Shown in pieces: positions 1-64,000 of a stretch of DNA of 64,000 nt. Numbering within the stretch: position 1 is the first letter of the stretch; the number at the start of each line of letters is the position of its first letter. The position numbers were made by a program, and so were the translations under genes. The stretch lies in NCBI RefSeq assembly GCF_028623165.1, contig NZ_CP117768.1:4278001-4342000 (forward strand), read 5' to 3'. This DNA comes from Nostoc sp. UHCC 0926. GTDB taxonomy: Bacteria; Cyanobacteriota; Cyanobacteriia; Cyanobacteriales; Nostocaceae. Under the pieces are notes generated by a model. It did no database searches. It worked only from the letters and a program-made list of their open reading frames with translations, and had not been told where the DNA came from.

Positions 1-174
1 AAACTCAGCGATCGCCTCCTGTGCAAAAGCTTCCAATTTGCCATCAGCAATGTCTTTCTCAAATTGTTGATCCCACCGTTGATAGTCTAAATCAGCAAAC
101 CATTCAAGGAGCTTCTGATACTCGTTAGGTGACAGTTGGAGAATCGCGGACTCAATTTGCTCAAGCGTCAGCAT
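1..174 (-). CDS. Antitoxin-like small protein (C-terminus beyond window)
   Basis: Partial gene starting at the ATG complementary to 172-174 and running off the left edge with 58 codons visible and no stop. The visible peptide begins MLTLEQIESAILQLSP and continues with charged, amphipathic helices (EYQKLLEWF, then an Asp/Glu/Lys-rich stretch). An AAGGTGAT ribosome-binding site lies just upstream on the same strand. This pattern resembles small cyanobacterial proteins that precede RelE/ParE-type toxin genes, so an antitoxin role is likely, but the downstream partner is outside the window. Family assignment is by resemblance only. Confidence 0.6.
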   Translation of the reverse strand, partial: MLTLEQIESAILQLSPNEYQKLLEWFADLDYQRWDQQFEKDIADGKLEAFAQEAIAEF

Positions 175-356
175 AAGGATACATCACCTTTAATCTAAGC
201 AAATTATAGCTTGCTCAACTAATGATCTTGACGCAGTAAAACCAATCATTTCTGCTTATTGCGTCCATTCTCTTCTTTTTCAATCTCTATCGTGAAGTTC
301 ATAGCCAGTAAAGGTATTGTAATAAAAGCGATTCCTGAATAAAACAAAAAATTTAC

Positions 357-1550
357 ATGACCTCAGTTTCTCCTCACAAAAAAGCCAGAGCCTTAAAGCC
401 TACCAGCCGCCGCCCTGCGAAAGAACTCTGTAGCGAGTGCGGACTATGCGATACATACTATATTCACTATGTCAAGGAAGCTTGCGCTTTTATTAATCAG
501 CAAATAGGCGAACTTGAAGAAGAAACGCACACGCGATCGCGCCATCTCGACAACCCTGATGAACTCTACTTTGGTGTTCACCAAGACATGATAGCGGCGC
601 GGAAACAACAGCCCATCGAAGGCGCACAATGGACGGGTATTGTTAGCAGCATTGCCATTGAAATGCTCAATCACGGCTTAGTTGAAGGTGTCGTTTGTGT
701 GCAAAACACTAAAGAAGACCGCTTTCAACCTATGCCGATCATCGCCCGGACTCCAGAAGAAATACTAGCAGCGCGGGTAAATAAACCAACACTTTCCCCC
801 AACCTTTCTGTATTGGAACAGATAGAGAAATCGGGGATGAGGCGGCTGTTGGTAATTGGTGTTGGTTGCCAAATTCAGGCATTACGAGCCGTAGAAAAAC
901 AACTTGGCTTAGAAAAGCTGTATGTTTTGGGTACGCCCTGCGTAGATAATGTTAACCGCGCCGGACTGCAAAAATTCTTAGAAACCACCAGCCGATCGCC
1001 TGAGACAGTTGTGCATTACGAGTTCATGCAAGACTTCCGGGTTCACTTCAAACATGAGGATGGATCATCAGAAACAGTGCCTTTCTTTGGCTTGAAGACA
1101 AACCAACTCAAAGATGTCTTTGCCCCATCCTGTATGAGTTGCTTTGATTACGTCAACTCGCTAGCAGATTTAGTCGTTGGCTACATGGGCGCACCCTTCG
1201 GCTGGCAATGGATTGTAGTTAGAAATGACACTGGTAAGGAAATGCTGGATTTGGTGAAAGACCAGTTAGACACCCAACCAGTCATGTCTAAAGGCAACCG
1301 GAAGGAAGCTGTACAGCAAAGTATTCCCGCTTACGATAAAGGCGTTACCCTCCCAATGTGGGCAGCAAAACTCATGGGTGTGGTCATCGAAAAAATTGGC
1401 CCCAAGGGTTTAGAGTATGCGCGGTTTTCGATTGATTCTCACTTTACTCGGAATTATTTGTATGTGAAGCGAAATCATCCAGAAAAATTAGAAGCGCACG
1501 TTCCAGAGTTTGCCAAGCGTATTGTTGGGCAATATAAATTACCAGAATAA
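357..1550 (+). CDS. bciB: Ferredoxin-type 3,8-divinyl chlorophyllide 8-vinyl reductase (BciB family)
   Basis: 397 residues of the F420-hydrogenase/dehydrogenase beta-subunit fold. Cysteines at about 25, 28 and 31 (CSECGLC), 171 (VGCQ), and 259 and 262 (CMSC) can ligate Fe-S clusters. Known members (Synechocystis slr1923, plant HCAR relatives) use ferredoxin electrons and FAD to reduce the 8-vinyl group of divinyl (proto)chlorophyllide, a step of monovinyl chlorophyll a synthesis. Length and the motifs GVGCQIQALRA and LVVGYMGAPFGWQW fit the cyanobacterial form. The start at 357 gives the expected N-terminus just before the first Cys cluster. Paralogous HCAR activity cannot be excluded from sequence alone. 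Confidence 0.88.
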   Translation: MTSVSPHKKARALKPTSRRPAKELCSECGLCDTYYIHYVKEACAFINQQIGELEEETHTRSRHLDNPDELYFGVHQDMIAARKQQPIEGAQWTGIVSSIAIEMLNHGLVEGVVCVQNTKEDRFQPMPIIARTPEEILAARVNKPTLSPNLSVLEQIEKSGMRRLLVIGVGCQIQALRAVEKQLGLEKLYVLGTPCVDNVNRAGLQKFLETTSRSPETVVHYEFMQDFRVHFKHEDGSSETVPFFGLKTNQLKDVFAPSCMSCFDYVNSLADLVVGYMGAPFGWQWIVVRNDTGKEMLDLVKDQLDTQPVMSKGNRKEAVQQSIPAYDKGVTLPMWAAKLMGVVIEKIGPKGLEYARFSIDSHFTRNYLYVKRNHPEKLEAHVPEFAKRIVGQYKLPE

Positions 1551-1623
1551 AAGAGAATCTGGGGCATTGAAGCATGGGGCATTGGGCATTAGGTTTAGTA
1601 GTCTCCCTTGTCCCCTTGTCCTT

Positions 1624-1899
1624 GATCGCTAACCTCTGCCATTGTCCCCCTGATAGATCAATACCGCCTTCTAGTTGTTTGCCTAAGAGGGTTTCCAAAC
1701 CGTGATCGAGGTTTGGAATTACTCCAGCCAAACCAGCCTTGGCGATCACTGGGCCTGCACCACTCAACAATGTCAAAATTGTCACATACCGTAGCTCCTT
1801 TGGAACTACTTGCATCACTGTTGCCACACTCCGGCAAAATGCTTGAAATGGAGAAATTTCAATTATTTGCATATAGTTTAAAGTAGCAAATAATAACAA
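1624..1899 (-). pseudogene. Remnant of an ABC exporter with a large internal deletion
   Basis: Read on the minus strand, an N-terminal piece typical of an ABC exporter membrane domain (PKELRYVTILTLLSGAGP) runs directly into a piece typical of the nucleotide-binding domain around the signature motif (LDHGLETLLGK, then DLSGGQWQRLA). In an intact exporter these parts are separated by several hundred residues including Walker A. The frame then runs into unrelated sequence. It is therefore a deletion derivative of one gene rather than a functional protein. It lies between the convergent bciB and a 166-bp inverted-repeat element. Confidence 0.6.
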
Positions 1900-1906
1900 A
1901 ATTCTC

Positions 1907-2072
1907 AGAGGTTGTTTGAAAAGTCTAAAAGTATACTAAAAACCTCGCTTCCATTCCTGTCTCCGAAAGGTCAAGAGGCTTTGAAACCCCCATTTCCTAC
2001 AAGGAAATGGGGGTAGGAGGGTTAGGTTTGGGAGCTTTTGGTGTTAGCAATAATACTTTTCAAACATCATCT
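1907..2072. repeat. MITE-like element, family A, copy 1
   Basis: A 166-bp unit bounded by 18-bp imperfect terminal inverted repeats (left AGAGGTTGTTTGAAAAGT; right end ACTTTTCAAACATCATCT). The same unit occurs at 46425-46591. The interior has a hairpin (CCCCCATTTCCT and its complement). TCTCAG flanks both ends and could be a target duplication, although it overlaps the inverted repeat. No coding capacity. Confidence 0.75.
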
Positions 2073-2102
2073 CAGTCATTTGCTGTAGTTGAGGTGTAAA
2101 CG

Positions 2103-3482
2103 TTACTGTGGGTTAGTTGATTTTTGGAAGTTCCCATATTCTAATTCTTTGAGGTTCACAGGACGATGTATCGCTTTTTGCCTGGCAACGTATCCAAAAT
2201 TAGCAAAGTCAGTAAAATAGCCATCTATTCCTAACTTAATGAACTGTTCATACTCACGAAGTGGTTGCCCGTGATAGTCAGGGGACAGAAAATATGAATC
2301 GCTGCGGAAGGTGTAAGGATGGAGTAGCAAGCCAGCATTATGAGCATCACTAACTAAGGAAGTTGGCTGTCCGAGGAACTTATCAGCATCGCTGATCTGC
2401 CCATCTCCATTAATATCAATCGGTTGACCTTGCTTATTCAATCGTGCAGAAACAGGCACAATTAGCCGTTTGTCAGGGCCAATTCCTGTTGCGTAAGTTT
2501 TAACTTGGGTCAACCCTTTAGGAGTGATGAGATTAGCGTAGGTTTGAGGAACCTTGTGGTAAATAAAGTCATAAGGAGCGCCACTGCTATCAATTAACTG
2601 AATCAGAGGAATATCGACTCCAGCAGCTGGCATGATCTTATTTTTTAATTCTTTAAGATTAGAGACTTCAAAGGATTGAATAAAAATGCGATCGCGATTG
2701 GTGTAACCGTTGGCAACCAACTGCTCAATCAGAAGTTGTGAAGTATTGACATGGATCGGAGTGCCATCTAAATATTTACCAGCTTCAGCAAAATATGTTG
2801 GGTGCTTGGTTTCGGGATAGATACCAATTTTGCGACCAGTTTTTGCTTCGCTGTGTTTGGCAAGGTTGATAACTTCATCAAAAGTAGGGATTTGGAATAG
2901 ACCATTATACTTAGTATTTTGAGGACGAATACTTGGGAGGCGCTCGATTGCGCGCAGTTTCTTAATCTCAGGTAAAGTAAAATCTTCTGCAAACCAACCT
3001 GTAACACGATTTCCATCAAGGACTTTCGTTGTTAGACGTTTAGCAAATTGTGAAACATCAGCAACATTTGTTGTGGCTTCTTGGATAGTAGGTTTCCCAT
3101 GAGCATCGTAAACAATATTGCCATTATTATCTGTTTTCACTGTTGCCAATAGAGGTTCGTGGCGAACAATCAGGACTCCATCTTTGGTTACTACCAAATC
3201 AGGTTCAATGTAGTCTGCACCAAATTCAATTCCTAAGTTGTGAGAACCAATCAGATCATGTCCAAAATCTCCCACCGTATGTTCTGGACGATAACCAGTT
3301 CCACCGCCGCGATGACCGATTACTATCGGAGGTTGTCCGTATAGAGTATTTAGCTTGGGAAGGTTTGGGTTGTGGCTGGCCAAGTCAATAGCGTGAACAA
3401 AATTGATACTGCCTAGAATTAGTGAAACAGATAATGCTAGAAAAAAGCAGAGAAATAACACATAACCTTTGAGCCGAAGCAT
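2103..3482 (-). CDS. Secreted glycerophosphodiester phosphodiesterase (GlpQ-like)
   Basis: 459 residues with an N-terminal signal or anchor segment (about 5-31, LFLCFFLALSVSLILG). The GDPD active-site motifs are clear: HRGG at about 57-60, EPD at about 93-95, and H108 in VRHEP. Family members hydrolyse deacylated phospholipids (glycerophosphodiesters) to glycerol-3-phosphate and an alcohol, usually outside the cytoplasmic membrane. A loop in the C-terminal half, DINGDGQISDADKF, looks like an EF-hand Ca-binding loop, in line with the Ca-dependence of GlpQ-type enzymes. Same strand as the Ycf45 gene upstream, with a strong hairpin between them. Confidence 0.88.
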   Translation of the reverse strand: MLRLKGYVLFLCFFLALSVSLILGSINFVHAIDLASHNPNLPKLNTLYGQPPIVIGHRGGGTGYRPEHTVGDFGHDLIGSHNLGIEFGADYIEPDLVVTKDGVLIVRHEPLLATVKTDNNGNIVYDAHGKPTIQEATTNVADVSQFAKRLTTKVLDGNRVTGWFAEDFTLPEIKKLRAIERLPSIRPQNTKYNGLFQIPTFDEVINLAKHSEAKTGRKIGIYPETKHPTYFAEAGKYLDGTPIHVNTSQLLIEQLVANGYTNRDRIFIQSFEVSNLKELKNKIMPAAGVDIPLIQLIDSSGAPYDFIYHKVPQTYANLITPKGLTQVKTYATGIGPDKRLIVPVSARLNKQGQPIDINGDGQISDADKFLGQPTSLVSDAHNAGLLLHPYTFRSDSYFLSPDYHGQPLREYEQFIKLGIDGYFTDFANFGYVARQKAIHRPVNLKELEYGNFQKSTNPQ

Positions 3483-3603
3483 ATTTTCAAACCTCGCAAA
3501 TCTATAACTTTATAGTTTGAGAGTTCAAAGTTAAAACAAGATTTACGAGAGTTTAAACTCTGCAATCAGCTGTCTTCTGCGGGATAAGTCCTATTTCCTG
3601 ATT

Positions 3604-3626
3604 CCCCTCTCCGTTTCGGAGAGGGG
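3604..3626. repeat. Perfect 10-bp-stem hairpin between the Ycf45 and GDPD genes
   Basis: CCCCTCTCCG, a TTT loop, then CGGAGAGGGG, just downstream of the Ycf45 stop codon. The stem could end that transcript, but no U-tract follows. Such CCCCTCTCC/GGAGAGGGG hairpins are also common dispersed repeats in Nostocales genomes, so a terminator role is uncertain. Confidence 0.5.
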
Positions 3627-3638
3627 TTGGGGGTGAGG

Positions 3639-5372
3639 TTACGCCGGATAAATCCGCAATCTTCTATTTGGTTCTTCACCAAAACTATGCGACTTGAGGC
3701 GATAATGTTCTACCAACTCATGCTGCATTTTGCGAACTTGGGGAGAACGCGGCAATAACTCGACTGGCTGTCCTTTAGGAATCACAATTTGCTCAACAGC
3801 AAGTCTGGCTTCTTCAAGAGCGTCCATCTCATCATCGCTACCATTGTGCAAAAACAGTTGTAATTCTAGGTCATCAGCCATTTCTGGGTCGTCCATGTTC
3901 AGCAACCGCCGCAAACCACGGGTAATTTGGGGAATGGTGCTGGACTTAATCATGTGGATGGGTACATGACGGGCTTTGGCCATTTGGCGTAATTTGGCAT
4001 GGTTTTTGACGTGCGATCGCAGTGCTAAAATTGCATCAGCACTATCTATATCTTTTGTCAATACCACAGGTAAAGTTAGCACGCTGATTACCTGTTCTAG
4101 TTGGTGGCGGCTGACGCCATAGGGGTAAACATGCAGTGGCAAATCCTCACCATTAGGCCCTGGCTGTCTGGTAGCAGCACCTAAATCAATGCTCTCCGGA
4201 TAATTGAAGGATTCATCTAGCAAACGGTCAAACTCACTCCGCCCAGTCACCCGCTCTACTGGCAATTGCGGCAGTGCTACCATTTGCCCAGATGAACGCC
4301 AGCCATTAGACGGGCGCGCCGGTGGGAAAGATTCCTCCACTGTCGCTAGCTGTCCACCGCGACCGTTGACAACGGCTAACTGCCTTGTAACCCCGACTTT
4401 GCCGTGGTCATCAACAGTTCTCGTTTGTGGGGTAGGCTGACGCCCCCGCAGCAGATTATCTACTGTGTCAGCAACACTTTCGTGTACTGTCCAGCGTTGG
4501 CGTTCCAACATTTCCACAGCAATTTCAAAGGTAGGAGGGGCTTTCCGCTCCAAAACAGTCTTTTGAGAACCCCGGCGTCTGGCTTCGTCGTCTCCCAGTG
4601 TCACAGCTTGGATACCCCCAACTAAATCAGCAAGGGTGGGGTTTTTAATCAGATTTTCTATCTGATTACCGTGGGCAGTACCTACCAACTGTACACCCCG
4701 TTCAGCAATGGTACGAGCCGCTAAAGCTTCCAGTTCCGTGCCAATTTCATCAATGACAATGACTTCTGGCATATGGTTTTCCACTGCCTCAATCATCACC
4801 TGATGCTGTTGTTCTGGATGAGCCACTTGCATCCGCCTAGCGCGACCAATGGCGGGGTGGGCAACATCACCATCCCCAGCAATTTCGTTAGAGGTGTCAA
4901 TAATCACCACTCGTTTATCCAGTTCATCCGCCAAAACACGGGCAATTTCCCGTAAAGCAGTAGTTTTGCCCACGCCTGGACGCCCCAGCATGAGAATCGA
5001 TTTACCAGTTTCTACCAAATCGCGGATCATGCCAATGGTTCCGAATACCGCCCGACCAACGCGACAGGTCAAGCCAATAATCTTACCTGTGCGATTGCGG
5101 ATGGCGCTGATCCGATGCAAAGTTTGCTCAATTCCTGCCCGATTATCTCCACCAAAGATTCCGACTCGTTGAGTGCAATCATCTATCTGTTCTTGAGTAA
5201 CGGGTACTTCGCTCAGATACTCAGCTTGATTGGGAAAGCGAGCCTCTGGGCGACGACCCAAATCCAAAACCACTTCTACTAAACTATCTCGTTTGGGATG
5301 ACTCTCTAGTACTTGTTGCAAATCTTGGGGCAAAATGTCTAATAACTTTTGGAGATCGTCTGTAATCGTCAT
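3639..5372 (-). CDS. R3H-domain AAA ATPase, Ycf45 family
   Basis: 577 residues. The ATPase core resembles SpoIIIAA: Walker A GRPGVGKTT at about 130-138 and Walker B VIVIDEIG with D208/E209, followed by a sensor region GTAHGNQIENLIKNP. The far C-terminus has an R3H-type signature, RKMQH (R-x3-H), near residue 550, expected to bind single-stranded nucleic acid. This is the Ycf45 protein of cyanobacteria and some plastids, whose role is not established. Between the two domains is a Pro/Arg/Gly-rich linker (about 300-370) likely to be disordered. Transcribed alone or with the downstream GDPD gene. Confidence 0.88.
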   Translation of the reverse strand: MTITDDLQKLLDILPQDLQQVLESHPKRDSLVEVVLDLGRRPEARFPNQAEYLSEVPVTQEQIDDCTQRVGIFGGDNRAGIEQTLHRISAIRNRTGKIIGLTCRVGRAVFGTIGMIRDLVETGKSILMLGRPGVGKTTALREIARVLADELDKRVVIIDTSNEIAGDGDVAHPAIGRARRMQVAHPEQQHQVMIEAVENHMPEVIVIDEIGTELEALAARTIAERGVQLVGTAHGNQIENLIKNPTLADLVGGIQAVTLGDDEARRRGSQKTVLERKAPPTFEIAVEMLERQRWTVHESVADTVDNLLRGRQPTPQTRTVDDHGKVGVTRQLAVVNGRGGQLATVEESFPPARPSNGWRSSGQMVALPQLPVERVTGRSEFDRLLDESFNYPESIDLGAATRQPGPNGEDLPLHVYPYGVSRHQLEQVISVLTLPVVLTKDIDSADAILALRSHVKNHAKLRQMAKARHVPIHMIKSSTIPQITRGLRRLLNMDDPEMADDLELQLFLHNGSDDEMDALEEARLAVEQIVIPKGQPVELLPRSPQVRKMQHELVEHYRLKSHSFGEEPNRRLRIYPA

Positions 5373-6130
5373 GCTTTATATGGTGACGGAAACAACAGCA
5401 AATGAATACTTTCAGCCTTTAACTGTTCTCAAGCGCTCACTTCATGCTCAAACTCCCTACCTTGACTATAGAGCATAAATTATTGGTATAATTCGACGCT
5501 CAGTATTTGTGCTTAACAAATGCTCACTCTCTCAACCTATCGGGGAATGAGGGACAAAAGCATACCTCTATCTTATATCTCTAAAGTTGTTGAAGTAATA
5601 GTCTAAGAAGTTTCACTACGTGGAACCTACAAAAAAACCCAACCTTTTTAGGGTCGAAGACTAGGTGCGTTACGGTTGTAAACTGATTTACTGATTTAGC
5701 AGTCCGATAGCTATCTCAAGCTGCATTTTAGCCTTGTGCAGGTTGAGTAAGTTCTCTTGATCCTATCTGTCTGGGTAATTCATAGCCTTGCCTTCCATCG
5801 TCAATTTAATCAGCGCTGCTTGTTGATCAGTCGGTGAGTTGATCTCATCTACTACACCCTCAAGGAATTGGATGACGCTAAAACCTGGGGACTTTAACCC
5901 TTTTCCTTGCCTTGACTGTGCTAGTGCCATTTGAAAAAATACCATCAAGGAAACAATGTAGAATGTTTTGTATACTGCATTCTCAGTAGGCTTGATACCG
6001 GATCGACGACACAAGTCGCGTAATTCAGGAATGGTTTTGATTTCGAGTTCTGAAGTGTAAACATCGAGTTACCCATTTGTAAAAGTGGTATCGGTGGTGA
6101 ACCATTTACCAGATGCAGGATACCACTGAT
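5373..6130. other. Gene-poor interval with a possible gene remnant
   Basis: Upstream of the Ycf45 start. On the minus strand, from about 6057 down to 5763, a frame without ATG reads ELEIKTIPELRDLCRRSGI, a hydrophobic patch (FYIVSLMVFFQMALA) and a polar tail ending MEGKAMNYPDR. It is preceded in frame by a stop and I see no ribosome-binding site. It looks like the 3' part of a lost gene, but I do not recognise the family. The rest (5373-5760) shows nothing I can name. Confidence 0.35.
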
Positions 6131-6226
6131 TTACAGCAGTTTTCATGTATTTGAACCACATCTGTCGTAGGGGCGCAAGGCCTTGCGCCCCTACCGCGTG
6201 GTCTATTTACCTGAAAATAGCTGTAA
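6131..6226. repeat. MITE-like element, family B (TTACAGC), copy 1
   Basis: 96-bp unit with ends TTACAGC and GCTGTAA extended by TTTTCA/TGAAAA. The core is the perfect palindrome GGGGCGCAAGG/CCTTGCGCCCC flanked by GTAGGGG-type arms. Other copies: 21617-21712, 22582-22677, 42445-42524 (inverted, one end decayed), 42934-43030, and a core-only copy at 58994-59021. Confidence 0.85.
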
Positions 6227-6413
6227 AACTCTAATCTAATGGTTTCATTCGCATCAAGCGTTATTTACATCTCTCAAGAATGCCCAATCTCAAAGGTAAT
6301 CCTTAAAATTTTGAACCAGCGCAACCAAAGGGCGAGGAAGCGTTAACTGACCAATTAAGTTTCAGATTTGCGTTTAGGAGAACCCGTTCTGGGTAATTGT
6401 CCTGAGCAATAAA

Positions 6414-7625
6414 TTAACGCTCCTGCTGTGACTTTATTTGGGAAACGAGAGAATGGGCAAGTTCTACAGCTTGCCAAAGTAATCCGTCATCTTCTTCTAG
6501 GCGAACAGTCGCCTTAATATTGGTGTTACTTACCTCCTTATTCTCTAATTGATCCAGAATCGGTGACAGCAATACACGGGCGTAGCTACCGTAGGCGACC
6601 CCGGCAATTTTGGATTTTGGACTTCGGCGTGAGCGCTCAGTCGAACGATTTTGGATTTCAGATTGGGGATTGGCGTCTTCTAATCCAAAATCTAAAATCG
6701 GCAATCTAAAATCGTTTAGCAGTCCCATTGCCCTTAACTTAGCAACGGTATAGCTATTAGTGCCGCCTGCTAACTGCACATATCCGGGTAATTTAGCTGC
6801 CAAAACTTTTTGCCCTAATTTCACCGCGGCTATTGTAGTGCCATCGCCAATATCGCCGCTCATGGGGCGACCGTCGGTTTGCCATATTAAAGCACTCTTG
6901 AGTGGGGCAATCAGGTCATATATTGCTTTTAGGTAGTCAGTCATCCCATCGCCATCAGGACAGCTGATGGCTAGTACCTTTAATTGGTCGGCCCACGGTG
7001 AAATTGCTTGCCACAATCGCTGAAATTCTGCCAACCGCCCTACTTGTGTATGGATTTCTAGGGCATCTACTCCCGTTGACATTATCAATGGCGCGATCGC
7101 TCCCGGCGTTGTCACATATGAAGATGTATAAATTATACCATATGGACAAATTGGTATACAACGACCGCAGCCATAGCACTTTTCGGATACTACTCCAGAA
7201 AAGTCTTCTTTTTTATTGTTAAATATGATTGCTTGTGCCGGACAAATCCGTTCACAGGGTCTGGGGCAATCTGTAGGACACTCTGTAGGATTAAATTCTG
7301 CTTTCCGAAAATGGGGGTCTTCTCCATCGTTCAGGCTGACCATCAAAAAGGGTGAATTGCCTTTGTAGTCAAAGCCTCGCTTTTGGGCATCTCTAGCAAG
7401 ACTTCTGGCTACAAGTAGCGCTGCTTGTGCCGCTGCAATTACCGCTGGATCAGCTGCAACATCTATACAGTCAGCTCCCGCCAAAGTATAGGCTAACGTT
7501 AAATTTCTGACTGCCGACAAATGCTGGAAGCTGGCTCCGCAGATCAGCTTGAACCAGTCACCTTGTTTGAGAGATTGTAAAGGGGCGAATAGATCAGTCA
7601 CACTTACTTGATTTTCCAGTTTCAA
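6414..7625 (-). CDS. ldpA: LdpA, iron-sulfur protein of circadian light input
   Basis: 403 residues. Two 4Fe-4S cysteine sets are visible: C116, C120, C124, C128 (CPTDCPRPCERIC) and C150, C153, C156, C160 (CYGCGRCIPIC), followed by a TIM-barrel-like body. LdpA (light-dependent period) in Synechococcus senses redox state and modulates clock period through KaiA and CikA. Residues of roughly 304-341 (SEIQNRSTERSRRSPKSKI region) are translated from an interspersed repeat at 6605-6714 that also occurs outside genes, so the protein carries an inserted segment near the C-terminus and is longer than the roughly 350 residues expected. The frame stays open through the insertion. Confidence 0.85.
   Translation of the reverse strand: MKLENQVSVTDLFAPLQSLKQGDWFKLICGASFQHLSAVRNLTLAYTLAGADCIDVAADPAVIAAAQAALLVARSLARDAQKRGFDYKGNSPFLMVSLNDGEDPHFRKAEFNPTECPTDCPRPCERICPAQAIIFNNKKEDFSGVVSEKCYGCGRCIPICPYGIIYTSSYVTTPGAIAPLIMSTGVDALEIHTQVGRLAEFQRLWQAISPWADQLKVLAISCPDGDGMTDYLKAIYDLIAPLKSALIWQTDGRPMSGDIGDGTTIAAVKLGQKVLAAKLPGYVQLAGGTNSYTVAKLRAMGLLNDFRLPILDFGLEDANPQSEIQNRSTERSRRSPKSKIAGVAYGSYARVLLSPILDQLENKEVSNTNIKATVRLEEDDGLLWQAVELAHSLVSQIKSQQER
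6605..6714. repeat. Interspersed repeat inserted inside ldpA
   Basis: ATTTTGGATTTTGGACTTCGG, then GCTCAGTCGAACGATTTTGG and an inverted arm with AATCCAAAATCTAAAATC. The same order of blocks is present in intergenic DNA at 31258-31343. Here it is in frame in ldpA and adds about 37 codons. Confidence 0.75.
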
Positions 7626-7745
7626 AAGCTCTCAACTTGTACAAAAACCTATATTTAACTACAACAATTTTAAAATTTTCATGCAAATAAATGATAAAAA
7701 CAAAAAAATTTACTTTGTATTTTTTATTTTAAATAAATGTTACTT

Positions 7746-8534
7746 TTATTGTGGAAGTATGTTAACATCATCGCCGATTTGTAAAATTTTTCCGGCTGAC
7801 GATGGGGGTAATTGGGTATTGACACTCAATCTGTAAAAGTGATTAAAAGGCGATGAAGCAACCCAATCTGGCAAGGTTGCTTGCCGCTGGTTCGCAAAGA
7901 TTTTTTGAAAGTTTGGGTAAGCTTCCCCTAAGTAAGAATCGCGTGTTGGGACTATACAACGCTGACATGGCTTAACCCCAAAAAAGTGGACATCTCCCAC
8001 TTGAAAGGAAAATAAATCACCTTGTTCACTAAATAGCTGATCTTCCCAAAATGCTGGTACACCATCAATCTCAATGTTGGCACGCATCCGACGACGCATT
8101 TCATCTACACTTAAACCAGGAAACCAAGAAGCTACCTCTGCCAACGTTGCTGTACTAATTACCGTTGAACCTGGTGCAGATGTATCGTCAGGAAAGCCCA
8201 TCAGAGAGTTTTGCCTGAATGTGACAGCAAACCCAAAAAAATCGCTCAAAGTTGCTTCTAGCGCTTGCCGTTCGTCATCCAGATGAAAAATTTGTTGTGA
8301 GTCGGCGCCTGGGATTTGTAGCGAGATAGTTCTATTGAAGAGTGCAAATTGCGCCCTTAGTAAATGGATTTTAGCATGACGCTTGGCATTGACAAATTTA
8401 CCCTGTTCGTCAAAAATGGCAAACTCACGGTCATACTGTAGTGCGCCACTGGCAAGAACTCCAGCGTTCTCAACTTCAACACCATCCAGTGACTTAACTG
8501 GATACACTAAAATCTTGGCTAGGTAAGGCATCAT
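7746..8534 (-). CDS. MOSC-domain protein (YcbX-like)
   Basis: 262 residues: an N-terminal MOSC beta-barrel (LAKILVYPVKSLDGVEVENAGV, about 4-25) followed by a MOSC domain with the conserved C of VKPCQRCIVPTRD (about 190-202) expected to carry sulfur or bind the molybdenum cofactor. Relatives such as YcbX and mARC work in Moco-dependent reduction of N-hydroxylated compounds. No flavin-reductase or ferredoxin domain is fused here, unlike E. coli YcbX. ATG codons occur at 8534 and 8531. Molybdenum genes at 19.4 and 24.7 kb are too far away to imply an operon. Confidence 0.85.
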   Translation of the reverse strand: MMPYLAKILVYPVKSLDGVEVENAGVLASGALQYDREFAIFDEQGKFVNAKRHAKIHLLRAQFALFNRTISLQIPGADSQQIFHLDDERQALEATLSDFFGFAVTFRQNSLMGFPDDTSAPGSTVISTATLAEVASWFPGLSVDEMRRRMRANIEIDGVPAFWEDQLFSEQGDLFSFQVGDVHFFGVKPCQRCIVPTRDSYLGEAYPNFQKIFANQRQATLPDWVASSPFNHFYRLSVNTQLPPSSAGKILQIGDDVNILPQ

Positions 8535-8700
8535 AGCAATTTTGGATTTTAGATTTTGCGAAAAGTTGTCAGGAGAGCCATTGCGTTGCGCGGGTTAAGA
8601 GCGTTGTAACAAGTCCCTCCGTAGCAAACTTTTCAAGACGGATTTTGAATTAAAGATTGGTGATCTAGCAGTTCCCAATCTAAAATTCTTTTGTTACTTA
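8535..8700. repeat. Degenerate ATTTTGGATTTTAGA-type interspersed repeat
   Basis: Between the MOSC gene and lepB. GCAATTTTGGATTTTAGATT at about 8537-8556 and partly inverted matches (CCCAATCTAAAATTC) near 8677 belong to the same repeat family as 6605-6714 and 31258-31343. Confidence 0.45.
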
Positions 8701-8723
8701 TCCAGCTTAGTAATATTGTTAAT

Positions 8724-9365
8724 TTATGGATATAGTGGCGATTTATCTATTCCTCCAACATGATTTAGAGGCCAGAAGCGAACTATAGCCCGTCCAATAA
8801 TATTCTGGCGGGGGACAACACCCCAGCAGCGGCCATCATAACTATTGTTACGATTATCACCTAGTACTAAATATGAATCAGCTGGTATAGTCTGGAGTTT
8901 CGCCAAAAAAGGTGGCTGTGGCCCTGATTGGCAAACATCAATTACTGTGCTCTGCCCAGAAGTGAGGTAATTGGCTTCTGAGAGGGGTTTGTTGTTAATA
9001 TAGACTTTGCCATCTCTAAGTTGTACTTTTTCTCCAGGTAAGCCAATTACCCGTTTAATAAAAGCATCCTGGTATTGTTCTTTTTGTAGTTCTTGTGTAG
9101 GTGAAAATACTACAATATCTCCCCTCTGCGGGTCAGCAAATTTATATTTCAACTTATCGACAATGATTTTGTCTGCCTCCCACTGGTTTGGCGTACCATG
9201 CAGAGTCGGTTCCATCGATCCAGAAGGAATCCAGCGTGCTTCAGCAACAAATGTACGAATTCCCAGAGCTAGAACAATGCTCAATACAATTGTTCTACCT
9301 AGCTCTGCGATCCAAGAATTATCAGGTTGTTGACTAGAATTGTTATCAGGCACTTGATTTTGCAT
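8724..9365 (-). CDS. lepB: Signal peptidase I
   Basis: 213 residues, S26 peptidase family. One N-terminal membrane span (about 25-42) precedes the catalytic Ser50 in PSGSMEPTL. The catalytic Lys is K104 in FIKRVIGLPGE. The box GDNRNNSYDGRCWG is near 168. The enzyme cleaves signal peptides from proteins crossing the cytoplasmic or thylakoid membrane. Length is typical of cyanobacterial LepB proteins, which lack the large insertion of the E. coli enzyme. A Ser/Asn/Gln-rich cytoplasmic tail precedes the span. Confidence 0.93.
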   Translation of the reverse strand: MQNQVPDNNSSQQPDNSWIAELGRTIVLSIVLALGIRTFVAEARWIPSGSMEPTLHGTPNQWEADKIIVDKLKYKFADPQRGDIVVFSPTQELQKEQYQDAFIKRVIGLPGEKVQLRDGKVYINNKPLSEANYLTSGQSTVIDVCQSGPQPPFLAKLQTIPADSYLVLGDNRNNSYDGRCWGVVPRQNIIGRAIVRFWPLNHVGGIDKSPLYP

Positions 9366-9773
9366 GAAATTACTTAACTGAACGAAAGATGTAGGTAATT
9401 AACTCGCCTAGTGAGACTTTATTTGTTAATCTTAACGGGAAAACTTTAATTTCCTAGTCATGTTCGCATCTTGACTACCAATTTTAGATTGTAGATTTGA
9501 GATTTTGGATTGGGGGTGTTTCTTATGGGTCATGACTCGCCTCTGGTGGGTGAAACCAATGTAAAATCCCCAAACCGCATCCATTCTAGGGTACGATCAA
9601 TAACAAAATCCTAAATCTAAAATCCAAAATTGATTAACGTGCTTCTTCATAAATTAAAAATAAACTTTTTTTTAACACACGGCAAAAATTGGTTACTCCG
9701 AGCGCGAATAAGTTTAACCTAAAAGCATGGTTCTCTGTAATACATAGCTCCCTGTCTGAACAAAGTTAACTCT
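9366..9773. other. Intergenic region with inverted copies of an AT-rich repeat
   Basis: Between the divergent lepB and pyrC. A rightward repeat (ATTTTAGATTGTAGATTTGA, 9481-9515) and its inverted partner (AAATCTAAAATCCAAAATTG, about 9613-9632) bracket about 100 bp, a potential long hairpin. The same ATTTTGGATTTTAGA family appears at 6.6, 8.5 and 31.3 kb. No ORF with family support. Confidence 0.5.
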
Positions 9774-11093
9774 ATGTCATCCCCACAAAATTTACTAATT
9801 CGCCGCGCTCGCATAATTCTACCCAATGGTGAACTGATGATTGGGGATGTGTTGACGCGCGATCGCCAAATAGTCGAAGTTGCCCCAGAAATCTCCCAAA
9901 CAGCACTAGCCACTGAAATTGACGCAGAAGGGTTAACTTTGTTGCCAGGAGTTATCGATCCGCAGGTGCATTTTCGGGAACCTGGACTAGAACACAAGGA
10001 AGATTTATTCACCGCCAGTTGTGCCTGTGCTAAAGGTGGAGTCACTTCTTTTTTAGAAATGCCCAATACGCGCCCCCTGACGACGACACAGCAGGCTTTA
10101 GACGACAAGCTAGAACGGGCCTCCCACAAGTGCTTGGTTAATTATGGCTTTTTTATTGGGGCAACAGCAGAGAATCTCCCAGATTTGCTTTTGGCAAAGC
10201 CAACACCAGGAATTAAGATTTTTATGGGTTCGATGCATGGTCAGTTGCTGGTTGATGGTGAAACAGCACTCTCGGCGATATTTGCTAAAGGCGATCGCTT
10301 GATTGCCGTTCATGCCGAAGACCAAGCTAGAATCAACCAAAGACGCCAAGAATTTGCCAACATCCACGATCCAGCTGTTCACTCGCAAATTCAAGATAAT
10401 CAAGCGGCCTTGCTTGCAACCCAACTGGCATTAAAACTTTCTCAAAAATATCAACGTCGTCTGCATATTCTGCACATGTCAACTGCCGAGGAAGCAGATT
10501 TGCTGCGTCAGGAGAAACCTAGTTGGGTAACAGCAGAGGTGACACCACAGCATTTGTTGTTGAATACTAGTGCTTATGAGAAGATTGGTACATTAGCACA
10601 GATGAATCCACCTTTGCGATCGCCCCACGATAACGAAGTTCTCTGGCAAGCTTTGCGCGATGGCGTGATTGATTTCATCGCTACAGATCACGCGCCCCAC
10701 ACCTTAGAAGAAAAAGCTCAAGAATACCCCAATAGTCCTTCGGGAATGCCTGGGGTGGAAACTTCCCTAGCTTTAATGTTAACTACGGCGATGGAGGGAA
10801 AGTGTACTGTTGCTCAAGTTGTGAACTGGATGTCTAAAGCTGTAGCTGTGGCCTATGGTATTCCCAATAAAGGAGCGATCGCACCTGGTTACGATGCCGA
10901 TTTAGTGCTTGTAGATTTAAACACATACCGTCCAGTCCGCCGCGAGGAACTTTTAACCAAGTGCCGCTGGAGTCCCTTTGAAGGCTGGAACCTCACCGGC
11001 TGGGCTACAACCACCATTGTCGGTGGTGAGATAGTTTATGACAAAGGCCAGGTAAATACGCAAGTCCGGGGTCAAGCTTTAACTTTCTTATAG
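9774..11093 (+). CDS. pyrC: Dihydroorotase
   Basis: 439 residues of the amidohydrolase fold, class I dihydroorotase. Metal ligands H66 and R68-neighbour in DPQVHFREPG, His in VHAED, and the late DHAPHT motif (IATDHAPHTLEEKA) near residue 305 are present. The enzyme interconverts carbamoyl-aspartate and dihydroorotate in pyrimidine synthesis in the cytoplasm. Full-length, with no deletion in the active site, unlike the pseudo-dihydroorotases (PyrC') associated with ATCase. ATG at 9774 is the first reasonable start. Confidence 0.93.
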   Translation: MSSPQNLLIRRARIILPNGELMIGDVLTRDRQIVEVAPEISQTALATEIDAEGLTLLPGVIDPQVHFREPGLEHKEDLFTASCACAKGGVTSFLEMPNTRPLTTTQQALDDKLERASHKCLVNYGFFIGATAENLPDLLLAKPTPGIKIFMGSMHGQLLVDGETALSAIFAKGDRLIAVHAEDQARINQRRQEFANIHDPAVHSQIQDNQAALLATQLALKLSQKYQRRLHILHMSTAEEADLLRQEKPSWVTAEVTPQHLLLNTSAYEKIGTLAQMNPPLRSPHDNEVLWQALRDGVIDFIATDHAPHTLEEKAQEYPNSPSGMPGVETSLALMLTTAMEGKCTVAQVVNWMSKAVAVAYGIPNKGAIAPGYDADLVLVDLNTYRPVRREELLTKCRWSPFEGWNLTGWATTTIVGGEIVYDKGQVNTQVRGQALTFL

Positions 11094-11183
11094 CAAATAT
11101 TTATTTAAGCTTACGTAATAGACAAATAATTATACATCAAAGTCATACTTTAACTGGCAAGATTTTCATCTACCAGAGTTAAG

Positions 11184-11308
11184 GTTAGTAGTCTGTCAAG
11201 TTTAAATTGATGGGTAAGGAAGTTCGTAGTTAGGACTTTAGTCCTAATTTTCTAAGTATTAAAGTGCTTACTACAAACTCTCAAAACTAGCTTGACAAAG
11301 TACTAAAC
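11184..11308. repeat. Inverted-repeat element with nested palindromes
   Basis: Ends GTTAGTAGTCTGTCAAG and CTTGACAAAGTACTAAAC form an imperfect terminal inverted repeat. Inside, GTTCGTAGTT and ACTACAAAC form a second inverted pair around a palindrome, AGGACTTTAGTCCT. No coding capacity; looks like a small non-autonomous element. Confidence 0.55.
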
Positions 11309-11648
11309 CTTGCTTGATTAATTAACTTGTCGCTTTATCCGAAATTGCAACTTGAAACCTTGAATTTATTAGTGTCTTAGGTAAAAAACATTGTACCTGC
11401 GGCCACTCTCAATACAGGAAGACCCCCACTTCCATTTACCCCTTCTCTAAAGAGTAAATGGAGGAAAATAGCCCCCTTTCCAAGGGAAAGTAGTGCATTG
11501 CAAAAGAATTCTGTCAGAACTTTAGAGAGTTCCTTTCCTTGTTGTACTTCAAAGGAGAATCCGCTATGAAAGCAACTGGATAGGTTCCAGGGATCTTCGA
11601 GAGCTAAACAAGGTAATGGAACCTAGAAATAATTAAGGAGAATTGCTT
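11309..11648. other. Leader region upstream of the patatin gene
   Basis: No gene recognised. It contains palindromic C/A-rich blocks around 11418-11470 (CCATTTACCCC with AGTAAATGG) and a well-placed AAAGGAG followed by an ATG near 11565 that opens only a five-codon frame. An AAGGAG site at 11635-11640 serves the patatin start. Confidence 0.4.
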
Positions 11649-12824
11649 ATGTCCTTCAAAATTTTGGCTTTAGATGGTGGTGGTATTCGTGGAGTCATTG
11701 CAGCACGAATACTTCAACAAGTAGAACAAGAAATAAGAAATCAGGGGAAAGGAAACTTTTTACACGAATACTTTGACCTGATTGCTGGCACTTCTACCGG
11801 TTCAATATTAGCAGGAGGGATTGCTATAGGAAAGGAGAGTGATGAACTGATTCAACTGTATAGAGATAGAGGTAAAGATATCTTTCCGCCAGATAGAAAA
11901 GAACGCTATAAAAACTTGCCGTCCATCATCAAACCAATTCTTGATGTATTTTCAGCACCTAAATATTCTCATGATGGAATTATTAGTGCCCTCAAAGATG
12001 CGTATAAATCCACAAGAATAAAGGATATTGAAAAACCTATTATCTTGATTCTTGCTTACGATACGCTATATCGTAACACAACCTTTTTTACAAATTGTCA
12101 TCCCGATCTAGGAGACAGATGGTACGATGACTGTTATTTATGGGAGATATGTACCGCTTCTGCCTCAGCTCCCACTTTTTTTCCACCATATAAATTAGAA
12201 CCTGTAGATAAAGAAAAATTTGGTGATTGGGAATTCCCACACATTGATGGAGGAGTTTCTGCTAATAACCCCTCTCTTGCAGCTTTAAGTCTAGTTATGA
12301 GGATCAGTCAGTCTTCAGTCTCTCCAACAATCAAGCAAAAATATAAACTTGATAATTTGCGATTGGAAGATATTTCTATCCTTTCTATTGGTACAGGTCA
12401 AACTGGTGAACCATATCAATATGAGCAAATAAGCAAATGGAGAGGCTTAGACTGGGTACAACATATTTCTAATATCTTTATGGAACCTACATCTGAGATT
12501 GGTAGTACGATTTGCCGACAAATCATGGGTGGATACGATTCTAAACGTTACTTACGCCTTCAGTTTGACTTAAATGAGACATTTAAACCCAAGCCAAAAG
12601 AGACTTATAAAGATCCTCGGATTGTATTACCTCCAGAAGATCGAAAAAACCGATTTACAGGGCAAAAAGTTACTGAAGAAATAGATAACGCTAGTTCGGA
12701 GATTCTTCAGCAGTTAATAGATACTACCTCTGCATTCATTGATAAAGGTCTTACGTACTATACCAGAGACGACTCCGGTTCTCAAGTGAAAAAGGTGATC
12801 GCTTCTTTTATTAGAGATAACTAG
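11649..12824 (+). CDS. Patatin-like phospholipase
   Basis: 391 residues from the ATG at 11649, eight bases after AAGGAG; an upstream in-frame TTG at 11643 is too close to that site. Patatin catalytic features are complete: oxyanion loop DGGGIRG (about 8-14), nucleophile Ser49 in GTSTG, and Asp200 in DGGVSANN. Such enzymes hydrolyse acyl esters of membrane lipids in the cytoplasm or at the membrane. Patatins can be abortive-infection effectors (CapV in CBASS), but no nucleotide cyclase or other CBASS gene adjoins it, so a general lipase role is the default. A strong terminator follows. Confidence 0.88.
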   Translation: MSFKILALDGGGIRGVIAARILQQVEQEIRNQGKGNFLHEYFDLIAGTSTGSILAGGIAIGKESDELIQLYRDRGKDIFPPDRKERYKNLPSIIKPILDVFSAPKYSHDGIISALKDAYKSTRIKDIEKPIILILAYDTLYRNTTFFTNCHPDLGDRWYDDCYLWEICTASASAPTFFPPYKLEPVDKEKFGDWEFPHIDGGVSANNPSLAALSLVMRISQSSVSPTIKQKYKLDNLRLEDISILSIGTGQTGEPYQYEQISKWRGLDWVQHISNIFMEPTSEIGSTICRQIMGGYDSKRYLRLQFDLNETFKPKPKETYKDPRIVLPPEDRKNRFTGQKVTEEIDNASSEILQQLIDTTSAFIDKGLTYYTRDDSGSQVKKVIASFIRDN

Positions 12825-12869
12825 TGCATCCACGTAGGCATATTAACCTCAACGAATTTAGGATAAAAT

Positions 12870-12908
12870 ATCTCGTGTTTCTACGATAATTATGTAGAAA
12901 CACGAGAT
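12870..12908 (+). terminator. Intrinsic terminator after the patatin gene
   Basis: A perfect 15-bp stem (ATCTCGTGTTTCTAC and its complement) with a 9-nt loop, followed by GTTTTATTTT. It lies 46 bases past the patatin stop codon. Confidence 0.85.
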
Positions 12909-13618
12909 GTTTTATTTTAATTGTTTTTGATGTCAGTGCTAATTACAGATGTGAATATAAAAATCATTTGCTAGTTAAACTTATTTAAAATAATTTAAAA
13001 AATCCTCAAATAGTTTATTTTTTTGGATAGATTTTGAACCTAACTGGGGAATACTAAATGTAAGAAAAGTTAGACGAATTATACAGAACTTGATTGTTGT
13101 TTAACTTTTCTCTCCTAGCTTTCGCAGCTAAATAATCCAGATTGCTTCTCCGAATGACAGTAGGTAACTAATCTGGTTCAACCAAGCTAACTAAGTTCTG
13201 TAAAAACTCTCATTTAACCCAACAACAGTTTATTTACATTTGCTTGATTCATCCACCATCTATCTAAATCATGTTTTAACTGCTGATTACAGCAATAAAG
13301 CCACTAGATGCCAATCCAGAATATCTATCAATACTGTTCAGTGATGAATCACTATAGGTTCAATACTAAAAGAACCGGATTGTAATTCAACCTTGGATCT
13401 CTGTTTTTAGCTTTAACTGAACCTGATTGCAAAATATCTGCTGTTGAATAATTCTTTCATTTATTTTTGGTTGAGATAACAATGTTAGTGATTTACAATG
13501 GTGAGCGTGGTAGTGGCAGATAGGACGAGTGGGGAGTTCTCCCTCGACTATTTGCAGAAATTTTCTAGTGTTGTGATCAAAAAAGTGAAATCCCCCGTAT
13601 TTAAGTCGGGAGATGAGC
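12909..13618. other. Long intergenic region without a recognised gene
   Basis: About 700 bp between the patatin terminator and the 3' end of tsaE. AT-rich and stop-dense. At 13591-13611, CCCCCGTATTTAAGTCGGG forms a short hairpin just past tsaE that could end its transcript. I see no tRNA, small RNA family or protein fragment that I can name. Confidence 0.4.
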
Positions 13619-14074
13619 TTAAATCGCGGCAATGACTTCGCTAATGGTACAATTGAATGGTATAAGTTCGACTTGACGTGTACCCCCATGCCCATAAGTC
13701 AAACTCACACTTAGATAACTATCTGGCTTGTAGGGCAATCGTTCCGCCCATTCAACTGCCACAATTCCTGGTATGACTTCAACACCTTCCCAGTAACTTT
13801 CTAAATTCAGGGCTGCAACTTCTTGTGGTTCTAAGCGATATAGATCTAGATGGTAAAGGGGGAGGCGTCCTTCCGTGTACTCATTAATCAGGGTAAAAGT
13901 GGGACTGACAATAGGTTCAGCGATTCCCAAACCCTTACCAATACCTTGAACTAGGGTAGTTTTACCAGCACCTAAATCACCTTCTAGTAAAATTACACTG
14001 CCAGGAGTTAGGGATTCACTGAGAGTAATACCTAAGCGTAGCATCGCCTCTGCATCTGCAAGAAAGATTTTCAT
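13619..14074 (-). CDS. tsaE: tRNA threonylcarbamoyladenosine synthesis ATPase TsaE
   Basis: 151 residues with Walker A GDLGAGKTT at 32-40, the family motif SPTFTLINEY (about 58-67) and the YHLDLYRL motif (about 74-81). TsaE is the ATPase that, with TsaB and TsaD, transfers the threonylcarbamoyl group to A37 of ANN-decoding tRNAs. The usual bacterial length is about 150. It is upstream of no obvious partner; yvcK follows in reverse order on the same strand but separated by about 90 bases. Confidence 0.92.
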   Translation of the reverse strand: MKIFLADAEAMLRLGITLSESLTPGSVILLEGDLGAGKTTLVQGIGKGLGIAEPIVSPTFTLINEYTEGRLPLYHLDLYRLEPQEVAALNLESYWEGVEVIPGIVAVEWAERLPYKPDSYLSVSLTYGHGGTRQVELIPFNCTISEVIAAI

Positions 14075-14166
14075 AATTAGTCAAGAGTCAAGAGCAAAGC
14101 CGGAGACTTGCATTGCCTCCGGTTAAGAGTCAAGAGGTAGCTCACTATGAACTTTGGACTATTAAC

Positions 14167-15537
14167 TCATCTTCCATGATGAGCTCTACCGTACCACCGC
14201 AACAACACTTGTGCTAGTTTCTGTGGATTGTGACGGACAAAACCCGTTTCATCTTCATACAAAACATTCGCTGCAACAATCCTTCGCCCTAGCTGAGTTA
14301 CGGCTTCTCTATCCAGGAAAACGGGATGGGAGTTTTGTTGGGCGTAGCGGATGAGTGATTGCTCCGAAGGGGGTTTTTTATGTATTAGCACAGCATCGAA
14401 TAGCCGTCTTTGCCCACAAGCAGCATCAATTGCTCTGATGTGATCGGCAACAGTATAGCCTTCGGTTTCACCTGGTTGAGTCATTATATTGCAGATATAA
14501 ATACGGGGGGCAGTTGTTTGAGCGATCGCATCGGCAATTTCTGGTACTAGTAAATTAGGAATCAGGCTAGTATAAAGACTGCCTGGGCCAATAATGATGT
14601 AATCAGCTTCTTTAAGTGCCTTAATAGCTGCTGGGACTGCCGGGGGATTAGCTGGAATGCAGCCAATTTTGACAATTTTACCGCCAGCTTTGGGAATGCT
14701 AGACTCGCCATCAATGCGGCGACCATCGGCTAATTCTGCCCAGAGGCGAACATCACTGAGAGTTGCTGGTAGTACTTGTCCCCGTACCGCTAGCACTTTG
14801 GAACTGGCTGCAACTGCTTGTTCTAAATCTCCAGTAATATCGCTCATTGCCGTTAAAAACAAATTGCCAAAACTGTGACCTGTCAACCCATCTCCAGCCC
14901 GAAAGCGGTATTGAAACAATTCTGTTAATAACTTTTCTTCATCTGCTAGTGCAGCCAAACAATTACGAATATCCCCTGGTGGTAGCACTCCAAATTCTTG
15001 ACGCAACCGCCCAGAAGATCCACCATCATCGGCTACAGTCACAATAGCAGTAATATTAGCGCTGTAGGTTTTCAGTCCCCTCAACAACGTAGAAAGTCCC
15101 GTACCCCCACCAATTACCACTATTTTCGGCCCTCGGTACAATCGATGATGTGCCAGCAAGACATCGATAAGTTCTTCTCCGCCTTCTGCTCTTAGTACCT
15201 TAGTAATTGAGCTTACAGTGCGAGTTTGCCCCCAAAGCACTAACAGCAAGCCGCCAAGCAGCACCAAAGGCCCACTTATATAGTTGGGTAAGAAGTTGGT
15301 GATTACTCCCAGAAAATTCTTAAACAACTCGATCATCCAAAAAATTGGGGTCAACTTAATCCAAATAGCTAACCCCAAACTCGTTAGCAGTACACCCCCA
15401 ACACTGATCAACAACCAACGTTTTACCGATAGTCCAGGGGATAACCATTTGAACCACTGATTAACCCGATAGGAAGTACGAGAGCGCGACTGCTTTTGCA
15501 GGGCGTTGAGGGCTTGTCTGAGAAAACCAATTGACAT
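14167..15537 (-). CDS. YvcK/CofD-like protein (gluconeogenesis factor family)
   Basis: 456 residues. Two membrane segments lie N-terminal (about 41-60 and 90-104), then the YvcK fold begins with GGGTGLS at 143-149 and continues [17 protein letters not shown] and [14 protein letters not shown]. subtilis YvcK binds UDP-GlcNAc and is needed for growth on gluconeogenic carbon and for cell shape. The N-terminal membrane extension is common in cyanobacterial members and would place the protein at the membrane. The start at 15537 (MSIGFLRQ) precedes the spans. Confidence 0.85.
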
Positions 15538-15696
15538 ACCTGATTTGGAGCAGTGCTACAAACAATAATTAACAGAAAATGTACACCACTTGGTTTTAAA
15601 CACCAGGCGTGGAACTATTATATTTGTCAATTCCTTTAGACTAAGAGCAAGTCGTGAAGATTGCCAGTATTCCTAGTTAAACAATACCCTAGCTTG

Positions 15697-15735
15697 TTGA
15701 CACTCCCCGCGCTGAAGCGACGGGGATTCTTGAAT
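15697..15735 (-). ncRNA. Right end / candidate omega-RNA 3' hairpin of tnpB copy 1
   Basis: Immediately beyond the tnpB stop on the coding strand is GAATCCCCGTCG, a loop, and GCGGGGAGTGTCAA. This is the stem and end sequence found at the right end of cyanobacterial IS200/IS605-type elements; the second tnpB here ends in the related GGGGAGTATGTCA. In TnpB systems the RNA covering the gene end and this hairpin guides the nuclease, with the guide lying just outside the element. Transcription is inferred. Confidence 0.55.
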
Positions 15736-16926
15736 CTAAGACATAACTTGCTCTTGCAGGTTTGCACCAACAAGAGTAGAGGTTTCATCTCCGCAAGTGT
15801 TGCCTACGTCTAGCGCAGAGGTTCCGATATGCCCTACCGTACCCAATCCTCGACTAAGGATATTTCTAGCTGCGTTTTCGTCTCTATCCATTACGCATCC
15901 ACACTGACAAACGTGGGTTCGAGTAGATAGAGTTTTCTTAACAGTTTCACCACAGCTAGAGCATTCTTGGCTACTATATTGCGGATTAACCGCAACCGTG
16001 ACACGCTTGAATACTTTACCAAAGTACTCAATCCAGACACGAAACTGATACCAAGATGCATCATTTATAGACTTGGCTAAACAGTGATTTTTCACCATAT
16101 TCTTAATCCTCAAATCTTCATAGGCTATCAAGTCGTTAGACTGAACTACGCACCGTGCTAATTTCACAGCATGGTCTTTACGTTGCCTACTTATTTTGAG
16201 GTGGCGTTTACCTAAAATTTGTCTAGCCTTACTTCTATTCTTTGAACCTTTTATCTTTCTTGAAACTCGACGTTGTGAACGCTTGAGAACTTTTTCACCA
16301 ATACGCAGGAACTTTGGGTTTTCAACCATCGTTCCATCTGAATCGGTGTAGTATTCCTTAAGTCCAACGTCTAAACCAACCGTATTACCAGTCGGTTCTA
16401 TATTCTCGGAACGTTCTACATCAATACAAAATTGAACATACACACCATCCGCACGTTTCACCAACCTCACCCGTTTAATCTGGTTAATTTGGTAGAAGTG
16501 CAAATCACGAGTACCTTTGAGTTTTAACTTTCCAATACCTTTTTTGTCAGTGAAAGTTATTGATTTACGATTATCTGCAAGCTTCCATCCAGTCGATTTG
16601 TACTCAACAGATCGACAATCTTTCTGAAATCGAGGATACCCCTTTAAACCCGGAATACCCTTCTTGCAGTTGTCATAAAACCGAGAGATAGAAGACCATG
16701 CTCTTTCAGCAGAAGCCTGTCTAGCCATTGAATTAAGTTCATTAGCAAAGGGAAAATTAGCCGCAAGTACAGCACAATATTTTTGCAAATCATTTTTACC
16801 TGTGCCTTTAACGTCCATCCATAGCCGAATACAGCTATTACGAATAAACTTTGCAGTCCGAATTGCATCATTTATTTTGCATAATTGCGCTGACTTCCCA
16901 TAAGCTTTAAACTTAAAAACAAGCAT
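15736..16926 (-). CDS. tnpB: TnpB RNA-guided nuclease (orphan IS200/IS605-type OrfB), copy 1
   Basis: 396 residues from the ATG complementary to 16924-16926, preceded by GGGAGG at good spacing; a further upstream GTG would itself contain that site. The RuvC-like triad is intact: D in TVGLDVGLKE, E in LIAYEDLRIKN and D in MDRDENAARN, with a zinc finger CSSCGE...CQCG. TnpB cuts DNA next to a TAM using an omega-RNA. No TnpA transposase lies nearby, so movement would need one in trans. It sits between yvcK and ruvC and appears undamaged. Confidence 0.9.
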   Translation of the reverse strand: MLVFKFKAYGKSAQLCKINDAIRTAKFIRNSCIRLWMDVKGTGKNDLQKYCAVLAANFPFANELNSMARQASAERAWSSISRFYDNCKKGIPGLKGYPRFQKDCRSVEYKSTGWKLADNRKSITFTDKKGIGKLKLKGTRDLHFYQINQIKRVRLVKRADGVYVQFCIDVERSENIEPTGNTVGLDVGLKEYYTDSDGTMVENPKFLRIGEKVLKRSQRRVSRKIKGSKNRSKARQILGKRHLKISRQRKDHAVKLARCVVQSNDLIAYEDLRIKNMVKNHCLAKSINDASWYQFRVWIEYFGKVFKRVTVAVNPQYSSQECSSCGETVKKTLSTRTHVCQCGCVMDRDENAARNILSRGLGTVGHIGTSALDVGNTCGDETSTLVGANLQEQVMS

Positions 16927-17114
16927 CTTTTTACCTCCCACTTTATACTACCACACTTGGTATAAGATATTAGGAAGGTTGAAAAACTTTATACAATCTT
17001 GACGGCTGAATAAATTCAGCTATTCGCTTATATCCCCTATCTATTGCACAGAAGGCGGTACTACGTACCTGTTCTTCGGGGGCTTTACGCTTCACTATCG
17101 TAAAAGTGAATTTA
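16927..17114. other. Region between tnpB copy 1 and ruvC; probable left end of the element
   Basis: Contains imperfect hairpins (AGCTGAATTTATTCAGC-like at about 17005-17022, and TATACTACCACACTTGGTATA at about 16946-16966) expected near an IS200/IS605 left end, plus the ruvC leader. The exact boundary cannot be fixed without an empty-site comparison. Confidence 0.4.
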
Positions 17115-17606
17115 ATGGAAAAACGAATTTTAGGATTAGATCCAGGACTGGCAATTTTAGGATTTGGGGTAATTACCTGCACACAAATTCCCAACAAAGT
17201 GCAAGAGACTACAGTAAATATGCTGGATTTTGGGGTAATCAAAACGTCAGCAGATGTAGAAATGGGACAGCGCCTATGTACCTTGTTTGATGATTTACAT
17301 ACCCTGATGGAGGAATTTCAACCAGATTTAGTGGCGATCGAGAAACTATTCTTCTATCGGATGTCAAGTACAATCCTAGTTGCACAGGCGCGGGGCGTAC
17401 TCATTTTAGTGTTGGGCCAGCGTCGTCTTCCCTACGTAGAGTTTACTCCTGCTCAAATCAAGCAAGCTTTAACAGGCTATGGTAATGCTGATAAGTTAGA
17501 TGTGCAAGAGGCGGTGGCGCGGGAGTTGGATTTAGATGAAATTCCCAAACCTGATGATGCTGCGGATGCTTTGGCAGTAGCATTGACTGCTTGGTTTCAG
17601 GTGTAA
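17115..17606 (+). CDS. ruvC: Crossover junction endodeoxyribonuclease RuvC
   Basis: 163 residues starting [11 protein letters not shown] at the ATG at 17115; a GTG three codons upstream is less likely. The acidic active site is complete: D7 in LGLDPG, Glu in AIEKLFFYR and the late DDAADA pair. RuvC dimers resolve Holliday junctions made by RuvAB branch migration. The motifs NTSSA-equivalent ([14 protein letters not shown]) and [14 protein letters not shown] are as in cyanobacterial RuvC. Downstream DNA holds only gene fragments. Confidence 0.93.
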
Positions 17607-17829
17607 GGTTGTACGCAAACAATAAAGTTCTTCTTTAACTGGTATATAAATACAAATACTTAAAAGTTACTTAATAAACTTTTGCAACTGACAATCGGTG
17701 TCTGCATGGAAACATCTAGATTGAGAGGATGCATATAAATAAAGTCTGTATATAGGGCGATCGCTGTCACAAAATATGATTTTTGGAACGTCTCATTCCT
17801 GAGTATGGCGATCGCACTAGTTTTAAAAG

Positions 17830-18018
17830 AACTGGTTTATTGAATCAGATTATGACGGGGATGAGTTGGGGCGTTTTCCCAAGGAGGCAGGTTTTCCAGA
17901 GAAACAGTCAGCCGATTGGGGTTGGGTATAGCATATTTGGGCATCTTTAGATAAAACTGGAAAGGCGGCGATTGTTTTAGATACAGGTGCAGGGTCACGG
18001 GGTTCGGGGAATGCCAAT
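17830..18018 (+). pseudogene. Fragment of a type I restriction-modification methyltransferase (HsdM)
   Basis: Plus-strand frame reads NWFIESDYDGDELGRFPKEA, then an in-frame TAG, then HIWASLDKTGKAAIVLDTGA and GSRGSGNANKN. This is the region just after the catalytic motif of N6-adenine methylases of type I systems. Both ends are missing and there is a stop inside, so it is a dead fragment. It abuts a transposase fragment in the opposite orientation. Confidence 0.6.
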
Positions 18019-18120
18019 AAGAATAACGATATCTTTACCATCTGGTAAGATAACCATTTGAGTTTTAAATGTATGATTACTCTTTTTGCCAGAGTAATAC
18101 TTTTCTTGCTCACTATTATT
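18019..18120 (-). pseudogene. Fragment of an IS5-type DDE transposase
   Basis: Minus-strand frame reads NNSEQEKYYSGKKSNHTFKT then QMVILPDGKDIVIL, matching the YSGKKKxHTxKxQ block that precedes the central Asp of DDE_4 (IS5-group) transposases. Only about 34 codons remain. Its position at the end of the HsdM fragment suggests an insertion followed by deletion. Confidence 0.55.
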
Positions 18121-19153
18121 ACCAGGTCTTGCTCAATCTTGCACTACTACCACGCTGTACTAGAAAAGGAGATAAAACGCGGTTTTCCACAGTTTTTTCT
18201 TCTAATAAATCGAGTAACATTTGCATGGCTATGCCACCAATTTCTAACATTGGCTGACTAACTGTTGTGAGTGCCGGCGTAACGTAACGACCCAGAGCAA
18301 TACCATCAAATCCGACCAGGCTTAAATTTCGCGGTACTAAAATACCTAGTTCTTGGCAGGTTAACAAAGCACCAACTGCTACCATATCGTTGTAACAAAA
18401 GATGCCTGTTACCTCAGCAGTCAATAGTTTAGATAGCATCTGTTGTCCAGTAGTAACATCGCTTGTTCTTTGATCATATTCATCACTAATTGCAACCCAA
18501 TCAGTATTTTGTGGTAGACCAGCTTCAGCAAGAGCCATTTGATATCCTTCCAGGCGCTGCTGGTTCGACCTGCTGCGATCGCTTACACCCAGATAACCAA
18601 TAGCGGTATGTCCAAGACTTATTAGATGCTCTGTGGCTAATCTAGCACCTAAGCGATCGTCTATTGCCACTGAGTGAAATATTTCAGATTGATCTTCCGT
18701 CTGGCTATTAATCAGAACTGTTGGCACAGCAATTTGTGTTAATTGTTTGGTATGCTGTTTACTAATTCGTGAGTCGGCTACTAATATCCCATCCACTCGG
18801 CGGCGATGAAAACTATCAATAGCTGCTATTTCCTGCTCAAAATCTCGGTGTGAAGCACTTAACAAAACACTCAAGCCTGCTGGTCTGGCTATCTTCTCGA
18901 TTCCCTCTACTACCTCCGCGAAAAAGGGATCTGCGATTGAAGTTACTACTACACCAATGGTATTAGTGCGTTTATTTTGCAAGCTTTGAGCAATAGCATT
19001 CGGCACATAGTTCATCTCCTGCGCCAGTTGCTTAATTTCCTCTCGCACCTTAGGGCTAATTAGAGCGTTATCTCGCAAAGCGCGTGAAACTGTGGAATGA
19101 GAAACGCCTGCTCTCCGAGCAATATCTTCAATTGAAATTCTTCGTTTATTCAT
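18119..19153 (-). CDS. LacI-family transcriptional regulator
   Basis: 344 residues starting at the ATG complementary to 19151-19153 (MNKRRISIEDIARRAGVSHS); a longer frame from 19192 would begin inside the operator palindrome. N-terminal LacI helix-turn-helix (about 4-24) with hinge helix NAIAQSLQNKRTNTIGVV, then a periplasmic-binding-protein-like sugar/effector domain (ADPFFAEVVEGIE, MVAVGALLTCQELG, LVGFDGIALGRYVTPALTTV). LacI members are uncommon in cyanobacteria. A perfect 20-bp palindrome at 19175-19194 lies 21 bases before the start, a likely autoregulatory site. A molybdoenzyme gene is divergent. Confidence 0.88.
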   Translation of the reverse strand: MNKRRISIEDIARRAGVSHSTVSRALRDNALISPKVREEIKQLAQEMNYVPNAIAQSLQNKRTNTIGVVVTSIADPFFAEVVEGIEKIARPAGLSVLLSASHRDFEQEIAAIDSFHRRRVDGILVADSRISKQHTKQLTQIAVPTVLINSQTEDQSEIFHSVAIDDRLGARLATEHLISLGHTAIGYLGVSDRSRSNQQRLEGYQMALAEAGLPQNTDWVAISDEYDQRTSDVTTGQQMLSKLLTAEVTGIFCYNDMVAVGALLTCQELGILVPRNLSLVGFDGIALGRYVTPALTTVSQPMLEIGGIAMQMLLDLLEEKTVENRVLSPFLVQRGSSARLSKTW

Positions 19154-19174
19154 TTTTTGTCTGAGCTTATAAAA

Positions 19175-19194
19175 CATTGCACACGTGTGCAATG
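19175..19194. promoter_or_regulatory. Perfect palindromic operator, likely bound by the adjacent LacI protein
   Basis: CATTGCACACGTGTGCAATG, 20 bp, perfectly symmetric with a central CG as typical of LacI/PurR operators. It lies in the 5' leader of the LacI gene and about 200 bp upstream of the divergent molybdoenzyme gene, so it could control one or both. Confidence 0.75.
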
Positions 19195-19392
19195 GTATAT
19201 TACAGAAAATAATCGTTATTTGTCAAGAGATATTTAATACAGGATGGAAAGGAGTTAGAAGGAGCCAGCACGGTGAGCAGTGTGGTCTTCTCCCTTGGCG
19301 GCGAGTGCCCAGATTTTTAAAGTCATGCTACTTAAATGCTACTTAAAACGGTAGCCTAGAAGAGTCACTTTCCTCACTCACCTATTTGCGTC

Positions 19393-21615
19393 ATGTTGCC
19401 GAAACCCAAGAAATATTGGACACCCCAGCACTGGGCAAGTTGGAAGCCTTTCGGGATTGGCGAACAGTACCCCAACAACTATTGGGAAGTTTTTCGGGCA
19501 ATCTGGCTGTCTCGTGACAAACTACCCTATGCGTGGAATATTCTCGATAAAGGTGTCTGCGATGGTTGCGCTCTCGGAACAACCGGGATGAAAGATTGGA
19601 CTTTAGATGGCATCCATCTGTGCAATGTCCGGTTGCGGTTGTTGCGAATGAATACTATGCCAGCTTTTGACCCTGTGCTAGTGGCGGATGTCTCGGAGTT
19701 AAAAAAGCAAAAAAGTGCCCAATTACGAGACTTGGGACGACTTCCTTACCCGATGATTCGTCAACGAGGAGAAAAAGGCTTTCGCCGTATTAGCTGGGAT
19801 GAAGCTTTAGGGGTAATTAGCGATCGCATCCGCGCTACTAAACCAGACCGTCTCAGTTTCTATATTACCAGTCGCGGTACTGTCAACGAAACTTATTATG
19901 CCACCCAAAAAGCTGTGCGGGCAATGGGAAGCAATAATGTTGATAACGCTGCCCGCATTTGTCATTCTCCCAGCACGGCGGGACTGAAAGCTGCTCTGGG
20001 TGCAGGGGCTACCACCTGTTCTTATAAAGACTGGATTGGTACTGATTTATTAGTCTTCATTGGCTCCAACGTTGCCAATAATCAGCCTGTTACCGTCAAA
20101 TATCTCCATAACGCCAAGAAAGCTGGCACAAAAATTGTAGTTATTAATACTTATCGTGAGCCAGGAATGGAGCGCTACTGGGTGCCCTCAATTGTGGAAA
20201 GTGCCCTTTTCGGTACAAAGTTTGCCGAAGACTTCTTCTTAATCAACATGGGCGGGGATATAGCATTTTTAAATGGCACAATTAAACATATAATTGCTAA
20301 CAACTGGGTAGACGAGTCATTTATTGATTTGTACACAGATGGCTTTGCCGAACTCAAGGCATCGTTAGAGAGCCAATCTTGGGAAGAATTAGAGCGGCTT
20401 TCTGGTACATCCCGCGAGGAAATGTACGCCTTTGCCAAAATGGTCAAAGAGGCGAATAAAGCCGTATTTGTCTGGAGTATGGGGATTACCCAGCATGAAT
20501 GCGGCGAAGATAACGTGCGAAGTATTATCAACTTAGCTCTGACGAAAGGTTTTGTCGGTCGGGAAGGCTGCGGTTTAATGCCAATTCGCGGTCACTCTGG
20601 GGTGCAGGGTGGTGCAGAGATGGGATGTTACGCGACAGTATTTCCTGGTGGTAAACCTATCACCCTAGAAAATGCTGCCCAATTGAGTCAGCATTGGGGC
20701 TTTGAAGTGCCAGCAAGTAAAGGTTTAATTGCTCCAGAAATGATTAACGCTGCCCATCAGGGGCAATTAGATGTATTGTTTTCTGTGGGCGGGAATTTCC
20801 TAGAAGTGCTGCCAGAACCAGATTATGTGGAAGCGGCGCTGAAGCAAATACCGTTGCGGGTACATATGGATATTGTTCTCTCCAGCCAAATGTTAGTGGA
20901 ACCTGCTGATACTGTAGTGCTTTTACCTGCGACGACTCGCTACGAAATACCAGGGGGAGTAACAGAAACTAACACCGAACGCCGGGTAATTTTCAGTCCA
21001 GAAATTCCGGGGCCGCGCATTGGGGAAACGCGTCCAGAGTGGGAAGTGTTTTTAGAATTGGCAAGGCGCGTGCAACCAGATTTGGCAGATAAGCTGGCTT
21101 TTGTTGACACAGCTGCTATCCGTCAAGAAATTGCTCAAGTTGTCCCCCAATATGCCGGTATTCAACATTTACAGCAGGCTGGCGATCAGTTTCAGTATGG
21201 CGGGTCACATTTGTGCTTTGGTTGGAATTTTCCTACACCAGATGGGAAGGCACACTTTGGGGTATTATTGCCACGCCAAAGAGAATTACCAGAAGGTTAT
21301 TTCTTATTATCAACGCGCCGAGGCAAACAATTTAATAGTATGGTGCAGGAACGCAAAGATGCAATTACTGGGGCAATGCGAGAAGCGGTGCTAATGAATG
21401 CTGCTGATGCGGCCCAGGTGGGTTTAAAAGATAGCGATCGCGTAATTCTTAAGAATGATTTAGGCGAGTTGTTCTGTCAAGTCTATATTGCGCCAATTCA
21501 GTCAGGAAACTTGCAAGTCCATTGGCCAGAAGGGAATGTGCTACTAGATAAAAGTAAGCGATCGCGTGAAGGAGTTCCTGATTATAATGCGATCGTGCGG
21601 TTGGAAAAAATTTGA
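19393..21615 (+). CDS. FdhF/YdeP-family molybdopterin oxidoreductase
   Basis: 740 residues. The start MLPKPKKYWTPQHWASWKPF and the cysteine motif GVCDGCALGTTGMKD (about 54-68) are hallmarks of the YdeP branch. The body has the bis-MGD-binding blocks IGSNVANNQPVTVKYL, GHSGVQGGAEMGC and the C-terminal cap (MNAADAAQVGLKDSDRVILKNDLGE). Members are cytoplasmic; their substrates are poorly known (YdeP is linked to acid resistance, others to formate). FdhD, which sulfurates Moco for formate dehydrogenases, is encoded 3 kb downstream. The gene end SREGVPDYNAIVRLEKI is repeated as fragments at 22.8-22.95 kb. Confidence 0.88.
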   Translation: MLPKPKKYWTPQHWASWKPFGIGEQYPNNYWEVFRAIWLSRDKLPYAWNILDKGVCDGCALGTTGMKDWTLDGIHLCNVRLRLLRMNTMPAFDPVLVADVSELKKQKSAQLRDLGRLPYPMIRQRGEKGFRRISWDEALGVISDRIRATKPDRLSFYITSRGTVNETYYATQKAVRAMGSNNVDNAARICHSPSTAGLKAALGAGATTCSYKDWIGTDLLVFIGSNVANNQPVTVKYLHNAKKAGTKIVVINTYREPGMERYWVPSIVESALFGTKFAEDFFLINMGGDIAFLNGTIKHIIANNWVDESFIDLYTDGFAELKASLESQSWEELERLSGTSREEMYAFAKMVKEANKAVFVWSMGITQHECGEDNVRSIINLALTKGFVGREGCGLMPIRGHSGVQGGAEMGCYATVFPGGKPITLENAAQLSQHWGFEVPASKGLIAPEMINAAHQGQLDVLFSVGGNFLEVLPEPDYVEAALKQIPLRVHMDIVLSSQMLVEPADTVVLLPATTRYEIPGGVTETNTERRVIFSPEIPGPRIGETRPEWEVFLELARRVQPDLADKLAFVDTAAIRQEIAQVVPQYAGIQHLQQAGDQFQYGGSHLCFGWNFPTPDGKAHFGVLLPRQRELPEGYFLLSTRRGKQFNSMVQERKDAITGAMREAVLMNAADAAQVGLKDSDRVILKNDLGELFCQVYIAPIQSGNLQVHWPEGNVLLDKSKRSREGVPDYNAIVRLEKI

Positions 21616-21616
21616 A

Positions 21617-21712
21617 TTACAGCAGAATTCAAGTATTTGAACCACATCTGTCGTAGGGGCGCAAGGCCTTGCGCCCCTACCGCACGGTCTATTTACCTGA
21701 AAATAGCTGTAA
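21617..21712. repeat. MITE-like element, family B, copy 2
   Basis: 96-bp copy starting two bases after the molybdoenzyme stop codon; core GGGGCGCAAGGCCTTGCGCC. It therefore forms the 3' untranslated region and may act as a transcript-end hairpin. Confidence 0.85.
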
Positions 21713-21908
21713 GTCTCATTTTTCCAATTTTAACACTCTCAACAGTATATCTATTAACTTGCATGAAGGCTACCGCAAAGATGAGCATCTCTGCGGTAGT
21801 TTTAAGTTAACGACTATAAAAGTAGAGCAAAAACAGCTAAGTCTAGCTTAATTTGCTACTTTCAGTTATCCTCAATTCTAGAAAACTATTGATAGTTCTT
21901 GGACTTAG

Positions 21909-22358
21909 TTAACCCATTGCTTGCACAGCAGTCAGCATGAAATTAATCCGCTGCTCAAACTCTAGTTTTTTGATCGATGCAACAAATTCGTCCGTTTCAG
22001 CAGGTGGTTGATACTCGGATGGTACTGGAATGATGGTTCCATTCTCCATTCCTTGTGCCAGCATCAGCCAAACGTCTAATTTGGCATTAGGACTTAAACT
22101 ATTATAGGTTTGGCTGATATTGTTAGCTGCACCATTAATAATGTCGCGTTGTGCTTGTAATTGCTCTTCATGAGACAAGTCCAGGAATAGGTCAAACAGT
22201 GTTTTAGCAGGAACTTCTACGCTTTGAGGAGGTGCCGGCTTTAGCTGCTCTTTAAGATCGAGGTAACCGAACCAAAGTAAGCCTAGCTGAGTATCTACAT
22301 CAAAGCGTTTAAAACTTTCTAAAGCTGGTTTTGTTGTTTCATCAACTGTGTAAGTCAT
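21909..22358 (-). CDS. Helical carotenoid protein (OCP N-terminal-domain homolog)
   Basis: 149 residues from the ATG complementary to 22356-22358, preceded by TTGGAG. Entire length is the all-helical carotenoid-binding domain of the orange carotenoid protein: [60 protein letters not shown] and [16 protein letters not shown]. No C-terminal NTF2 domain, so this is a stand-alone HCP. HCPs bind a ketocarotenoid; some quench singlet oxygen, and HCP4-type members quench phycobilisomes. Which subclass this is cannot be settled here. A second HCP lies at 59.5 kb. Confidence 0.88.
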
Positions 22359-22581
22359 AATAAACTCCAACTAAATTAAGACTATTCTGATTTCCTGAGT
22401 TACTTACTGAAAAAATTTGCTTTCAGTTACTTCATATAATTTAACAAACAAATGAAGATGGATAATCCTACTTAGGGTATGAATATAACTCACTACATAA
22501 GACAGATAGAGATAACTCAAATTGCTAGTTACAAAAATGCCTGCTTCAATGTATACAAAAGCAAAGAAAAAAGCTAATACT

Positions 22582-22677
22582 TTACAGCAGTTTTCATATA
22601 TTTAAACCACATCTGTCTAGGGGCACAGCATTACTGTGCCCGTAGGGCGTGGTCTATTTACCTAAAAATAGCTGTAA
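22582..22677. repeat. MITE-like element, family B, copy 3 (variant core)
   Basis: 96-bp copy with the usual ends but the alternative core GGGGCACAGCATTACTGTGCC. One mismatch disrupts the stem and the right arm reads CCCGTAGGGC, so this copy is partly decayed. Confidence 0.8.
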
Positions 22678-22776
22678 GTAACATAACGTTTGTGACTGTG
22701 AGGATTTTGGTTATATCCAGACATGACGCCAATTTGAGAAGCTACTCTTCAAATGAGCTAAACCTCAGTGATAATG

Positions 22777-22953
22777 CCTAGAATTTAAAAGTGAGCGATC
22801 GCTTGTAGGTGTGCCTGATTATAATGCGATCGTGCCTTTAGAAAAACTGTCAATAGTGTGTCTGTGTAGGGAAAAGTTTTCATCTCTTTTAGCCGATCGC
22901 TTGAAGGAGTTCCTGATTATAATGCGATCGTGGCTTTGGAAAAACAAACCTAG
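22777..22953 (+). pseudogene. Two broken extra copies of the molybdoenzyme 3' end
   Basis: At 22777-22848 a frame reads LEFKSERSLVGVPDYNAIVP then LEKLS; at about 22890-22953 another reads RSLEGVPDYNAIVALEKQT and stops. Both match the last codons of the gene ending at 21615 (SREGVPDYNAIVRLEKI), also at the DNA level (CCTGATTATAATGCGATCGT). They are spaced 98 bp apart with no upstream gene body, so they are leftovers of duplicated or recombined gene ends. Confidence 0.7.
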
Positions 22954-23019
22954 ATATTAAAACTCAAACTACTGCTAGGGTAAGTTTATATCACCCATAT
23001 CACCCCAAAACTTGTAGCC

Positions 23020-23343
23020 ATGTCCGCCGCCAAAGATTTGGAATTCCCAAATGATGTAATATTTCCTCTAGGGGATTTATATAGTGACGAACCACCAATG
23101 GATAAGCGAATTACATCTACGCCAAATAATTCTGCTATTACAATCTTTGGAATTGTGGTGGCGAAACCGCAATGACTTTTACGCTGCGGGTAATCTCACA
23201 ATTTACTATAGTCAACGCCAGCGGAGGTCAGAAGAATTCCGGGGGCCAGATTTTTTTGTAGTCCTGGGATGTGAACGCAAAGTTCGTAAAAGTTGGGTTG
23301 TTTGGGAAGAAGACGGGAAATATCCCAACATAATTACAAATTA
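23020..23343 (+). pseudogene. Frameshifted, truncated Uma2-family endonuclease
   Basis: The ATG at 23020 opens MSAAKDLEFPNDVIFPLGDL then YSDEPPMD; one extra base near 23091 shifts the frame, after which SELHLRQIILLLQSLELWWR and DFFVVLGCERKVRKSWVVWE follow in the next frame. That is the N-terminal half of a Uma2 (DUF820) PD-(D/E)XK protein. It stops at 23343 without the catalytic E-x-K half, so it is dead. The 3' end touches the convergent serine-hydrolase gene. Confidence 0.65.
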
Positions 23344-23346
23344 GAA

Positions 23347-24528
23347 TCATTTATTCTCGACAACCTGTAGACCTGTTCTAGCTACTGATTTAATATCAAC
23401 ATTCTGATTGTTTAGCAACACTATTATGGTGGTATTTTGATTGGGGAGATATGCAAGCAATGTTACAAAGCCATAGGCTGTACCACTATGCCCAATTGCT
23501 TTTGCCAAAGGAGATGAGAACCGTTCAACACCCAACCCATAGCTATAGCCTTCGCCAGTATCTTTAAATTTCAGCATTTCTTTGATCATGTTCGAGGAAA
23601 GTAAGGTTTTTTTGACAAATAACGCTTTAGCGAACTTGGCTAAATCCTCTGCTGTTGAAATCAATCCACCATCTCCTAAACCATTGCCATCATTGACTTT
23701 GGCGTAGCTATCTAGCTTACCATCCTTATTGCGATCGCCATAACCTGTAGCTACTTCTCCAATTGTCGGTTCGCGCAATTCCGTGAAGGTATGTTTTAAT
23801 CCTAATGGTTTTAAAATCTGACTGCGGATTGCTTGTGCAAGAGTTCCCTTAGTTATATTTTCAACAATCAGTTCCAAAAGAATGTAGTTACAATCAGTAT
23901 AAATAAATTTTTCTCCGGGATTTGCCTGCGGTTGTTCCTGGTACATATACTGAATAGCTTCTCTGGCTGTCCAAGGCTGTGAGCGACTTCTTTTCGCAGT
24001 AGCTTGAATAAACTTTTTTGTGTCTAGGTATTCAGCAACACCACTGGTGTGGTTGAGCAGTTGACGAACTGTAATTTTGTCGCTGTTGATAATATGAGGA
24101 CTGATGTCTCTTGGTAGATAGGTTGCGATCGCCCGATTTAATTGTATCTTCCCTTGCTCCACTAATTTCAGCACAACCACCGCCAGAAAAGTTTTACTCA
24201 TACTGGCAATGGCAAAACCATCTGTGGGTTTCATCCGGGTTTTAGTTGACAAGTTATTGACACCAGATGCTCCCAACCAAGAACCTTTAGGTGTAGTAAT
24301 ATACATTACTGCACCAGGGATTTTCTGTTCTACAACTATCTCATTTAAAAGTGTCTGTAGTTGAGAACTTTTTCCTACGGTGGAGGTAGATATGACATGT
24401 TTAGCAAGAGATTTTCCAATTACTCTCTGATTAATGTTATTCCCTACTAGGTATCCTGCAAAACTAAGGGAAATTACAAAGACTGTTGCAAATAAAATTT
24501 TGCTGAAAGCCAAAAATTTTAGGTTCAT
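23347..24528 (-). CDS. Secreted serine hydrolase of the beta-lactamase / esterase family (class C fold)
   Basis: 393 residues from the ATG complementary to 24526-24528; a longer frame upstream lacks a signal sequence. An N-terminal membrane/signal segment (LAFSKILFATVFVISLSFAG) is followed by the catalytic SMSK (Ser109, Lys112), Tyr210 in the YTDCNY motif and a late HSG (GHSGTAYGF). This family contains D-Ala-D-Ala carboxypeptidases, esterases and AmpC-like enzymes; the weakly conserved YxN box does not favour a true beta-lactamase. An EF-hand-like loop, DRNKDGKLDSYAKV, may bind calcium. Probably acts in the periplasm. Confidence 0.85.
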   Translation of the reverse strand: MNLKFLAFSKILFATVFVISLSFAGYLVGNNINQRVIGKSLAKHVISTSTVGKSSQLQTLLNEIVVEQKIPGAVMYITTPKGSWLGASGVNNLSTKTRMKPTDGFAIASMSKTFLAVVVLKLVEQGKIQLNRAIATYLPRDISPHIINSDKITVRQLLNHTSGVAEYLDTKKFIQATAKRSRSQPWTAREAIQYMYQEQPQANPGEKFIYTDCNYILLELIVENITKGTLAQAIRSQILKPLGLKHTFTELREPTIGEVATGYGDRNKDGKLDSYAKVNDGNGLGDGGLISTAEDLAKFAKALFVKKTLLSSNMIKEMLKFKDTGEGYSYGLGVERFSSPLAKAIGHSGTAYGFVTLLAYLPNQNTTIIVLLNNQNVDIKSVARTGLQVVENK

Positions 24529-24671
24529 TTTACTTCCTAAACAGAAACCTAGCTGATCTAGCTCAACGGCACAAAGTAGTTGATGAGCATCAAACTGACA
24601 TCTGATATACAAATAGCATTACTCTGTTTCCAGATTAGTATCAAAATTTCAATTCACCAACTCTCATAAAT

Positions 24672-25541
24672 ATGACGCCAACTAAAAGCAAAACTAAAGC
24701 CACTGTTTGGGTAATGGAAAAAGGTCAAGTACGGTCTCGTTTAGATCATCTCACTACTGAGGAACCTTTAGAAATTCGTCTTGCCCCTTTCCAGAAGACG
24801 GTAGCTGTCACCATGCGGACACCAGGGGCAGATTTTGAACTAGCTGCTGGTTTTCTCTACAGTGAAGGAGTCGTTAGCCGCAGGGAAGATATCCGACGAA
24901 TTAGCTACTGCGTAGATGAATTGGTAGATGGTGAGCAGCGGCATAACATCGTAAATGTAGAATTGCGGGATGGATTGATTCCAGATTTACAGCCTTTGGA
25001 GCGTCATTTCTACACTAGTAGCGCCTGTGGGGTGTGTGGTAAAGCTAGCCTTGAGGCTTTGCGTCTGCGGGGATGTCCAGTGATTCCTCCTGGCCCAACG
25101 GTAACACCTGAGATCATCTACAGCCTACCAGACAAGCTCCGGGCTGCTCAAGGTATCTTCACTGCTACAGGGGGTTTACACGCTGCGGCTACCTTCGATT
25201 TTCAAGGACAACTGTTAAACCTGTGGGAGGATGTTGGGCGACACAATGCTTTGGATAAATTGATCGGTACAGCTTTGCTCAGTGACGATTTGCCTTTAAA
25301 TAATTGTATTGTCCTGGTCAGCGGCCGCTCTAGTTTTGAGATTTTACAAAAGTCTACCACTGCTGGAGTTCCCATTGTCTGTTCTGTTTCTGCTCCCAGT
25401 AGTTTAGCGGTGTCTGTCGCCAAGGAATTTGGGATTACCTTAATTGGATTCCTGCGTGGAGAACGGTTCAATATTTACACTGGTTTACAAAGAATAAACG
25501 CTGCACAGGAACACGGATTTAATAAAGAGCAAATTTCGTAG
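24672..25541 (+). CDS. fdhD: Formate dehydrogenase accessory sulfurtransferase FdhD
   Basis: 289 residues. The catalytic cysteine pair is in SACGVCGKASLEAL (C119, C122), with FDHD motifs MRTPGADFELAAGFLYSEG and EDVGRHNALDKLIG. FdhD takes sulfur from the cysteine desulfurase and passes it to the bis-MGD molybdenum cofactor, making formate-dehydrogenase-type enzymes active. The FdhF/YdeP enzyme at 19.4-21.6 kb is the obvious client in the window. The MFS gene follows after 95 bases and may be cotranscribed. Confidence 0.93.
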   Translation: MTPTKSKTKATVWVMEKGQVRSRLDHLTTEEPLEIRLAPFQKTVAVTMRTPGADFELAAGFLYSEGVVSRREDIRRISYCVDELVDGEQRHNIVNVELRDGLIPDLQPLERHFYTSSACGVCGKASLEALRLRGCPVIPPGPTVTPEIIYSLPDKLRAAQGIFTATGGLHAAATFDFQGQLLNLWEDVGRHNALDKLIGTALLSDDLPLNNCIVLVSGRSSFEILQKSTTAGVPIVCSVSAPSSLAVSVAKEFGITLIGFLRGERFNIYTGLQRINAAQEHGFNKEQIS

Positions 25542-25635
25542 GGTGTTTTACTCCAGAGAGGACGACACCGAAAGTATTGGGATGGTGCGTTATAGACGCT
25601 TCATGTTCTCGATTATTTATACACAGGGTAGTATC

Positions 25636-26829
25636 ATGAATTCACCAGAAGATAACAGCCAATTTGAACGGCAGAGGCCAGTTTATCTAGAGATAAACTT
25701 TCAGATTATTTGTGCAGTTGTACTAATTGCTGTTATCGGCGTTTCTAGCGTAACTCCGGCTTTTCCAAAGTTAGCAAAAGACTTAAATATCAACCCGAAA
25801 AATTTGGGTTTATTGATTACAGCATTTACATTACCATCTCTGATTTTAGGGCCGATTATTGGTGTCCTTGCCGATAGATGGGGCAGAAAGATAATTATCG
25901 TTCCTTCACTGTTTTTATTTGGCATAGCTGGTACAGCTTGCGCCTTTGCTCGTGATTTTAATTTATTGCTATGGTTGCGTTTGCTGCAAGGAATTGGTGC
26001 TGCTTCTTTGCTTTCTCTCAGTATCACCTTAATCGGCGATTTCTATACAGGAGACAGACGTAGTACCGCAATGGGTTACAATGCCAGTATCAGCAGCGTT
26101 GGCACATCAAGTTATCCAATAATAGGTGGCGCATTAGCAACAATGGGCTGGTATTATCCCTTCATGCTACCCATCTTAGCGATTCCTCTTGGGTTTTTGG
26201 TATTATTTGCACTGAAAAATCCAGAACCAAAAGGCGATCGCAACCTCAAAGAGTATTTGAGCAATGCAGTAAAAGTTCTGAAAAATCGTCGGCTATTTGG
26301 ACTTTTTATTGCCAGTGCTGCTAACTTCGTTTTCCTTTATGGCGCTTACGTTACTTATTTACCACAGCTAATTAACGATACCTTCAAAGCGCCGTCTACC
26401 ATTATTGGATTACTACTTTCTAGTGTTTCTATAGCAATTACTATTACAGCTTCTCAATTAGGTAGATTAGCTAGAAGATTTCCCGCCACAAATTTAATTA
26501 GTGCATCTTATATTTTTTATGCTTTAGCTATGTTAATAGTTCCCTCTGTGTCAAATATCTGGTTATTATTAATTCCTAGTACAATTTTTGGCATTGGACT
26601 TGGCATTGGTTTTCCTACTATCCAAACACTGTTAGCAGATTTAGCACCAAGAGAATATTTGGCGACAATTATATCAGTAAACGGGACATTTTATGGATTA
26701 GGGCAAACATTAGGGCCATTGTTGATGGGCTATGCCTTTGGTTTTGGCGGAATTAGTAGCGTGTTTTATGCGGCGACTGGTTTTGCAGTTTTGATATTTT
26801 TTGTATTTCGGTATTGCACTTGTATGTGA
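25636..26829 (+). CDS. Major facilitator superfamily transporter (drug/metabolite efflux type)
   Basis: 397 residues from the ATG at 25636; the longer frame upstream lacks support. About 12 hydrophobic segments. The MFS motif A is clear in GVLADRWGRKIIIVPS between helices 2 and 3, and motif C-like SVGTSSYPIIGGAL in helix 5 suggests a drug:H+ antiporter of the 12-helix type. Substrate unknown. It follows fdhD closely, but functional linkage is not shown. The C-terminus (FRYCTCM) is short and may be slightly truncated. Confidence 0.85.
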   Translation: MNSPEDNSQFERQRPVYLEINFQIICAVVLIAVIGVSSVTPAFPKLAKDLNINPKNLGLLITAFTLPSLILGPIIGVLADRWGRKIIIVPSLFLFGIAGTACAFARDFNLLLWLRLLQGIGAASLLSLSITLIGDFYTGDRRSTAMGYNASISSVGTSSYPIIGGALATMGWYYPFMLPILAIPLGFLVLFALKNPEPKGDRNLKEYLSNAVKVLKNRRLFGLFIASAANFVFLYGAYVTYLPQLINDTFKAPSTIIGLLLSSVSIAITITASQLGRLARRFPATNLISASYIFYALAMLIVPSVSNIWLLLIPSTIFGIGLGIGFPTIQTLLADLAPREYLATIISVNGTFYGLGQTLGPLLMGYAFGFGGISSVFYAATGFAVLIFFVFRYCTCM

Positions 26830-27299
26830 TTAGTTAACCCCATACATATTTAGGGGTAAACGTGCTAATTGGGGCAAAATATAAGAATAAATCTGGTGAG
26901 CATTTTCCTGATCGCAGAATTTTCAATCAGGTTCAAGCATTTATGAAAATTCGTCCAAGTGGGTTGCTTGCGAGATTTCCGATGAGTGGACTAAGTTGAA
27001 AGAATTGGGTATTGGCTGATTACAGCCAAATTAAGCGATCGCCTTCCTTGAGTGAGAAATGATATCAACTGTGATATCATTACCCCAACTTAATAAGCGA
27101 TCGCTAGTTGTGGGAAGGGCTTTGAGAGCATCTCGCCACCTGTAGTGTTAAACCTGAAGCTTTGTACGAAAGGTTATATAGATAGACAGATTATAAGTTT
27201 CTCCTAAACGGTAACGAACATAATTAGGGACATCCACAACAACAGATGCAGATTTGCTCAAATCAGCTAACTAAAGGAAAGATAAAATAATATCCTCCT
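26830..27299. other. Intergenic region with a perfect inverted repeat
   Basis: Convergent gap between the MFS and TMEM175-like genes. A perfect 10-bp inverted repeat with a 4-base loop (AATGATATCA, ACTG, TGATATCATT) lies at 27058-27081, flanked by two GCGATCGC sites. No gene recognised. Confidence 0.5.
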
Positions 27300-27875
27300 C
27301 TAGGAAGTGAGAGTCTTCTCAATACGTCGGTCGGGGATAAACCATATGATCGCAAGTAAAACGTACAATGCACAAGCAAACCATGAATTCACAAAAGCAA
27401 GTGGAATTGCCAAAGCATAGAACACCACCGATATTTTTCCCTTGAAGTCTCCACCGACTGCGATCGCTAGAGCAGAATCCCTACCGTGGTGCAAAATGAG
27501 GGTGCGGGTAAGGATGAAGTAAGCGATCGCAGCCAACAATAATACCGTACCATAAAGGGCAACTGGCATGGCGGCAAAGTTATTCTCGCCCATCCAGCCA
27601 GTGACGAAAGGGATTAGCGACAACCAAAACAGCAAATGCAGGTTAGCCCAAAGGATACGCCCATTAACGTGCCGGACTGCCTGTAATAGATGATGGTGAT
27701 TGTTCCAGTAAATGCCGATATAAATAAAACTCAGTACATAGCTCAGAAATACTGGGATCAGCGGACGCAGCGCGGCTAAATCGAACCCATGCGGCACTTT
27801 GATTTCCAGCACCATAATGGTGATGATGATGGCAATCACCCCATCGCTGAATGCTTCTAACCTCCCTTTTCCCAT
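27300..27875 (-). CDS. TMEM175-like (DUF1211) integral membrane protein
   Basis: 191 residues with about six hydrophobic segments. The first carries the family signature RLEAFSDGVIAIIITIMVLE (about 5-24; FSD motif), and NNHHHLLQAVRHVNGRILWAN follows. Prokaryotic TMEM175 proteins form tetrameric potassium channels, but DUF1211 proteins are not all tested. It ends in a basic Arg-rich tail. No neighbouring gene suggests a specific role. Confidence 0.85.
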   Translation of the reverse strand: MGKGRLEAFSDGVIAIIITIMVLEIKVPHGFDLAALRPLIPVFLSYVLSFIYIGIYWNNHHHLLQAVRHVNGRILWANLHLLFWLSLIPFVTGWMGENNFAAMPVALYGTVLLLAAIAYFILTRTLILHHGRDSALAIAVGGDFKGKISVVFYALAIPLAFVNSWFACALYVLLAIIWFIPDRRIEKTLTS

Positions 27876-28167
27876 GTCCGCACTCCTTTTCTGTTTACTT
27901 GAGAGTAAGTTGTGACACTCTGAACTTTATCTTTATCGTACCAAGTAGCGGCTTTGCGAACGTTCTACTATCCTACGGGAAGCCACTTTCAGCGCTAACG
28001 TAGCATTCGCAATCATCTATTATAAGTAATTTGCCGGAGATGATATCAGTTGGTAAAAAAAATTTAAATATTTTACTGCGAAAATACTCTATGGGGGCAT
28101 TGCATCTTTATACTGAGTAGAGCTTTAATTAAAGGCTGACCCTTGAATTTTAGAAGGCTTGAGTGTA

Positions 28168-29223
28168 ATGAAAACCCTGTCTGGATTGCTATTGGCACTC
28201 AGCTTCATGGTAGTAGCTTGCAGTCCACCTCAGAATACGGCGGTGTCTCCCAGCCCTGAAGTAACAACTACTCCAGTTGCAGCAGGAGAGCAAAAGACAC
28301 AAAGTAAGCTTTTAGTTGTAACAACAGTTGCTCCTTTAACAAATATTGTCAGCAACATTGCAGGCGATCGCCTAGAAGTTAAAGGCATTATTCCAGAAGG
28401 AACCGACTCTCACACCTTTGAGCCTCGTCCTAGCGATGCCGATCTACTATCCAAAGCTAATCTGATCATCGCTAATGGGTTGCATTTAGAATCCCCAACC
28501 GAAAAACTAGCGATCGCCTCTAAGCCCAAAGAAACTAAAATCTTTGAACTAGGCAGTAAAACTATTACCCAAGACCAATGGCTTTTCGACTTCAGCTTTC
28601 CGAAAGAAAAAGGTGATCCCAATCCTCATCTGTGGGTAAACCCCAAGTATGCTGAGGCTTATGCCAAACTAGCTGCCGAACAATTAACGACTTTAGACCC
28701 TGCTGGCAAAGATTATTACGCTACCAATCTGAAAAATTATTTACAACGCCTAGAAGCCCTAGACAAAGCAACACGGGAAATCGTCGCCACTATTCCCGCT
28801 AAAAACCGTAAACTTTTGACCTACCACGATTCTTGGGCCTATTGGGCTAGAGAGTATGGTTTTCAAGTGATTGGTGCAATCCAACCTTCAGATTTTAAAG
28901 AACCTTCCGCTAAAGATGTAGCAAAGCTTATTGACCAAGTTCGGAAAGTGGGCGTCCCAGCAATTTTTGGTTCTGAGGTCTATCCCAGCAAGGTAGAAGA
29001 ACAAATTGCCCGCGAAGCAAATGTAAAAACCGCTAACACCGCCGATGACGAGTTACCAGGTAAGGGGTCAGCCAATGCACTTGAAAATACTAATCCTGAG
29101 CATACCTATATTGGCATGATGGCTAACAATATGCGGATTATCGGCTCTAGCTTGGGGGGAAATTCTGATTTAGTGAAAAACTTGAATACTGCAAATGTCG
29201 TCGGTCCAACAGCAACTAAGTAG
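28168..29223 (+). CDS. znuA: Metal ABC transporter substrate-binding lipoprotein, zinc type
   Basis: 351 residues from the ATG at 28168; a TTG three codons earlier is less likely. Lipoprotein signal peptide with lipobox Cys18 (MVVACSPP). Cluster A-I metal-binding protein: ligands are His82 (DSHTFEPRPSD), His in NPHLWVNPKYA, His in LTYHDSWAYWA and Asp in NTADDELPG. A His at the third site, where Mn/Fe members have Glu, points to zinc (as in TroA/ZnuA). It lacks the long His-rich loop of many ZnuA proteins. First gene of a three-gene operon with ATPase and permease. Confidence 0.85.
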   Translation: MKTLSGLLLALSFMVVACSPPQNTAVSPSPEVTTTPVAAGEQKTQSKLLVVTTVAPLTNIVSNIAGDRLEVKGIIPEGTDSHTFEPRPSDADLLSKANLIIANGLHLESPTEKLAIASKPKETKIFELGSKTITQDQWLFDFSFPKEKGDPNPHLWVNPKYAEAYAKLAAEQLTTLDPAGKDYYATNLKNYLQRLEALDKATREIVATIPAKNRKLLTYHDSWAYWAREYGFQVIGAIQPSDFKEPSAKDVAKLIDQVRKVGVPAIFGSEVYPSKVEEQIAREANVKTANTADDELPGKGSANALENTNPEHTYIGMMANNMRIIGSSLGGNSDLVKNLNTANVVGPTATK

Positions 29224-29241
29224 CATAGAGAAAATAAGTGC

Positions 29242-30075
29242 ATGGAACCGATACTTGAAGTTAGAAATTTGACTTGTGGCTACCAAACCCAGCCAGTTTT
29301 TACGGGTGTTAATTTGACGCTTTACCCTGGTCAACTGACCGGCTTGGTGGGGCCTTCTGGCAGTGGTAAAAGCACTTTAATTAGAGCGATTTTAGGGTTG
29401 GTGATTCCTTGGACTGGAGAAATTTGGTTTCGAGGAAAGCGCTTAAAGCCTGGATTAGCACCGCCTTTGGTGGGCTATGTGCCGCAAGTGGAAACAGTAG
29501 ATTGGACTTTTCCCGTCACGGCTCTGGAAGTGGTAATGATGGGGCGTTACCAAAAACAGAAAATGCTGCCTTGGTCTTCAAAACGCGATCGCCAAGTTGC
29601 TAGCGAACTCCTAGAACGCGTCGGCATTGCCCATGTTGCCCATCAACCCATCGGTAATCTATCCGGTGGTCAACAGCAAAGGGTTTTCATTGCCCGTGCT
29701 TTAGTAGGAGAGCCGGAAATCGTTCTTTTAGATGAACCTACCAGTAGTTCAGACTTGCACGTTCAACACGAACTTTTGCACCTATTAGCTGATTTGAATC
29801 AGCAAGGTTTGACAATTATCCTCTCCACCCATGACCTCAACTCAGTAGCTACTCATTTGCCTTGGGTAGTTTGTTTCAACCACGGTTTAATCAGCCAAGG
29901 TGAACCGATCGATATCTTCACTCCCGCCAACCTTGAGCAGACTTTTGGTGGAGAAATGGTGGTTTTCTATCAAGAAGACCGAATCTTAATCGCTAGTGGC
30001 GGTACTTCTGTACGCCATCAAATGCAAGATAATTTGCCCCACGCACTACGCCGCTCTAACTCGAAGTCTGCTTAA
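29242..30075 (+). CDS. znuC: Metal ABC transporter ATP-binding protein
   Basis: 277 residues. Walker [10 protein letters not shown] (about 36-44), signature LSGGQQQR (about 140-147), Walker B EIVLLDEPTSSSD and the switch His (STHDLNSVA). It powers zinc or related metal uptake with the membrane protein encoded after it. It starts 18 bases after the binding-protein gene, as expected for one operon. The C-terminal tail (about 245-277) is short and shows no Zn-binding His run. Confidence 0.88.
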   Translation: MEPILEVRNLTCGYQTQPVFTGVNLTLYPGQLTGLVGPSGSGKSTLIRAILGLVIPWTGEIWFRGKRLKPGLAPPLVGYVPQVETVDWTFPVTALEVVMMGRYQKQKMLPWSSKRDRQVASELLERVGIAHVAHQPIGNLSGGQQQRVFIARALVGEPEIVLLDEPTSSSDLHVQHELLHLLADLNQQGLTIILSTHDLNSVATHLPWVVCFNHGLISQGEPIDIFTPANLEQTFGGEMVVFYQEDRILIASGGTSVRHQMQDNLPHALRRSNSKSA

Positions 30076-30181
30076 AATAAATACTTAGCGTTGCTGATTG
30101 ACAGGATCAAAAGCTCACGCTCCAGGAGCCAAATAAAAAAGACTAATTCATTCTCAAATTCAGCAATTCTAAATAGTTTAT

Positions 30182-31036
30182 ATGGATTTTTTACTCACAC
30201 CCTTTCATTACGAATTTTTTCGCCGTGCGATTTTAGTAGGCATGATGGCAGGGCTATTATGCGGCATTATGGGAGTTTATATTACAACTCGCAGGATGAG
30301 TTACATTGCCCACGGTTTATCTCATGCGATTTTGGGTGGAGCTGTGCTGAGTTATGTACTGGGCTTGAATTTTTACATTGGCTCTGGTATTTGGGGTTTT
30401 GCAGCTGCCCTGTTGATTCAATATCTGACTGGACGCAAAGTCTACTCGGATGCAGCTATTGGGATTGTGACAACTGCTAGCTTTGCTTTGGGAGTAGCTG
30501 TGATCAGTAGCTATCGCAAGTTTAGCCAAAACTTTGAAGCCGCTTTGTTTGGCAATGTATTGGGAGTTTCCCCTAATGATTTGTGGGTGGTGACAGGTGT
30601 AACGATCGTCTTACTGAGTCTTGTTTTCTTGTTTTATCGCCCATTGCTGTTTTGGTGTTTTGACCGAGAAGTTGCTCAGGTTCACGGTGTACCCGTTTTT
30701 GCAATGGATACTTTATTTGCTTTAATGTTGGCAACTTTACTGGTGGCAACACTGAATGTGTTAGGGGTGACACTAATTATTTCAGCAGTGGTAATTCCAG
30801 CATCAATTGCCCGATTAGTGAGCGATCGCTTTGGTTATCTGATGATTATTTCTGGCATTCTAGGAGCAGCAATTTCCTTTGTGGGGATTTACCTCAGCTA
30901 CTACCTCGATATCGCCTCTGGAGCCAGTGTAGTGCTGCTTTCAACCGCCATATTTGCCTGTGTGCTGCTCGGTATGAGTCTGCAAGCCCGACACAAACGC
31001 CGTTTCTCTCCTTTTTTTACAAAACACGAACGGTGA
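30182..31036 (+). CDS. znuB: Metal ABC transporter permease
   Basis: 284 residues of the ABC-3 family with about eight membrane segments. Conserved features: MAGLLCGIMGVYITTRRMSY, GLSHAILGGAVLSYVLG, and TLNVLGVTLIISAVVIPASI with the Pro near 212. It is the channel for the metal delivered by the lipoprotein at 28.2 kb. A 106-base gap separates it from the ATPase gene, but orientation and family make an operon likely. The C-terminus ends in basic residues (RHKRRFSPFFTKHER). Confidence 0.88.
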   Translation: MDFLLTPFHYEFFRRAILVGMMAGLLCGIMGVYITTRRMSYIAHGLSHAILGGAVLSYVLGLNFYIGSGIWGFAAALLIQYLTGRKVYSDAAIGIVTTASFALGVAVISSYRKFSQNFEAALFGNVLGVSPNDLWVVTGVTIVLLSLVFLFYRPLLFWCFDREVAQVHGVPVFAMDTLFALMLATLLVATLNVLGVTLIISAVVIPASIARLVSDRFGYLMIISGILGAAISFVGIYLSYYLDIASGASVVLLSTAIFACVLLGMSLQARHKRRFSPFFTKHER

Positions 31037-31162
31037 GATTTTTAAGAGGACTGAAGGGACGATCACAACTTTTCAAGACAAAGAACACAGAGGAAGAGAA
31101 GTAGAGGAATTAGCTAATTTTGCACTGCGAAGGTAGTAATTCTATCTTGGAGTTGTCACAGA

Positions 31163-31255
31163 TTAACTGCTGCGACTAAAAAATATAGCAGCTATGACAA
31201 TTAAACCTAAAAGTGCTAAAGGAACCCAGAGATTAGGGATATCTGACAAACTCAT
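31163..31255 (-). CDS. Possible 30-residue single-span membrane peptide
   Basis: Minus-strand frame from the ATG complementary to 31253-31255 to TAA. Sequence starts MSLSDIPNLWVPLALLGLIV and ends IFFSRSS: a polar start, about 18 hydrophobic residues and a basic end. The size and topology are like small photosystem or cytochrome b6f subunits, but it matches none of the ones I know (PsbM, PetN, PsaM, PsbX, Ycf12). The ATG touches an interspersed repeat and there is no clear ribosome-binding site. Confidence 0.35.
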   Translation of the reverse strand: MSLSDIPNLWVPLALLGLIVIAAIFFSRSS

Positions 31256-31257
31256 AC

Positions 31258-31343
31258 CATTTTGGATTTTAGATTTTAGACTTCGGCTTCTCTACCAGAC
31301 GCTCTTGCGTTCGCTCAGTCGAACGATTTTGGATTTTAGATTG
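31258..31343. repeat. Interspersed repeat (same family as the ldpA insertion)
   Basis: ATTTTGGATTTTAGATTTTA, ACTTCGGC, a variable stretch, then GCTCAGTCGAACGATTTTGG and ATTTTAGATTG. This intergenic copy keeps the same order of blocks as 6605-6714 inside ldpA. Confidence 0.7.
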
Positions 31344-31597
31344 ACCCCAGCAATCAAGTCACTTGAAAAGTCAATTAATTTTGGATAATAGAATTATTCT
31401 CGCGTTTAAATTCGCAAGTCTCAAACATGCATTAAATAATGGAACGCAAGAATCTTCTCTACGAGAGGCTCCGCCAACAATTCCATTATCCAAAATTTAA
31501 ACATCGTAAATTCGGTGATTCAAGATTCAAGAAAGTAGGACTGAATTTATAAACGTAGCTGGCTGTTAATGCCCAAATTGTCGTAACGACACAATAT
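31344..31597. other. Intergenic region downstream of the transaldolase gene
   Basis: AT-rich with short inverted blocks (ATTAAATAATGGAACG, then CAATTCCATTATCC around 31431 and 31479). No gene seen. Confidence 0.4.
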
Positions 31598-32236
31598 TTA
31601 AATCGTTAAGCCGATACCTCCTTTAGCGAATTCTTCAACAGTTTTTTGTGAAAATTGATGAGTAGCGATCGCCTGCAACATTGCCAGTGGTAAAGTCAAA
31701 TGATCCGCCCCAGCTTGCAATGAGGCGGCTGCTTCTTCGGGAGATTTGATACTAGCTGCCAAGATTTCAGTATCACTGCCTTGGAGGACGCTAGCCATAT
31801 CCCGGATTAAGGCAATACCATCACCTAACAACCGTGTAGCGCGATTTACATAAGCTATGGTAATTTTAGCACCTGCTTCCCGTGCTACTGCTGCCTGTGC
31901 TGCACTGTAAATCGCTGTCACTGAACAAGTAATTTCTGAGGATAGAATCGCCACCACTTCAAACCCTAACGGTGTTGCAGGAATCTTCAAAATTGTTTGC
32001 GAACCAATAATCTCGAAAGCTTTTCTACCTTCAGCTAGCATTCCAGCTTTATCAGATGCCACAAGTTGATAGTATAACGGGCCAGAAGTCAAGGCAACCA
32101 ATTTTTTGAGCGTGGTTTCTGGTGGGATATCGCTTTGAGACAACAACGTGGGATTTGTTGTAATGCCTTTCACCCATCCCCAAAGCTTAACAACTTCAGC
32201 TTCAGATGCGATCGCCGAGTCTAGATAAATTGCCAT
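31598..32236 (-). CDS. Transaldolase / fructose-6-phosphate aldolase-like protein
   Basis: 212 residues, the short single-domain class. The N-terminus MAIYLDSAIASEAEVVKLWG and the motif GITTNPTLL (about 24-32) are typical. Lys84 in TILKIPATPLG is the Schiff-base lysine. The protein is a TIM-barrel that transfers or cleaves a dihydroxyacetone unit in the cytoplasm. Canonical cyanobacterial transaldolase in the pentose-phosphate pathway is a longer enzyme, so this is a second, TalC/FSA-like type. Its exact substrate cannot be read from sequence. Confidence 0.85.
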   Translation of the reverse strand: MAIYLDSAIASEAEVVKLWGWVKGITTNPTLLSQSDIPPETTLKKLVALTSGPLYYQLVASDKAGMLAEGRKAFEIIGSQTILKIPATPLGFEVVAILSSEITCSVTAIYSAAQAAVAREAGAKITIAYVNRATRLLGDGIALIRDMASVLQGSDTEILAASIKSPEEAAASLQAGADHLTLPLAMLQAIATHQFSQKTVEEFAKGGIGLTI

Positions 32237-32454
32237 AATTTCTCCCGATCAATTCCCCGATATTAGTATGTAATAGCTGCACGTGATTAGTCCCAAGTTA
32301 CAACAGTTTTTAATTGGATAGAACACAGGTGGAGCATCCCAGTTTTTTGCCAAGAGGGGAAAAATCAGTCAGGATTAAAGAGAAGGGGCAACTTGGTATG
32401 AGATATCGTCCTGGCACGCCCGCTATTGGAAGTAACTAGCTACTCCTCAATCCA

Positions 32455-33651
32455 TTACAAAAAATTCACAATCCCCAGACGCAAGACTTCTCGCGTAAAG
32501 TCACAGGAATACCCGATAGTTGCATCAGCAAGAAACTTGCCAGCCAAACACTCTTTTGTCACCCCATAGCCCCCAAGAATTTCAACTGCTGTTTGTGCGT
32601 TTTTGATTGCAACATCCACTGCAAAAGTCTTGGCGGCTGGTGCTTTGACTGTGGCGGCAAGTTGGGGAGAAGTTTCTGCTGTACGGGCAGCATCCCATAC
32701 TACCAGTCGTGCAGCCTGGGTGTTAATCATCATATCTGCTAATTTTAAAGCCACTGCCTGATGTTCGATAATCGGACGACCCCAACTAACTCTTTGCTTG
32801 GCATAATTCAAAGCATACTCATAAGCAGCACGAGCCAAACCAACATAAGAAGCTGCCAGCCCAATAGCTACTTCTGGAACCAACATCAGTAGTTTTCCTG
32901 CTTCCCCTTCTTGTCCAATCAGATTTTGTGCAGCGACTAAGACGTTATCCAGGCAAATCTCAGCATGATGGGAGGCTTTCCAACCAATCATCTGTGTCTT
33001 TTTGCCAAACTTAATCCCAGGTGTATCTGTTGGAACATAAAAGATAGACAAACTTTCGCGCAATGGTTTATCCATCGCTGTACGGGCAATGATAAAGTAG
33101 GCATCCGCAATTCCAGCATTTGTGACTAACGAGGATTTTGTTCCATTGAGAATGTATCCATTGCCTTCACGTGCTGCAAAGGTCTTCATCCCAATATTGG
33201 GATCTGGGAGCGGGCAGAACAAATCGGAGGTGGCGACATTAGATTCACTCTCTGCGGCGCTAAATAGATGTGGTTTTTCGGATTTGACAAAAGATAGTAT
33301 TCGTTCTTGCTGTTCTTGGGTTGCAACTCTGCTGACAAACAGCGACATCGCTGCGGTGAGATTAAAGTAACTACAAGCAATGCTGACATCAACAGCGCCT
33401 ATTTCTTCTAACACTACAGCTAAGTCTATGCACTTTCTACCCATACCTCCTAGCTCTTTTGGAACCATCAAGGATGTGAATCCCAATTCAGCCCCTTTAT
33501 AGAACACCTGTTTGCAGAAATCCCAAGGTTCCATTTCTAGATTGTTAGACTCTTCAATTATTTGAACAATAGGCCCAATTTTGTTTTGAGCAAAGTCACG
33601 CGCAAGTGACTGCAACATCTGCTGTTCTTGAGTGAGGCTAAAGTCAATCAT
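32455..33651 (-). CDS. Acyl-CoA dehydrogenase family protein
   Basis: 398 residues in the usual order: N-terminal helical domain (FSLTQEQQMLQSLARDFAQN), middle beta domain (FAAREGNGYILNGTKSSLVTNAG) and C-terminal FAD-binding helical domain (QRVSWGRPIIEHQAV, ILGGYGVTKECLAGKFLADA). Most cyanobacteria lack full beta-oxidation and no partner enzyme (ETF, thiolase, hydratase) is in the window, so the true substrate may be another acyl thioester, for example in amino-acid or secondary metabolism. It is divergent from the DUF4157 gene with only 33 bases between start codons. Confidence 0.85.
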   Translation of the reverse strand: MIDFSLTQEQQMLQSLARDFAQNKIGPIVQIIEESNNLEMEPWDFCKQVFYKGAELGFTSLMVPKELGGMGRKCIDLAVVLEEIGAVDVSIACSYFNLTAAMSLFVSRVATQEQQERILSFVKSEKPHLFSAAESESNVATSDLFCPLPDPNIGMKTFAAREGNGYILNGTKSSLVTNAGIADAYFIIARTAMDKPLRESLSIFYVPTDTPGIKFGKKTQMIGWKASHHAEICLDNVLVAAQNLIGQEGEAGKLLMLVPEVAIGLAASYVGLARAAYEYALNYAKQRVSWGRPIIEHQAVALKLADMMINTQAARLVVWDAARTAETSPQLAATVKAPAAKTFAVDVAIKNAQTAVEILGGYGVTKECLAGKFLADATIGYSCDFTREVLRLGIVNFL

Positions 33652-33684
33652 TTTTATTTTTTATTTATTCTTACACAGCAGCAT

Positions 33685-34827
33685 ATGGAGGCAACCAAAC
33701 TAGAGATACAGGCGAGTATACAGCGAGAATCGTTGCCAGAAGATGATTATATGCAAATGAAGCCAGAACGCAGTATACAGCGAGAATCGTTGCCAGAAAA
33801 TGATTATATGCAAATGAAGCCAGAACGCAGTATACAGCGAGAATCGTTGCCAGAAGATGATTATATGCAAATGAAACCGATGGTGCAGCGTCGTGCGTAT
33901 GTCGGTGGCATAGGTACATCTCCTGATTTAGAAACAGGTATACAGCAGGCACGGGGGAGCGGACAACCACTAGCTAAAAGTGTTAGGCAACCAATGGAAC
34001 AGGCTTTTGGGGCTGATTTCAGTGGAGTGAAGGTTCACACTGATACTCAGGCTGATCAGTTTAATCAATCGATACAGGCAAAGGCGTTTACTACGGGGCA
34101 AGATGTGTTCTTCCGACAGGGGGCGTATGAGCTGGGGAGTCGCGGGGGGCAGGAGTTGTTGGCGCATGAGTTAACTCATGTTATGCAGCAAAAAGGGAGA
34201 TCTGTACAGCGACAAAAGCAGAATCAAGATATTCAGCTATCTACAAAAGAATTGTTGCCTATAGAGTCTGCGCCAGCAGATTGGACTATCCAATGTATGT
34301 TAACTACGGAACAAAATAACCCAGAGCAACAAAATGCACCAAGCACCCAGCTAACAGGAGCAACGCAGGTGAAATATCTTGCTAAAAATTTGATCTTACA
34401 AGGTGTTGAAGAAAAGACCGTGAAGGATTTGGTTGAAAAAATACTCGTTCAGGTTAGGACAAAGGGAGAAAAGGAGAAGATCGCCGCTAATGTAAGCGGA
34501 CATCTGTATGAATTGCTAAAATGGGAGAAGTATGTCAAGAAAAAGTATAATACTAACGAAGCAAGTAATAAAGCAGACTTAATATATATAAAAAATGGTG
34601 AGACAAGAGCTTCACAGATAAAATGGTCAACGTCTGAAAACAAGCGGAGTGCATACAAAAACATAAATAATGTGATAGAGCAGTTAACAGGAAAAAAGGG
34701 AGAGCAACCACCATCGGATGCAAGACTGATAGTAGATGTCGTCATACAAAATATATCGGTAAAAGACCGCATTAAAGAGGAAGATTTAAGAACAAAACTA
34801 GAGCATTCAAAAATAAGAATAAACTAG
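33685..34827 (+). CDS. eCIS-core (DUF4157) protein with C-terminal nuclease-like domain; candidate injected toxin
   Basis: 380 residues from the ATG at 33685. (1) Three 19-residue repeats, SIQRESLPEDDYMQMKPER, at about 12-68. (2) A DUF4157/eCIS-core domain, about 93-170, with SGVKVHTDTQADQ, and the zinc-protease-like HELTH at 161-165. This domain marks proteins carried by extracellular contractile injection systems. (3) A C-terminal domain from about 225 with GHLYELLKWEKYV, then KADLIYIKNGETRASQIKWS; E276, D298, Q311 and K313 fit a PD-(D/E)XK nuclease variant (D...QxK). The toxin role is inference. The start crowds the divergent gene, so the N-terminus may be truncated. Confidence 0.75.
   Translation: MEATKLEIQASIQRESLPEDDYMQMKPERSIQRESLPENDYMQMKPERSIQRESLPEDDYMQMKPMVQRRAYVGGIGTSPDLETGIQQARGSGQPLAKSVRQPMEQAFGADFSGVKVHTDTQADQFNQSIQAKAFTTGQDVFFRQGAYELGSRGGQELLAHELTHVMQQKGRSVQRQKQNQDIQLSTKELLPIESAPADWTIQCMLTTEQNNPEQQNAPSTQLTGATQVKYLAKNLILQGVEEKTVKDLVEKILVQVRTKGEKEKIAANVSGHLYELLKWEKYVKKKYNTNEASNKADLIYIKNGETRASQIKWSTSENKRSAYKNINNVIEQLTGKKGEQPPSDARLIVDVVIQNISVKDRIKEEDLRTKLEHSKIRIN
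33715..33885 (+). repeat. Three 57-bp tandem repeats inside the DUF4157 gene
   Basis: Units at 33715-33771, 33772-33828 and 33829-33885 begin AGTATACAGCGAGAATCGTT. Units are nearly identical (GAAGAT versus GAAAAT is one difference); the last differs at its end. Near-identity implies recent expansion or gene conversion. Confidence 0.9.
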
Positions 34828-34838
34828 AAGAAAAAAAT

Positions 34839-35042
34839 TTGGTAGTCAAGGTGACTCACCTGAATCAAGACGGATCGAGCACTAAATCATTTTCTTCTTT
34901 ATCACCAAACGGCGAATTTGATTATAAGGAAGAGAAGAAGGTAAGACTAGAGGTAAATCAAGTTTTGCAGATAGCACAGCAGTTACAAAATGAAATAAAA
35001 GAGAATCAACAAGCAGTGGAAACACTACTGTCAAGCTATTAA
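34839..35042 (+). CDS. Small charged protein downstream of the DUF4157 gene; possible immunity partner
   Basis: 67 residues if the TTG at 34839 is used, 11 bases after the toxin stop; a GTG at 34851 is an alternative. The sequence begins VVKVTHLNQDGSSTKSFSSL and ends in a predicted helix or coiled coil (VNQVLQIAQQLQNEIKENQQ). I do not recognise a family. Position directly after a candidate toxin gene suggests an immunity or chaperone role, but its right end lies only 44 bases from tnpB copy 2, so it may instead be a gene truncated by that element. Confidence 0.45.
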   Translation: MVVKVTHLNQDGSSTKSFSSLSPNGEFDYKEEKKVRLEVNQVLQIAQQLQNEIKENQQAVETLLSSY

Positions 35043-35086
35043 AAATATTGCTTCTCTTTTTTTGTTCAAATATCTTTTTAATTAGA

Positions 35087-36292
35087 ATGCGCTTAACCCA
35101 CCAATACCGTCTACGCCTTACAAAGCAACAGATAACCACCTTTGAACAATGGCTAGAATTGTGTCGCCGTCAATATAACTACAGGTTGGCGGAACGGTTT
35201 AATTGGTGGGAGCAAAATCGCTGTGATGTTAACAGATGCTCTATTATTTCTTGCGGTATCGCACCACTAAAGGACAAACCTAACCGATGGTCACAACAGA
35301 AGGATTTAGCCAACACCAAAGCTTTATTCTCTAACTATAAAGACATCCCCTCCCACACACTCCAAGATGTAATCGCACGGGTTGAAAAGACGTTTGACCG
35401 TTGGTTGAAAGGAGATAGCAATGGTAAACGCTCTGGTCATCCCAGATTCAAAGGCAAAGGGCGTTATCATTCATTGACGTTTCCTGACCCTATCAAACTA
35501 GAACACCTGACGGGTAAATTTATCCAGTTACCCAAAATCGGCAAGGTGAAGATGATTTTGCACCGTCCCATTCCCGACGGATTTAAAATCAAGACTGCCA
35601 CGATTACCTATAAGGCTGACGGGTGGTACATCAGTCTTAGCCTGGAAGATGTGACAGTGCCTAGCCTTACAACTGATGTTATACCCACATCTGATAACAC
35701 CGTGGGCATTGACATGGGCTTAAAATCATTTTTGGTAACAAGTAATAACCAAGAAGTAAAGATTCCCCAACATTACCGCAAAGCCGAGAAGCGCCTGAAG
35801 CGGTTGCAGCGTCAACTTTCTCGGAAAAGGAAGGGGTCAAATCGTCGCAAGAAAGCGATTAAACGTGTTGCTAAATCTCATCTAAAAGTTGCCAATCAGC
35901 GCAAAGATTTCCACTATAAAACTGCATTATGGTTGCTAAATCAATCTCAGGTAATTGCATATGAAAACTTAAATATTAAAGGACTGGCAAAATCTATGCT
36001 TGCCAAGTCCGTAAACGATGCCGGATGGGGTCAATTTCTGCAAATTCTAAACACCAAGGCTGCAAGTGCTGGGTGTTTGGTAGTAGCGGTTAATCCACGA
36101 GGCACAAGCCAAGAGTGTTCTGACTGTGGAGCGACAGTTCCAAAAACACTGGCCGACAGATGGCACAACTGCCAGTGTGGCGCTAGTTATTGCCGTGACC
36201 ACAATGCAGCACGCAATATAAAACATAGGGCGGCGGGGCATCCCGTCCTTAAAGCTAGGGAAATGTCCGACGGGATACCGGGAGTCACCTAG
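35087..36292 (+). CDS. tnpB: TnpB RNA-guided nuclease (orphan IS200/IS605-type OrfB), copy 2
   Basis: 401 residues from the ATG at 35087 (MRLTHQYRLRLTKQQITTFE). The triad is intact: D in TVGIDMGLKSF, E in VIAYENLNIKGL, D in CRDHNAARNI, with zinc finger CSDCGA...CQCG. It is only distantly similar to copy 1, so the two derive from different elements. No TnpA. It lies directly behind the DUF4157 gene and its small partner with barely 45 bases upstream, less than a normal left end, so the element boundary may run inside the small gene. Confidence 0.9.
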   Translation: MRLTHQYRLRLTKQQITTFEQWLELCRRQYNYRLAERFNWWEQNRCDVNRCSIISCGIAPLKDKPNRWSQQKDLANTKALFSNYKDIPSHTLQDVIARVEKTFDRWLKGDSNGKRSGHPRFKGKGRYHSLTFPDPIKLEHLTGKFIQLPKIGKVKMILHRPIPDGFKIKTATITYKADGWYISLSLEDVTVPSLTTDVIPTSDNTVGIDMGLKSFLVTSNNQEVKIPQHYRKAEKRLKRLQRQLSRKRKGSNRRKKAIKRVAKSHLKVANQRKDFHYKTALWLLNQSQVIAYENLNIKGLAKSMLAKSVNDAGWGQFLQILNTKAASAGCLVVAVNPRGTSQECSDCGATVPKTLADRWHNCQCGASYCRDHNAARNIKHRAAGHPVLKAREMSDGIPGVT

Positions 36293-36335
36293 AAGCCCCC
36301 GCCGTCCCGGAGGGCGGCGCGGGGAGTATGTCACT
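36293..36335 (+). ncRNA. Right end / candidate omega-RNA 3' hairpin of tnpB copy 2
   Basis: Directly after the stop: GCCCCCGCCGT, a short loop, then GGCGGCGCGGGGAGTATGTC. The end GGGGAGTATGTCA matches the equivalent end of copy 1 (GGGGAGTGTCA). Bases after about 36335 would be the guide if the element is transcribed. Confidence 0.5.
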
Positions 36336-36569
36336 TTCCAATTTTAGGTAGAGTTTTGGCGGGTAGGGTCGCCCGATGGCTGCAAGAACCAGACATTTAA
36401 TACTACTCACAACTTCACTGAGGCGGTGGCGGCGCCATACTCCAACACGGAATCATCGGTATATGGACGGACATGAGATAACTTGTCATGCATCGTCACA
36501 CACAGATATTTTGACCCAGCTTTCAAGGGATAATTCTTGTTATACAGCAGCCTACACGGAGAAATTAAT
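36336..36569. other. Region between tnpB copy 2 and the CRP-AAA-polyferredoxin gene
   Basis: About 230 bp, no gene recognised. A short G/C-rich stretch around 36420 (GGCGGTGGCGGCGCC) stands out. Contains the leader of the next gene with a weak GGAGAAATTAAT site. Confidence 0.35.
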
Positions 36570-39095
36570 ATGACATCTCCAGAAACGGTTACATGGCTAC
36601 AAGAACGGACGACTTTAGGAATTCTCTCGCCTGAAGTGTTAAATGCGATCGCTCAAGTAATTGAAGAACAAGTAGTGAGTGCCGAAACTGACCTAGTTAG
36701 CGAAGGCACTCCTTCAGAAGCCCTTTATATTCTTGTAGAAGGTCAACTCGAAAGCAATAGCACCAATGAAACCAACCCAGCCTTAGCTTGTGGATTCCTC
36801 CCTGGTGCAGTGATTGAACTCAAAGAATTGCTGTTGGATGAATTAACTCCATTCACAATCACTACGGTAACAGAATGTCACTTGTGGGTTGTGCCTGCTG
36901 CTAAATTTCGGGAATTAGCCACCCAATACCCCGAAATTGCTCAGGCTTTTTCCCGCCAATTGGCTCAAGAATTAGCTCAGGTGACATCTGCACTTGGCTA
37001 TGAACAAGAACGATCAGTAGCTTTGCGACCATATTTAGTCACCAAAGCACAACGCGGAATTATCGGTACAAGTCGCTATGCTGTGCGGCTACGGGAGCAA
37101 ATTCGAGAAGCAGCTGCTGACCGCAAATCAGTGGATATTTTTGGCGAACCAGGGTTAGAAAAAGACAATATAGCAGCCCTAATCCACTTTGGTTCTCCAA
37201 AACGGCGACAACCAATTATTAAAGTAAATTGTGGTATTCTCCAAACGAGTGGTGCAGATTTATTCGGTCGCGCAGGCGGTAAACCAGGACTGTTGGAATG
37301 GTTGGGAGAAGGGACTTTAGTTCTCAACAACATCCAAGAATTGCCCGAAGAATTATTACCTCCCGTGACGCAGTTGCTCAAAACTGGCACATATACCCCC
37401 GTGGCTCGTTCGGGAGAAGCAGCACCTGAGCCTCGCCCCAGTACAGCCAGAATTCTGATTGTTTCAGAAAAAACTCAGCCGACAATTGAACGTTCTGTTG
37501 GTCACATTATTAAAGTACCACCGCTCCGGGTGCGGAAAACCGATATTCAGGCACAGGTTGAATATTATACTAGTCTCTACATTCGGGCTAGAGGCGTTCC
37601 GAAACCGCATATTACCCCAGAAGCTTTGCGTCGCCTCCAGTCCTATGATTTTCCTGGGAACCTCAAGGAATTGAAAAATCTGGTAGAAAGAGCGATCGTG
37701 CAAGCGGAGGGTGCCAATGAATTAACAGAAGAAATTTTCTGGCCAGCCGAAACTAAGAAAAAACGATTTCGGGTGAATCTTTTAAATGCCTATCCCCGTT
37801 TGCGGCGGTTTTTACGTAGTCCCTGGTGGCCCGATCGGGTTAACTATGGTTTTACAGCAACGGCTTTTGCGATTATTGTTGCAGTGTTATTTATTGGGCC
37901 TCAAACCCGCGATCGCAATTTCGTATTAAATTTCTTTTGGGCTTGGTGGTGGCCTTTCTTCTTATTTCTCTTTCCCTTTTTGGGACGTATCTGGTGTTCT
38001 GTTTGTCCCTTCATGATTTACGGGGAAATTACCCAAAAGTTATCTTTATGGCTGTGGCCTCGAAAACTCAAGCGCTGGCCGAGAGAAGAAGCTGAGAAAT
38101 GGGGCGGATGGTTTATGTTTGGTTTGTTCTCCCTAATTTTCTTATGGGAAGAACTCTGGCATTTAGAAAATACCGCCTATCTTAGCGCTTGTTTGCTGCT
38201 GTTAATTACCGCTGGGGCAATGATTTTCTCTGCTCTTTTTGAGCGGCGGTTTTGGTGTCGGTATCTCTGTCCCATCGGCGGGATGAATGGTTTATTTGCC
38301 AAACTTTCAATGACGGAACTCCGGGCACAGCAAGGTATTTGTTCTGCCAGTTGTACCACGTATCAGTGCTATAAAGGTGGGCCGCAAAAGGGCGAAGGGA
38401 TGGAAACTAATGGATGTCCTTTATACTCGCACCCAGCGCAGTTAGAAGATAACAGAGATTGCGTACTGTGTATGACTTGCCTGAAAGCCTGTCCCCATCG
38501 TTCCGTTGAGTTCAACTTGCGTCCCCCTGGAATTGAACTGTGGACAACTCATGTACCCCGCACCTATGAAGTAGCATTATTGTTTTTGTTGTTGGGTGGG
38601 ATATATCTGCATCGCTTGCCAGAATTGCAATCTTGGTTGGGGTTACAACTGGATTTAACTCAGTTTTGGCAGCACTTCGGATTATCGCTCTTAGTGTTAA
38701 TTATCCCAGCAATTTTTACCTTTGCAGCTTATGGGTTGCTGCAAGTGTTCAACTTTAACCGTAAGCCTCGATCATTTGTAGAACTTGCCTATGGCTATCT
38801 ACCATTAGTTTTGGGGGGAAACTTGGCTCACTATCTGCGTTTGGGTTTAGGCGAAGGCGGGCGGATTTTACCCGTTACTTTTGCTACTCTTGGTCTGAGC
38901 GGTGAACAATTACCAATATTGGTTGCTCACCCGGCTGTGATTGCCTTTTTGCAAGGAGCAACGATAATTTTCTCAGTGTTGATGACTATGTTATTAACGC
39001 AAAAGATTGCCAAGCAACCAGTGCGATCGCTCCTTTGGCAACACTTAGCAGCGATCGCTTTGGGAGTTAGTATGTGGGCGATTATCGTGTTTTGA
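36570..39095 (+). CDS. Fusion: cyclic-nucleotide-binding-like + degenerate NtrC-type AAA+ + NapH/NosR-like membrane polyferredoxin
   Basis: 841 residues from the ATG at 36570. (1) About 15-150: CRP-like sensor domain (TDLVSEGTPSEALYILVEGQ). (2) About 170-390: NtrC-class AAA+ fold, but the Walker A reads GEPGLEKD, Walker B is LVLNNI (DE replaced by NN), and the sigma54-contact GAFTGA loop is missing, so ATPase and sigma54 activation are unlikely; cyanobacteria lack sigma54 anyway. (3) From about 420: several membrane spans with cysteine motifs WCSVCP, WCRYLCP and ferredoxin-like CVLCMTCLKACPHR, as in NapH/NosR/CcoG-type electron carriers. Likely a membrane-bound redox or electron-transfer protein with a regulatory head. 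Confidence 0.8.
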   Translation: MTSPETVTWLQERTTLGILSPEVLNAIAQVIEEQVVSAETDLVSEGTPSEALYILVEGQLESNSTNETNPALACGFLPGAVIELKELLLDELTPFTITTVTECHLWVVPAAKFRELATQYPEIAQAFSRQLAQELAQVTSALGYEQERSVALRPYLVTKAQRGIIGTSRYAVRLREQIREAAADRKSVDIFGEPGLEKDNIAALIHFGSPKRRQPIIKVNCGILQTSGADLFGRAGGKPGLLEWLGEGTLVLNNIQELPEELLPPVTQLLKTGTYTPVARSGEAAPEPRPSTARILIVSEKTQPTIERSVGHIIKVPPLRVRKTDIQAQVEYYTSLYIRARGVPKPHITPEALRRLQSYDFPGNLKELKNLVERAIVQAEGANELTEEIFWPAETKKKRFRVNLLNAYPRLRRFLRSPWWPDRVNYGFTATAFAIIVAVLFIGPQTRDRNFVLNFFWAWWWPFFLFLFPFLGRIWCSVCPFMIYGEITQKLSLWLWPRKLKRWPREEAEKWGGWFMFGLFSLIFLWEELWHLENTAYLSACLLLLITAGAMIFSALFERRFWCRYLCPIGGMNGLFAKLSMTELRAQQGICSASCTTYQCYKGGPQKGEGMETNGCPLYSHPAQLEDNRDCVLCMTCLKACPHRSVEFNLRPPGIELWTTHVPRTYEVALLFLLLGGIYLHRLPELQSWLGLQLDLTQFWQHFGLSLLVLIIPAIFTFAAYGLLQVFNFNRKPRSFVELAYGYLPLVLGGNLAHYLRLGLGEGGRILPVTFATLGLSGEQLPILVAHPAVIAFLQGATIIFSVLMTMLLTQKIAKQPVRSLLWQHLAAIALGVSMWAIIVF

Positions 39096-39184
39096 GTTTC
39101 ACATCTAGCGTAGGCGTAGCCCGCCGTAGGCATCGCTCGTTATCTCGTTTCTAGGTCTATTCTAAGAAGGAAATGCACCTCATT

Positions 39185-39218
39185 GGGCTGCTGTCGCTTG
39201 TGTAGGAGGCAGCAGCCC
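39185..39218. terminator. Hairpin downstream of the polyferredoxin fusion gene
   Basis: GGGCTGCTG and CAGCAGCCC (9 bp, 16-base loop) followed by TATTTTA, 90 bases after the stop. Plausible intrinsic terminator. Confidence 0.55.
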
Positions 39219-39229
39219 TATTTTAGGTA

Positions 39230-39411
39230 TTCCTAGTCTCTGACTAGGAACGAGCAAAGTCTGTTTTAACAGAATATAACCTTTTCTCAGTTGTCTAAAG
39301 ACTACTTTCGCTATTAGACTGGTGAATTCATTCTGAGGCGGGCTTTTCGGAGAATGAAATAGCCCTGTTGAGCTTCACATCTATTCCACCAGGCGGTTTC
39401 TAATCGCCTGG
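39230..39411. other. Cluster of three further perfect hairpins before the gene at 39508
   Basis: 39230-39250 TTCCTAGTC/GACTAGGAA (3-base loop); 39327-39358 TTCATTCT/AGAATGAA (16-base loop); 39389-39411 CCAGGCG/CGCCTGG (9-base loop). The first resembles a dispersed cyanobacterial repeat. No known riboswitch motif was recognised. Confidence 0.5.
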
Positions 39412-39507
39412 GCTAGGTGCAAAATGTGAGTTAAAAACATTCTTGGCTACGAAGGTGATAGAAAATACTCATATGATTTTTCGCTCATAGTGTAAGGATT
39501 ACAGATA

Positions 39508-39846
39508 ATGCAAGTTCTAAAAAGATCCATCAAACCACAAACTTATATATCGTTCCTCCACATCTACCAAACGACTTGGGGGACTGCTGGTGATATTTGT
39601 TTAATCCGTGAATCTGTAGCTAATGAAAGTACAGCGAAGTTTGTCGGTCACAAAATCGAATTAGTAGTGCCAAAAGCGTTGGAGCGCGATCGCATCGCCA
39701 ACTGTGCGATCATCAAAGTTGCAGGTAATGTCGGCGACGGACATCCGAAAGAGCATCCCTTGGAATGGGAGGCTTATGAAGGTGTAAATTCAGAAATAGC
39801 TGAAGCGGCTCTCAAACCTTGGGGCTTCAAGTTAATTGAGCTTTAA
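39508..39846 (+). CDS. Small conserved-looking protein of unknown function
   Basis: 112 residues from an ATG at 39508 with AAGGATTACAGATA upstream. No signal peptide or membrane span. The sequence (FVGHKIELVVPKALERDRIA, then EHPLEWEAYEGVNSEIAEAA) looks like a compact mixed alpha/beta domain. Contains a GCGATCGC inside. I do not recognise the family. Good codon-like structure and upstream hairpins support a real gene. Its neighbours, a polyferredoxin fusion and a convergent toxin-antitoxin pair, do not suggest a role. Confidence 0.55.
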   Translation: MQVLKRSIKPQTYISFLHIYQTTWGTAGDICLIRESVANESTAKFVGHKIELVVPKALERDRIANCAIIKVAGNVGDGHPKEHPLEWEAYEGVNSEIAEAALKPWGFKLIEL

Positions 39847-40036
39847 TATGGCGATTTGATCAGCTCAACTCGCTGGCGCGTAGCTGATTACGTTAGCGCA
39901 GTGTTAGCGAGTATTCGAGCCTGATTAGGAATTGGCTTCAACCATGCCTAAGCATCTACACCAAATTAAAAAGCGATCGCCCTTATCTGCCTACTTGATT
40001 GGAGGCTTAAATATCCAAAAAAGGTGATCGCGCAAT

Positions 40037-40471
40037 CTAAAAAAACCGTTCTAATTCTTCTACTAGCGCCTGACTGTCTTTCCATAGGGCAATACTTGCA
40101 TCACGATAGATTTTCGCAATGAATGGAGCAGGATGTTTCCGAACAAATTCTTGCATCGGCACAATTGCTTTGAGAAAAATTGCGGCCATATCTGCCCCTG
40201 ATACACTTTGGGAAGCAAATATAAACATCTTGACCTGAGCGCGCGCAACAGCAATCCTTTCTAATAAGTTGTTGCTAATCTTGCCATCTTTGGTCAAAAC
40301 AACCCAGCCCATTTTGCCGATCTCTGGCAACCAGTCTACATCTTGAGCGCCTTTGTCAAAGTGTTCGTCATGGATTTTTATAGTGACACCTGCGGACCGA
40401 AGCGTTTCTACAATGCGTCTGTTACCTAGACATCTATCTATAAAAAAAGTAATGGACTGGGGTTGAATCAT
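40037..40471 (-). CDS. PIN-like toxin (VapC45/DUF5615-like)
   Basis: 144 residues. PIN-like acidic residues are visible: D in TFFIDRCLGNRRIV (about 12), D42-D48 region (IHDEHFDKGAQDVDW) and the WVVLTKDGKI block, typical of DUF5615/VapC45-like ribonuclease-fold proteins. These act as toxins cutting RNA, held by their antitoxin. The start overlaps the stop of the upstream DUF433 gene by 4 bases (ATGA), so translation is coupled. The pair matches the VapB45-VapC45 layout of Mycobacterium. Confidence 0.75.
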   Translation of the reverse strand: MIQPQSITFFIDRCLGNRRIVETLRSAGVTIKIHDEHFDKGAQDVDWLPEIGKMGWVVLTKDGKISNNLLERIAVARAQVKMFIFASQSVSGADMAAIFLKAIVPMQEFVRKHPAPFIAKIYRDASIALWKDSQALVEELERFF

Positions 40472-41169
40472 GCAGCAGCAGGTAGTTCACACCGGATAGC
40501 TTCTTCGATCTTGAAGCGATCGCTGTCATAATCATAAGCGAGATCGTCAATTGAATCACCTGCTTTATAGCGTTCTGCTAACACGCTGGTGGTAATTCCT
40601 GTTCCAGCAATAACAAGGCGACCAAAGGCGATTCGGGAATCAATGACAACAACACGAGGGCTATCTTCCTCGTGAGAGCGAGTAAAGGGATACAGTTTAA
40701 TTGCAAGCCCAGTGTCGTCGGGTTCAATTCGCTCAAGATGAGCATTAAAAGCGTCTTTCATCTGCGTTTGTACGCTTTTCGATGCATTAATGAGAGAGCC
40801 ATAGCGCTCAATGAACAGGTCAACACCATCGGTAAGAAAACTTTCACCAGCAAGCGGGTGGGATGTTTGAAACCGCTCATCAATGAAATCAAGAGCGGTT
40901 CGGACATTGCCTAGATCAATTTTGTGATTTTTGCGAATTGCTCTTAAAACATGAACTTCAACTAGGTTGTTAAATGAGAGGAGTCGTGGTTTAAAATCAC
41001 GAATTGGGATAAGGGGTTTGAAGAAGTTGGAACCTTTTGAAATCCGGTAGTGTCGCCCAACTGTCCAAGAACGAATTGTGCCTGCTGGAATGCGTAAATA
41101 ACGAGCGGCATCGCTAATGGAGTAGGCGGGAATGTCTCTAGGATCGGTTCCTCCGTAAAGCTCGGTCAT
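40468..41169 (-). CDS. Antitoxin with helix-turn-helix and DUF433 domains (VapB45-like)
   Basis: 233 residues. N-terminal MerR-like helix-turn-helix (about 13-35, AYSISDAARYLRIPAGTIRSW), a middle linker, and a C-terminal DUF433 domain (about 170-230, RLVIAGTGITTSVLAERYKA then DSIDDLAYDYD). In VapBC45 this domain pair forms the antitoxin and DNA-binding regulator. A 22-bp perfect palindrome at 41299-41320 lies 130 bases upstream and could be its operator. It precedes and overlaps the PIN gene. Confidence 0.78.
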   Translation of the reverse strand: MTELYGGTDPRDIPAYSISDAARYLRIPAGTIRSWTVGRHYRISKGSNFFKPLIPIRDFKPRLLSFNNLVEVHVLRAIRKNHKIDLGNVRTALDFIDERFQTSHPLAGESFLTDGVDLFIERYGSLINASKSVQTQMKDAFNAHLERIEPDDTGLAIKLYPFTRSHEEDSPRVVVIDSRIAFGRLVIAGTGITTSVLAERYKAGDSIDDLAYDYDSDRFKIEEAIRCELPAAA

Positions 41170-41298
41170 TTGCGTGCCTGCCAGGGATGCTTAATTTTAT
41201 TATCTTCGATATCGATACATATTAAAACAAGCAAAGTCTTAGCTTTATGAAAAATTCTTCTTAGTGAAGCGATCGCTTTGTCTCGAAGGCTCGGCTTG

Positions 41299-41320
41299 AT
41301 TGGATAGCTAGCTATCCAAT
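41299..41320. promoter_or_regulatory. Perfect 22-bp palindrome upstream of the DUF433/PIN operon
   Basis: ATTGGATAGCT followed by its exact complement AGCTATCCAAT. It sits between two GCGATCGC sites, 130 bases upstream of the antitoxin start. Either an operator or a cruciform repeat; the distance is rather long for an operator. Confidence 0.45.
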
Positions 41321-41554
41321 TATAAAACAAGCGATCGCACCTTGATTATTGCTTTGACATATTTACTGGCTGGTGGCAGTGATGATGTGAAAAGACTGCT
41401 TACATGGCTGGGCTTTCCTGAGACTAAAACGATTCCTGCTTCATTAAGCCATGATCAAGGTTGTTAAAACTCTCAAAAGCCCAGGGGTGTAATTCGTAAT
41501 TCGTAATTAAGAAAGAGACTTCTAGGCTGAGGGGAAATTGTTTATTTAATAAAA
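41321..41554. other. Intergenic stretch with an unassigned peptide frame
   Basis: A plus-strand frame ending at 41466 reads LTYLLAGGSDDVKRLLTWLG and continues FPETKTIPASLSHDQGC, with no start codon. It looks like the end of a lost gene, not identified. Confidence 0.25.
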
Positions 41555-41680
41555 ATCTGACTTTTCACGAATGATTTAGGACTGCTATATAGAAAAGCTC
41601 ACGCTAAACCTAATCCCTGAGCAAGCTTTCTTACTAGGGAATGGAAGCGAGGTTTTCTAGATAAGAGTGAAAAGTCAGAT
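41555..41680. repeat. MITE-like element, family C
   Basis: 126 bp with perfect 14-bp terminal inverted repeats (ATCTGACTTTTCAC at the left, its complement at the right). The inside contains GGAATGGAAGCGAGGTTTT, the reverse complement of a block inside family A elements (AAACCTCGCTTCCATTCC), so the two families share interior sequence but have different ends. Confidence 0.75.
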
Positions 41681-41780
41681 ATTGGAATGAGTGGAAAAAG
41701 AGATTGTGTCTGTCCTACCGCCAATTAGAATCAATCCTCAGTTCACCTGGAACCAAGCTTAATAAATGAAGGTGGAGGTA

Positions 41781-42260
41781 TTAACCACGACCCCAGTCGC
41801 GCTCGTGCTGATAGCGGTTGTTATTATCACGATTGTTGCGAATGTTATTATAGCGCTCATAGCGACGGTTATTTTCGCGCTCATAGCGACGATTATTTTC
41901 GCGCTCATAGCGGCGGTTATTTTCGCGCTCATGGCGACGATTATTTTCGCGCTCATAGCGTCGGTTATTTTCGCGGTCATGGCGGCGATAATTTTCGCGC
42001 TCATAGCGACGGTTATTATCGCGCTCATAGCGATCATTATTGTCACGAATGTTGAGAAGATCGTTCTCTCGGTCATAATCATCATTTCTGTGGTGACGAC
42101 TCTGACGTTCGTAGTAACCATCATCGTTGTGTTGATAGCCGTAGGTATCTAACCCAGCAAGATAATCTACTCGTGTATTAGCATCAGCTTTTGGAGAAAT
42201 ACCCAAAGCCGATGCAGATGCTATCAAGCCTGCAAGCAAAATAGAGGTAAAGCGGTTCAT
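41781..42260 (-). CDS. Secreted low-complexity protein with Arg/Tyr/Glu/Asn repeats
   Basis: 159 residues from the ATG complementary to 42258-42260 (MNRFTSILLAGLIASASALG), a classic signal peptide with likely cleavage after the ALGISPKADA region. The mature part is highly repetitive: octapeptide-like units RYERENNR repeated about ten times, with RHDRENYR and RHERENNR variants, ending RDWGRG. Units correspond to 24-bp DNA repeats. Very basic/acidic mixed and Tyr-rich, so likely disordered and periplasmic or extracellular. Function unknown. The opposite strand gives only a hydrophobic shadow frame. Confidence 0.65.
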   Translation of the reverse strand: MNRFTSILLAGLIASASALGISPKADANTRVDYLAGLDTYGYQHNDDGYYERQSRHHRNDDYDRENDLLNIRDNNDRYERDNNRRYERENYRRHDRENNRRYERENNRRHERENNRRYERENNRRYERENNRRYERYNNIRNNRDNNNRYQHERDWGRG

Positions 42261-42444
42261 GATGTCAGTCAAAAATTGTTGATAGTAATTTATGCAAGTC
42301 CAGTCTGTTTAGGAAGAGGAGATTCCACAAGTGTCTGAATCAATCCTATCAATCTTGAATAACTCAAAAAGTTTTCTTGGGTGCGGTGATTGAGAAAGGT
42401 TTTGTTGTCTGTGATACTTTCTGACTTTCCAGATGCAGTGAAAA

Positions 42445-42524
42445 GTAAATAGACCACGCGGTAGGGGCGCAAGGCCTTGCGCCCCTACGACAGATGTGGT
42501 TCAAATACTTGAATTCTGCTGTAA
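42445..42524. repeat. MITE-like element, family B, copy 4 (inverted, one end decayed)
   Basis: Reverse orientation copy with core GGGGCGCAAGGCCTTGCGCC and an intact end GAATTCTGCTGTAA at 42511-42524. The other end is degraded. It ends three bases before the 21-bp tandem array. Confidence 0.75.
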
Positions 42525-42754
42525 AATGAGTCTTTGAACTGGATGAATCCACCTTTGAACTCCGTCAACGAGTCTTTGAACTGGATGAATCCACCTTTGA
42601 ACTCCGTCAACGAGTCTTTGAACTGGATGAATCCACCTTTGAACTCCGTCAACGAGTCTTTGAACTGGATGAATCCACCTTTGAACTCCGTCAACGAGTC
42701 TTTGATACTCGTGAATGAGTCTTTGAACTCCGTTAACGAGTCTTTAAACTCCAT
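42485..42754 (-). CDS. Possible heptad-repeat peptide encoded by the tandem array
   Basis: 89 residues starting MEFKDSLTEFKDSFTSIKDS then LTEFKGGFIQFKDS four times, ending in sequence of the adjacent MITE copy. The seven-residue periodicity with F and L at core positions could make a coiled coil. No clear ribosome-binding site. The 3' end lies within the mobile element, so it may be a truncated gene. The plus-strand alternative at 42534-42890 is equally open. Low confidence. Confidence 0.3.
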   Translation of the reverse strand: MEFKDSLTEFKDSFTSIKDSLTEFKGGFIQFKDSLTEFKGGFIQFKDSLTEFKGGFIQFKDSLTEFKGGFIQFKDSFYSRIQVFEPHLS

Positions 42755-42758
42755 TAAT
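42528..42758. repeat. Tandem array of 11 x 21 bp (four 42-bp doublets plus three singles)
   Basis: Doublet units GAGTCTTTGAACTGGATGAAT + CCACCTTTGAACTCCGTCAAC are exact in the first four (42528-42695); the last three are diverged singles (GAGTCTTTGATACTCGTGAAT and so on). Both strands are open because the period is a multiple of three: minus strand gives a heptad-like (L-T-E-F-K-x-x) peptide, plus strand gives (N-S-V-N-E-S-L). I cannot tell which, if either, is expressed. Confidence 0.85.
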
Positions 42759-43192
42759 GAGCCTTGGGGAGACAGCTACGCTTTGGTGGGGTGGGGTTAT
42801 TGGGGTTTAATAAGTAATCAAGCGGACATGATAGAAGAGGTTTTATTATGCAAAACCGTCCCTCTCCAACTTCCAAAGGCACAGACTTGAAATTAGTTCA
42901 AGCCAGGGAGAGGTTCGTGGAACTGACGTCATATTACAGCAGTTTTCATCTATTTGAACCACATCTGTCGTAAGGGCACAGCATTGCTGTGCCCCTACCG
43001 CGTGGTCTATTTACCTGAAAATAGCTGTAAATACATTACGATCGCACCTTTGCCAAAACCTACCAGCTAGTACGCTACGGCGTAAATAGAGCAACCATTT
43101 AAAATCCCTAAAGAGCTTATTCCATAATACTTTTGACTTTTGATTTTTGACTTCCGCCTTGCGGTACTAGCCTCTGTACCCTAGTAAACAAA
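42759..43192. other. Intergenic region with MITE copy and a gene remnant
   Basis: Contains family B copy 5 at 42934-43030. Before it, an ATG at 42848 opens MQNRPSPTSKGTDLKLVQAR, which runs into the element and stops there at 42973, so it may be a gene truncated by the insertion. No family recognised. Confidence 0.4.
42934..43030. repeat. MITE-like element, family B, copy 5 (variant core)
   Basis: 97-bp copy with intact ends (TTACAGCAG at 42934, AGCTGTAA at the right) and the alternative core GGGCACAGCATTGCTGTGCC. Arm sequences outside the core are identical to copy 1. Confidence 0.85.
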
Positions 43193-43220
43193 ACGCACAC
43201 CAATTGTAATTAGTGTGCGT
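43185..43220 (-). terminator. Intrinsic terminator of thrS
   Basis: On the minus strand ACGCACAC, a 12-base loop, GTGTGCGT, followed by TTTTG. It begins 13 bases after the thrS stop codon. Confidence 0.75.
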
Positions 43221-43233
43221 CTGCGGTTAGATT

Positions 43234-45075
43234 TTAGAAATTCTCGAACTTAGCGATCGCATCCTTCATCTTATCCATCACCTCATCTACAGGGATGACT
43301 CCCAATTCCCCAGAAGCGCGGGTACGGATACTCAAGGTGTTGGTTTCCACTTCCTTCGCTCCTACCACAGCCATTACGGGTATTTTTTCTTTCTCTGCAT
43401 TGCGAATCTGTTTACCCAAGCGATCGCCACTGGTATCAACTTCTGCACGGATGCCCAACGCTCTCATTTTCGTCACCACATCTTTAGCAAAGTCTACCTG
43501 TATATCACCCACTGGCAGTAATCTAGCTTGCACTGGCGCTAACCACAAAGGGAAATCACCCGCATATTCTTCAATTAAGATCCCAATTAGCCGTTCCAGT
43601 GAACCAAAAGGCGCACGGTGAATCATTACTGGGCGTTTGCGAACACCATCTTCAGCAACGTACTCCAAATCAAACCGTTCTGGCAAAATGTAATCTACCT
43701 GTACAGTTCCTAATTGCCACTCCCTATCTAGGGCATCACTAAAGATAAAGTCAAGTTTTGGCCCATAAAAAGCCGCTTCCCCAACTCCCTCAAAGTGTTC
43801 CATCCCCAAGGTTTCAACTGCACGGCGAATTGCACCTTCAGCTTTGTCCCAAACTTCATCGTCACCGATGTACTTATCACTAGCTGGATCGCGGAAACTG
43901 AGTCTAGCTTTAAAGTTCTTCAGTTGCAGACTATTGAACACCGACAAAATCAAATCCACCACACTGAGGAATTCGCTATCTAGCTGTTCTGGGGTAACGA
44001 ACAGGTGAGAATCATCCACAGTAAAACCACGCACCCGCGTTAAACCGCCCAATTCCCCTGATTGTTCGTAGCGGTAAACAGTACCAAATTCTGCAAATCG
44101 CAAAGGTAGTTCCCGATAGGAGCGTAACTCACTCTTATATATTTGGATGTGAAAAGGGCAATTCATCGGCTTCAAGACAAAGCCCTGTTCATTGGCAGCG
44201 GACTCCTGATCATCCGCCATTAAGGGGAACATATCTTCTTTATATTTCTGCCAATGTCCAGAGGTTTTGAATAAATCAACTCTGGCAATGTGAGGCGTTA
44301 CTACAGGTAAATAACCCCGTTTTATCTGTTCCTGCTTGAGGAAGTCTTCTAAAGTACTCCGCAACAAAGTGCCTTTGGGTGTCCACAAAGGTAAACCCGG
44401 CCCCACTTGGTCAGAAAATATAAATAATCCCAGTTCCTTACCCAGCTTCCGGTGATCTCGCCGCAACGCTTCTTCTTTGCGTCGCTTATATTCAGTGAGT
44501 TGTTCTGGACTTTCCCAAGCGGTGGCGTAGATGCGTTGTAGTTGGGCTTTAGTTTCATCCCCACGCCAATAAGCACCAGCAACGCTTTCTAGTTCAACTG
44601 CTTTCGGGTTTAATTCACTAGTATTTTCCAGATGAGGCCCCGCACACAAATCCCACCATTCATTCCCCAGGTGGTAAATCGTGATTGGTTCCTCTTTGAT
44701 ATCTCCCAGGATTTCTAGCTTGTAAGGTTCCTTAATTTCCTGAATCCGGCGTTCGGCTTCTTCGCGGCTGACTTCTTCCCGGCTAACTGGGAGTTTGCGA
44801 TTGATAATTTTCACCATCTCTTTCTTGATGGCTTTGAGATCGTTTTCGCTAAATGGTTCTGGATTGTCGAAGTCATAGTAAAAACCGTTTTCAATCCAAG
44901 GGCCGATTGTAACTTGTGCCTTGGGAAACAGCTTTTGTACTGCCATTGCCATTACATGGGAAGCAGTGTGGCGAATCTTTTTTAAGTTCTCCGATTCGCT
45001 GGTACGCGGTAAATAAATTTTTTCAACTTGTTCTGACTGATTTGATGAATTTGGCGACATTGGCTGCTGAACCAT
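43234..45075 (-). CDS. thrS: Threonyl-tRNA synthetase
   Basis: 613 residues from the ATG complementary to 45073-45075; a further ATG five codons later and an upstream TTG at 45126 are alternatives. There is no TGS domain: after a short Ser/Gln-rich tail the editing domain starts with IRHTASHVMAMAVQKLFP (HxxxH) and CAGPHLENT. The class II core shows motif 2 (RYEQSGELGGLTRVRGFTVDD), the zinc-site CPFHIQ and motif 3 (PVMIHRAPFGSLERLIGIL), then the anticodon-binding domain. Lack of TGS is usual for cyanobacterial ThrRS. Anabaena has two ThrRS genes, one induced without zinc; I cannot tell which this is. Confidence 0.93.
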   Translation of the reverse strand: MVQQPMSPNSSNQSEQVEKIYLPRTSESENLKKIRHTASHVMAMAVQKLFPKAQVTIGPWIENGFYYDFDNPEPFSENDLKAIKKEMVKIINRKLPVSREEVSREEAERRIQEIKEPYKLEILGDIKEEPITIYHLGNEWWDLCAGPHLENTSELNPKAVELESVAGAYWRGDETKAQLQRIYATAWESPEQLTEYKRRKEEALRRDHRKLGKELGLFIFSDQVGPGLPLWTPKGTLLRSTLEDFLKQEQIKRGYLPVVTPHIARVDLFKTSGHWQKYKEDMFPLMADDQESAANEQGFVLKPMNCPFHIQIYKSELRSYRELPLRFAEFGTVYRYEQSGELGGLTRVRGFTVDDSHLFVTPEQLDSEFLSVVDLILSVFNSLQLKNFKARLSFRDPASDKYIGDDEVWDKAEGAIRRAVETLGMEHFEGVGEAAFYGPKLDFIFSDALDREWQLGTVQVDYILPERFDLEYVAEDGVRKRPVMIHRAPFGSLERLIGILIEEYAGDFPLWLAPVQARLLPVGDIQVDFAKDVVTKMRALGIRAEVDTSGDRLGKQIRNAEKEKIPVMAVVGAKEVETNTLSIRTRASGELGVIPVDEVMDKMKDAIAKFENF

Positions 45076-45468
45076 TGGCGAAGTGATTACAAAAGGTGAT
45101 TTATCTGAATCTGTAGGCTTATTCAACTATAACGACTTTGATTTTTGCCAGTTCGGCTTTCTCTTCCAACTACTGAATTAATTTCTCATCGGGGATGAAA
45201 ATAAATTTTTGATCGGTTAGCTGAGTGTCAAACTCAGGATTCCAGGCGATCGCTAAATTATCTGATAAATTGCAACTCGGTGTCAGCTATTCCTATAGAT
45301 GCCTCTCCAAAGGAAGTGTACAAACCCGACATCAAGACTATATAATAAATTATGTGTTCTATGTTACATCTTTTCACATCCTTTGAATTATGAGAGAAAT
45401 CAGAAAAGTGTTAAGAAACATAAAGAACGTTAATATTAGTAAGCAAGTTGGAAATATAGTTCTCATTT
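45076..45468. other. Intergenic region upstream of thrS with a gene remnant
   Basis: On the minus strand about 45119-45262 reads LAIAWNPEFDTQLTDQKFIF, continues IPDEKLIQ, hits a stop, then LEEKAELAKIKVVIVE and a stop next to thrS. It looks like a decayed end of a small gene, not identified. Confidence 0.3.
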
Positions 45469-45786
45469 ATGTCAAACTCAAATGTACCAGGGCCTGAGTT
45501 GCTGAAAACGGTTTTAGAACCTCTGCTAGAAGATTTTCAGCATTGGTTTACGCGATCGCGCCATTTACTCGAAACTGAGCAACTATCATTTATGAGTGAC
45601 CAAGAGCAATCTGACTTGCTCTTGCGGGTTAAGCAAGCGCAAGATGAACTAAATACAGCAAAGATGCTATTTACTGCAACTGATAAACAAGTCGGGATTG
45701 ATATGGCAACGATAATGCCTTGGCATCAACTAGTAACAGAATGCTGGAATGTGGCAATGCGCTTCCGTCAAGGGCGTGAAGTCTAA
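45469..45786 (+). CDS. DUF2605 family protein
   Basis: 105 residues, all-helical and charged: PELLKTVLEPLLEDFQHWFT, FMSDQEQSDLLLRVKQAQDE and PWHQLVTECWNVAMRFRQGR. This is a cyanobacteria-specific family of unknown function that regularly sits next to a DUF2973 gene, as here (45.5 and 46.1 kb). No signal peptide or membrane span. The stable pairing suggests a shared role, perhaps at a membrane via its partner. A 300-base gap separates the pair here. Confidence 0.8.
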   Translation: MSNSNVPGPELLKTVLEPLLEDFQHWFTRSRHLLETEQLSFMSDQEQSDLLLRVKQAQDELNTAKMLFTATDKQVGIDMATIMPWHQLVTECWNVAMRFRQGREV

Positions 45787-46095
45787 GCAGTAGATAGGAG
45801 CATTTGCTAAATTTTCGCAGACTACTTAGCGATGTCTAACGACAAGATGCTAGATCAGTCGTTAAACAGATAGTACAAAAATCTTAATAATTTCTTAACA
45901 TTATTTGGATTAACAAAATAATGTATCCTATGTTACCGTAAGTTGGATAACGGTTGACAAATAGCTCCATATAAATGTAAGCGCCCAAAGAGCGCGTTAA
46001 ATACTCGTCCTAACTGTGAGTCACAGTATCGGCGAAGCAAAGCGTTACAAAATCAAAATAAAGTTTTAAAAATTCCTGTTTTGGAGGAAAATCTA

Positions 46096-46425
46096 ATGTT
46101 ACACCTGCTTTACATTCTTGCTTTTACAATCCTTGCATTTATAGCTGTTGGCAACTTAATTCGTAACCTGATCATGTTCAGTTTCGATCGGGAAAGAACT
46201 TACCCGACGAATTCCTCGCCAATGAATAATCAAGGCAACTATGGTTATTATTCATCAAAAAAACAGTTTGTACCCCATCCAGAGTTATTAGATAGCGCGG
46301 GCAACTTAATTAAAGAGCCACTTTTGGTAATGCGTTCGATTAACGTTGAAGATGCGCGTCAACATCTCGATGCACTTTACGAAGCATCTCCAGGACATAA
46401 GAGAGAAAATTCAGAGGAAGCGTAA
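46096..46425 (+). CDS. DUF2973 family membrane protein
   Basis: 109 residues from the ATG at 46096, which has GGAGG eight bases upstream; the in-frame TTG at 46081 contains that site and is rejected. One N-terminal membrane span (LLYILAFTILAFIAVGNLIR), then a soluble tail with the conserved FVPHPELLDSAGNLIKEPLL and NVEDARQHLDALYEASPG. Cyanobacteria-specific, partner of DUF2605, function unknown. A family A mobile element begins at the last base of the stop codon, so its insertion may have happened right at the gene end. Confidence 0.8.
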   Translation: MLHLLYILAFTILAFIAVGNLIRNLIMFSFDRERTYPTNSSPMNNQGNYGYYSSKKQFVPHPELLDSAGNLIKEPLLVMRSINVEDARQHLDALYEASPGHKRENSEEA

Positions 46426-46591
46426 GAGGTTGTTTGAAAAGTCATAAAGTATACTTAAAACCCCGCTTCCATTCCTCTCCTCCATAGGGAGAAAGGCTTT
46501 GAAACCCCCATTCCCTTGTAGAGAAGGCTTGATTGGGGGGTTAGGTTTCTGAGGTTTTGATGTTAATAACAATACTTTTCAAACATCCTCT
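46425..46591. repeat. MITE-like element, family A, copy 2
   Basis: 167-bp copy of the element at 1907-2072 with 18-bp ends AGAGGTTGTTTGAAAAGT and its near complement. TAAGAG occurs on both sides (46423-46428 and 46591-46596), including the stop codon of the DUF2973 gene; this could be a target-site duplication. Confidence 0.75.
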
Positions 46592-46753
46592 AAGAGTTAG
46601 GAATTAGCAGTTTGGGTGCAAATAATTGTTGTTTTTACATCCTTAACCCTTCTTTTAGCAGAAATTTATAACCATCTTTGAATTTGAGGCGATCGTGTCG
46701 GTAAGCTGGTAAGTTAACATTGTGTTGTTCACTTGACACAGGTTTAAGTTGCT

Positions 46754-46920
46754 ATGAGTGACAAAGAAGCCGTTATTGAGTTGGTGAAACATTTACCCCA
46801 CAATGTAACCCGACGATAAATTATTCATAAAATTGAGTTTATTGCAGCTATACGCAAGGGTTTGACCAAATTGACCAAGGGCAAGGCATTCCAATTGAGC
46901 AAGTTGTAGCAGATAATCGA
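46754..46920 (+). pseudogene. Dead antitoxin gene of a RelB/ParD-like module
   Basis: MSDKEAVIELVKHLPHNVTR then TAA at codon 22, continuing IIHKIEFIAAIRKGFDQIDQ and GQGIPIEQVVADNR. The pattern (acidic helix, then GFDQIDQGQGIPIEQV) is a common cyanobacterial antitoxin. The internal stop kills it. Continues without a break into the toxin remnant. Confidence 0.7.
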
Positions 46921-46923
46921 TGT

Positions 46924-47220
46924 ATAGACTACCAAGTAATTCTCTCGCCAAAAGCACTTGGAGATTTAGAAACTATCATCCATTATATCGCTTAGGACAA
47001 TCCTGAAGCAGCCAGGAAAATTAGTCAGCGGTTATTAGAGAAAACGAAATAATTAAGCCAATTTCCATTTCAGGGGCAAAAGGTTTCAGAATTTGATGAA
47101 CCTAACATTTGCCAGTTAATCCTAAAGCCGTATTGGATTATTTATCGGATTGAGGAAGACAAGAAACAGGTAAGTATTGTAAGGTTCTAGCACGCACCAA
47201 GATTCAGCCCTAAATTGTAA
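46924..47220 (+). pseudogene. Dead ParE/RelE-type toxin gene
   Basis: Same reading frame as the antitoxin remnant. It reads IDYQVILSPKALGDLETIIH then YIA, TAG, DNPEAARKISQRLLEKTK, TAA, LSQFPFQGQKVSEFDEPNIC, continues to QVSIVRF, TAG and ends RFSPKL. That is a complete 98-codon ParE-type toxin with three internal stops; the start codon has become ATA. Dead, but otherwise uninterrupted, so loss is recent. Confidence 0.75.
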
Positions 47221-47282
47221 TTGTAAGCTTTTACAACAAATTGTATTGACAACGTAAATACATCTTGCCTAGACTATGGGGT

Positions 47283-47579
47283 ATGGATGTGTTTTTCGTG
47301 CTTAATGGTGTCACCTTCGTTTGGAATGAGGAGAAGGCTCGGATTAATCCCAGCAATCATGACGGCATAACATTTCAGCAAGCCGTAGAAGCTTTCTTCG
47401 ATCCATTTCTAATGGTGGTTGATGCCAGCCGCAATGATGAGGAGCGAGATGCTGTGATTGGCTTGGATAGACGATGGAATCTCCTGTACGTCGTCTACAT
47501 TGAGCGTGAAAACGACATGATTAGGCTCATCTCGGCTCGGAAAGCAACGCGTAAGGAACGTGAATACTATGAAAGCTGA
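47283..47579 (+). CDS. brnT: BrnT-family ribonuclease toxin
   Basis: 98 residues from the ATG at 47283. BrnT pattern: FVWNEEKARINPSNHDGITF with Lys, Asn and His of the active region, then QQAVEAFFDP, and a C-terminal RLISARKATRKEREYYES. BrnT is a RelE-fold RNase neutralised by BrnA; expression is often stress-induced. The downstream antitoxin gene starts inside the last codons (11-base overlap). It lies about 60 bases after the dead ParE-type module, so old and new addiction modules sit side by side. Confidence 0.82.
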   Translation: MDVFFVLNGVTFVWNEEKARINPSNHDGITFQQAVEAFFDPFLMVVDASRNDEERDAVIGLDRRWNLLYVVYIERENDMIRLISARKATRKEREYYES

Positions 47580-47865
47580 ATTCTTAAAAAAGCGACTCGA
47601 TAAAAGTCGTCCAATGACGACAATCACAATTCGCATTCCCGAAGATGTGATTGAGGATTTGAAGCGAGTAGCACCATTGTTAGGGTTTTCTGGTTACCAG
47701 CCATTAGTTCGTGCTTACATCGGACAAGGACTCCGAGCGGATCTTGAGCGACTTGAGGGTGATACTGTTTCAACATTGATTGCGAGCTTGAAACGGCATG
47801 GTGTGAGTGATGAGATAATTCGTGAAGCACTCAGCGAAGCTACTGGGCGAGACAGCAACAGTTAG
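47569..47865 (+). CDS. brnA: BrnA-like ribbon-helix-helix antitoxin
   Basis: 98 residues from the ATG at 47569 (MKAEFLKKRLDKSRPMTTIT). The core ITIRIPEDVIEDLKRVAPLL then GFSGYQPLVRAYIGQGLRAD is a CopG/MetJ-like ribbon-helix-helix that binds DNA as a dimer and represses its own operon. The C-terminal helix (LIASLKRHGVSDEIIREALS) could cover the toxin. Start overlaps brnT by 11 bases, which fixes the gene order toxin-antitoxin typical of brnTA. Confidence 0.75.
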   Translation: MKAEFLKKRLDKSRPMTTITIRIPEDVIEDLKRVAPLLGFSGYQPLVRAYIGQGLRADLERLEGDTVSTLIASLKRHGVSDEIIREALSEATGRDSNS

Positions 47866-47972
47866 TAACGGCAGTAAGAGAAAAGCTAAATCCAGCTGAG
47901 TAGCCGGAATTATCTGGTTGTGTTCGAGATTACTAGCATAGAATAACCTGTGATCTATTATTTAGAAGTGCA

Positions 47973-48386
47973 TTGACCAGATTTGAGTTCATAGTAGATG
48001 GACCACCAGTATCACAACAAGCTCGTAAACGCGGTAAGGGCAATCGCCTTGAAGATTGGAAAAAAACAGTGCGACAAGAGGCTGAAAAATATTGGTCTTC
48101 GGAACAAAAAACAGCTACTGGGTTGGTTATGCTCCAGATAACCTATTTCTATGATTCTGTTCAAATAGATATAGACAATATAGTGAAGCCTATTCAAGAT
48201 GCAATTATTGGATTAGCCTACGTTGATGATGAGCAAGTAAGCGACCTGCTAGTTAGAAAGAGGAATTTGTCAGGTAACTTTAGAATAGAAGACATGACCT
48301 CGACATTGGCGGAAGGCTTTGCTCGTGGCAATGAGTTCTTACATATTGTCGTAATTGATGCTCCTAACCAGGAGGTAGGTACTTGA
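47973..48386 (+). CDS. RusA-like Holliday-junction resolvase
   Basis: 137 residues from a TTG at 47973 (MTRFEFIVDGPPVSQQARKR). RusA motifs: GPPVSQQARKRGKG near the N-terminus, IDIDNIVKPIQDAIIGLAYV with the active-site aspartates, and VDDEQVSDLLVRK. RusA is usually carried by prophages, but no phage gene is nearby. The stop overlaps the next gene by 4 bases, so the two are translationally coupled; this pairing is the interesting feature. Confidence 0.8.
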   Translation: MTRFEFIVDGPPVSQQARKRGKGNRLEDWKKTVRQEAEKYWSSEQKTATGLVMLQITYFYDSVQIDIDNIVKPIQDAIIGLAYVDDEQVSDLLVRKRNLSGNFRIEDMTSTLAEGFARGNEFLHIVVIDAPNQEVGT

Positions 48387-49066
48387 TGGCAACTTCAACC
48401 GCAAACTTAGAAAGAGAGCGATTACTGAAACTAGCAGAGGAGTATCGTGAAAAGGGTTACGAAGTTTTTTTTCATCCAAATATAGAAGACTTGCCTGAAT
48501 TTCTTAATAACTATCGCCCCGACATGATAGTACGTAAAGGAGAAGAAAATGTAGTTATTGAAGTCAAGTCACGCTCCTCACTTAACTCTTCTTCTAATCA
48601 ATACTTAGGTAATTTAGCTCAAGCGGTAGAAAGACATCCTGGTTGGAGATTTGAATTAGTAATGACCAATCCAGAGGATACAACGTATTCTCCCAAAGCA
48701 GAGGGTTCTCTTCAAGAACATGAAATAGAATCAGATTTGCAAGTAGCAAGGCAACTTATAACACAACATCCAGAATTAGCTCTTCTATATTCCTGGTCTT
48801 TGGTAGAAGCAACTTTGAGACTTATTGCCCAAAAGGAAGAGCTAAGTTTAGAAAGATTTGATCCACGCTACTTAATAAACCAATTAGCAACTGAAGGTGT
48901 AATTTCAAAATCTGAGTATCAGTTACTAATGAATGTACTCCCATTACGTAATTCTATTGCTCATGGCTTCAAAACTACACAAATTACGCAAAATTCTGTA
49001 TATGAATTGATCGAGCTTACAGAGCAGCTTTTGAGAACTCTACATACTAGTGATGAAGCAGATTAA
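48383..49066 (+). CDS. PD-(D/E)XK nuclease-like + HEPN-like two-domain protein
   Basis: 227 residues. The N-terminal half has RPDMIVRKGEENVVIEVKSR: D at about 50 and E-V-K at about 62-64 form a PD-(D/E)XK (AHJR-like REase) active site. The C-terminal half (about 115-220) is helical and contains PLRNSIAHGF, an R-N-x3-H signature of HEPN ribonuclease domains. Fused nuclease/HEPN arrangements occur in defence and abortive-infection proteins. It starts inside the RusA stop codon. The REase assignment is firmer than the HEPN one; function is inference. Confidence 0.72.
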   Translation: MMATSTANLERERLLKLAEEYREKGYEVFFHPNIEDLPEFLNNYRPDMIVRKGEENVVIEVKSRSSLNSSSNQYLGNLAQAVERHPGWRFELVMTNPEDTTYSPKAEGSLQEHEIESDLQVARQLITQHPELALLYSWSLVEATLRLIAQKEELSLERFDPRYLINQLATEGVISKSEYQLLMNVLPLRNSIAHGFKTTQITQNSVYELIELTEQLLRTLHTSDEAD

Positions 49067-49185
49067 CACTGCGTTGGTTGGAGTAGATGGTAGGACAGCC
49101 CTGGTGCTGAATTTCAGGTCATGCTTAGTGCAATCGCCCAGCAGAATAAAATAGGGAGTGGTGAATTACCCACTCCCTACTTTCT

Positions 49186-51477
49186 CTATGCTTCAATAAC
49201 TACCCGAAGATTGCCCCGTTTTCTGGCAACGCGACAAGCAGTCGTAGTCCCAGAACGCTCGAATTCTAAATCGAGGATAGTGGGGCCGACTCGCAAATTA
49301 TGAAAGGACAGGCGATTAATCGATTCTGGTAAAGCGGGGTCGATTATTCGCAAGCAGTTATTTTGAGCGTCAGGCACCAAGTTAACCATCATTTGCAGCA
49401 GTTGGAAGATACTACCAGTAGCCCAAGCTTGGGGAGTACAGGCAACTGGATACTGCACAGGGGCATTATCACCGTTCCGTTCGTAGCCGCAGAAAAGTTC
49501 TGGAGGACGTTGGTAAGGCTGCCGACTAGTCATGTCGAATAAACCTTGGAAAAGTTCTAGGGCTTGATCGATAAGACCCAGCGATCGCAATCCCATTGCA
49601 ATCAGAGCGTTGTCATGGGGCCAAACCGAACCAATGTGATAGCCCATTGGATTGTAGGCAGGTGACAAACTACTCAGGGTGCGAATGCCCCAACCATTAA
49701 ACATATCTGGTGCCCGCAAGCGTTCTGCTACACTATAGGCTTTTTCGGGTGTGAAGAGGCCCAAATGTAGACAATGACCAGGATTTGAGGTAATACTGTC
49801 TACTGGCTTGCCATCTCCATCCAAAGCTAAAGCGCAGAAATCTTGGTCTTCTACCCAAAAATCTCGATTAAAACGAACCTTAAGACTTCTAGCTTCTTCT
49901 AGCCAACGATCTGCCAAATCAAGCCGCTTCTTCATCTTAGCTATTTCCGCTAGGCGCATTTTTGCAGCATAGACATAAGCTTGCACCTCACAAAGGGCAA
50001 TTGGACCGTTAGCTAATTCTCCCTTGTGGTCTACAATACAGTCACCAGAATCTTTCCAACCTTGGTTAACAAGACCGCGTTTGGATTTACGGAAGTAACT
50101 GAGGTAGCTAGTTTGTTTGGTATTGCGATCGATCCACTCCATTGCTGCTAGAGCATTTGGCCAAAGTTGCTCTAAGAGTTCTTGATCGTGAGTCCAAGCA
50201 TAATGTTCGGCATACAGCATCAGCCACAGCGGAGTGGCATCAACTGTACCGTAGTAAGGTGTATGGGGAATTTCTTGACAACGAGCCATTTCTCCCAAAC
50301 GTAACTCGTGCAAAATCTTACCCGGTTCTTCTTCGCGCCATTCGTCGTCGATTTGACCTTGATATGTCGCCAGTAGTATCAGGGTTTCCTTGGCGATTTG
50401 CGAGTTTAACATCAGGGTTTGGGAAGCTGTAATCAGCGAATCCCGCCCAAATAGTGTAGAAAACCACGGCACTCCAGCAGAAACAGTCTTATGCTTACCA
50501 AAAGACTGGCGCAACAAATACATATCTTGTTCAGCCCGTTCAATCACTCGATTGAAGGTATTTTTATCTGAGCTAATGCGTGTAATTTGCTGTACCCAGT
50601 TTTGCTTCTCCATAAACTCAGCAGCTTTCGCCTGTCCTAAGGTAATGGCTGCGCTCACAGTTGAACTGGACTGGTTGTTTTTCAACATATTCACTCGGTA
50701 GCCCAGCTTTTGAGTTTCGTGAGAAGCCAACTCTAGCTGCCAAACCGCAGTGTAACCCTTGAAATAGTTTGGTTGCCGCTGCTGAAATAGAATACGGGAT
50801 TCCATCACCGAGTCATCCAGACCTTGATAGGCGAGTGTTAAAGATTCTTCCCTAAAAGTTGGTGGCTCTTTGTGTATAGGCAAAACGCCATCGACAAGAG
50901 AAAATGTTCCTTCTTCAGCCGTCGGTTCTGCTAGACGTAAAAGCCTACCTCGTTTTTCTCTGTCATAGCCCCGGACTTCAAATAAATCAAGAAAATCTGC
51001 ATCAAAGCTGATGCTTAGTTCAAAACTGACGGTAGTTGTGCTGTAGTTAGATATCTCTATTTCTTCAAATAGTGCCCCATTCAGCACGATTTCCCGGCGA
51101 ATTCCTACAGTGTCGGCTTTCAGGCGTTCGTCGATTCTGGGGTTGGTACACAAAACTGAGAGTGAAAACCCTTTTTCAGCAGTGCTACTGAGGAGTACAG
51201 GCGATCGCCCTTCAATTTGCAACTCCAAGCGATTCAGAAATCTTGTATCACAACAAAACAGTCCCATGCTGGGATTGCCATCGTTGAGGGAACAGCCAGA
51301 AATGTTCCCGATAGTATCTGTTACAAAAAATAAATCATCATCTTTTACCGTCAGTGTCGGTTGTGGCCTTTGACTCACAACACAAGGCCACTCCGGGATT
51401 GGTAATTGTTCGGCAGGAATAAAAGTTTTTCCATCCAGGAAAATTTTTTCCGGGGTCATTAGCGTATCCGGTGTCAT
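49186..51477 (-). CDS. Amylo-alpha-1,6-glucosidase / glycogen-debranching family protein
   Basis: 763 residues. N-terminal GDE-type beta-sandwich (about 20-270, PSMGLFCCDTRFLNRLELQI) and a C-terminal (alpha/alpha)6 barrel (about 300-730) with GVPWFSTLFGRDSLITASQT, GYHIGSVWPHDNALIAMGLR and QAWATGSIFQLLQMM. Family members hydrolyse branches of glycogen or act on oligosaccharides. Typical for cyanobacteria and plants-like GDE-type proteins; exact substrate unproven. ATG codons at 51477 and 51459 are both possible starts. Standing alone, with a long empty upstream region. Confidence 0.85.
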   Translation of the reverse strand: MTPDTLMTPEKIFLDGKTFIPAEQLPIPEWPCVVSQRPQPTLTVKDDDLFFVTDTIGNISGCSLNDGNPSMGLFCCDTRFLNRLELQIEGRSPVLLSSTAEKGFSLSVLCTNPRIDERLKADTVGIRREIVLNGALFEEIEISNYSTTTVSFELSISFDADFLDLFEVRGYDREKRGRLLRLAEPTAEEGTFSLVDGVLPIHKEPPTFREESLTLAYQGLDDSVMESRILFQQRQPNYFKGYTAVWQLELASHETQKLGYRVNMLKNNQSSSTVSAAITLGQAKAAEFMEKQNWVQQITRISSDKNTFNRVIERAEQDMYLLRQSFGKHKTVSAGVPWFSTLFGRDSLITASQTLMLNSQIAKETLILLATYQGQIDDEWREEEPGKILHELRLGEMARCQEIPHTPYYGTVDATPLWLMLYAEHYAWTHDQELLEQLWPNALAAMEWIDRNTKQTSYLSYFRKSKRGLVNQGWKDSGDCIVDHKGELANGPIALCEVQAYVYAAKMRLAEIAKMKKRLDLADRWLEEARSLKVRFNRDFWVEDQDFCALALDGDGKPVDSITSNPGHCLHLGLFTPEKAYSVAERLRAPDMFNGWGIRTLSSLSPAYNPMGYHIGSVWPHDNALIAMGLRSLGLIDQALELFQGLFDMTSRQPYQRPPELFCGYERNGDNAPVQYPVACTPQAWATGSIFQLLQMMVNLVPDAQNNCLRIIDPALPESINRLSFHNLRVGPTILDLEFERSGTTTACRVARKRGNLRVVIEA

Positions 51478-52455
51478 TAGTCAAAGTTCCGTGTACAGGT
51501 CTAGATTTTTGTGGTCTTCCGAGTAGAGGTCGCTGACACTCACAACTTCCGAAAAAATCCGCTCTCTAAAACTCGTTTGAGCTATTCTAGCCAAAGTAAT
51601 CCTTACATACTGTTGACAAAATAGCAGCGCTCAAATCCATATAAGTAAATCTTGAGAAATTTATATTTTATAAGTCTAAAGTCAAGACTGAAAACTGAGG
51701 ATTTTGAGATAATTCATTAGTCATTCAACTTTCCAAGACACAAGACATATAGTATACTCAGCAAAATGCGAAATTTACAGTTTCTGTTGGGTATAGAGAA
51801 CATTTGTACCCTACTATTATACGATTTCGTCTTAAATATTTTTGGTATTTGATTAGACAAGTTTATGATAAATAATTAATTGATTAAATTTAATCATTAA
51901 TTATGGATTAAATTATGTGAATGTAACAGTAATGATTTTTGGGTAAGAAAATTTCTTTAGTAAGCATAAATACAATGTAGGTAAAGTCGCATGGACTATC
52001 AATCAATGATCAGTGGTTAGTAGTAATTAATTATTTGGTACTTAATGCTGAAAGATTTTACCTGTACAAACAGATGGCAAAGCTAGTTGAGAATGTATAT
52101 TGGGCGTAGTAGCCGATGATTTGAAACATCTTTATTAACCTGATCCTACTGCCTGAAGGCGTGGAATTTCAGGGTTATTGGATGATTGGGCATTGGAAAA
52201 AAACCATGCCCATGCCCCAAGTCGAGCGGTTGATTCCACCCCTTGAAGAGATGGACTACAAGCCAACTTTCTGTAAATGAAGCTGTACACGCTCCTGCTA
52301 GTTAGTAACAAAGTGTTGCGTTTACGTTGCTGAAAAGTGCTTTTTAGCGTTCTTTACATATTGCAACTAGTCTATTTAACTTGAAAGTCCCTTGTAATTT
52401 GTACAATGCAGCTGTGACGTGGATCTTGTTGAGATTGGGCGTTAAACGATAATTC
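51478..52455. other. Long intergenic region without a recognised gene
   Basis: About 980 bp between two divergent genes, strongly AT-rich with many short stops (for example 51830-51920). I find no tRNA-like fold, coding frame or known RNA. It holds the promoters of both flanking genes. Confidence 0.5.
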
Positions 52456-54474
52456 ATGAGCATTTCAACTTCTGTGCTGAGTGATCTGCTAAAGTCCCTA
52501 CCCTACTTGCGGCCCCAGCTATATTTCAAGGCTTCACTAACGGCGCTCTCCCACGCGATGGAAGATCAAGTTTTGGCTGGGACTTTAGCCCAACCCCTTG
52601 TAATTGCTAGTTTCCAGCGAGAGCGATTCTACCGCCAAGAAGCTCATCGCTACCAGCGACTAGCCTTACGAAGTAATCAAGTATACGTATTATCTGCTCC
52701 AGAAACTGATTTTACCAATTTTACCAACAGTTCAGAACACTACGAAAGGATAGCTTTTGAGCCAAAGGATGGCTTAAGTCAAGAGTGGCATTTGATAGTG
52801 ATTGCTGACAATTATGCGACTTGTCTGGTTTGCCGGGAAAGCCTTGGTTCTATTGCCAAAAACAAGCAACTACCGGAACTAAGCCCGAATCTGGATATAG
52901 ACGCAGCGCGAAGATTTGAGGGGATTTGGACATCAGAAAGGGGAGTTAGCCTCAAAGCAGCCGAATTGCTCTTAGACAGGATTTTGGTTTACAGACCAGA
53001 ACTAGCAAGCAAAATTGAGGAGGGATGCCAAAGGTTTGGCATCAAAGAGCCGCGAAGCTACTCTGGAGCAGAACAGATCAACGAATATGCTTGTGATATC
53101 GATACTGATCCCTTTGTGCAGCGCTTACTAACTTATTTGCAAGCTAGCCAGTACAAATTGCACAAAGCCTACCGTTCAATTGCTGCTCAAGCACGTAAAG
53201 AACGATTAGTCAATACGATTAGCACTGCCATTCGGCGATCGCTCGATCCTCACGAAGTTCTTCAGGTGGCGGCACAAGAATTAGGACAACACCTAGAAGC
53301 TTGTCGCTGTCTAATTTACCGCGCTCAAGCCACAGATAGCCAAGCCATAATGGAACACGAGTTTTTGACTCCAGGTGTTTTATCTGTTCGTGGGCAAACC
53401 TGGGAGTTAGAGAAAAATTCTCTATTTCAGGACATAGTGGAACAAGGCGAAGGTGTTTGTGTAAGCGATACGCTGATTGACCCTCGCGTTACCGATTCGC
53501 CGGGACTTTCCTTGATTGCCAAAAAGTTTGCCATTCGTTCTTGGCTGATGGAACCAGTATTTTATCAGGGGCGATTATTGGGCATCGTGGAGTTGCACTA
53601 CTGCCGAATGCCACCGCACGAGTGCCAACCTGGGGAATTGGATTTGGTAAAAGCGATCGCTACCCAAGTGGGAGCAGCTCTCATCCAAGCGGAAGCTTAC
53701 GCCAACCTAGAAGAACTTAACCAGCAGCTAGAAGCCCTAGACCGCACCCGCAGCAACCTCATAGCCATTACTGGGCACGAATTGCGTACCCCCCTATCCA
53801 CAATTCAAGTGTGCCTGGAAAGTCTCGCTAGTGAGCCGGATATGCCCTTGGAGTTGCAGCAGGTCATGCTCAACACTGCTCTTTCTGACTCGGAACGGAT
53901 GCGAAAACTGGTACAAGATTTCCTCACACTTTCCAACTTAGAAAGCGGTCGGGTGGAATGGCATCCAGAATCCCTCAGTTTACAAGAGTGTGTGGACTTA
54001 TCACTTAGCCGCAATCGCACGCGTTCCTCAACGGAAAAGCCGCCCAAAATCAAAACTCAAATTGCCCAAAACTTACCTTTGGTTAGAGCTGATGGTGATT
54101 GGCTGGTAGAGGTACTGGCAAAACTCATAGACAATGCTTGTAAATTTACACCACCCCAAGGAGAAATCACTATTAAAGCAGTTCAGAACAGCCATCAAAT
54201 GGTCGAGGTGACTGTAGCTGACACTGGACGCGGCATTGAACCGAATCGTTTAGAAGTAGTTTTTGACCGCTTCTATCAAGAAGAGGGAGCGCTACGCCGC
54301 ACCACTGGCGGAACTGGACTTGGTTTAGCAATTTGCCGTCAAATTGTTAATGGCTGGGGTGGGGAAATTTGGGCAGAGTCAACTGGCAAAGACCAGGGTA
54401 GTCAGTTTCACTTCACCATACCGATTGTTCAGAGTAGCTATGAGGAAAAGCGGACAAAAGTCAAGAGTAAATAG
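52456..54474 (+). CDS. DICT-GAF sensor histidine kinase
   Basis: 672 residues. N-terminal DICT sensor domain (about 1-150, SVLSDLLKSLPYLRPQLYFK), GAF domain (about 260-420, LDPHEVLQVAAQELGQHLEA), HisKA with the phosphorylated His in ITGHELRTPLSTIQ (about 443) and a HATPase domain: DNACKFTPPQGEI, DTGRGIEPNRLEVVFDRFYQ, GTGLGLAICRQIV. No membrane span. DICT domains are frequent in cyanobacterial signalling proteins and GAF domains in light-sensing ones; GAF lacks an obvious bilin Cys. No response regulator is adjacent. It lies 137 bases upstream of psaD. Confidence 0.9.
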   Translation: MSISTSVLSDLLKSLPYLRPQLYFKASLTALSHAMEDQVLAGTLAQPLVIASFQRERFYRQEAHRYQRLALRSNQVYVLSAPETDFTNFTNSSEHYERIAFEPKDGLSQEWHLIVIADNYATCLVCRESLGSIAKNKQLPELSPNLDIDAARRFEGIWTSERGVSLKAAELLLDRILVYRPELASKIEEGCQRFGIKEPRSYSGAEQINEYACDIDTDPFVQRLLTYLQASQYKLHKAYRSIAAQARKERLVNTISTAIRRSLDPHEVLQVAAQELGQHLEACRCLIYRAQATDSQAIMEHEFLTPGVLSVRGQTWELEKNSLFQDIVEQGEGVCVSDTLIDPRVTDSPGLSLIAKKFAIRSWLMEPVFYQGRLLGIVELHYCRMPPHECQPGELDLVKAIATQVGAALIQAEAYANLEELNQQLEALDRTRSNLIAITGHELRTPLSTIQVCLESLASEPDMPLELQQVMLNTALSDSERMRKLVQDFLTLSNLESGRVEWHPESLSLQECVDLSLSRNRTRSSTEKPPKIKTQIAQNLPLVRADGDWLVEVLAKLIDNACKFTPPQGEITIKAVQNSHQMVEVTVADTGRGIEPNRLEVVFDRFYQEEGALRRTTGGTGLGLAICRQIVNGWGGEIWAESTGKDQGSQFHFTIPIVQSSYEEKRTKVKSK

Positions 54475-54611
54475 TATTGGGCATGGGTCATTAGCTTTTG
54501 ACTAATCACAAATGACTAAAAGACTAAAAACTGTTACAGTCTATGACGCGATCGCAATATGATCCTGGTTGCGGTGTTAGGATTCCCTAAAAACGTTGAG
54601 AGAATATTTAT

Positions 54612-55040
54612 ATGGCAGAAAAAACACTCTCTGGACAAACCCCGCTATTTGCTGGCAGCACTGGTGGCTTGCTCAGAAAAGCAGAAGTGGAAGAAAAGTA
54701 CGCTATCACTTGGACTAGCCCGAAAGAGCAAGTATTTGAATTGCCTACAGGTGGTGCCGCTATTATGCGGAAAGGTGAAAACGTGCTGTATATAGCTCGT
54801 AAAGAATATGGCATCGCTTTGGGCGGTCAGAAACTCCGGAAACTCAAAATTACAGATTACAAAATTTACCGGATTTTACCTAATGGAGAAACCACTTTAA
54901 TTCACCCAGCTGATGGTGAATTCCCCGAAAAGGTGAAGCAAGGTCGTGACATAGTGCGTTATGTAGACCGTCGGATCGGAGAAAACCCCAGTCCAGCTAA
55001 ACTTAAGTTTAGCGGTGTTAATACCTACGACGCTCCATAA
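54612..55040 (+). CDS. psaD: Photosystem I subunit II
   Basis: 142 residues, typical length. The stromal-side extrinsic subunit that docks ferredoxin and stabilises PsaC. Diagnostic sequence: [40 protein letters not shown] and a basic C-terminal part with [21 protein letters not shown] rich basic ferredoxin-docking patch is present. The next gene, trpE, follows on the same strand as in other cyanobacteria (slr0737-slr0738). A spacer of alternating TTACC repeats separates them. Confidence 0.97.
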
Positions 55041-55059
55041 CTAGCTGTTAGTAGCGAAT

Positions 55060-55129
55060 GGGTAATTAGTAATGGATAATTGGTAAGAAAAAGAATTACC
55101 TATTACCCATTACCAATTACCAATTACCT
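55060..55129. repeat. Inverted array of ATTACC-type short repeats
   Basis: GGTAATTAGTAATGG on the left and TTACCAATTACCAATTACC on the right form an imperfect hairpin in the psaD-trpE spacer. Such heptamer-type repeats (STRR) are typical of heterocystous cyanobacteria. Confidence 0.6.
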
Positions 55130-55139
55130 TTTAAAAATA

Positions 55140-56654
55140 ATGATTTTTCCGGATTTCTCCCAGTTTTGCACTCTAGCGCAACAAGGCAACTTCGTCCCGG
55201 TATATCAAGAATGGGTAGCAGACCTAGATACGCCAGTATCTGCTTGGTATAAAGTCTGTGCAGGTCAGCCCTATAGCTTTTTGTTGGAATCGATAGAAGG
55301 CGGAGAAAAACTAGGACGCTATAGTTTAGTGGGCTGTGATCCGGTTTGGGTTTTGGAAGCAAGGGGCGATCGCACGACACAGACAAACCGCGATGGTTCG
55401 CAGGTCGTTTTTGCAGGCGACCCTTTTACAGCTTTAGCCGAATGTTTAGCACCTTATAACCCAGTTAAGTTACCACAGCTACCGCCAGGAATTGGCGGGT
55501 TATTTGGCTTTTGGGGCTATGAATTAATTCGCTGGATTGAGCCGCGCGTGCCAATTTATCCACCAGATGAGCGAAATATCCCTGATGGGTTGTGGATGCA
55601 GGTAGACCACCTATTGATTTTTGACCAGGTAAAGCGGAAAATTTGGGCGCTCGCTTATGCTGATTTACGTGACCCCAAAGTAGATTTAAAAGCAGCATAT
55701 CAACAAGCTGGCGATCGCGTTACCCAAATGCTCGAAAAGCTATCTTTACCCTTATCGCCGCAAAAAACCAGATTGGAATGGAAACCGCCTGGAAGTCGCG
55801 TATCTGGAGGAGCAGAGGAATACACCAGCAACTTCACCCGCCCAGATTTTTGTGCTAGTGTCCAAAAAGCAAAAGAACATATTAAAGCAGGCGATATCTT
55901 CCAAGTAGTAATTTCCCAGCGATTATCAACACCATATACAGGCGACCCCTTTGCCCTTTACCGCTCCCTACGTCAGATAAATCCTTCGCCTTACATGGCT
56001 TACTTTAACTTCCAAGATTGGCAAATCATCGGTTCCAGTCCCGAAGTGATGGTGAAAGCTGAAACTGATCCACATGGTGGAGTGATAGCAACGGTACGTC
56101 CAATTGCAGGAACGCGTCCACGAGGTAAAACCATCAATGAAGATGCAGCCTTCGCTAAGGATTTACTCGAAGATCCTAAAGAAATTGCCGAACATGTAAT
56201 GCTTGTTGATTTAGGGCGGAATGATTTGGGGCGTGTTTGTGAAAGTGGTAGCGTCAAAGTTGATGAATTAATGGTAGTTGAGCGCTACTCTCATGTGATG
56301 CACATTGTTAGCAATGTTGTGGGTAAATTAGCACTTGGTAAAACAGCATGGGATTTACTGAAAGCTTCCTTCCCAGCAGGTACGGTAAGCGGCGCACCCA
56401 AGATTAGGGCGATGGAAATTATCCACGAGTTAGAGTCTAGTCGTCGGGGTGTTTATTCCGGTGTGTATGGATATTACGATTTTGAAGGACAATTAAATAC
56501 TGCGATCGCAATTCGCACAATGGTAGTGCATGATAATACGGTGAGCGTACAAGCTGGCGCAGGTTTGGTGGCTGATTCTGAGCCAGAGAAAGAATACGAA
56601 GAGACGCTGAATAAAGCTAGAGGTCTATTAGAGGCGATTCGTTGTTTGCGTTGA
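55140..56654 (+). CDS. trpE: Anthranilate synthase component I
   Basis: 504 residues from the ATG at 55140 (MIFPDFSQFCTLAQQGNFVP); the longer frame from 55080 lies in the repeat spacer. Component I of the glutamine-dependent enzyme that turns chorismate into anthranilate. Motifs: LLESIEGGEKLGRYSLVG (tryptophan-binding LLES), GDIFQVVISQR, PIAGTRPRGK, HVMLVDLGRNDLGRV and FPAGTVSGAPKIRAMEII. The LLES element suggests feedback inhibition by tryptophan. No trpG fusion. Directly follows psaD. Confidence 0.94.
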   Translation: MIFPDFSQFCTLAQQGNFVPVYQEWVADLDTPVSAWYKVCAGQPYSFLLESIEGGEKLGRYSLVGCDPVWVLEARGDRTTQTNRDGSQVVFAGDPFTALAECLAPYNPVKLPQLPPGIGGLFGFWGYELIRWIEPRVPIYPPDERNIPDGLWMQVDHLLIFDQVKRKIWALAYADLRDPKVDLKAAYQQAGDRVTQMLEKLSLPLSPQKTRLEWKPPGSRVSGGAEEYTSNFTRPDFCASVQKAKEHIKAGDIFQVVISQRLSTPYTGDPFALYRSLRQINPSPYMAYFNFQDWQIIGSSPEVMVKAETDPHGGVIATVRPIAGTRPRGKTINEDAAFAKDLLEDPKEIAEHVMLVDLGRNDLGRVCESGSVKVDELMVVERYSHVMHIVSNVVGKLALGKTAWDLLKASFPAGTVSGAPKIRAMEIIHELESSRRGVYSGVYGYYDFEGQLNTAIAIRTMVVHDNTVSVQAGAGLVADSEPEKEYEETLNKARGLLEAIRCLR

Positions 56655-56998
56655 ACTTGGGGACTTGGGACTGGGAAATTTGTTCCAAAATATGTTTGGG
56701 GTCAAAGCAAATTACATAATTTTTCCGCTCTTTACCCAATCTCCAGTCCCTTTTACTTTCGCCTATAATTAATTGCACACTGGTTTTTGTTGGTTAATTG
56801 TAAAACCAGACTTGATATAAGTACAGTAATAGTTCGATTTGCTGCATGAGAATCCAGACCAGACTTTAAAAGTTGATATACCAATATTCTTCTATTTTGA
56901 ATTACATAGGTTTTACTTTGAAGTGCAAGATGTTTGGAAACAATTTGTGCTACTTCTGGTTTTGCAGACTCAGCCCAACAAGAAAGAATCTGCGATCG
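56655..56998. other. Spacer before the foreign SDR gene
   Basis: Ordinary AT-rich Nostoc-like DNA with no gene recognised; it ends in a GCGATCGC at 56993 where the GC-rich block begins, a sharp change in composition. Confidence 0.45.
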
Positions 56999-57730
56999 CT
57001 ACTGCGCCGTGTAACTGCCGGTGACGAAGGAGGCACGCTCCGACAAGAAGAAGGTGACCATGTCCGCGACCTCCTCGGTCCGTGCGAGGCGACCTAAAGG
57101 GTGCGAGGCGGCCATCTGCGCCCGCGCTTCCTCCGGCAATTCGCGCATATTGGGCGTGTCAACATAGCCCGGCCCGATTGCGATCACCCGGATACCTTGG
57201 CTGGCATATTCCAGTACTGCCGCCTTCGTCAGTCCGATGATGCCGTGCTTCGCGGCGACGTAGGGACCGATACCAGCGATTCCGACTGCGCCCGCGGCCG
57301 ACGACATGTTGACGATTGCCCCACCGCCGCTTTGGATCATTGCCGGAATCTCGTATTTCAGTCCGAAGAAGATGCCGCTGAGATTGGCCGCAATCACGCG
57401 ATGCCACCATTCGATTTCATAGTCGGCGGTGCTGATCTCGTGTGGTCCAGTGAAGCCGGCATTGTTGACCGCCATGTGCAGCCCACCGAAGCGCTCCACC
57501 GTCCCGGACACCATTGCTTCGACGGCACGATGATCGGATACATCTGTCTCAATGACGTATGCACGCTTGCCAGATGAATCCAGCCGCCCGGCCACTTCAT
57601 GCGCCCGGGCGATGTCGATGTCCGCAAGGATAATTTTCGCACCATTTTCGTACAGCTTGACGGCAATGGCTTCACCGAGACCGGTCGCCGCGCCGGTAAC
57701 TATGGCTACTTTGTCTACAAATTCGGACAC
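56999..57730 (-). CDS. Short-chain dehydrogenase/reductase, foreign GC-rich gene
   Basis: 243 residues starting at a GTG with AAGGAGG upstream. Rossmann motif TGAATGLG (about 12-19), NNAG at about 88-91, the catalytic Ser (VNMSSAAG) and YVAAKH (Tyr/Lys pair). NAD(P)-dependent oxidoreductase of unknown substrate. The end reads FVTGSYTAQ, where relatives have FVTGSY followed by about seven residues (often VDGGY-type) and TAQ/LAQ, so a few codons look deleted. Base composition is conspicuously GC-rich compared with its neighbours and codon use differs, indicating recent horizontal transfer, likely from a proteobacterium. Confidence 0.82.
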   Translation of the reverse strand: MSEFVDKVAIVTGAATGLGEAIAVKLYENGAKIILADIDIARAHEVAGRLDSSGKRAYVIETDVSDHRAVEAMVSGTVERFGGLHMAVNNAGFTGPHEISTADYEIEWWHRVIAANLSGIFFGLKYEIPAMIQSGGGAIVNMSSAAGAVGIAGIGPYVAAKHGIIGLTKAAVLEYASQGIRVIAIGPGYVDTPNMRELPEEARAQMAASHPLGRLARTEEVADMVTFFLSERASFVTGSYTAQ

Positions 57731-58126
57731 TGGTTTATCCTCCTTGTCTTTCGGTCATCCCCTTAAGCATCAGCGGCCTAACTCTTATCTATGCAGATAT
57801 TCTTTGTTTAAGATCCCTTCTTAGGATTTAAGACTATAAAGTATTTTGCCATACTCCCCCAATTAAATTGGGGGATTGGTAGGGTCGAGAGAAGTTATTG
57901 CTAACCTCCCCCTCCCATCCGAAACCGTGCGTGCGACTTTCACTATGAGAGAAAAGTATCTGCATCGTCGTCAACACCTGATTCTCTTCAGCAACTTTCA
58001 TGATCAATTTCTCTGATAGGGTACGTCGTCAGAAAATGGTAAGCGTTTATATTCAGAGCGACAGTGGTTACTATAGTGACAACTGGTAAGCTACTCTCTT
58101 CCCAGTCCAAGATTACCTATTTCCTT
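57731..58126. other. Spacer with a probable group II intron fragment
   Basis: On the minus strand 57905-57944 reads GTGAAAGTCGCACGCACGGT then TTCGGATGGGAGGGGG, a stretch conserved before the reverse-transcriptase ORF of bacterial group II introns. Only this short piece remains. Next to it CCCCCAATT and AATTGGGGG (57856-57874) form a perfect hairpin. No RT gene. Confidence 0.4.
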
Positions 58127-58891
58127 ATGACAAACACTATTTCAATTACCGATTCCCTGGTTCCTAATCCTGTACCGAAACCAGCAATCATTCGACTAGA
58201 AAACATTTTCAAGATTTATGGTAGTGGCGAAACAGAAGTACGAGCGCTGAATGATGTCAACCTAATTGTGGAGCAGGGCGAATATTGTGCAATCATGGGA
58301 CCTTCAGGTTCTGGTAAATCCACAGCCATGAATATTATCGGTTGTTTAGACCGTCCCACAGGCGGACATTATTACTTAGATAACCTCGATGTAGCTCAAA
58401 TGGACGATCGCTCATTGGCACACATCCGTAATAAAAAACTGGGGTTTGTGTTCCAACAATTCCACCTATTGCCCCAACTAACAGCATTAGAAAATGTGAT
58501 GTTGCCGATGGTGTATGCTAATGTCAACCCAAAAGAAAGAAGCGATCGCGCAACAGTTGCACTGACAAGAGTTGGTTTAGCAAATCGCCTCAACAACAAA
58601 CCAACTCAGCTATCTGGTGGACAACAACAACGAGTAGCGATCGCTCGGGCGATCGTTAACCGTCCTGTGGTACTCTTAGCCGATGAACCCACTGGCGCCC
58701 TTGATACGCGCACAACCGAAGAAGTGTTAGACATCTTTCGCGAACTCAATGTCAGTGGAATCACCGTCGTCATGGTAACTCATGAACCAGAAGTTGCTCG
58801 TCAAACCCAGCGCATCGTTTGGTTCCGTGATGGTCAAGTGGTACATTCTAATCTCACACCATCTGACTTAAATCAGCTTGCTGTGTCATAA
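58127..58891 (+). CDS. Orphan MacB/LolD-type ABC transporter ATP-binding protein
   Basis: 254 residues from the ATG at 58127 ([20 protein letters not shown]). Walker [10 protein letters not shown] (about 66-74), signature [14 protein letters not shown], Walker [14 protein letters not shown], and H-loop MVTHEPEV. Sequence belongs to the MacB/LolD/DevA group that works with membrane partners of the FtsX type. In heterocystous cyanobacteria DevBCA exports heterocyst glycolipids, but neither DevB nor DevC is next to this gene. The partner is unknown. A longer frame from 58064 has no support. Confidence 0.87.
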
Positions 58892-58993
58892 ATTCTTAAT
58901 TTGTTGACTGCAACATCTATCAAATTCTGTGCTGCAATGGTGACATCCAAATGCGATCTCGAAAATGTTGATTGGGAGGAGATGAAAGCGAAC

Positions 58994-59021
58994 GTAGGGG
59001 CGCAAGGCCTTGCGCCCCTAC
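58994..59021. repeat. Core palindrome of family B element alone
   Basis: A 28-bp perfect palindrome, GTAGGGGCGCAAGG plus its complement, identical to the core of copies 1, 2 and 4 but without the TTACAGC ends. Either the end-degraded remains of a copy or a core that spreads on its own. Confidence 0.75.
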
Positions 59022-59053
59022 AAATGTACAAATAATTTTGGATAATTTATTTT

Positions 59054-59343
59054 TTGTCACTCCCTTATGCAGGCGATCAGATTATAGGCACTGCTCGCGG
59101 ACTATCTGATGGTATTTGTAATGCTTACGTAGTGGATGTTTGGACATTTACAGCTGATCGTCACCAAGGAATTGCTAGCACAATGATGCGAATCTTATTA
59201 GACACATTGCAAGGTCAGCACGTCTATTTGTTTACAGATGATTCTATCCAATTTACAAAAAACTTGGCTTTACTGAAAGAGAAACTTGTATGGAGCAGAT
59301 AATCGGTAAATGGTTAGTGAACACATCATTAACACATAGCTAA
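59054..59343 (+). pseudogene. Frameshifted, N-terminally truncated GNAT acetyltransferase
   Basis: Frame reads AGDQIIGTARGLSDGICNAY, then VVDVWTFTADRHQGIASTMM, with the acetyl-CoA-binding pattern Q/RxxGxG/A represented by RHQGIAST. Near 59261 one T is lost in a run and the rest (YKKLGFTERETCMEQIIGKW and so on to 59343) continues in another frame. The first 50 or so residues are missing. Dead. Sits just right of the core palindrome copy. Confidence 0.6.
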
Positions 59344-59383
59344 ATAGCAAGCCTATTTGATTTTTAAGAATTGAAAGCCCCAA

Positions 59384-59412
59384 ATCCCCGACTTCTCTAA
59401 TAAGTCGGGGAT
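59384..59412. terminator. Bidirectional terminator between GNAT remnant and HCP gene
   Basis: ATCCCCGACTT and AAGTCGGGGAT (11 bp perfect, 7-base loop), followed on the plus strand by CTTGTTTTTC. Located between convergent genes. Confidence 0.75.
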
Positions 59413-59449
59413 CTTGTTTTTCACGGTTATGGATATGGATTTAGTCTAA

Positions 59450-59980
59450 TTACAAACTTGACGTTTTGCCAGTTTCTGCTTGCGTTGCGATCGGCTTAAC
59501 ATCCGTGTAACCCACTTCACCAGCTATTGTCCGAAACACCGACATTTGTTCTTCAAATTCTAATCCTTCAATTTGGGAAACCAAATCATTAATTTCTTTA
59601 GCTGGCTGGTAGCTGCTTGGCAAATCAACTACCGTATCCCCCATAGCTACCGCCCAAGCATACCAAACTAACAGTTGGTTGTTTTCTTTGATCGCCCCAT
59701 AAGCACGAGAATATTCTGTATCTTTGCGGTTAACTATATCCCGCATGATATCTAGTTGCTGCTCATCTGATAACTTAAAATAGTCTCCTAGCAAAAGTGG
59801 TGCTAAGTCTGGTTCGGCAGCAGCAGGAGCAGCTGGGGTGATCGAGTCACCCATTTTTTTATAAACCAAATAGAACCAAGCTAATTTTGCATCGGTATCT
59901 AAGGCGTTAAACGCATCCACCAAGTTTTGAGTTTCATTGCTCTGGGCTTGAGAAATATTTTTATCGTAACTTGCAGTCAT
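59450..59980 (-). CDS. Helical carotenoid protein, second paralog
   Basis: 176 residues, OCP N-terminal helical domain only: VDAFNALDTDAKLAWFYLVY, LSDEQQLDIMRDIVNRKDTE, NNQLLVWYAWAVAMGDTVVD and FEEQMSVFRTIAGEVGYTDV. Compared with the paralog at 21.9 kb it has an Ala/Pro-rich linker (TPAAPAAAEPD) and a C-terminal tail, so they represent different HCP subtypes. ATG complementary to 59978-59980 with TTCCTTGGAAAT upstream. The CTDH gene 2.6 kb away could pass carotenoid to such a protein, as shown for Anabaena CTDH and HCPs. Confidence 0.87.
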   Translation of the reverse strand: MTASYDKNISQAQSNETQNLVDAFNALDTDAKLAWFYLVYKKMGDSITPAAPAAAEPDLAPLLLGDYFKLSDEQQLDIMRDIVNRKDTEYSRAYGAIKENNQLLVWYAWAVAMGDTVVDLPSSYQPAKEINDLVSQIEGLEFEEQMSVFRTIAGEVGYTDVKPIATQAETGKTSSL

Positions 59981-60196
59981 AATTTTATTTCCAAGGAAAT
60001 TTTACACGCCAAACTAAGGCTTACCAAAGTTTGAGCATCAAATTCTACTACCTATAGAAAGATTTAAAATAATTTAAAATTGCAGCTTTAATCTACCTTT
60101 TAATAGAGGTAAAAGTCTCCCGCAAGAAGCAAGAAAGCAACAGATTAGTTTGCTATGATCGCCACAGCAATAAAAAATTTACCTAAGGTTTTAATT

Positions 60197-60574
60197 ATGC
60201 CTGATGAAGAAGTGAAGCCCAATTTAAATGAAGCTTCCACCCAGGATGCACAATTAGCTGCCGAAAGTATAGCTAGTGGTGAAGAAAAAGCGCCAACGGT
60301 GGATTTTGATAATGATTATGCAACTGCACAACAATTCAGCGTTAGTGATGTAGATCGCACAGGTCAAGGTGCAGCAGCAGCCCAAGCAGCGACCGCACCT
60401 GAATATCAAACCTCTAAACCACAAGAGACAACAACTCAAGCGCAGTCAACTGGTAATCCTGATGATTTTCTAGAGTTAGCAAAGGAAGTTGGGAATTCTC
60501 CGACTGAGAGTGTAAGCAATATTAGTGATGATTTAGTACAACAAGCTTTGGAAAAGGGTGAACGGAAAAATTAA
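60197..60574 (+). CDS. Small acidic, disordered protein of unknown function
   Basis: 125 residues from the ATG at 60197 (MPDEEVKPNLNEASTQDAQL); the frame extends upstream to 60155 but lacks a start signal there. Composition is Glu/Asp/Ala/Gln-rich, with low-complexity GQGAAAAQAATAPEYQTSK and TTTQAQSTGNPDDFL. No membrane span or signal. I do not recognise the family. Convergent-divergent location between an HCP gene and a HAD gene gives no clue. It may be a stress or desiccation protein, but that is speculation. Confidence 0.55.
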   Translation: MPDEEVKPNLNEASTQDAQLAAESIASGEEKAPTVDFDNDYATAQQFSVSDVDRTGQGAAAAQAATAPEYQTSKPQETTTQAQSTGNPDDFLELAKEVGNSPTESVSNISDDLVQQALEKGERKN

Positions 60575-60725
60575 GTTTTCCTGATATCTTGCTATTTTGT
60601 CAGGTGGGCAATGTCACAAATATTAAAATGGAAGTTTTCGGCATTGGTAGATATTGCCCTCTTTACTGTTTTGGTCAATCGCCAATAGTTAAGATTTTTA
60701 CTATCGACTTTTGATTATTGATCAT

Positions 60726-61361
60726 TTAGCGACTATTCATCACTTCGAGTAGTTCGCTAGGTCGCTGAATTAAATAATCTGGATTTTGCTTGGCTAGTAT
60801 TTCCGGTGAGTTAAAGCCCCAAGTCACTGCAATGACTTGGATATTTGCTTTTCTTGATGCTTCTATATCTCTGGTTTCATCTCCGACATAAATAACTTCT
60901 TCAGGTTTGAGTTGATTTTGCCTCAATACATTATTAATTATGGTTGTTTTGCCAAAAATTGTAATTCCTGAGTAAATAAAATCAAAGAGGTGATTTAAAT
61001 CATTAATTGTCAGGAATTGTGTAACATTTTCTTTAGAATTAGAAGTGATAATGCCCAGTTTATATCCTTGGTTTTGGAGTTCCATTAATGCTTCTTTAAT
61101 TCCCGGAATGGGCTTTAATTCTGGGATTTTGTTTTTTAATTCCCCTTTAACTTTTTTAACTAGAAAAGGGATCTTAAATAGAGAAACTCCTGAGTACTTA
61201 ATAATTTCTCTAGATGTTAAGTTTTTAAGGAGGGCTAATTGCTCTGGACTTATGTGTCTATAACCAAAGTCTACAGCTAGACGATTAGCAATACTTACAA
61301 GGGCATCTACTGTATCAGCAATAGTGCCATCAAAATCAAAAATAACTACTTTCGGGGTCAT
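60726..61361 (-). CDS. HAD-family phosphatase (phosphoglycolate phosphatase-like)
   Basis: 211 residues from the ATG complementary to 61359-61361, with AGGCGAAAG upstream. HAD motifs: DFDGTIADT (about 8-16, nucleophile Asp), ITSNSK (Thr/Ser of motif II), Lys in GKTTIINNVL and GDETRDIEAS (motif IV). Cap domain of about 90 residues. Likely dephosphorylates a small phosphate ester such as phosphoglycolate or a sugar phosphate. Its start lies within the end of queG (26-base overlap), suggesting cotranscription, although the functions differ. Confidence 0.85.
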   Translation of the reverse strand: MTPKVVIFDFDGTIADTVDALVSIANRLAVDFGYRHISPEQLALLKNLTSREIIKYSGVSLFKIPFLVKKVKGELKNKIPELKPIPGIKEALMELQNQGYKLGIITSNSKENVTQFLTINDLNHLFDFIYSGITIFGKTTIINNVLRQNQLKPEEVIYVGDETRDIEASRKANIQVIAVTWGFNSPEILAKQNPDYLIQRPSELLEVMNSR

Positions 61362-62310
61362 TCTTTCGCCTGGATGCGTCAAGATTAGCTAGGGCGTTGC
61401 GTCGTAACATTTCTGGCTTAATCCGCCGCAAGGCAGATGCTGGAAATCGTTTATCCCACTCCTGATCTGAGATTTGGGCTAATTCTAGCAGTTGGGGAGC
61501 AATATTCCCAGGATAAGGCTGAAAGTCTTCAATATCAGTTGTGCTGGCAAAACGTTGATTCCAAGGACAAACATCTTGACAAATATCACAACCAGCAACC
61601 CAGCCTTCCAAATGAGGTGTGAGTGTCTGTGGCAATTCCTCTGCCCGATTTTCAATCGTATGATAAGCAATGCAGCGATTAGCATCCACGACAAAAGGCT
61701 GAGTAATTGCACCCGTAGGACAAGCCTGAAGACAACGAGTACAGCTACCGCAGTGTTCTGTATGCGGGCGATCGCTCTCTAATTCCAAATTTGTCAACAC
61801 TTCTCCCAAAAATACCCAAGAGCCATATTCCGGTGTAATCACATTACCATTTTTGGCAATCCAACCAATTCCGGCAAGTTGAGCCAACACTTTATCTTGC
61901 ACCGGGCCAGTGTCTGCATAATAACGAGCTCGTACACCTTGATCAAGTGATTCTAGCCATGTAGATAGCTGCTTGAGTTTTTTATGCATCACCTTGTGAT
62001 AATCCCTTCCCCAACCATAACGGGAAATTTTGGCGTATTCCTCGCCTTCGGGACGTTGATGTGGTGTATAGTAATTCAGCGCCACACACACTAGCGATCG
62101 CGCTTCTGGCATGACTAAGTGGATATCCTGACGTTTTGGGTTAGCCATCCATTCCATATCGGCGTGATAACCCAGTTCAATCCATGCTTGTAACCTCTGC
62201 GCTTCTGTGGCATCTACCCTATCTACAGCAGCAATTCCAACTTTGTGAAAGCCCAACTCGCTGGCTCTCTCTTTTACTACACTGCTGCTTGTTACGGAAT
62301 ACTGATTCAT
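61336..62310 (-). CDS. queG: Epoxyqueuosine reductase
   Basis: 324 residues from the ATG complementary to 62308-62310 (MNQYSVTSSSVVKERASELG); a longer frame from 62352 lacks support. Cobalamin-binding N-terminal domain and two 4Fe-4S cysteine groups, HCGSCTRCLQACPTGAI and CDICQDVCPWN. Conserved YADTGPVQDKVLAQLAGIGW is the catalytic Asp region. QueG reduces epoxyqueuosine to queuosine at tRNA position 34, the last step of the pathway. Overlaps the HAD gene downstream. Confidence 0.93.
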   Translation of the reverse strand: MNQYSVTSSSVVKERASELGFHKVGIAAVDRVDATEAQRLQAWIELGYHADMEWMANPKRQDIHLVMPEARSLVCVALNYYTPHQRPEGEEYAKISRYGWGRDYHKVMHKKLKQLSTWLESLDQGVRARYYADTGPVQDKVLAQLAGIGWIAKNGNVITPEYGSWVFLGEVLTNLELESDRPHTEHCGSCTRCLQACPTGAITQPFVVDANRCIAYHTIENRAEELPQTLTPHLEGWVAGCDICQDVCPWNQRFASTTDIEDFQPYPGNIAPQLLELAQISDQEWDKRFPASALRRIKPEMLRRNALANLDASRRKNDPESSYF

Positions 62311-62579
62311 TTTTTTATTTGGATTTTGCCTAATTAAAGGCATATAAATCATACATTACGTAGTCAATACCTTTTATTAAGATTTGTTGCTTTATCTACA
62401 TATAAATTTTATTATATCCTGGTAAGTAATTATTCAGAAGATGCTATTTGAGATTTGTCTGAGCAAAACTTCTATCGTGAGAAAGATTTGTATATATGGC
62501 AATCTATCTCAATAGCGGCTTTCTTTTTACCGATTTTTGTATTGAAATTAATATTTAGCTAGGATATACAGGTAATTCT

Positions 62580-63011
62580 ATGACCTCTGCTGAATCTATA
62601 TCGCCAGCGCAGTTGAAAGAAGAATTCCAGATTGAGGGAATTACAGAAACAAGTGTACTGCGTTATTTTGAAACCTTAAATGCAGGAGAATTTGAGGCAA
62701 CTGCTGCCTTATTTGCGGTAGATGGTGTGATGCGTCCACCATTTGAATCTGATATTGTGGGGACAGATGCGATCGCAGCCTACTTAAAACAAGAAGGCCA
62801 AAACATTAAAGCTTATCCCAACACAGGAATAGCTGAGACTTTAGAAAATGGTGATATCCAAGTTCAAATAACAGGCAAAGCACAAACCTCATGGTGTAGT
62901 GTGAATGTCTTGTGGCTATTTATCCTCAATCAACAACGGCAAATTTTCTATACTAGAATCAAACTTTTAGCTTCTCCCCAAGAGTTACTTTCTTTACGTC
63001 GTGAAAGTTAA
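62580..63011 (+). CDS. C-terminal-domain homolog of the orange carotenoid protein (CTDH)
   Basis: 143 residues of the NTF2-like fold: VLRYFETLNAGEFEATAALF, PPFESDIVGTDAIAAYLKQE, TGKAQTSWCSVNVLWLFILN and FYTRIKLLASPQELLSLRRE. This matches OCP C-terminal homologs. Trp in VLWLF (W111-114) is the carotenoid-contact candidate; Cys106 corresponds to the redox Cys of Anabaena CTDH that controls dimerisation. CTDHs extract carotenoid from membranes and load HCPs. An HCP gene is 2.6 kb upstream, separated by three unrelated genes. Confidence 0.85.
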   Translation: MTSAESISPAQLKEEFQIEGITETSVLRYFETLNAGEFEATAALFAVDGVMRPPFESDIVGTDAIAAYLKQEGQNIKAYPNTGIAETLENGDIQVQITGKAQTSWCSVNVLWLFILNQQRQIFYTRIKLLASPQELLSLRRES

Positions 63012-63113
63012 AAATAAGTATAGTTACTTAAAAAAGTATGCTTATACCCAAAACAAAATCTCGGCATTGAAAATTTGTATAAATCAGATTACTTGAAAAA
63101 TAGTAAGTTTTGT

Positions 63114-63539
63114 CTATTGGACTAATTCGGGTAAAGTAGCTTCCAACTTGAGACAGTTGGCACCATTAATCTGCAACTGATAATCTACTTTATCCATCAG
63201 ACGATTCATAATTAGCCAACCATAGCCACCTTCTTGTTTTTCCATAGGGTTTGGAGCGTAGTAGGTAGACATATCAAAGCCTTCGCCGTAGTCCCAAATT
63301 TCTAGGGCAAGATCCCGATCTTTGACTTCCAAACGCAATAAAATCGGTAAATTTGGTTTATCCTTGTGGGCATGACGGACTGCATTTGAGTAGGCTTCCA
63401 CCAAAGCCAGTCTCAAACGACTTGATTGTCGCGACCAATCCACAGAATCTCCTAACTGGATTTTCAAACATCCCAGCAACCAGTTTTCGACAATATTGAG
63501 AAAATTCAAGTCACTTGGTACATGAAGCTCACTTTTCAT
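63114..63539 (-). CDS. Anti-sigma-factor-type Ser/Thr kinase (RsbW/SpoIIAB-like ATPase)
   Basis: 141 residues, HATPase_c_2 fold: N-box LALVEAYSNAVRHAHKD (about 46-62), G1 box EIWDYGEGFDM and G2-like EGGYGWLIMNRLMDKVDY. Such proteins phosphorylate an anti-anti-sigma factor and hold sigma factors, controlled by a PP2C phosphatase. The PP2C-type gene follows upstream with only 3 bases between the two, so they form one operon and a partner-switching module. The STAS partner is not in the window. Confidence 0.87.
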   Translation of the reverse strand: MKSELHVPSDLNFLNIVENWLLGCLKIQLGDSVDWSRQSSRLRLALVEAYSNAVRHAHKDKPNLPILLRLEVKDRDLALEIWDYGEGFDMSTYYAPNPMEKQEGGYGWLIMNRLMDKVDYQLQINGANCLKLEATLPELVQ

Positions 63540-63542
63540 TAC

Positions 63543-64000
63543 TTACAAAATCTCCAGCGAAAGTATAGTTTGATCGTCTTCTTGAACGTGGTTATCTGCC
63601 TGGATGCGAGCTAGTAAATGGTTAAGAGAAAGTGGTTGTTGTTCTTCTTGTAACAGTTGCCAAAGACCATCTTGATTCAGCATAGAACGATTAACTGACT
63701 CAACGCCAGACCCAGTTTCTACTGCTAAATCAAAATTATTTGATACCATTGCTTCTGTAATTCCATCGCTGGCTAGTAACAATGTGTCTCCAGCAGCGAG
63801 AACCAAGCGACCAGACTGTGCCTGCCACTTGGGCAAGATCCCTAAAGGAACGCTACGGACTTTGAGGTAATTGGGATTGTCGGCTAAAGCGCCTTGGCGT
63901 GACCATAACAGTGGATAGATATGACCGGCATTAGTGTAGACGAGTTCCTTAGTGGTAGGGGTATAACATGCTAACACAAGAGTGATGAAATAATTGTTGC
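63543..64000 (-). CDS. SpoIIE/RsbU-type PP2C phosphatase (N-terminus beyond window)
   Basis: About 152 codons of the C-terminal end are visible; the frame is open to the right edge with YFITLVLACYTPTTKELVYT upstream of the in-window GTG. PP2C motifs: TNAGHIYPLLW, VPLGILPKWQ, GDTLLLASDGITEA, DDQTILSLEIL. The aspartates in SDG and DD bind Mn/Mg. Its job is to dephosphorylate an anti-anti-sigma factor, acting with the kinase just downstream. N-terminal sensor domains, usual in this family, would lie to the right of the window. Confidence 0.87.
   Translation of the reverse strand, partial: NNYFITLVLACYTPTTKELVYTNAGHIYPLLWSRQGALADNPNYLKVRSVPLGILPKWQAQSGRLVLAAGDTLLLASDGITEAMVSNNFDLAVETGSGVESVNRSMLNQDGLWQLLQEEQQPLSLNHLLARIQADNHVQEDDQTILSLEIL

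Follow-up and report, generated by a model that had tools for sequence, protein, structure and literature searches.

VpsR and FleQ are sigma-70-type regulators that have lost the GAFTGA motif and yet act on transcription. The membrane module shared by NosR and RdhC is described in PMC5928378, the accessible part of which also records that the module relatives NosR/NirI and CprC were at first named regulators. The gene analysed here (36570..39095) encodes a single protein with a AAA+ domain and a membrane module that recall these two kinds of protein. It lies in a 64,000-nucleotide stretch of the Nostoc sp. UHCC 0926 genome (contig NZ_CP117768.1, positions 4,278,001 to 4,342,000), called the window below; coordinates are window positions on the + strand unless marked otherwise. 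The product is 841 aa (plus a stop codon) in which a CRP-like head is followed by an NtrC-type AAA+ domain and a predicted membrane iron-sulfur protein, and homologs share this set of Pfam models. We read it, with slightly better than even confidence, as a membrane electron relay in which a hydrolysis-dead AAA+ domain serves as a gating or assembly module, and not as a transcription factor. The component modules are already known; what would be new is an iron-sulfur relay of the membrane under so unusual a controller. A literature search, with most subscription journals outside its reach, recognised no description of this protein.

The reading frame is open from a TTG at 36537 (which would give 852 aa), but the ATG at 36570 used in the initial annotation is the better start because 841 aa is the commonest length among close homologs and a GGAG lies 8 bases upstream. 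Pfam matches, all above cut-off, are cNMP_binding (residues 35-119), Sigma54_activat (164-281), AAA_lid_14 (320-387) and Fer4_5 in two stretches. In the structure model, the head, the AAA+ domain and the membrane helices take up the chain, and no DNA-binding (HTH) or other output domain was found among Pfam matches with E up to 1. A whole-protein search (E up to 0.001) found no second copy in the 8.3-Mb genome. PF00158 alone matches six other places in this genome (L002-L007; weak, E 1.9e-7 to 3e-4), most of them within open frames of 679-890 aa; at E up to 0.001 none is related to the 36570-39095 gene.

The triple fusion is genuine and has been conserved, with one intact 841-aa frame and members of the family in 261 of the 388 genomes of a class-wide sample (E up to 1e-100, sister group included). 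A phylum sample gave matches in 104 of 386 genomes at E up to 1e-30, a figure obtained at a different E and from a sample of different composition than the class-wide one; some of the phylum matches are partial or split (e.g. G116, G133, G205, G255, G282 and G340). Among 7997 scored candidates there were 2255 homologs, and the best 120 all carry the four Pfam models, some with an extra AAA model. Named rows among the best 120 matches listed by each protein search are cyanobacterial except for three MAG labels, here given as deposited: Chloroflexaceae P0242, Obscuribacterales P0172 and Actinomycetota P0341. A plasmid collection contained 13 matching records. An assembly artefact is ruled out: 79 of 80 named loci (the best 80 of 547, almost all Nostocales by title) have a single open frame that is 820 aa or longer, and in the remaining one the frame is 761 aa. 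Separate genes in relatives were likewise looked for in these loci and in the genome surveys and were not found. Three homologs of 1115-1121 aa (P0081, P0110 and P0112) have two tandem AAA+ domains, the first with GEAGVGKV and LVLDHL, and G398, G404 and G412 have open frames of 1134-1137 aa that could be further examples.

An unrooted tree of 76 rows, built from the membrane part by a quick method, contains two groups besides that of the window protein. Group B (23 rows) is about 40% identical to the window protein and about 900 aa long, group C (5 rows, family f25) is about 700 aa long, and the remaining rows, including the window protein, make up group A. The placement of groups B and C is unsure because their long branches meet on the tree (a program warning).

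The AAA+ domain and its lid (residues 160-392, 37047..37745) have the NtrC-type fold according to both Pfam and fold comparison. The motifs quoted in the initial annotation (GEPGLEKD, LVLNNI, WCSVCP, WCRYLCP and CVLCMTCLKACPHR) are present letter for letter. Walker B (LVLNNI, residues 250-255, 37317..37334) has Asn-Asn in place of Asp and the catalytic Glu; N254 stands at the Glu place, where none of the 317 readable rows of 361 homologs has Glu, and the Asp is lost in most of the main group. The segment at the place of the GAFTGA loop of sigma-54 activators (residues 229-247, 37254..37310) is shortened by an 8-residue gap relative to PspF, and GAFTGA is found in 0 of the 361 homologs. A majority of homologs with an intact Walker B and GAFTGA loop was thus looked for and not found. 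Walker A (GEPGLEKD, residues 192-199, 37143..37166) is only mildly altered. Its Lys (Lys198) is conserved in 302 of 304 rows, while Glu replaces the usual Gly in 105 of 121 close homologs (10 of the 121 have GEPGLGKD), and the tree of 76 rows implies no fewer than 11 changes at this position, which suggests that nucleotide binding may not matter. At the sensor-II-like motif PGNLKEL (residues 362-368, 37653..37673), the Arg of the activators is Lys in the window protein, and across the family this residue may be K, R, T, A, G, S or others.

Judged from these motifs, the domain lacks the known residues for hydrolysing ATP and contacting sigma-54. The initial annotation holds that cyanobacteria have no sigma-54, and for this host Pfam agrees, with 0 matches in the genome to PF00309 and PF04552, profiles that each match in 4 of 14 control genomes. 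The dN/dS of the AAA+ domain is about 0.09; it is under purifying selection, which argues that it has been repurposed and is not decaying. One possible repurposing, though we doubt it, is that the domain is a pure scaffold for the cytosolic part of the relay, with neither nucleotide nor signal. The Glu in Walker A, the varied sensor-II residue and the loss of the Walker B Asp would all fit such a part, but a mere spacer need not keep an almost invariant Lys198, nor the G-x-G-K-[ST] Walker A that is found in 117 of 120 sister group B rows. We consider it very improbable that the protein is instead a sigma-70-type regulator of the VpsR/FleQ kind that still acts on transcription. Of the solved structures, the one closest in sequence to the AAA+ part is VpsR, which has LNDI in the aligned Walker B region and is likewise without GAFTGA in the alignment; however, no HTH was detected in the window protein by Pfam, about nine membrane helices continue the chain and the head is optional.

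This head (residues 1-121, 36570..36932) has the PF00027 fold (42.9 bits, Pfam), and fold comparison also matches it to cyclic-nucleotide domains. The pattern GE-[LI]-A...R-[TA]-A is the cassette for binding the phosphate of cyclic nucleotides. The window protein contains neither GE[LIMV][AGS] nor R[TASN][AV], and among the 53 rows with a head these occur in 1 and 16, respectively; to judge by these residues, the head probably binds no cyclic nucleotide. It is missing from 24 of the 76 aligned rows, part of which are contig fragments, and also from full open frames (e.g. L055, L057, L073 and seven aligned group C loci), with at least eight changes between presence and absence on the tree. A linker with a long helix (36933..37046; residues 122-155 in the structure model, median dN/dS 0.052) joins the head to the AAA+ domain.

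According to the initial annotation, the AAA+ part is a structural or nucleotide-sensing module that ties redox flow through the membrane to a regulator head. That role for the head is not supported: the head is missing in 24 of 76 rows and has no cyclic-nucleotide phosphate cassette, and Pfam shows no output domain. The AAA+ part may be structural. The wider idea of a redox sensor, in which electron flow in the membrane module alters the AAA+/head part and this in turn signals to some partner, is unlikely in our judgement. Degenerate ligand-binding modules joined by a strongly conserved long helix would suit it, as would the early naming of NosR/NirI and CprC as regulators in the accessible part of PMC5928378, but the absence of an output domain among Pfam matches, the loss of the head in part of the family and the lack of any partner gene shared widely within the window's group count against it. 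Because no output domain was found, and because an unchanging membrane module stands behind a head and a AAA+ domain that are variable or stripped of their chemistry, these two are more likely inputs to the electron relay, or parts for its assembly, than its readout.

The membrane iron-sulfur module (residues 400-660, 37767..38549) is predicted to have four membrane helices, based on structure models, a charge count and a NapH-like match below cut-off, and it is the best-conserved part of the protein, averaging 0.595 identity with 22 rows of group B. Twelve Cys are invariant in 76 of 76 rows. Four of them form the two membrane-edge motifs C476-x2-C479-P (37995..38009) and C563-x3-C567-P (38256..38273), four more (C591, C595, C600 and C616; 38340..38417) form an unconventional set, and the last four form the classical 4Fe-4S motif C631-x2-C634-x2-C637-x3-C641-P (38460..38492). 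The Cys motifs quoted in the initial annotation are thus present, but it missed the unconventional set, and the first motif is CX2CP, not CX3CP. With helix borders set by hand from the structure model, there are 6 and 12 Lys/Arg in the Cys-bearing loops and 5 in the stretch leading into helix 1, whereas the loops that precede helices 2, 4 and 6 have 2, 0 and 1; the Cys loops should accordingly face the cytosol. Structure models place about five further helices in the C-terminal region (residues 661-841, 38550..39092).

The nearest curated family is NapH/MauN (TIGR02163, E 5.5e-14). Several points count against the relay reading: the match to this profile is far below the NCBIfam cut-off (52.3 vs 213 bits), the model has pLDDT <50 in the Cys loop (residues 589-625), no convincing solved-structure match was found for the membrane model, and the window's group has no widely conserved partner gene. 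A metal-reductase or cofactor-assembly protein of the CcoG kind in place of a respiratory relay is distinctly unlikely. Among more distant relatives, a free-standing protein of Deinococcus ficus, 452 aa long and 29.5% identical across 93% of the module, adjoins a His-rich hypothetical protein and a Sulfurovum relative adjoins TonB-dependent receptors, settings that would fit such a role; the cyanobacterial sister group, on the other hand, is accompanied by sulfur and low-oxygen genes, with an ACR3-like gene at 3 of 29 loci. No CcoG model was listed among the NCBIfam matches to the window protein at E up to 1. Neither the Deinococcus ficus relative nor its overlapping upstream gene has a AAA+ or CRP match. 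TauE/SafE lies next to the Sulfurovum gene, and a far relative in Chlorohelix, which covers 28% of the query, is clustered with genes for TusA, rhodanese, DsrE, TauE and ArsR, but the far relatives in Deinococcus, Sulfurovum and haloarchaea have no single sulfur setting in common.

The window gene itself stands alone. Upstream is an IS605-type TnpB/OrfB gene (35048-36292) and downstream is a gene for a 112-aa protein (39508-39846) that has no Pfam match; 25 of the 80 named loci have a relative of this gene on the downstream side and the same strand. No conserved operon was found for the window's group in these 80 loci and 40 more diverse ones, with neighbour genes called by a crude longest-ORF script. 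The commonest neighbours in the named loci are the 112-aa gene (25), a gene on either strand (25) and a transaldolase-like gene (24, by eye), and the cysK of group B is the sole neighbour family present at more than 7 of the 40 more diverse loci. Three other features of the window were observed. An eCIS_core (PF13699) protein of 399 aa (33628-34827) has a repeated SIQRESLPE(D/N)DYMQMKPER stretch early in its sequence. Two neighbouring genes, PIN_10 and DUF433/HTH_66 (40037-41169, - strand), may form a toxin-antitoxin-like pair. A 163-aa protein (41781-42272, - strand) contains a long run of RRYERENNRRHEREN-like repeats and matches no Pfam model at E up to 0.001.

In group B, a different setting is found. 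Among 29 loci, cysK is in the flank of 21, and in 20 it is downstream on the same strand, either next to the gene or within about 1.1 kb; these 20 loci span 11 family codes and include some near relatives. Within group B as a whole several loci are closely related, for example L194, L195 and L197. At L202 and L205, cysK is directly downstream. The one such neighbour tested is cysteine synthase A, above the NCBIfam cut-off. By comparison, cysK is in the flank of 4 of 103 group A loci (2/23 + 2/80) and 0 of 8 group C loci. Further neighbours of the 29 loci, each named from one example, are SQR (6), TauE (5), psbA (5), a persulfide-dioxygenase-like gene (4), ArsR (4), cydA (4), cydB (4), heme oxygenase (4), hemN (3) and an ACR3-like gene (3). 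Any of SQR, TauE, persulfide dioxygenase, psbA, cydA, heme oxygenase and hemN is present at 18 of 29 group B loci vs 2 of 103 in group A; 11 group B loci have none of these seven, and any of the three sulfur genes alone is present at 10. In the 103 group A loci, the listed sulfur and low-oxygen kinds are absent except for psbA (2) and ArsR (8), and the eight group C loci, which were searched for informative neighbours and yielded none, have ArsR at one.

The names of these neighbours differ in firmness. One tested SQR is a sulfide-quinone reductase according to solved structures (E 5e-93, residues 38-457), although it is below the NCBIfam cut-off (97 vs 525 bits). The persulfide-dioxygenase-like protein matches the structures of ETHE1 (E 2e-63) and BpPRF (E 9e-67) and is also below the NCBIfam cut-offs, as is the ACR3-like protein (78.5 vs 282.8). 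The ArsR neighbour passes only as a general metalloregulator, with BigR below cut-off. Across the 388 genomes, SQR is found in 36 of 42 with group B vs 70 of 346 without (Fisher p 5e-17, kinship ignored), and in 17 of those 36 it is within 20 kb of the group B gene. In genomes with group A or C and without B, the association is weak (54/219 vs 16/127, Fisher p 0.008, kinship ignored). On two plasmids the gene is followed by a cysteine synthase gene, 17 bases behind it on Aulosira laxa plasmid2 and 5 bases behind it on Pseudanabaena galeata pPg_03. Both plasmids have psbA and a Rieske gene close by, and pPg_03 also carries rhodanese and DsrE genes. The plasmid proteins, which were left out of the tree, have Walker A AGTGKT and Walker B EN or NN, like group B. 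In addition, a run of CCG + Fer4_8 (HdrB/C-like), flavoprotein and DUF4405 genes lies just upstream of one group B gene (L041:10951-19000), and at another locus (L044:13136-15148) a NifH-like gene and, two genes further along, a PII-like one (each named from a reading of its start) lie near a group B gene and a DUF2214 gene.

The available text of PMC12466478 reports that polysulfide raises pdo, rhod, tauE and cysK2 in Synechococcus PCC 7002, and these are the same kinds of genes as the group B neighbours. Gene position and co-occurrence support a sulfur role for group B. A similar role for the window's own group, extended from kinship, is a guess, and two things speak against it: sulfur neighbours are lacking, and co-occurrence with SQR is weak.

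Under the relay reading, the membrane module, which is similar to the quinone-linked one in NapH, NosR and RdhC, would connect the membrane, probably its quinone pool, by electron transfer with three cytosolic-side Cys sets, which very likely hold iron-sulfur clusters; from there, electrons would go to, or come from, a soluble partner. The AAA+ domain would be a cytosolic assembly or gating module that sets the activity of the relay; oligomerisation of its subunits is possible, as is nucleotide binding without hydrolysis, like that of a Walker B trap mutant. The CRP-like head would be an accessory input, missing in some lineages and probably working without a cyclic nucleotide. In the sister group, where cysK often follows the gene, the same relay may serve in sulfide or low-oxygen physiology, and the window's group may have a general redox-balancing job. 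A bolder proposal, to which we give little credence, is that the family is a AAA-gated electron conduit, with the cysK-linked group part of mobile sulfide/anoxygenic-photosynthesis islands, perhaps as a second, SQR-independent entry or exit for sulfur electrons, and the window's group its oxic everyday counterpart. The accessible parts of two reports contain functions of this sort: 'USO', postulated without a gene in Leptolyngbya hensonii (PMC5776472), and a non-inducible second sulfide donation site in Geitlerinema (PMC5061849).

If the protein is a regulated electron relay, then a hydrolysis-dead AAA+ domain has been turned into the controller of a membrane redox protein. The sigma-54 regulator names in databases would then mislead; homologs are currently entered as 'sigma 54-interacting transcriptional regulator', 'nitrogen assimilation regulatory protein', 'cyclic nucleotide-binding domain-containing protein' or '4Fe-4S binding protein'. 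How cyanobacteria handle sulfide and its electrons is an open question in anoxygenic photosynthesis, and the cysK/sulfide link of the sister group, also present on two plasmids, offers a route into it.

Compared with known systems, the protein has parts in common with several. It shares the NtrC-type AAA+ fold with enhancer-binding proteins such as PspF, NtrC1, NifA and VpsR, but differs from this class in that it has no catalytic Glu, GAFTGA or detected HTH, its AAA+ domain is fused to a membrane protein and its host is without sigma-54. The PF00027 fold of the head is common to CRP/FNR and cyclic-nucleotide-binding domains, from which the window protein differs in having neither the phosphate cassette nor an HTH that could be found. 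The sqr-arsR-psbA sulfide groups of Geitlerinema PCC 9228 (PMC5061849, available text) resemble the surroundings of part of the group B loci, whereas the window's own gene is outside any such group; the terms 'cysteine synthase', '4Fe-4S' and 'sigma-54' have 0 occurrences in the main text of that report. The closest likeness in the membrane part is to NapH/MauN and NosR/RdhC, with two Cys-Pro membrane-edge motifs followed by 4Fe-4S ligands, a likeness drawn for the window protein from its sequence. It differs from NapH/MauN in its score (52 vs a cut-off of 213 bits) and in a first motif of CX2CP rather than CX3CP, and from NosR/RdhC in that no FMN-binding domain was found (Pfam, E up to 1). 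In contrast to both, it has extra C-terminal helices and carries a AAA+ domain and a CRP head in front of the module.
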